NCBI GenBank assembly: GCA_040757115.1
Contig: JBFLYA010000131.1
Span: 1-10,607 of the forward strand
From: a bacterium
GTDB lineage: Bacteria > UBA9089 > CG2-30-40-21 > SBAY01
Length of the DNA: 10,607 nucleotides
Reading direction: 5' to 3'
Shown: positions 1 through 10,607 of the stretch, in pieces
Position numbering within the stretch: position 1 is the first letter of the stretch
Layout of the letters: the number at the start of each line of letters is the position of its first letter
Notes under the pieces: generated by a model
The model's input: the letters and a program-made list of their open reading frames with translations, nothing else
Databases searched by the model: none
What the model was told of the DNA's origin: nothing
Program-made: the position numbers and the translations under genes

Positions 1-27
1 GAAATTTGCAATTGGGTCAGACAACTG

Positions 28-40
28 TTTTTCAAAGAGC
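28..40 (-). promoter_or_regulatory. boxA-like antitermination site of a probable rRNA operon leader
   Basis: Read leftward, this site is GCTCTTTGAAAAA, followed a few bases later by TTGTCTGACC. That closely resembles the boxA region of bacterial rRNA leaders (E. coli GCTCTTTAACAA, followed by TCAGAC). It lies about 80 nt downstream of a strong leftward promoter and just after a stem-loop, which is the usual order in rrn leaders. The 16S gene itself would lie beyond the left edge and is not seen, so this is an inference from the leader alone. Confidence 0.55.
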
Positions 41-51
41 TTTTAATCTGG

Positions 52-102
52 AGTTATCAACAAGGCAAAACCGGAAAATCTATTGATTCTGTGTTGACAA
101 CT
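52..102 (-). other. stem-loop in the probable rRNA leader (boxB-like position)
   Basis: On the minus strand, AGTTGTCAACA (102-92) can pair with TGTTGATAACT (62-52), giving an 11-bp stem with one G-U pair and a loop of about 29 nt. It sits just upstream of the boxA-like site, where rrn leaders often carry boxB or RNase III processing stems. There is no T-run after it, so it does not read as a terminator. Confidence 0.45.
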
Positions 103-128
103 CTCTAAAAAACGCAAAAGTTTAGTTT

Positions 129-157
129 ACTATATCACAAAAAATATACTTTGTCAA
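129..157 (-). promoter_or_regulatory. strong leftward promoter, probably of an rRNA operon
   Basis: On the minus strand, -35 TTGACA (157-152), a 17-bp spacer and -10 TATAGT (134-129) are seen, with an extended TGA just before the -10. Expected transcription start is near 122. No convincing reading frame follows, while a stem and a boxA-like site do, which favours a stable-RNA operon over a protein gene. Confidence 0.7.
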
Positions 158-179
158 CAGGCTTTCAATCGGCTACCAG

Positions 180-380
180 GTAACCGTTCAAGTAGTCCTT
201 TACCGCAGAGACGCAAGAGTTCGCAGAGAAGACATAGAAATAAAGTAACTATTCAGCCACTGATTAACACGGATAAAAAAATAAAATCAGTGTTTCATCT
301 GTGTCCATCTGTGGCTGAATAGTTACCAATAAATTTTAATTTTTTCTCTGCGTCTCTGTGCCTCTGCGGTGAACAGTTAC
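180..380. repeat. nested palindromic repeat element (three concentric inverted repeats)
   Basis: The outermost arms are GTAACCGTTCA (180-190) and the inverse of GTAACTGTTCA (370-380). Inside these are arms of an eight-base-like degenerate unit (CGCAGAGA type), at 202-231 and 343-370. Innermost is a pair starting GTAACTATTCAGCCAC, at 245-274 and 286-326. The inner and outer pairs share the same terminus type. The element fills the gap between the 3' end of the membrane-protein gene, whose stop codon lies inside the right outer arm, and the probable rRNA promoter. Related half-elements occur at 10294-10350. There is no T-run, so it is not a classical intrinsic terminator, but it could form a large RNA or DNA hairpin. 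Confidence 0.85.
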
Positions 381-859
381 GCTACCAGAAACTGATTGAC
401 AATTTTTTGCCACTTCTCTTGTTTCGGAAAACAAATAAGGAATAAAACAAAAGATAGCCCGATTAAAAAATAAAATTCTCCTAACAGGCTACCTATTAAA
501 AATAAAACAAGGCCGTATAAAGCAATGGTTTCACATAAAGCAAAGATAAGGATGTTTCCCGAGATTAATGGTCTTATAATTTCATCAATTTTAGATTCTG
601 ATGTTAATGGAATTTTACCGGAATTATCTAAAAACCTTTTCAGGATAAGAATAACCACTATGGTTAAAGCAGAGATTAAATAAAGTATGTTTTTAAGCCA
701 GTCAAATTCTTTGAATTTAACTAAACCTTCAAAAGAGAAGTGGTGAAGTATATTTGGGATAAACAGATAAATAATCAACGAAAGGATATTGGCAAAATAT
801 ACTATTCGAATAGTTAAAAGGGCATGGTTAAATTTAGTTTTTGAAGTTGGTTCTAACAT
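377..859 (-). CDS. four-helix integral membrane protein of unknown function
   Basis: A 160-residue protein with four predicted membrane segments at about residues 14-36, 57-76, 99-124 and 127-144. A soluble stretch of about 22 residues lies between helices 2 and 3, and the C-terminal tail is basic. Helix 3 carries a buried acidic residue (E110) in ALCETIALYGLVLF, which resembles the outer helix of ATP synthase subunit c. The surrounding architecture is not that of subunit c, so this is only a resemblance. The ATG at 859 has a good Shine-Dalgarno (AGGAGAG, 5-nt spacing), which supports the start. The last residues and the TAA lie at the edge of the 180-380 repeat. The gene is downstream of mutL on the same strand, but more than 400 bp of repeats lies between, and I see no promoter of its own. 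Function unknown. Confidence 0.75.
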   Translation of the reverse strand: MLEPTSKTKFNHALLTIRIVYFANILSLIIYLFIPNILHHFSFEGLVKFKEFDWLKNILYLISALTIVVILILKRFLDNSGKIPLTSESKIDEIIRPLISGNILIFALCETIALYGLVLFLIGSLLGEFYFLIGLSFVLFLICFPKQEKWQKIVNQFLVA

Positions 860-864
860 TGTAT

Positions 865-871
865 CTCTCCT
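865..871 (-). promoter_or_regulatory. Shine-Dalgarno site of the 160-residue membrane protein, inside a repeat module end
   Basis: On the minus strand the site reads AGGAGAG, 5 nt before the ATG at 859. The same bases form the end of the repeat module whose right terminus is TCTCCTGAAAAT (866-877), as also seen at the end of the full copy at 962-1013. The ribosome binding site therefore appears to be supplied by, or to have been captured from, the repeat. Confidence 0.55.
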
Positions 872-961
872 GAAAATAGTTAATTAGAGATTAGAGAATT
901 AGTGAATTAGAACCTGCACTCTTGCTAATCTCTAATCTCCAATCTCTAATCTCTATGCTCA

Positions 962-1013
962 ATTTTCATCCTCGTTTGTGAACCGCAGGTTCATGCCTGG
1001 TTCTCCTGAAAAT
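962..1013. repeat. 52-bp repeat module, copy A
   Basis: It begins ATTTTCATC and ends CTCCTGAAAAT, so its 7-bp termini are inverted (ATTTTCA/TGAAAAT). Near the middle is a perfect small hairpin, GAACC-GCA-GGTTC. Copy B at 1121-1172 has the same length and about 70% identity. Confidence 0.7.
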
Positions 1014-1120
1014 AATCCGCAGATTTCGCAGATTACACAGATTTTTATTTTTTTATCTCCCCACTGGCGGGAGATTAAGAGGTTAGGGGATTCTTTTATT
1101 CCCGAATCCCGAGTCCCTTA

Positions 1121-1172
1121 ATTTTCATCGTCATTTGTGCCTTGGAGGGGCATGTCCGTTTCCCCTGAAAAT
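1121..1172. repeat. 52-bp repeat module, copy B
   Basis: It aligns without gaps to copy A over all 52 positions and has the same inverted termini. The central stem differs at four of five positions, but GCCTT-GGA-GGGGC still pairs through C-G and G-U pairs. Conserved pairing despite changed bases suggests that the folded form matters. It sits in the loop of the CGGGACT inverted repeat. Confidence 0.7.
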
Positions 1173-1212
1173 CGGGACTCGGGACTTGGGGTTCGGGACT
1201 CGGGAAGGCTGG

Positions 1213-1244
1213 TAGCCGCAGGCTTCAGCCTGATTTCACCTGAA
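1213..1244. repeat. partial module, copy C
   Basis: This resembles the right two-thirds of modules A and B. A central stem AGCC-GCA-GGCT is followed by a TTCAGCCTG-type segment and then CACCTGAA. It ends 18 bp before the mutL stop codon. Confidence 0.5.
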
Positions 1245-1262
1245 GCATCAAACCCTTGTTAC

Positions 1263-3005
1263 TTAAATTCTCATAAATCGTTTCTCCAGTTCATTTAAAC
1301 TCATCTTGATTATTACTGGTCTGCCGTGTGGGCAGGTAAAAGGTAATTGTGTTTGTGATAATTGTAAAATCAATGCCTCTATTTCCTGTTGAACTAATTT
1401 ATCACCAGCTTTTATGGCACAGTGGCAACTCATTGAGATAAGTATCTTCTCTCGAATTTCTTGAGGTGTCTTACTCCTTTCTATTGTTTGAATTTCATAA
1501 ATAAGTTCAAAAATTAACTCCCTGGGCTCTCCTTTTTCTAATGCGGCGGGAACAGAACGAACAATAAATGAATTCTGTCCAAATTCTTCTATCTCAAACC
1601 CTAATGAATTAAAAATAGGTAGATTTTGAACCAGAACCGCTGTCTCTTTATAATCCGTCTCAAGGGTAATGGGGATTAGTAGAATTTGTGCAGGTAAAAT
1701 CCGTTCATCAATGGCTTCCTTCATTAATTTCTCATAAAGGACTCGTTCATGAGCCGCATGCTGGTCAATGATAAAAATATCCTCTTTACCCTGAGCAATA
1801 ATATAGGTATTAAATACCTGACCAATAACCTGTAATTCAGCAGGAAGTGATAAGTGAGGAGAGGGTAGGGGAGGTATGGTTAGTGGTGAGGGTGGCGTCA
1901 TAGTAGGTGTTTGTTTAATTGTGTAATCTGGAAGAGGTATTTCCTGTTGCATCATTGGTTGAGGTTTGACCCACTGTGTTTGAACTTCAGGAGGTCGGAC
2001 ATCAGGTATTAAACTCGCCCTGGATAGGGTGTTTCGGATTGCCTCTACCAATAAATTATGCACCTCATTCTCATTATGAAATCGTATCTCCCGTTTTGTG
2101 GGATGAACATTTACATCTACTTTGTCAGGGGCGATGTTTATAAAAATTATAACGATGGGGTGTTTATCTTTAGGAAGTAATGTATGATACCCTTGATAAA
2201 TAGCATGGGTAACAGTTTTATTCATCACATAACGGTAATTAACAAATATAGATTGGAGATTTCTATCAGGACGGGTATGAATCGGTTTGGCTAAAAAACC
2301 ACTTACTTCAAGCAGATTACTTTTAAATTCAATCGGCAAAATGTCTTGTGATAATTCTTTTCCTAAAAAGTGAAGTATTCTTTCTTTAAAATCCGAACTG
2401 GCGGCAACATTGATTATCTCCTGATTATTATGAATTAATCTAAATGAAACCTGCGGATGACTGAGTGCATTTTGATAGACAACATCATTGATATGAGCGA
2501 TTTCGGTGATATTAGTTTTAAGGAATTTTTTTCGAGCCGGGGTATTGAAGAATAAATTTTCAACTTCAATTACCGTGCCTATTGCCGCACCTATTTCGGT
2601 TACCTCTTTGATTTTACCACCCTCAAGTTTGACTGATGTGCCAGAAATACTCTCTTTGGGTCGGGTAATAAGTTTGATTTGAGAGACAGCGGCAATACTG
2701 GGTAATGCCTCCCCTCTAAAACCAAAAGAACAAATTGCATCTAAGTCTTTTGCAGTAGAAATTTTACTTGTAGCAAATCGCTCAAAAGCTAATACAGCGT
2801 CTTCTTTACTCATCCCCTCGCCATTATCCGAGACTCGGATGAGACTTTTTCCGCCATCAATCACTTCAACCACAACTTTTGTGCTTTTGGCATCAAGTGA
2901 ATTTTCGACTAATTCCTTGACAACAGATGCCGGTCTTTGCACCACTTCACCTGCGGCGATTTTATTCGCAATTTCCTCTGGTAAAATTTTAATCCTTGAA
3001 CTCAT
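1263..3005 (-). CDS. mutL: DNA mismatch repair protein MutL (endonuclease type)
   Basis: A 580-residue MutL of normal length. The N-terminal GHKL ATPase motifs are all present: KELVENSLDA at 30-39 (E31 matches the catalytic Glu29 of E. coli; N35 binds Mg), DNGEG at 60-64, GFRGEA at 95-100, NTPARKKFL at 154-162 and VDVNVHPTKREIRF at 296-309. A proline-rich linker spans about 335-388. The C-terminal dimerisation domain has the metal-binding endonuclease motif DQHAAHERVLYE (414-425), CHCAIKAGD (527-535) and CPHGRPV (558-564). MutL homologues with this motif nick the new strand themselves, working with MutS and the clamp in the absence of MutH. The start fits the family (MSSRIKILP), although only GAGGG directly abuts the ATG and the promoter is very close. 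mutS is not in the window. Confidence 0.97.
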   Translation of the reverse strand: MSSRIKILPEEIANKIAAGEVVQRPASVVKELVENSLDAKSTKVVVEVIDGGKSLIRVSDNGEGMSKEDAVLAFERFATSKISTAKDLDAICSFGFRGEALPSIAAVSQIKLITRPKESISGTSVKLEGGKIKEVTEIGAAIGTVIEVENLFFNTPARKKFLKTNITEIAHINDVVYQNALSHPQVSFRLIHNNQEIINVAASSDFKERILHFLGKELSQDILPIEFKSNLLEVSGFLAKPIHTRPDRNLQSIFVNYRYVMNKTVTHAIYQGYHTLLPKDKHPIVIIFINIAPDKVDVNVHPTKREIRFHNENEVHNLLVEAIRNTLSRASLIPDVRPPEVQTQWVKPQPMMQQEIPLPDYTIKQTPTMTPPSPLTIPPLPSPHLSLPAELQVIGQVFNTYIIAQGKEDIFIIDQHAAHERVLYEKLMKEAIDERILPAQILLIPITLETDYKETAVLVQNLPIFNSLGFEIEEFGQNSFIVRSVPAALEKGEPRELIFELIYEIQTIERSKTPQEIREKILISMSCHCAIKAGDKLVQQEIEALILQLSQTQLPFTCPHGRPVIIKMSLNELEKRFMRI

Positions 3006-3017
3006 CCCTCAACTTTT

Positions 3018-3046
3018 ATTGTATAATATTCATTTTATAATGTCAA
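3018..3046 (-). promoter_or_regulatory. mutL promoter, near-leaderless
   Basis: On the minus strand, -35 TTGACA (3046-3041), a 17-bp spacer and -10 TACAAT (3023-3018) are seen. The expected start of transcription is about 6 nt before the mutL ATG, so the mRNA would have almost no leader and no usable Shine-Dalgarno. It is arranged back to back with the radical SAM promoter. Confidence 0.65.
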
Positions 3047-3057
3047 CTAAAAAATAG

Positions 3058-3086
3058 TTGCAAAGTAGAATTATTTGTGATATAGT
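3058..3086 (+). promoter_or_regulatory. promoter of the radical SAM gene, leaderless
   Basis: TTGCAA (3058-3063), a 17-bp spacer and TATAGT (3081-3086) are seen, with TGA just before the -10 as an extended element. Only 9 nt separate the -10 from the ATG at 3096, so transcription should start 2-4 nt before the ATG. No Shine-Dalgarno is present. Confidence 0.6.
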
Positions 3087-3095
3087 TAATCTACG

Positions 3096-4505
3096 ATGAA
3101 AATCTTATTAATCTCTCCACCTAAAATGAAAACACAGGATTCCCCCTTAATTGTCTTCGAAGAGGTGCCAAAATACTATCCTCCACTGGATTTGATGTCT
3201 ATTGCGGCTTGTTTGAAGAAAGATTATGATGTAGAAATTCTGGATGCACAGGTCTTAAATCTGAGTTATGAGGACATTCGTCAGGAAATAATAGCTAAAT
3301 CCCCAAATATTATTGGAATCAAAACAACTATCTACACATTATTAGAAACGATTGATGTCGCTAAACTAATAAAAGAAATAGACAATTCTATCCATATAAA
3401 TTTATGCGGTCCTCATACTCATATTTTTCCAGAAATAATTAATTTACCCTGTATTGATTCATTAATTATTGGTGAAGAAGAGATTGTTTTTAGTCAATTA
3501 GTAAATTCTTTTCATAATCTAAGTCAGATAAAAGGTATAATTTATAAAGAGAATGGTCAAATTATTCACAGTCCTTCCCAGGAGGTAATTTTCAATCTTG
3601 ATTCTTTACCTTATCCGGCTCGGGAGATGACTCCATACAAAAAATACACGATTAATTCAAACACGATTTTTACCACGATATTAAGTAGTCGGGGATGTCC
3701 TTATGATTGTCTTGAGTGTCATTTGCCTGCATTTAGTAAGAGTTTTCGAACAAGAAGCAGTGTGAATGTAGTTAATGAAATACAAGAATGTTTAAAATTA
3801 GGTATTCAGGAGTTTATCTTTGTTGATGATGTGTTCACACTTAATCGCAAACGGGTTTTTGAACTATGCGACGAAATCATAAGACGGAATCTAAAGATTA
3901 AATGGCGGATTAACGCCAGAGCCAATAATATCGATTATAGTCTGGTATTAAAATTAAAGGAGGCAGGTTGTCATTGGATTCATTATGAAATGACGAGTGG
4001 TGTGCAGAGTATGTTAGATTTTTTAAAAAAAGAAATTACTCTAAAGCAAATCCAATACGCTATTAAAGTCACTCAGGATGTCCGAATAACCAGTTCTGTA
4101 GATATTATCCTTGGATTACCTGCACAAACAAAAGAAGATGTTCAGGCGACTCTCAGAGTTGTTAATAAAATTAATCCTGATTTTGTCAATTTTCTGCTTA
4201 ATCTTCCATATCTAGGTCCGGAGGGTTCAAAAATCCTTATGTGGACACAAGAAACCAGTCTATCTCATTATTACAGGCATCTAAATCTTTTCTTTGATTC
4301 TAATCTGGAATTTCCGTTACATCAAAATATCGATGAACTGATAACGCTATTAAAACTTGCCTATAAAAAATTTTACTTCAGACCAGGCTTTTTTATTAAA
4401 CAGTCTTTAACTTCACATTCCTATGATGTGTTTAAAAAGCGGATAAAGATTAGCCTTAAGGTAATGGTCAGTGAAATGGGGGATTCTCCTGAAAGTAGGA
4501 AGTAG
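3096..4505 (+). CDS. radical SAM protein with N-terminal cobalamin-binding-type domain
   Basis: A 469-residue class-B-type radical SAM protein. Residues 1-160 resemble the Rossmann-like B12-binding domain (MKILLISPP start, CGPHTHIFPE at 104-113, IIGEEE at 124-129), but the DxHxxG lower-ligand motif is absent, as is common in this class. The radical SAM core follows, with the cluster motif CPYDCLEC (201-208; C201, C205, C208), FVDDVF at 242-247, RINARAN at 271-277 and DIILGLPAQT at 336-345. The usual G-x-E-S-G motif is altered to EMTSG (298-302). Such proteins carry out methylation, methylthiolation or ring chemistry on varied substrates; the substrate cannot be read here. The last five or six residues (around SPESRK) and the stop are encoded by the edge of a repeat. 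The gene stands alone, with no pathway partners next to it. Confidence 0.88.
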   Translation: MKILLISPPKMKTQDSPLIVFEEVPKYYPPLDLMSIAACLKKDYDVEILDAQVLNLSYEDIRQEIIAKSPNIIGIKTTIYTLLETIDVAKLIKEIDNSIHINLCGPHTHIFPEIINLPCIDSLIIGEEEIVFSQLVNSFHNLSQIKGIIYKENGQIIHSPSQEVIFNLDSLPYPAREMTPYKKYTINSNTIFTTILSSRGCPYDCLECHLPAFSKSFRTRSSVNVVNEIQECLKLGIQEFIFVDDVFTLNRKRVFELCDEIIRRNLKIKWRINARANNIDYSLVLKLKEAGCHWIHYEMTSGVQSMLDFLKKEITLKQIQYAIKVTQDVRITSSVDIILGLPAQTKEDVQATLRVVNKINPDFVNFLLNLPYLGPEGSKILMWTQETSLSHYYRHLNLFFDSNLEFPLHQNIDELITLLKLAYKKFYFRPGFFIKQSLTSHSYDVFKKRIKISLKVMVSEMGDSPESRK

Positions 4506-4655
4506 GAGAGTAGGAGAGTAGGAAAGTAGGAAAGGGGGAGACATTGCCCCCAGAAGAGGAATACCGTGCACATCCTTTATCCCTTTCCTACTTACCTACT
4601 ACCTACTTGCCTACTATTTTCATTGCTCTGTCCTCCGCAGGTTAATGTTTATTCC
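4484..4655. repeat. palindromic repeat between convergent genes (GTAGGAA heptamer type)
   Basis: A module end TTCTCCTGAAA (4484-4494) is followed by GTAGGAA/GTAGGAGA units (4495-4533), a small GGGGG/CCCCC hairpin (4534-4551), a spacer, and the inverted arm of CCTACTT-type units (4581-4616). Then comes ATTTTCAT and a degenerate copy of the 52-bp module that includes CCGCAGGTTAATG (4616 to about 4655). The left edge overlaps the end of the radical SAM coding sequence. The right edge is about 33 bp from the stop of the hydrolase gene. It occupies nearly the whole convergent gap. Confidence 0.8.
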
Positions 4656-4687
4656 CCCAAATAACTGACGTATTACGCCTTAAGACA

Positions 4688-5440
4688 TTAAAGATTTAAT
4701 CTCATCAAATCTTCAGATAATAAAAATTCGCCTGAGTAGTGCTTTTTGCATTGAGCGGCTAAATCATAATCATCACATAAAGGATAAAAATGGGTCAGGA
4801 CTAATTTTTTACAATTAGACTCACTGGCAATCTTAGCGGCAAAATAAGGTGTAAGATGTCCTTCAACCTTAATCTCATCAGGAAAGGCACATTCCAAAAT
4901 TAATAAATCCGTGTTTTGAGCCAATTTAACTATCTGCGGACAATAATCTGTATCACCAGAGATAGTTACACTTTTGCCCTCTTTGGTCTGGAATCTGTAA
5001 CCAACACTATTTTCACTGTGGATGATAGGCATTGTCTTTAATCGCCAATTATCAAATTCAATCTCATTATCACGCACTTCTGTAAGGAAGAGATTATAAC
5101 TTTGTGGGGTAATCCAATCACCATATACTTTAAGTAGTCTATCATAGAAATCTTTAAACCCAACAGGTCCGATTACTTTCAGGTCATTTTCTCTTAATCG
5201 TACTGGATTTTTGTAGGCAAAAAGGAATGAGACAAAATCAATCGTATGGTCTGGATGAAGATGGGTGTAAAGTAGATAATCAATTTCTAAATAATCTAAC
5301 TGTGCCTCTAATAATTTCCTTAGTGTTCCAGAACCACTATCAATGAGGATATTTTGATTTTCAATCTTTAAAAATATAGCCGGCGATGCCCGTTTTAAAG
5401 TAGGGATAGCCGTTCCTGAGCCAATAATGATTATTTCCAT
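4688..5440 (-). CDS. metallo-beta-lactamase-fold hydrolase, RNase Z-related superfamily
   Basis: A 250-residue protein beginning MEIIIIGSGTAIP, typical of the RNase Z/YhfI/cyclic-phosphodiesterase branch of MBL hydrolases. Metal ligands visible are H60, H62, D64 and H65 in THLHPDH, H141 in IIHSENSVGYR, D163 in SGDTD and H217 in LTHFYP. The HLTP motif at 195-198 is also typical. It lacks a clear RNase Z flexible arm and is about 50 residues shorter than standard RNase Z, so a small-molecule phosphodiesterase or general MBL hydrolase is more likely than a tRNA 3'-endonuclease. It is cytoplasmic (no signal peptide). The start is supported by the family N-terminus; there is no Shine-Dalgarno. It is a single gene flanked by repeats on both sides. 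Confidence 0.85.
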   Translation of the reverse strand: MEIIIIGSGTAIPTLKRASPAIFLKIENQNILIDSGSGTLRKLLEAQLDYLEIDYLLYTHLHPDHTIDFVSFLFAYKNPVRLRENDLKVIGPVGFKDFYDRLLKVYGDWITPQSYNLFLTEVRDNEIEFDNWRLKTMPIIHSENSVGYRFQTKEGKSVTISGDTDYCPQIVKLAQNTDLLILECAFPDEIKVEGHLTPYFAAKIASESNCKKLVLTHFYPLCDDYDLAAQCKKHYSGEFLLSEDLMRLNL

Positions 5441-5446
5441 AAGTAA

Positions 5447-5474
5447 AATATACTATCGAGGCTTATTATCTAAA
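5447..5474 (-). promoter_or_regulatory. possible promoter of the MBL hydrolase gene
   Basis: On the minus strand, TTTAGA (5474-5469), a 16-bp spacer and TATATT (5452-5447) are seen, 6 nt before the ATG. The mRNA would be leaderless. The -35 is a weak match and overlaps the left terminal repeat of the 5470-5679 element. Confidence 0.35.
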
Positions 5475-5679
5475 CTTTGGCAAAAAATATAAGAGACGAC
5501 AGGAAAAAACTTAAAATTTAAAACTAAAAATGCAAAACTCGTTTATAGTTTATAGTGTATAGTTTATAGTGTATAGTTTATAGTGTATAGTCCTTCCACT
5601 AACAACTATCAACTATAAACTATCAACGATTTTTAGTTTTAAGTTTTTCAAAGAAGTTTGCAAATTTGCCAAAGTTTAG
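5470..5679. repeat. 210-bp nested palindromic element with perfect 15-bp ends and GTTTATA heptamers
   Basis: The outer ends CTAAACTTTGGCAAA (5470-5484) and its exact inverse (5665-5679) form a perfect 15-bp terminal inverted repeat. Inside are A/T-rich arms of AAAACTTAAAACTAAAAAT type (about 5503-5531 and 5629-5648). The core has seven consecutive 7-bp units alternating GTTTATA and GTGTATA (5541-5589). A 10-bp spacer (5591-5600) separates these from an inverted arm of related heptamers (GTTGATA and GTTTATA, 5601-5628). No coding potential is seen. The element fills the gap between the TPR gene stop (13 bp away) and the hydrolase promoter. Confidence 0.9.
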
Positions 5680-5692
5680 TTATTATCTGCCC

Positions 5693-7978
5693 TCATCTGG
5701 GTATTTTACCCTTTAATAGGGCGATTTTATCCTTAATTAATTCAGATAATTCACCTTTACCATAGATACTTGTCGGATAGGTTTTTTGGAGTTTTTCATA
5801 AATTAAAGCGGCTTTTTGATATTCACCTGCCTGTTCCTCACATTCTGCAATATGATATAAGGCATGCGGGACTAAATCAGAGGCAGGAAAGTTATCTGCG
5901 ACCTTTTGCCACTGTTCTTTAGCCTTATCAAATTCTCCCATTGCATAAAATGTTTCTGCCTTTCCGTAGATAGCATAGGGACTCCAATAACTATCCGGAT
6001 ATTCATTAATAAGTTTATCATATTGAGTAATTGCCGAGTTATATTCACCATATTCTTGAGTTCTACGGGCAGTATCATAAAGGACTTTTGATTGTTCATC
6101 CTTTAGTTTATTTTCGGCAGTGGTCAGTAATTCTTTAGATGTATTAGCAAATTTAGTGTCAGGATAGGTATCTATTATTTTTTTAAATTGTAAAGCCGCA
6201 TCTTGTAAATTTCCCTGTTCATAAAGGCGAAGGGCAAGATTATACTCTTCTTCGGCACTCTTTGGCGTTCCTTTTTTTGAAATAGCGACTAAGTTTTCCT
6301 CTGACTTTTTAGCATATTCCGTATTCGGATAATTTTCCTTTATCTCTTCAAACCATTCTGTTGCACTCTTATAGTCACCTAAGGCATAATATCGAAGGGC
6401 AATATCGAATTTGCGTTTAACTCGGTCGGTTTTCATTGCTTCTTCTGCCTCATTAATTCCAGATTGAGCCAATGTAGCATATTCAGTATTGGGGTAGTTA
6501 GTGATAATTTGTTGAAAGGTATTTATTGCCAGAGGATAGCTTTTTTCTTTCATCAAAGTAAGTCCTTTTTTATATATTTTATAAGCCTCATCTTCACTTT
6601 CTTTGGTTTCTATTTCTAATAGTTTTTTCTGGGCATCTTCTTTATACTCAGTCTTTGGATATTCGGTGACAATTTCTTTAAATCCCTCTTTTGCCTTAGC
6701 CAATTTTTCCTCTTCATAAAGTTTCGTTGATTCCTCCCATTTCTTCTTAGCCTGTAAGTAATCTTTTTCTTCTTCAATCAAGGTCATTGCTTTTTCGGCT
6801 AATTTAGCATATTCACTTTCAGGGAATTCAAACATTACTCGTTTAAATTCGTGGATTGCCTCATCATAATTTTTTTGTCTTAGTGCTACCTCTCCTCGGT
6901 CATATATGGTGCGTGCCTCTTTGTATGAAGTAACCACTAAATCTTCATTAATTTTTGACAATAATCCTTTAGCCTCATTTATTAGTTTGCTATCAGGATA
7001 TTTATTAATCAATCTGGTAATTTTCTCTTTAGATTCCTTGTATTTTTTATCGGCATAAAGAGAATTAGCCTGGTCTAATAATTCTTTTGCCTGTTTTTCT
7101 TCATACTCTGCTTTAATCTTCTCAATTGCCTTTTGAGAAGAATCAACATATTTACTCTTTGGATATTCTTTTATTAATTTCTCAAATGAAGCGATAGCCT
7201 CCTGGTCATTCTCCAATCGGTATTGACACCAGCCAATAGAATATAAGCAATAATCAATATATTTACTTTCAGGATAATTTGTGATAACCTTTTTATATTC
7301 TTTTAATGCCTCCTCGAATTTATTTTGATAATAGAAAGATTCACTTATTTTCAATTGAGCGTAATGAGCAAAATTACTTGTTTTAAATTTCGTCAGGAAA
7401 TCTCTAAATAAAGAAATAGCCTGTTGATAATCCTTTGCCTCATAAGATGCTTTCGCCTTTTGTAACAATTCTTCTTCAGTTTCAGTCTGTTGAATAGTCG
7501 GTTGCTGTGTAGTGGCTGTTGCTGTTACAGATTTAGAAGGGAGATATTTTTCTAATTCTGACAGGTTATATTCTGCGTAATTTGCATCCGGGGTATCTGG
7601 ATAGCGTGTTTTAATTTTAGTAAATGCCCTTTTCGCACCGGCATAATCGCCTAGTTTTTGGAAAGATTCACCAGCTCGACTTAATGCCTGTTTTGCCATT
7701 TCTAACCCCGGGTATAAATCTGCCACTTTTTCAAAAAGCATTGCCGCATTTAAAAAATTTCGGAGTTGGTATTCGCATTCTGCTGATAGCAATTGGATAT
7801 CAGAAACTTTTTCTCCAGACGGATGAAGGTCTAAGTATTTCTGGCAAAATTTATTTGCCTCATTAAAATCACCTTTGTTAAATGAATTAACTGCCTGGTC
7901 ATAAATTTTAATCTCATCCTGAGCCCAAACATTTATACTTAGCCCTATTAATAATAAACAGATTAAAAATCTTCTCAT
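5693..7978 (-). CDS. large secreted tetratricopeptide-repeat protein, BamD/YbgF-like
   Basis: A 761-residue protein with a cleavable signal peptide (residues 1-19, cleavage likely at VWA-Q), so it is probably periplasmic; there is no lipobox. Nearly the whole chain is TPR-like, with the signature YPxSxYxxxA recurring. YP or FP pairs occur near residues 90, 127, 236, 273, 328, 386, 441, 496, 551, 606, 661, 698 and 735. The spacing is 37 residues at both ends but 55 in most of the middle, suggesting TPRs with an inserted third helix. A Thr/Gln-rich linker (about 148-168) follows the first repeats. Such proteins scaffold envelope complexes (outer-membrane assembly, Tol-Pal, gliding or secretion systems); which one cannot be told here. 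The start is supported by GAGGTG 6 nt upstream. It probably forms a single-gene unit between two repeats. Confidence 0.88.
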   Translation of the reverse strand: MRRFLICLLLIGLSINVWAQDEIKIYDQAVNSFNKGDFNEANKFCQKYLDLHPSGEKVSDIQLLSAECEYQLRNFLNAAMLFEKVADLYPGLEMAKQALSRAGESFQKLGDYAGAKRAFTKIKTRYPDTPDANYAEYNLSELEKYLPSKSVTATATTQQPTIQQTETEEELLQKAKASYEAKDYQQAISLFRDFLTKFKTSNFAHYAQLKISESFYYQNKFEEALKEYKKVITNYPESKYIDYCLYSIGWCQYRLENDQEAIASFEKLIKEYPKSKYVDSSQKAIEKIKAEYEEKQAKELLDQANSLYADKKYKESKEKITRLINKYPDSKLINEAKGLLSKINEDLVVTSYKEARTIYDRGEVALRQKNYDEAIHEFKRVMFEFPESEYAKLAEKAMTLIEEEKDYLQAKKKWEESTKLYEEEKLAKAKEGFKEIVTEYPKTEYKEDAQKKLLEIETKESEDEAYKIYKKGLTLMKEKSYPLAINTFQQIITNYPNTEYATLAQSGINEAEEAMKTDRVKRKFDIALRYYALGDYKSATEWFEEIKENYPNTEYAKKSEENLVAISKKGTPKSAEEEYNLALRLYEQGNLQDAALQFKKIIDTYPDTKFANTSKELLTTAENKLKDEQSKVLYDTARRTQEYGEYNSAITQYDKLINEYPDSYWSPYAIYGKAETFYAMGEFDKAKEQWQKVADNFPASDLVPHALYHIAECEEQAGEYQKAALIYEKLQKTYPTSIYGKGELSELIKDKIALLKGKIPR

Positions 7979-7984
7979 TTTTTA

Positions 7985-8038
7985 CACCTCACTTTGGGAA
8001 GATATAATATTTTTATCATAAATTTCTTCTGCTGTCAA
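7985..8038 (-). promoter_or_regulatory. Shine-Dalgarno and possible promoter of the TPR gene
   Basis: On the minus strand, GAGGTG (7990-7985) lies 6 nt before the ATG, a good Shine-Dalgarno. TTGACA at 8038-8033 could be a -35. The best-spaced -10 (17 bp, TAAAAA at 8015-8010) is poor, so the promoter call is weaker than the ribosome binding site. The -35 lies only 12 bp from the edge of the 8050-8300 repeat. Confidence 0.5.
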
Positions 8039-8049
8039 GAAAAAAGTTT

Positions 8050-8300
8050 GTAAGCGTTCAGGTGGTGTAACAAAAGGAGATGTGGAGATTAAGGAGATAG
8101 GGAGATATTATTAAAAAAATTGAAATTAATAGAAATTTATGGAAATTTGTTGTTTTCCACAATCAATTTCTACCTATTTTTGCTTCGCAACATTTTTCGA
8201 ATTCTATAAATTTCAATCTATTTCTATTATCTTATCTCCATATCACTCTTATCTCCTTATCCCCTTTCTTACACTTTTGATATATAGCCTGAACGGTTAC
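8050..8300. repeat. 251-bp nested palindromic element (GGAGATA heptamers), partner of the right-edge copy
   Basis: The ends are GTAAGCGTTCAGG (8050-8062) and the inverse of GTAACCGTTCAGG (8288-8300). Inside are arms of GGAGATA/GGAGATTAA units (8077-8107) and their inverse (about 8230-8272), then A/T-rich arms of TAGAAATTTATGGAAATTT type (8127-8150) and their inverse (about 8204-8229). From 8127 to 8300 it matches 10340-10489 in inverted orientation, base for base as far as I can read, except for an extra 24 bp here (8180-8203). It occupies the gap between the NHL gene 3' end and the TPR gene promoter. Confidence 0.9.
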
Positions 8301-8306
8301 AAAAGT

Positions 8307-8322
8307 TTGATAAGTTGATAAG
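8307..8322. repeat. short tandem duplication beside the 8050-8300 element
   Basis: TTGATAAG occurs twice in direct succession, between the repeat edge and the stop of the NHL gene. It may be a remnant of another short tandem array like those in the arms of the larger elements. Confidence 0.5.
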
Positions 8323-8337
8323 GAATTATGTTTATTT

Positions 8338-9300
8338 CTACTGGATAGTAAGAATAAAGCTACCCGTTGAGGTAAATTTTTGAATACGGTGATTATAGGT
8401 ATCTACGACATAAAGATTTCCTGCAGAGTTTCTGGCGATACCAGTTGGTTGATTGAACTCACCATCCGCAGAACCAAACTTACCAAATTTAAGGATAAAA
8501 CTTCCAAAAGGGCTAAATTTCTGTATTCGGTGATTATCGGTATCAAGCACAAAAATATCATCAGAGGCATCCGAACAAATCCCTTGTGGTTGATTAAAAT
8601 CTCCATCTTCACTACTTCCAAATTTACCCCATTTATGAAGATATAAACCCGTGGGGCTAAATTTTTGAATTCGATTATTGCCCATATCAACCACATAAAT
8701 ATTACTTAAGGAATCTACATCTACTCCTGAGGGATACCTAAACTGTCCCTCCCCGGTTCCAGCACTACCTATTTGAATGGTAAAATTTCCAGTTGAGGTA
8801 AATTTTTGTATCCGATGATTATAGGTATCGACAACATAGACATTATCATTCTTATCAACATAGATACTATAAGGTCGGTCAAACTCTCCCTCTTCAAATC
8901 CAGGTTGACCAAAAGTTAGCAGGAAATTTCCATCTCTATCAAACTTTTGTATTCGGTAGTTATTAGTATCCGCCACATAAATATTACCAACCGAATCTAC
9001 TCCTACGCCGTAAGGGAATTTAAACTTACCTGTTTCTGTGCCCATACTGCCCAGTTTCATAATAATATCACCATTTTTATTAAATTTACAGATTCGATGA
9101 TTATTGGTATCCGCAATATAGATATTATCTTCTTTATCTATCGCAATCCCGTGTGGAAACTGGAGGTTATGGCGACGATAAGTCCATTGAGATAAGGTAT
9201 CATCACGGTATTCTTCACTTACATTAACAGGCACCTGCGGCGAAGAAGCACAACCAACGAGGATTAAATTAATGACTAAAAGGAATAAAATCTGTCTCAT
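8338..9300 (-). CDS. NHL-repeat six-bladed beta-propeller lipoprotein
   Basis: A 320-residue protein with a lipoprotein signal (hydrophobic residues 4-15, lipobox LVGC with C17). Ala at +2 suggests sorting to the outer membrane. Six NHL blades follow, each with a hydrophobic G-[IV]-x-[VI]-D-x-x-x-N-[IV]-Y-[VI]-x-D motif and an N-[HNY]-R-I-Q-K-F strand. The N-x-R-I positions are near 67, 114, 161, 208, 256 and 303, a period of 47-48 residues, as expected for a closed six-bladed propeller. NHL propellers mediate protein or ligand binding and some have enzymatic roles; nothing here indicates catalysis. Blades 3 and 6 are nearly identical over DTYNHRIQKFTSTG. The gene has a near-consensus promoter and only a very short leader with no clear Shine-Dalgarno. 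Confidence 0.9.
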   Translation of the reverse strand: MRQILFLLVINLILVGCASSPQVPVNVSEEYRDDTLSQWTYRRHNLQFPHGIAIDKEDNIYIADTNNHRICKFNKNGDIIMKLGSMGTETGKFKFPYGVGVDSVGNIYVADTNNYRIQKFDRDGNFLLTFGQPGFEEGEFDRPYSIYVDKNDNVYVVDTYNHRIQKFTSTGNFTIQIGSAGTGEGQFRYPSGVDVDSLSNIYVVDMGNNRIQKFSPTGLYLHKWGKFGSSEDGDFNQPQGICSDASDDIFVLDTDNHRIQKFSPFGSFILKFGKFGSADGEFNQPTGIARNSAGNLYVVDTYNHRIQKFTSTGSFILTIQ

Positions 9301-9314
9301 TTATCTTGTAAAGA

Positions 9315-9343
9315 ATTATAGCATTTTGAATTACAATTGTCAA
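9315..9343 (-). promoter_or_regulatory. consensus promoter of the NHL lipoprotein gene
   Basis: On the minus strand, TTGACA (9343-9338), a 17-bp spacer and TATAAT (9320-9315) are seen, with TGC before the -10 as an extended element; both hexamers match the consensus perfectly. The -10 ends 14 nt before the ATG at 9300, so the leader would be only about 7-8 nt. Confidence 0.85.
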
Positions 9344-9368
9344 CTAATAAGAATACCCCAAAAAATCC

Positions 9369-9398
9369 TTGACAAATAATGCGGTAATGTGATATACT
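9369..9398 (+). promoter_or_regulatory. promoter of tRNA-His (and probably the TonB-like gene)
   Basis: TTGACA (9369-9374), an 18-bp spacer and TATACT (9393-9398) are seen, with TGA just before the -10. Expected start is near 9405, about 16 nt before the tRNA. It is divergent from the NHL gene promoter. Confidence 0.75.
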
Positions 9399-9420
9399 TA
9401 TTATTAATAAGGGAAAATAT

Positions 9421-9497
9421 GGTGAGCGTAGCTCAATGGTCAGAGCGAAGGACTGTGGCTCCTTAGGCTGGGGGTTCGAATCCCCTCGCTTATCCCA
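9421..9497 (+). tRNA. tRNA-His (anticodon GTG)
   Basis: A full cloverleaf: acceptor stem GTGAGCG (9422-9428) with CGCTTAT (9487-9493), including two G-U pairs; D-arm GCTC/GAGC; anticodon arm AAGGA/TCCTT with loop CTGTGGC; five-base variable loop; T-arm GGGGG/CCCCT with loop TTCGAAT. The extra G at -1 (9421) faces C73 (9494), the identity mark of bacterial tRNA-His. CCA is encoded (9495-9497). The next gene's Shine-Dalgarno begins directly after CCA. Confidence 0.95.
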
Positions 9498-9504
9498 GAA
9501 GAGG
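9498..9504 (+). promoter_or_regulatory. Shine-Dalgarno of the TonB-like gene, directly after tRNA CCA
   Basis: GAAGAGG lies 7 nt before the ATG at 9512 and starts at the base after the tRNA CCA end. There is no terminator or room for a separate promoter, so the mRNA is probably released by tRNA 3' processing with a leader of about 14 nt. Confidence 0.6.
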
Positions 9505-9511
9505 CAAAAAT

Positions 9512-10291
9512 ATGCACTATGACACTGTATTCAATCGTTCTTTAATTATTTCTACTACCTTTCATATCTGCATAGTCATAATTTTTTTCTTTATTACCTT
9601 CCACCCCCCTGTTCCTTTATTTAAAACAATCGAAATCTCAATTGTAAGACTTCCAGAAAAAGAAGAACCAAAACCAGAAATTTTAAAACCTAAAATCACG
9701 AAAAAAATTAGTGGAGTCGTTAAAGAAAAACCTCGTTTAAAGGTCAAAAACTTACCACAAGCGATTAAAAAACCTATAATTCCTCCTCCAATTAAATCAA
9801 CCGGAATACAAGAAGTAAAAGAGATAATAACACCCCTTCCTTCTGCCCCGGGAGGGACTAAAATAGATGATTTTCATGGCGAAGTGCCTGTGCCGAAATC
9901 AACTACCCCACAAGAAATTATCTCTACTGGTGAAAAAGATACACAGGTAAGTTCAATTCTTCCTCCTCAGGAAGGGAAAAAAGATGGTGAAACAATAGGT
10001 CCTTATATTCATATTGGTGGACCGGCTGGTGAAAGAAAGGTGTTATATCAACCAAAGTTTAAAATCCCTTATTGGTTAGAAAAAAGTGGACAATCCATCA
10101 AGGGAAAATTAAAAATCTGGGTTCTACCGGATGGCTCTATTGATAAGGTCGAGATAGATGAATCCTTTGGTTATGCGGAGATTGACCGATTAGCCCAATC
10201 TGCGGTCTATAAATGGCGATTCTATAAACTGCCGTCGGATATTAAAAGAATAGATTGGGGCACGGTAATCATTACAATTAAATTAGAATAA
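9512..10291 (+). CDS. TonB-like energy transducer protein
   Basis: A 259-residue protein with TonB architecture: a short cytoplasmic N-terminus, one membrane helix (about residues 11-30), a periplasmic Pro/Lys/Glu-rich spacer (about 48-130, with KPKIT, PPP and similar runs) and a C-terminal TonB domain from about 178 (QPKFKIPYW, then KGKLKIWVLPDGSIDKVEI and the A-x-x-x-W-R-F helix/strand near 231-237). TonB proteins couple the inner-membrane proton gradient, via ExbB-ExbD, to outer-membrane receptors. No ExbB, ExbD or receptor gene is in the window, so the partner is unknown, and a TolA-like or other role is possible. It lies 14 bp behind tRNA-His and is probably co-transcribed with it. The stop is followed within 2 bp by a repeat element. 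Confidence 0.85.
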   Translation: MHYDTVFNRSLIISTTFHICIVIIFFFITFHPPVPLFKTIEISIVRLPEKEEPKPEILKPKITKKISGVVKEKPRLKVKNLPQAIKKPIIPPPIKSTGIQEVKEIITPLPSAPGGTKIDDFHGEVPVPKSTTPQEIISTGEKDTQVSSILPPQEGKKDGETIGPYIHIGGPAGERKVLYQPKFKIPYWLEKSGQSIKGKLKIWVLPDGSIDKVEIDESFGYAEIDRLAQSAVYKWRFYKLPSDIKRIDWGTVIITIKLE

Positions 10292-10293
10292 AA

Positions 10294-10489
10294 GTAACTA
10301 TTCAGCCACGGATGGACACAGATGAAACACGGATTTTTTGTAACCGTTCAGGCTATATATCAAAAGTGTAAGAAAGGGGATAAGGAGATAAGAGTGATAT
10401 GGAGATAAGATAATAGAAATAGATTGAAATTTATAGAAATAGGTAGAAATTGATTGTGGAAAACAACAAATTTCCATAAATTTCTATTA
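10294..10489. repeat. repeat elements after the TonB-like gene; inverted copy of 8127-8300
   Basis: The first part, GTAACTATTCAGCCAC onward (10294-10339), matches the inner arm of the 180-380 element. At 10340 GTAACCGTTCAGG starts a second element that matches the inverse of 8127-8300 through 10489, apart from the 24 bp found only in the other copy. The match stops abruptly at 10489. The second half of this palindrome is not present in the window. Confidence 0.88.
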
Positions 10490-10607
10490 CTCGATGTTCA
10501 AGTTTTTGGATAGGACTCAATATGATAGAAGTTTTTGGCACGAATTAGCTAAATAAAGAAAGGTCTTTTGCCGATAGTAGAAATAGTGTGAAGACACGAA
10601 ATTTACT
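10490..10607. other. unassigned right end
   Basis: I see no convincing gene. There is a 10-bp direct repeat AAGTTTTTGG (10500-10509 and 10529-10538). On the minus strand a short open frame of 20 codons runs in from the right edge and stops at 10545; it could be the tail of a leftward gene but is too short to judge. Confidence 0.4.

Follow-up and report, generated by a model that had tools for sequence, protein, structure and literature searches.

We consider it very probable that the palindromic repeats described here are non-autonomous, recently mobile, MITE-like elements of IS66-type derivation, and that they lie at gene 3' ends through the loss of insertions that were harmful. Members of the main family are mostly 150-550 bp long, carry IS66-type ends (GTAAC[C/T][G/A]TTCA...) and are flanked by exact 8-bp target duplications; these IS66-type MITEs are intermixed with other short palindromic elements. 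The identification is based on the GTAACYRTTCA ends with their 8-bp duplications, on empty sites in a sister genome and on an IS66-type transposase located between the same ends. A repeat pattern that looks like a gene-end signal can thus arise from small mobile elements that are lost wherever they do harm.

Genes and repeat elements of the window

The window, i.e., the whole stretch of 10,607 nucleotides that was analysed, is contig C131 of a 4.32-Mb draft genome. It carries a tRNA-His gene and seven protein genes, whose products are a hypothetical membrane protein, MutL, a B12-binding radical SAM protein, a metallo-beta-lactamase fold protein, a TPR/YfiO-like protein, an NHL repeat protein and a TonB C-terminal protein. 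The features referred to below are:

377-859, minus strand: gene with its stop codon at 377
3006-3095: divergent gap of 90 bp between the MutL and radical SAM genes, without a repeat
3096-4505: radical SAM gene
9301-9421: divergent gap of about 120 bp between the NHL gene and tRNA-His, without a repeat
9422-9497: tRNA-His gene
180-380: E1, an IS66-type MITE with ends GTAACCGTTCA...TGAACAGTTAC and the 8-bp duplication GCTACCAG at 172-179 and 381-388 (assigned from the exact duplication and the ends); arms of CGCAGAG words of the GxxExxY type, matching arms and ends around the GxxExxY genes L203/L208
245-326: element nested within E1, GTAACTATTCAG...CTGAATAGTTAC, with CACGGAT-type words and inverted arms at 245-278 and 293-326
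862-1254: E2, a 393-bp composite of word-repeat hairpins with TTAGAGA words, CGCAGATT words and GGACTCG heptads
958-1013 and 1117-1172: two copies of the 56-bp core module of E2, ATTTTCATCNTC...CTCCTGAAAAT
4461-4676: E3, 216 bp, with ends GTAATGGTCAGT...ACTGACGTATTAC, the 8-bp duplication GCCTTAAG at 4453-4460 and 4677-4684, and GTAGGA-word arms (read directly)
5470-5679: E4, 210 bp (5463-5686 with its duplications), with ends CTAAACTTTGGCAAA...TTTGCCAAAGTTTAG and the 7-bp duplication TTATTAT (read directly)
8050-8300: E5, an IS66-type MITE with ends GTAAGCGTTCAG...CTGAACGGTTAC and the 8-bp duplication AAAAGTTT at 8042-8049 and 8301-8308
10294-10489: E6, a piece of a CACGGAT element (GTAACTATTCAG at 10294) followed by an E5-type piece (GTAACCGTTCAG at 10340)

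A first-pass annotation of this DNA had placed a palindromic repeat at or near the stop codons of all seven protein genes and none in the two 5'-5' gaps, and both observations hold in the window. All seven 3' ends have an element, but there are only six element clusters, E3 being shared by the stops at 4505 and 4688. The distance from E3 to the stop at 4688, given as about 33 bp, is actually about 3 bp, because the right end and the target duplication reach 4684. A repeat is indeed present beside the stop at 1263, but it is the composite E2 and not a single element. The overlaps reported at 377 and 4505 are also correct, and they mean that the insertion provides a new stop codon. E1 supplies the gene at 377-859 with its stop, which is the TAA within the terminal GTAAC of the element, and E3 interrupts the radical SAM gene near its 3' end, so that the last 14 codons and the stop of this gene consist of element sequence.

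Internally, the elements consist of inverted arms built from tandem 7-10-nt words, giving a long hairpin on either strand. Among 226 intergenic tandem arrays in the genome sample, 164 had period 7, 28 period 8, 15 period 9 and 14 period 10. The words of E5 are GGAGAT and TAGAAATT. The element nested in E1 has a related copy at 10294, and 103 bp of E6 (10336-10438) repeat 8202-8304 exactly in inverted orientation. We found neither a complete end pair nor a target duplication for E6, and no complete pair of ends for E2. Besides the main family, the window contains two further families, one GTAA-ended (GTAATRGGTCAGT) and one whose ends are different and whose duplication measures 7 bp.

Ends, target duplications and mobility

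We counted 677 copies of the end motif GTAACYRTTCAG in the 4.32 Mb of the genome, compared with 2 of the reversed control; its frequency is similar in a genome of the same genus and lower and varied elsewhere in the phylum. We compared the flanks of the 109 nearest end pairs lying no more than 500 bp apart, trying duplication lengths of 5 to 11. An exact direct duplication of 8 bp was present at 37 of the 109 pairs, and any other length at 0-3. With up to one mismatch allowed, 39 pairs had an 8-bp duplication as opposed to 1.1 with shuffled right flanks; about two thirds of the pairs are without a recognisable duplication. The elements are short (most duplication-bounded copies measure 118-550 bp), have matching terminal inverted repeats and a target duplication of constant length (8 bp), contain no transposase gene and differ in presence between close relatives, with clean insertions and duplicated flanks in both directions, all as expected of MITEs.

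This polymorphism was evident from contig C139 of the sister genome G001, which is collinear with the window and about 98% identical. E5 is absent there, a single AAAAGTTT is left, and an E3-type element inserted 9 bp beyond it is flanked by copies of GATAAGTT. The target of E4 is taken by a different element (ends TA-AGCACTTATTAATC), and in place of E2, with its 393 bp, there are only 71 bp, which end in an unrelated repeat remnant. Both genomes carry E3. In genomes G002 and G003 the DNA similarity of the radical SAM gene ends at 4461, the first base of E3, and the gene continues to its own stop without the element. Many copies of E3 and dozens of copies of E5 are found in G001. Single copies of the target 8-mer mark further empty sites, for example GAAATACT and TAATGAAG in the window's genome and AAGAAAAG in G001. 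Across a collinear alignment of 166 kb, 40 of the 49 indel or replacement sites of at least 50 bp contained repeat 12-mers, against a background of about 3%.

These data bear on other origins. Single-strand Y1 transposition is not known to make an 8-bp target duplication. REP/BIME palindromes, which a RAYT (Y1) transposase mobilises, are likewise palindromic, intergenic, abundant and mobile and are not known to carry such a duplication; however, the elements described here are mostly 150-550 bp long, have GTAAC ends and are flanked by exact 8-bp target duplications, whereas REPs measure 20-40 bp and in many cases bear a GTAG tag at the end (PMC3733652). Length, ends and duplication led us to reject both this origin, to which we give almost no chance, and a CRISPR origin. 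Growth of simple-sequence repeats in place by slippage and without transposition would fit the predominance of 7-nt tandem arrays, and slippage has been proposed for bacterial heptanucleotide repeats (PMC4679880), but it would yield neither complementary arms nor fixed ends, 8-bp duplications and clean empty sites, and presence/absence polymorphism with target duplications was observed. We therefore regard slippage as a very unlikely origin, although it may still shape the arms after insertion.

Transposition by an IS66-type enzyme agrees with the GTAA... ends, which are a trait of the IS66 family. Five places in the window's genome match PF03050 (IS66 transposase). One of them, G000:C277 (E=1.9e-39), lies between GTAACCGTTCAGGTA at L164:893 and its inverse ending at 2455, a segment of about 1.56 kb bounded by GTAACCGTTCAGGTAT and the inverse GTAACCGTTCAGGTAG. 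A transposase gene between matching ends is thus present in the genome, though in a damaged copy that is interrupted by two in-frame stops and lacks a target duplication. Since no intact IS66-type transposase with these ends was found, we infer the mobilising enzyme from this copy; the elements of the window would then have been mobilised in trans by an IS66-type transposase. Target duplications of 8 bp are also made by the IS66-family elements ISPpa5a and ISPpa7 of Paracoccus (PMC3281130). Along with the duplication, the elements share with IS66-family ISs and MITEs the GTAA... ends and a PF03050 gene between the same ends in the genome. What differs is the interior, which is not that of an IS66 element with a simple internal deletion but consists of inverted arrays of 7-10-nt words common to small non-transposase genes.

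Placement relative to genes

To place the repeats genome-wide we used 60 stretches of the window's genome (1.19 Mb, 803 called genes); the gene caller reproduced all seven window genes exactly. A strict palindrome finder returned 239 merged palindromes, of which 232 are intergenic and 4 lie within genes. In 20 stretches it found 71 merged palindromes, compared with 0 in Markov-2 controls. Palindromes were present in 25 of 57 convergent, 25 of 56 divergent and 134 of 630 co-directional gaps. The first-pass annotation had stated that its 3'-end reading would fail if, after length correction, the repeats were as common in divergent as in convergent gaps, and in the 60 stretches no significant difference was left: in a logistic model on gap length net of elements, the convergent versus divergent log-odds were 0.46 (95% interval -0.40 to 1.22). 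The lack of repeats in divergent gaps therefore does not extend beyond the window. Binning by total gap length gives 8 of 15 convergent versus 1 of 10 divergent gaps of 150-300 bp with a palindrome, a comparison that is biased because the element itself turns a short gap into a long one. The two divergent gaps of the window (90 and 120 bp) are shorter than its complete elements (201-251 bp), and gaps of 60-150 bp in the sampled stretches were empty in divergent (0/5) and convergent (0/6) orientation alike, so the missing repeats there are uninformative. The proposed rule that repeats occur only at 3' ends is mostly an effect of gap size.

A modest but real local bias persists. Within 20 bp of the gene boundary, palindromes occur at 38 of 347 3' ends (11%) but at only 12 of 373 5' ends (3%; p=5e-5), an excess that weakens with distance, and in 14 of 766 genes the TAA of an element end serves as the stop codon. 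The milder suggestion of the annotation, that the repeats are tolerated at 3' ends, is borne out by these numbers. We propose, as the most economical explanation, that an IS66-type transposase would move gene-less derivatives in trans, that insertions in coding sequence or close upstream of start codons would be lost, and that those at or just past a stop codon would be tolerated, as the TAA of an element end can even serve as the stop. The 3' placement therefore probably reflects that insertions do least harm there and not a dedicated gene-ending signal; elements would remain near gene 3' ends because harmful insertions in genes and start regions have been lost.

The annotation had also suggested that the repeats function as 3' ends of transcripts, as insulators separating units or as RNA-stability hairpins; on this reading such work, including insulation of convergent units, would keep them at 3' ends. 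This finds some agreement in the excess within 20 bp of 3' ends, in the position of E3 between two convergent genes and in the strong folds of most elements on both strands. E1, for example, folds at -88/-99 kcal/mol, compared with -43/-49 kcal/mol for shuffled sequence; most window elements lie well below the shuffled energy, but E6 and one E2 module (1013-1175 on the plus strand) do so only weakly. Against Rfam at the gathering score, the window and 140 kb of its genome gave only tRNA and tmRNA, so that the hairpins match no described RNA family at this score. Against such a function, divergent gaps hold elements equally often, and avoidance of start regions accounts for the bias equally well. 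The annotation saw no stem followed by a T-run after any window gene, and our promoter and terminator scan, with counts at chance level, also detected no GC stem with a T-run just past the stop at any window gene end. The elements themselves have no T-run, and in the sampled genome the frequency of T-run terminators is as low at 3' ends that have an element (2/208) as at those that have none (2/178), 1% in each case. Moreover, the elements turn over quickly: in the sister genome, 98% identical in the genes, a different element occupies two of the gene-end sites and only a 71-bp remnant is left at a third. The functional reading is unsupported and, in our view, unlikely.

Word-repeat arms around S23 and GxxExxY genes

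The arms of the window-type elements are shared with S23/four-helix-bundle and GxxExxY genes, of which the window's genome has 26 (PF05635) and 65 (PF13366) matches, respectively. Requiring on each side an arm that scores at least 13 and lies within 250 bp, we found inverted arms around 23 of 30 S23 and 21 of 30 GxxExxY loci of the window's phylum, whereas control genes of similar size had them in 13 of 132 cases, scored with a slightly stricter seed. The words of the S23 genes L173, L195/L198 and L199/L202 (ACTCGGG, AAACTAT/AACTATC and AGAGGGC) make up some of the most frequent heptad arrays in the genome, and such arrays far outnumber S23 genes. Two of these words are present in the window: ACTCGGG, which forms the commonest heptad array of the sampled genome and flanks L173, in E2, and the GTTTATA heptads (period 7) that form the arms of E4 and flank L195/L198. 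E3 has a GTAGGA word like that of L190.

The window elements themselves have no S23 gene between their inverted repeats and are presumably gene-less deletion derivatives. Consistent with this, a duplication-bounded element at L089:15465 (target duplication AATAATTC) contains a frameshifted S23/four-helix-bundle gene, and the G001 insertion at TAATGAAG, whose site is empty in the window's genome, holds part of a gene read as GxxExxY. At the loci tested, complete S23 and GxxExxY elements had no target duplication, so the order of gene-bearing first and gene-less later is unproven.

These arms provide a clue to the roles of S23/four-helix-bundle and GxxExxY genes and to the abundance of heptanucleotide repeats in the spaces separating bacterial genes. 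Should inverted heptad arrays prove to be the usual frame of S23 genes, the two puzzles would come down to a single element. We give roughly even chances to the idea that S23 genes across bacteria are cargo of one widespread hairpin class with inverted arms of 7-nt words, in which the word varies while period and complementarity are kept. The 23S rRNA intervening sequences (IVS), the cyanobacterial and Xanthomonas heptads and the window hairpins would be members or remnants of this class, and GxxExxY elements a sister class with 8-10-nt words. The S23 structure 2GSC/XCC0516 is from Xanthomonas (PMC4990558). In the 23S IVS of Coxiella burnetii, a 28-bp terminal stem encloses an S23 gene in the loop, with heptamers (GACAGAT) repeated in tandem ahead of the start codon (PMC4990558). 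The S23 genes studied here likewise lie within inverted arms of 7-nt words; in contrast to the IVS, the window copies carry no gene. Heptanucleotide repeats, for which no explanation has been settled on, are described from cyanobacteria, Beggiatoaceae and Xanthomonas (PMC4692102, PMC4679880), the last with about 70 inverted pairs per genome; according to the Xanthomonas paper, its repeats generally had no association with mobile elements (PMC4692102). Cyanobacterial STRR and Xanthomonas GGGAATC repeats resemble the window arms in their 7-nt units and intergenic position but differ in that the cited parts of their descriptions make no link to S23. In the open-licence literature we found nothing that links the word sequence, GxxExxY, or S23 with heptamers, and no paper that joins these facts.

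GxxExxY matches were also found in other phyla. In a wider genome sample, mostly from other phyla, 22 of 29 S23 genes had arms compared with 2 of 110 position-shifted controls, and of the 19 arms whose period was clear, 16 had period 7. On named plasmids (nine cyanobacterial, one from Gemmatirosa), 8 of 10 S23 genes had arms, mostly of heptads.

Copies of the 56-bp module and gene ends

The composite repeat at 862-1254 of the window holds two copies of a 56-bp module, which are 75% identical to each other:

958-1013, copy 1, ATTTTCATCNTCRTTTGTG...CTCCTGAAAAT, between word arms
1117-1172, copy 2, ATTTTCATCNTCRTTTGTG...CTCCTGAAAAT, between word arms

The module ends in the motif TCTCCTGAAAAT, of which 1.19 Mb of the same genome contains 42 copies. 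Genome-wide sampling showed that only about 1% of gene ends are followed by stem-plus-T-run terminators, and the organism may thus use other means of termination.

Word arrays around S23 genes

Inverted arrays of 7-nt words frame S23/four-helix-bundle genes in many bacterial families, with a word that differs at most loci (L173-L202, L323-L361). Two cyanobacterial CRISPR operons carry an S23 gene with such heptad arms:

L352 and L353, plasmids of Anabaena sp. 90 and Pseudanabaena galeata, S23 gene between cas6 and cas4

Other observations in the two genomes

Several contigs of the draft genome start within about 200 bp of these palindromic elements (e.g., C4:41, C6:112, C8:131, C10:111), suggesting that the repeats probably break the assembly. 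A separate repeat with the core ATCTGAACCATGTGGGATATAAA, present about 43 times in the own-genome stretches L031-L090, looks like a CRISPR array. The sister genome G001 contains a 1.15-kb segment (L311, 2038-3191) that is absent at L037 13396 in the own genome; read by eye from the sequence, its small genes look like a UPF0175/PIN-domain toxin-antitoxin pair.
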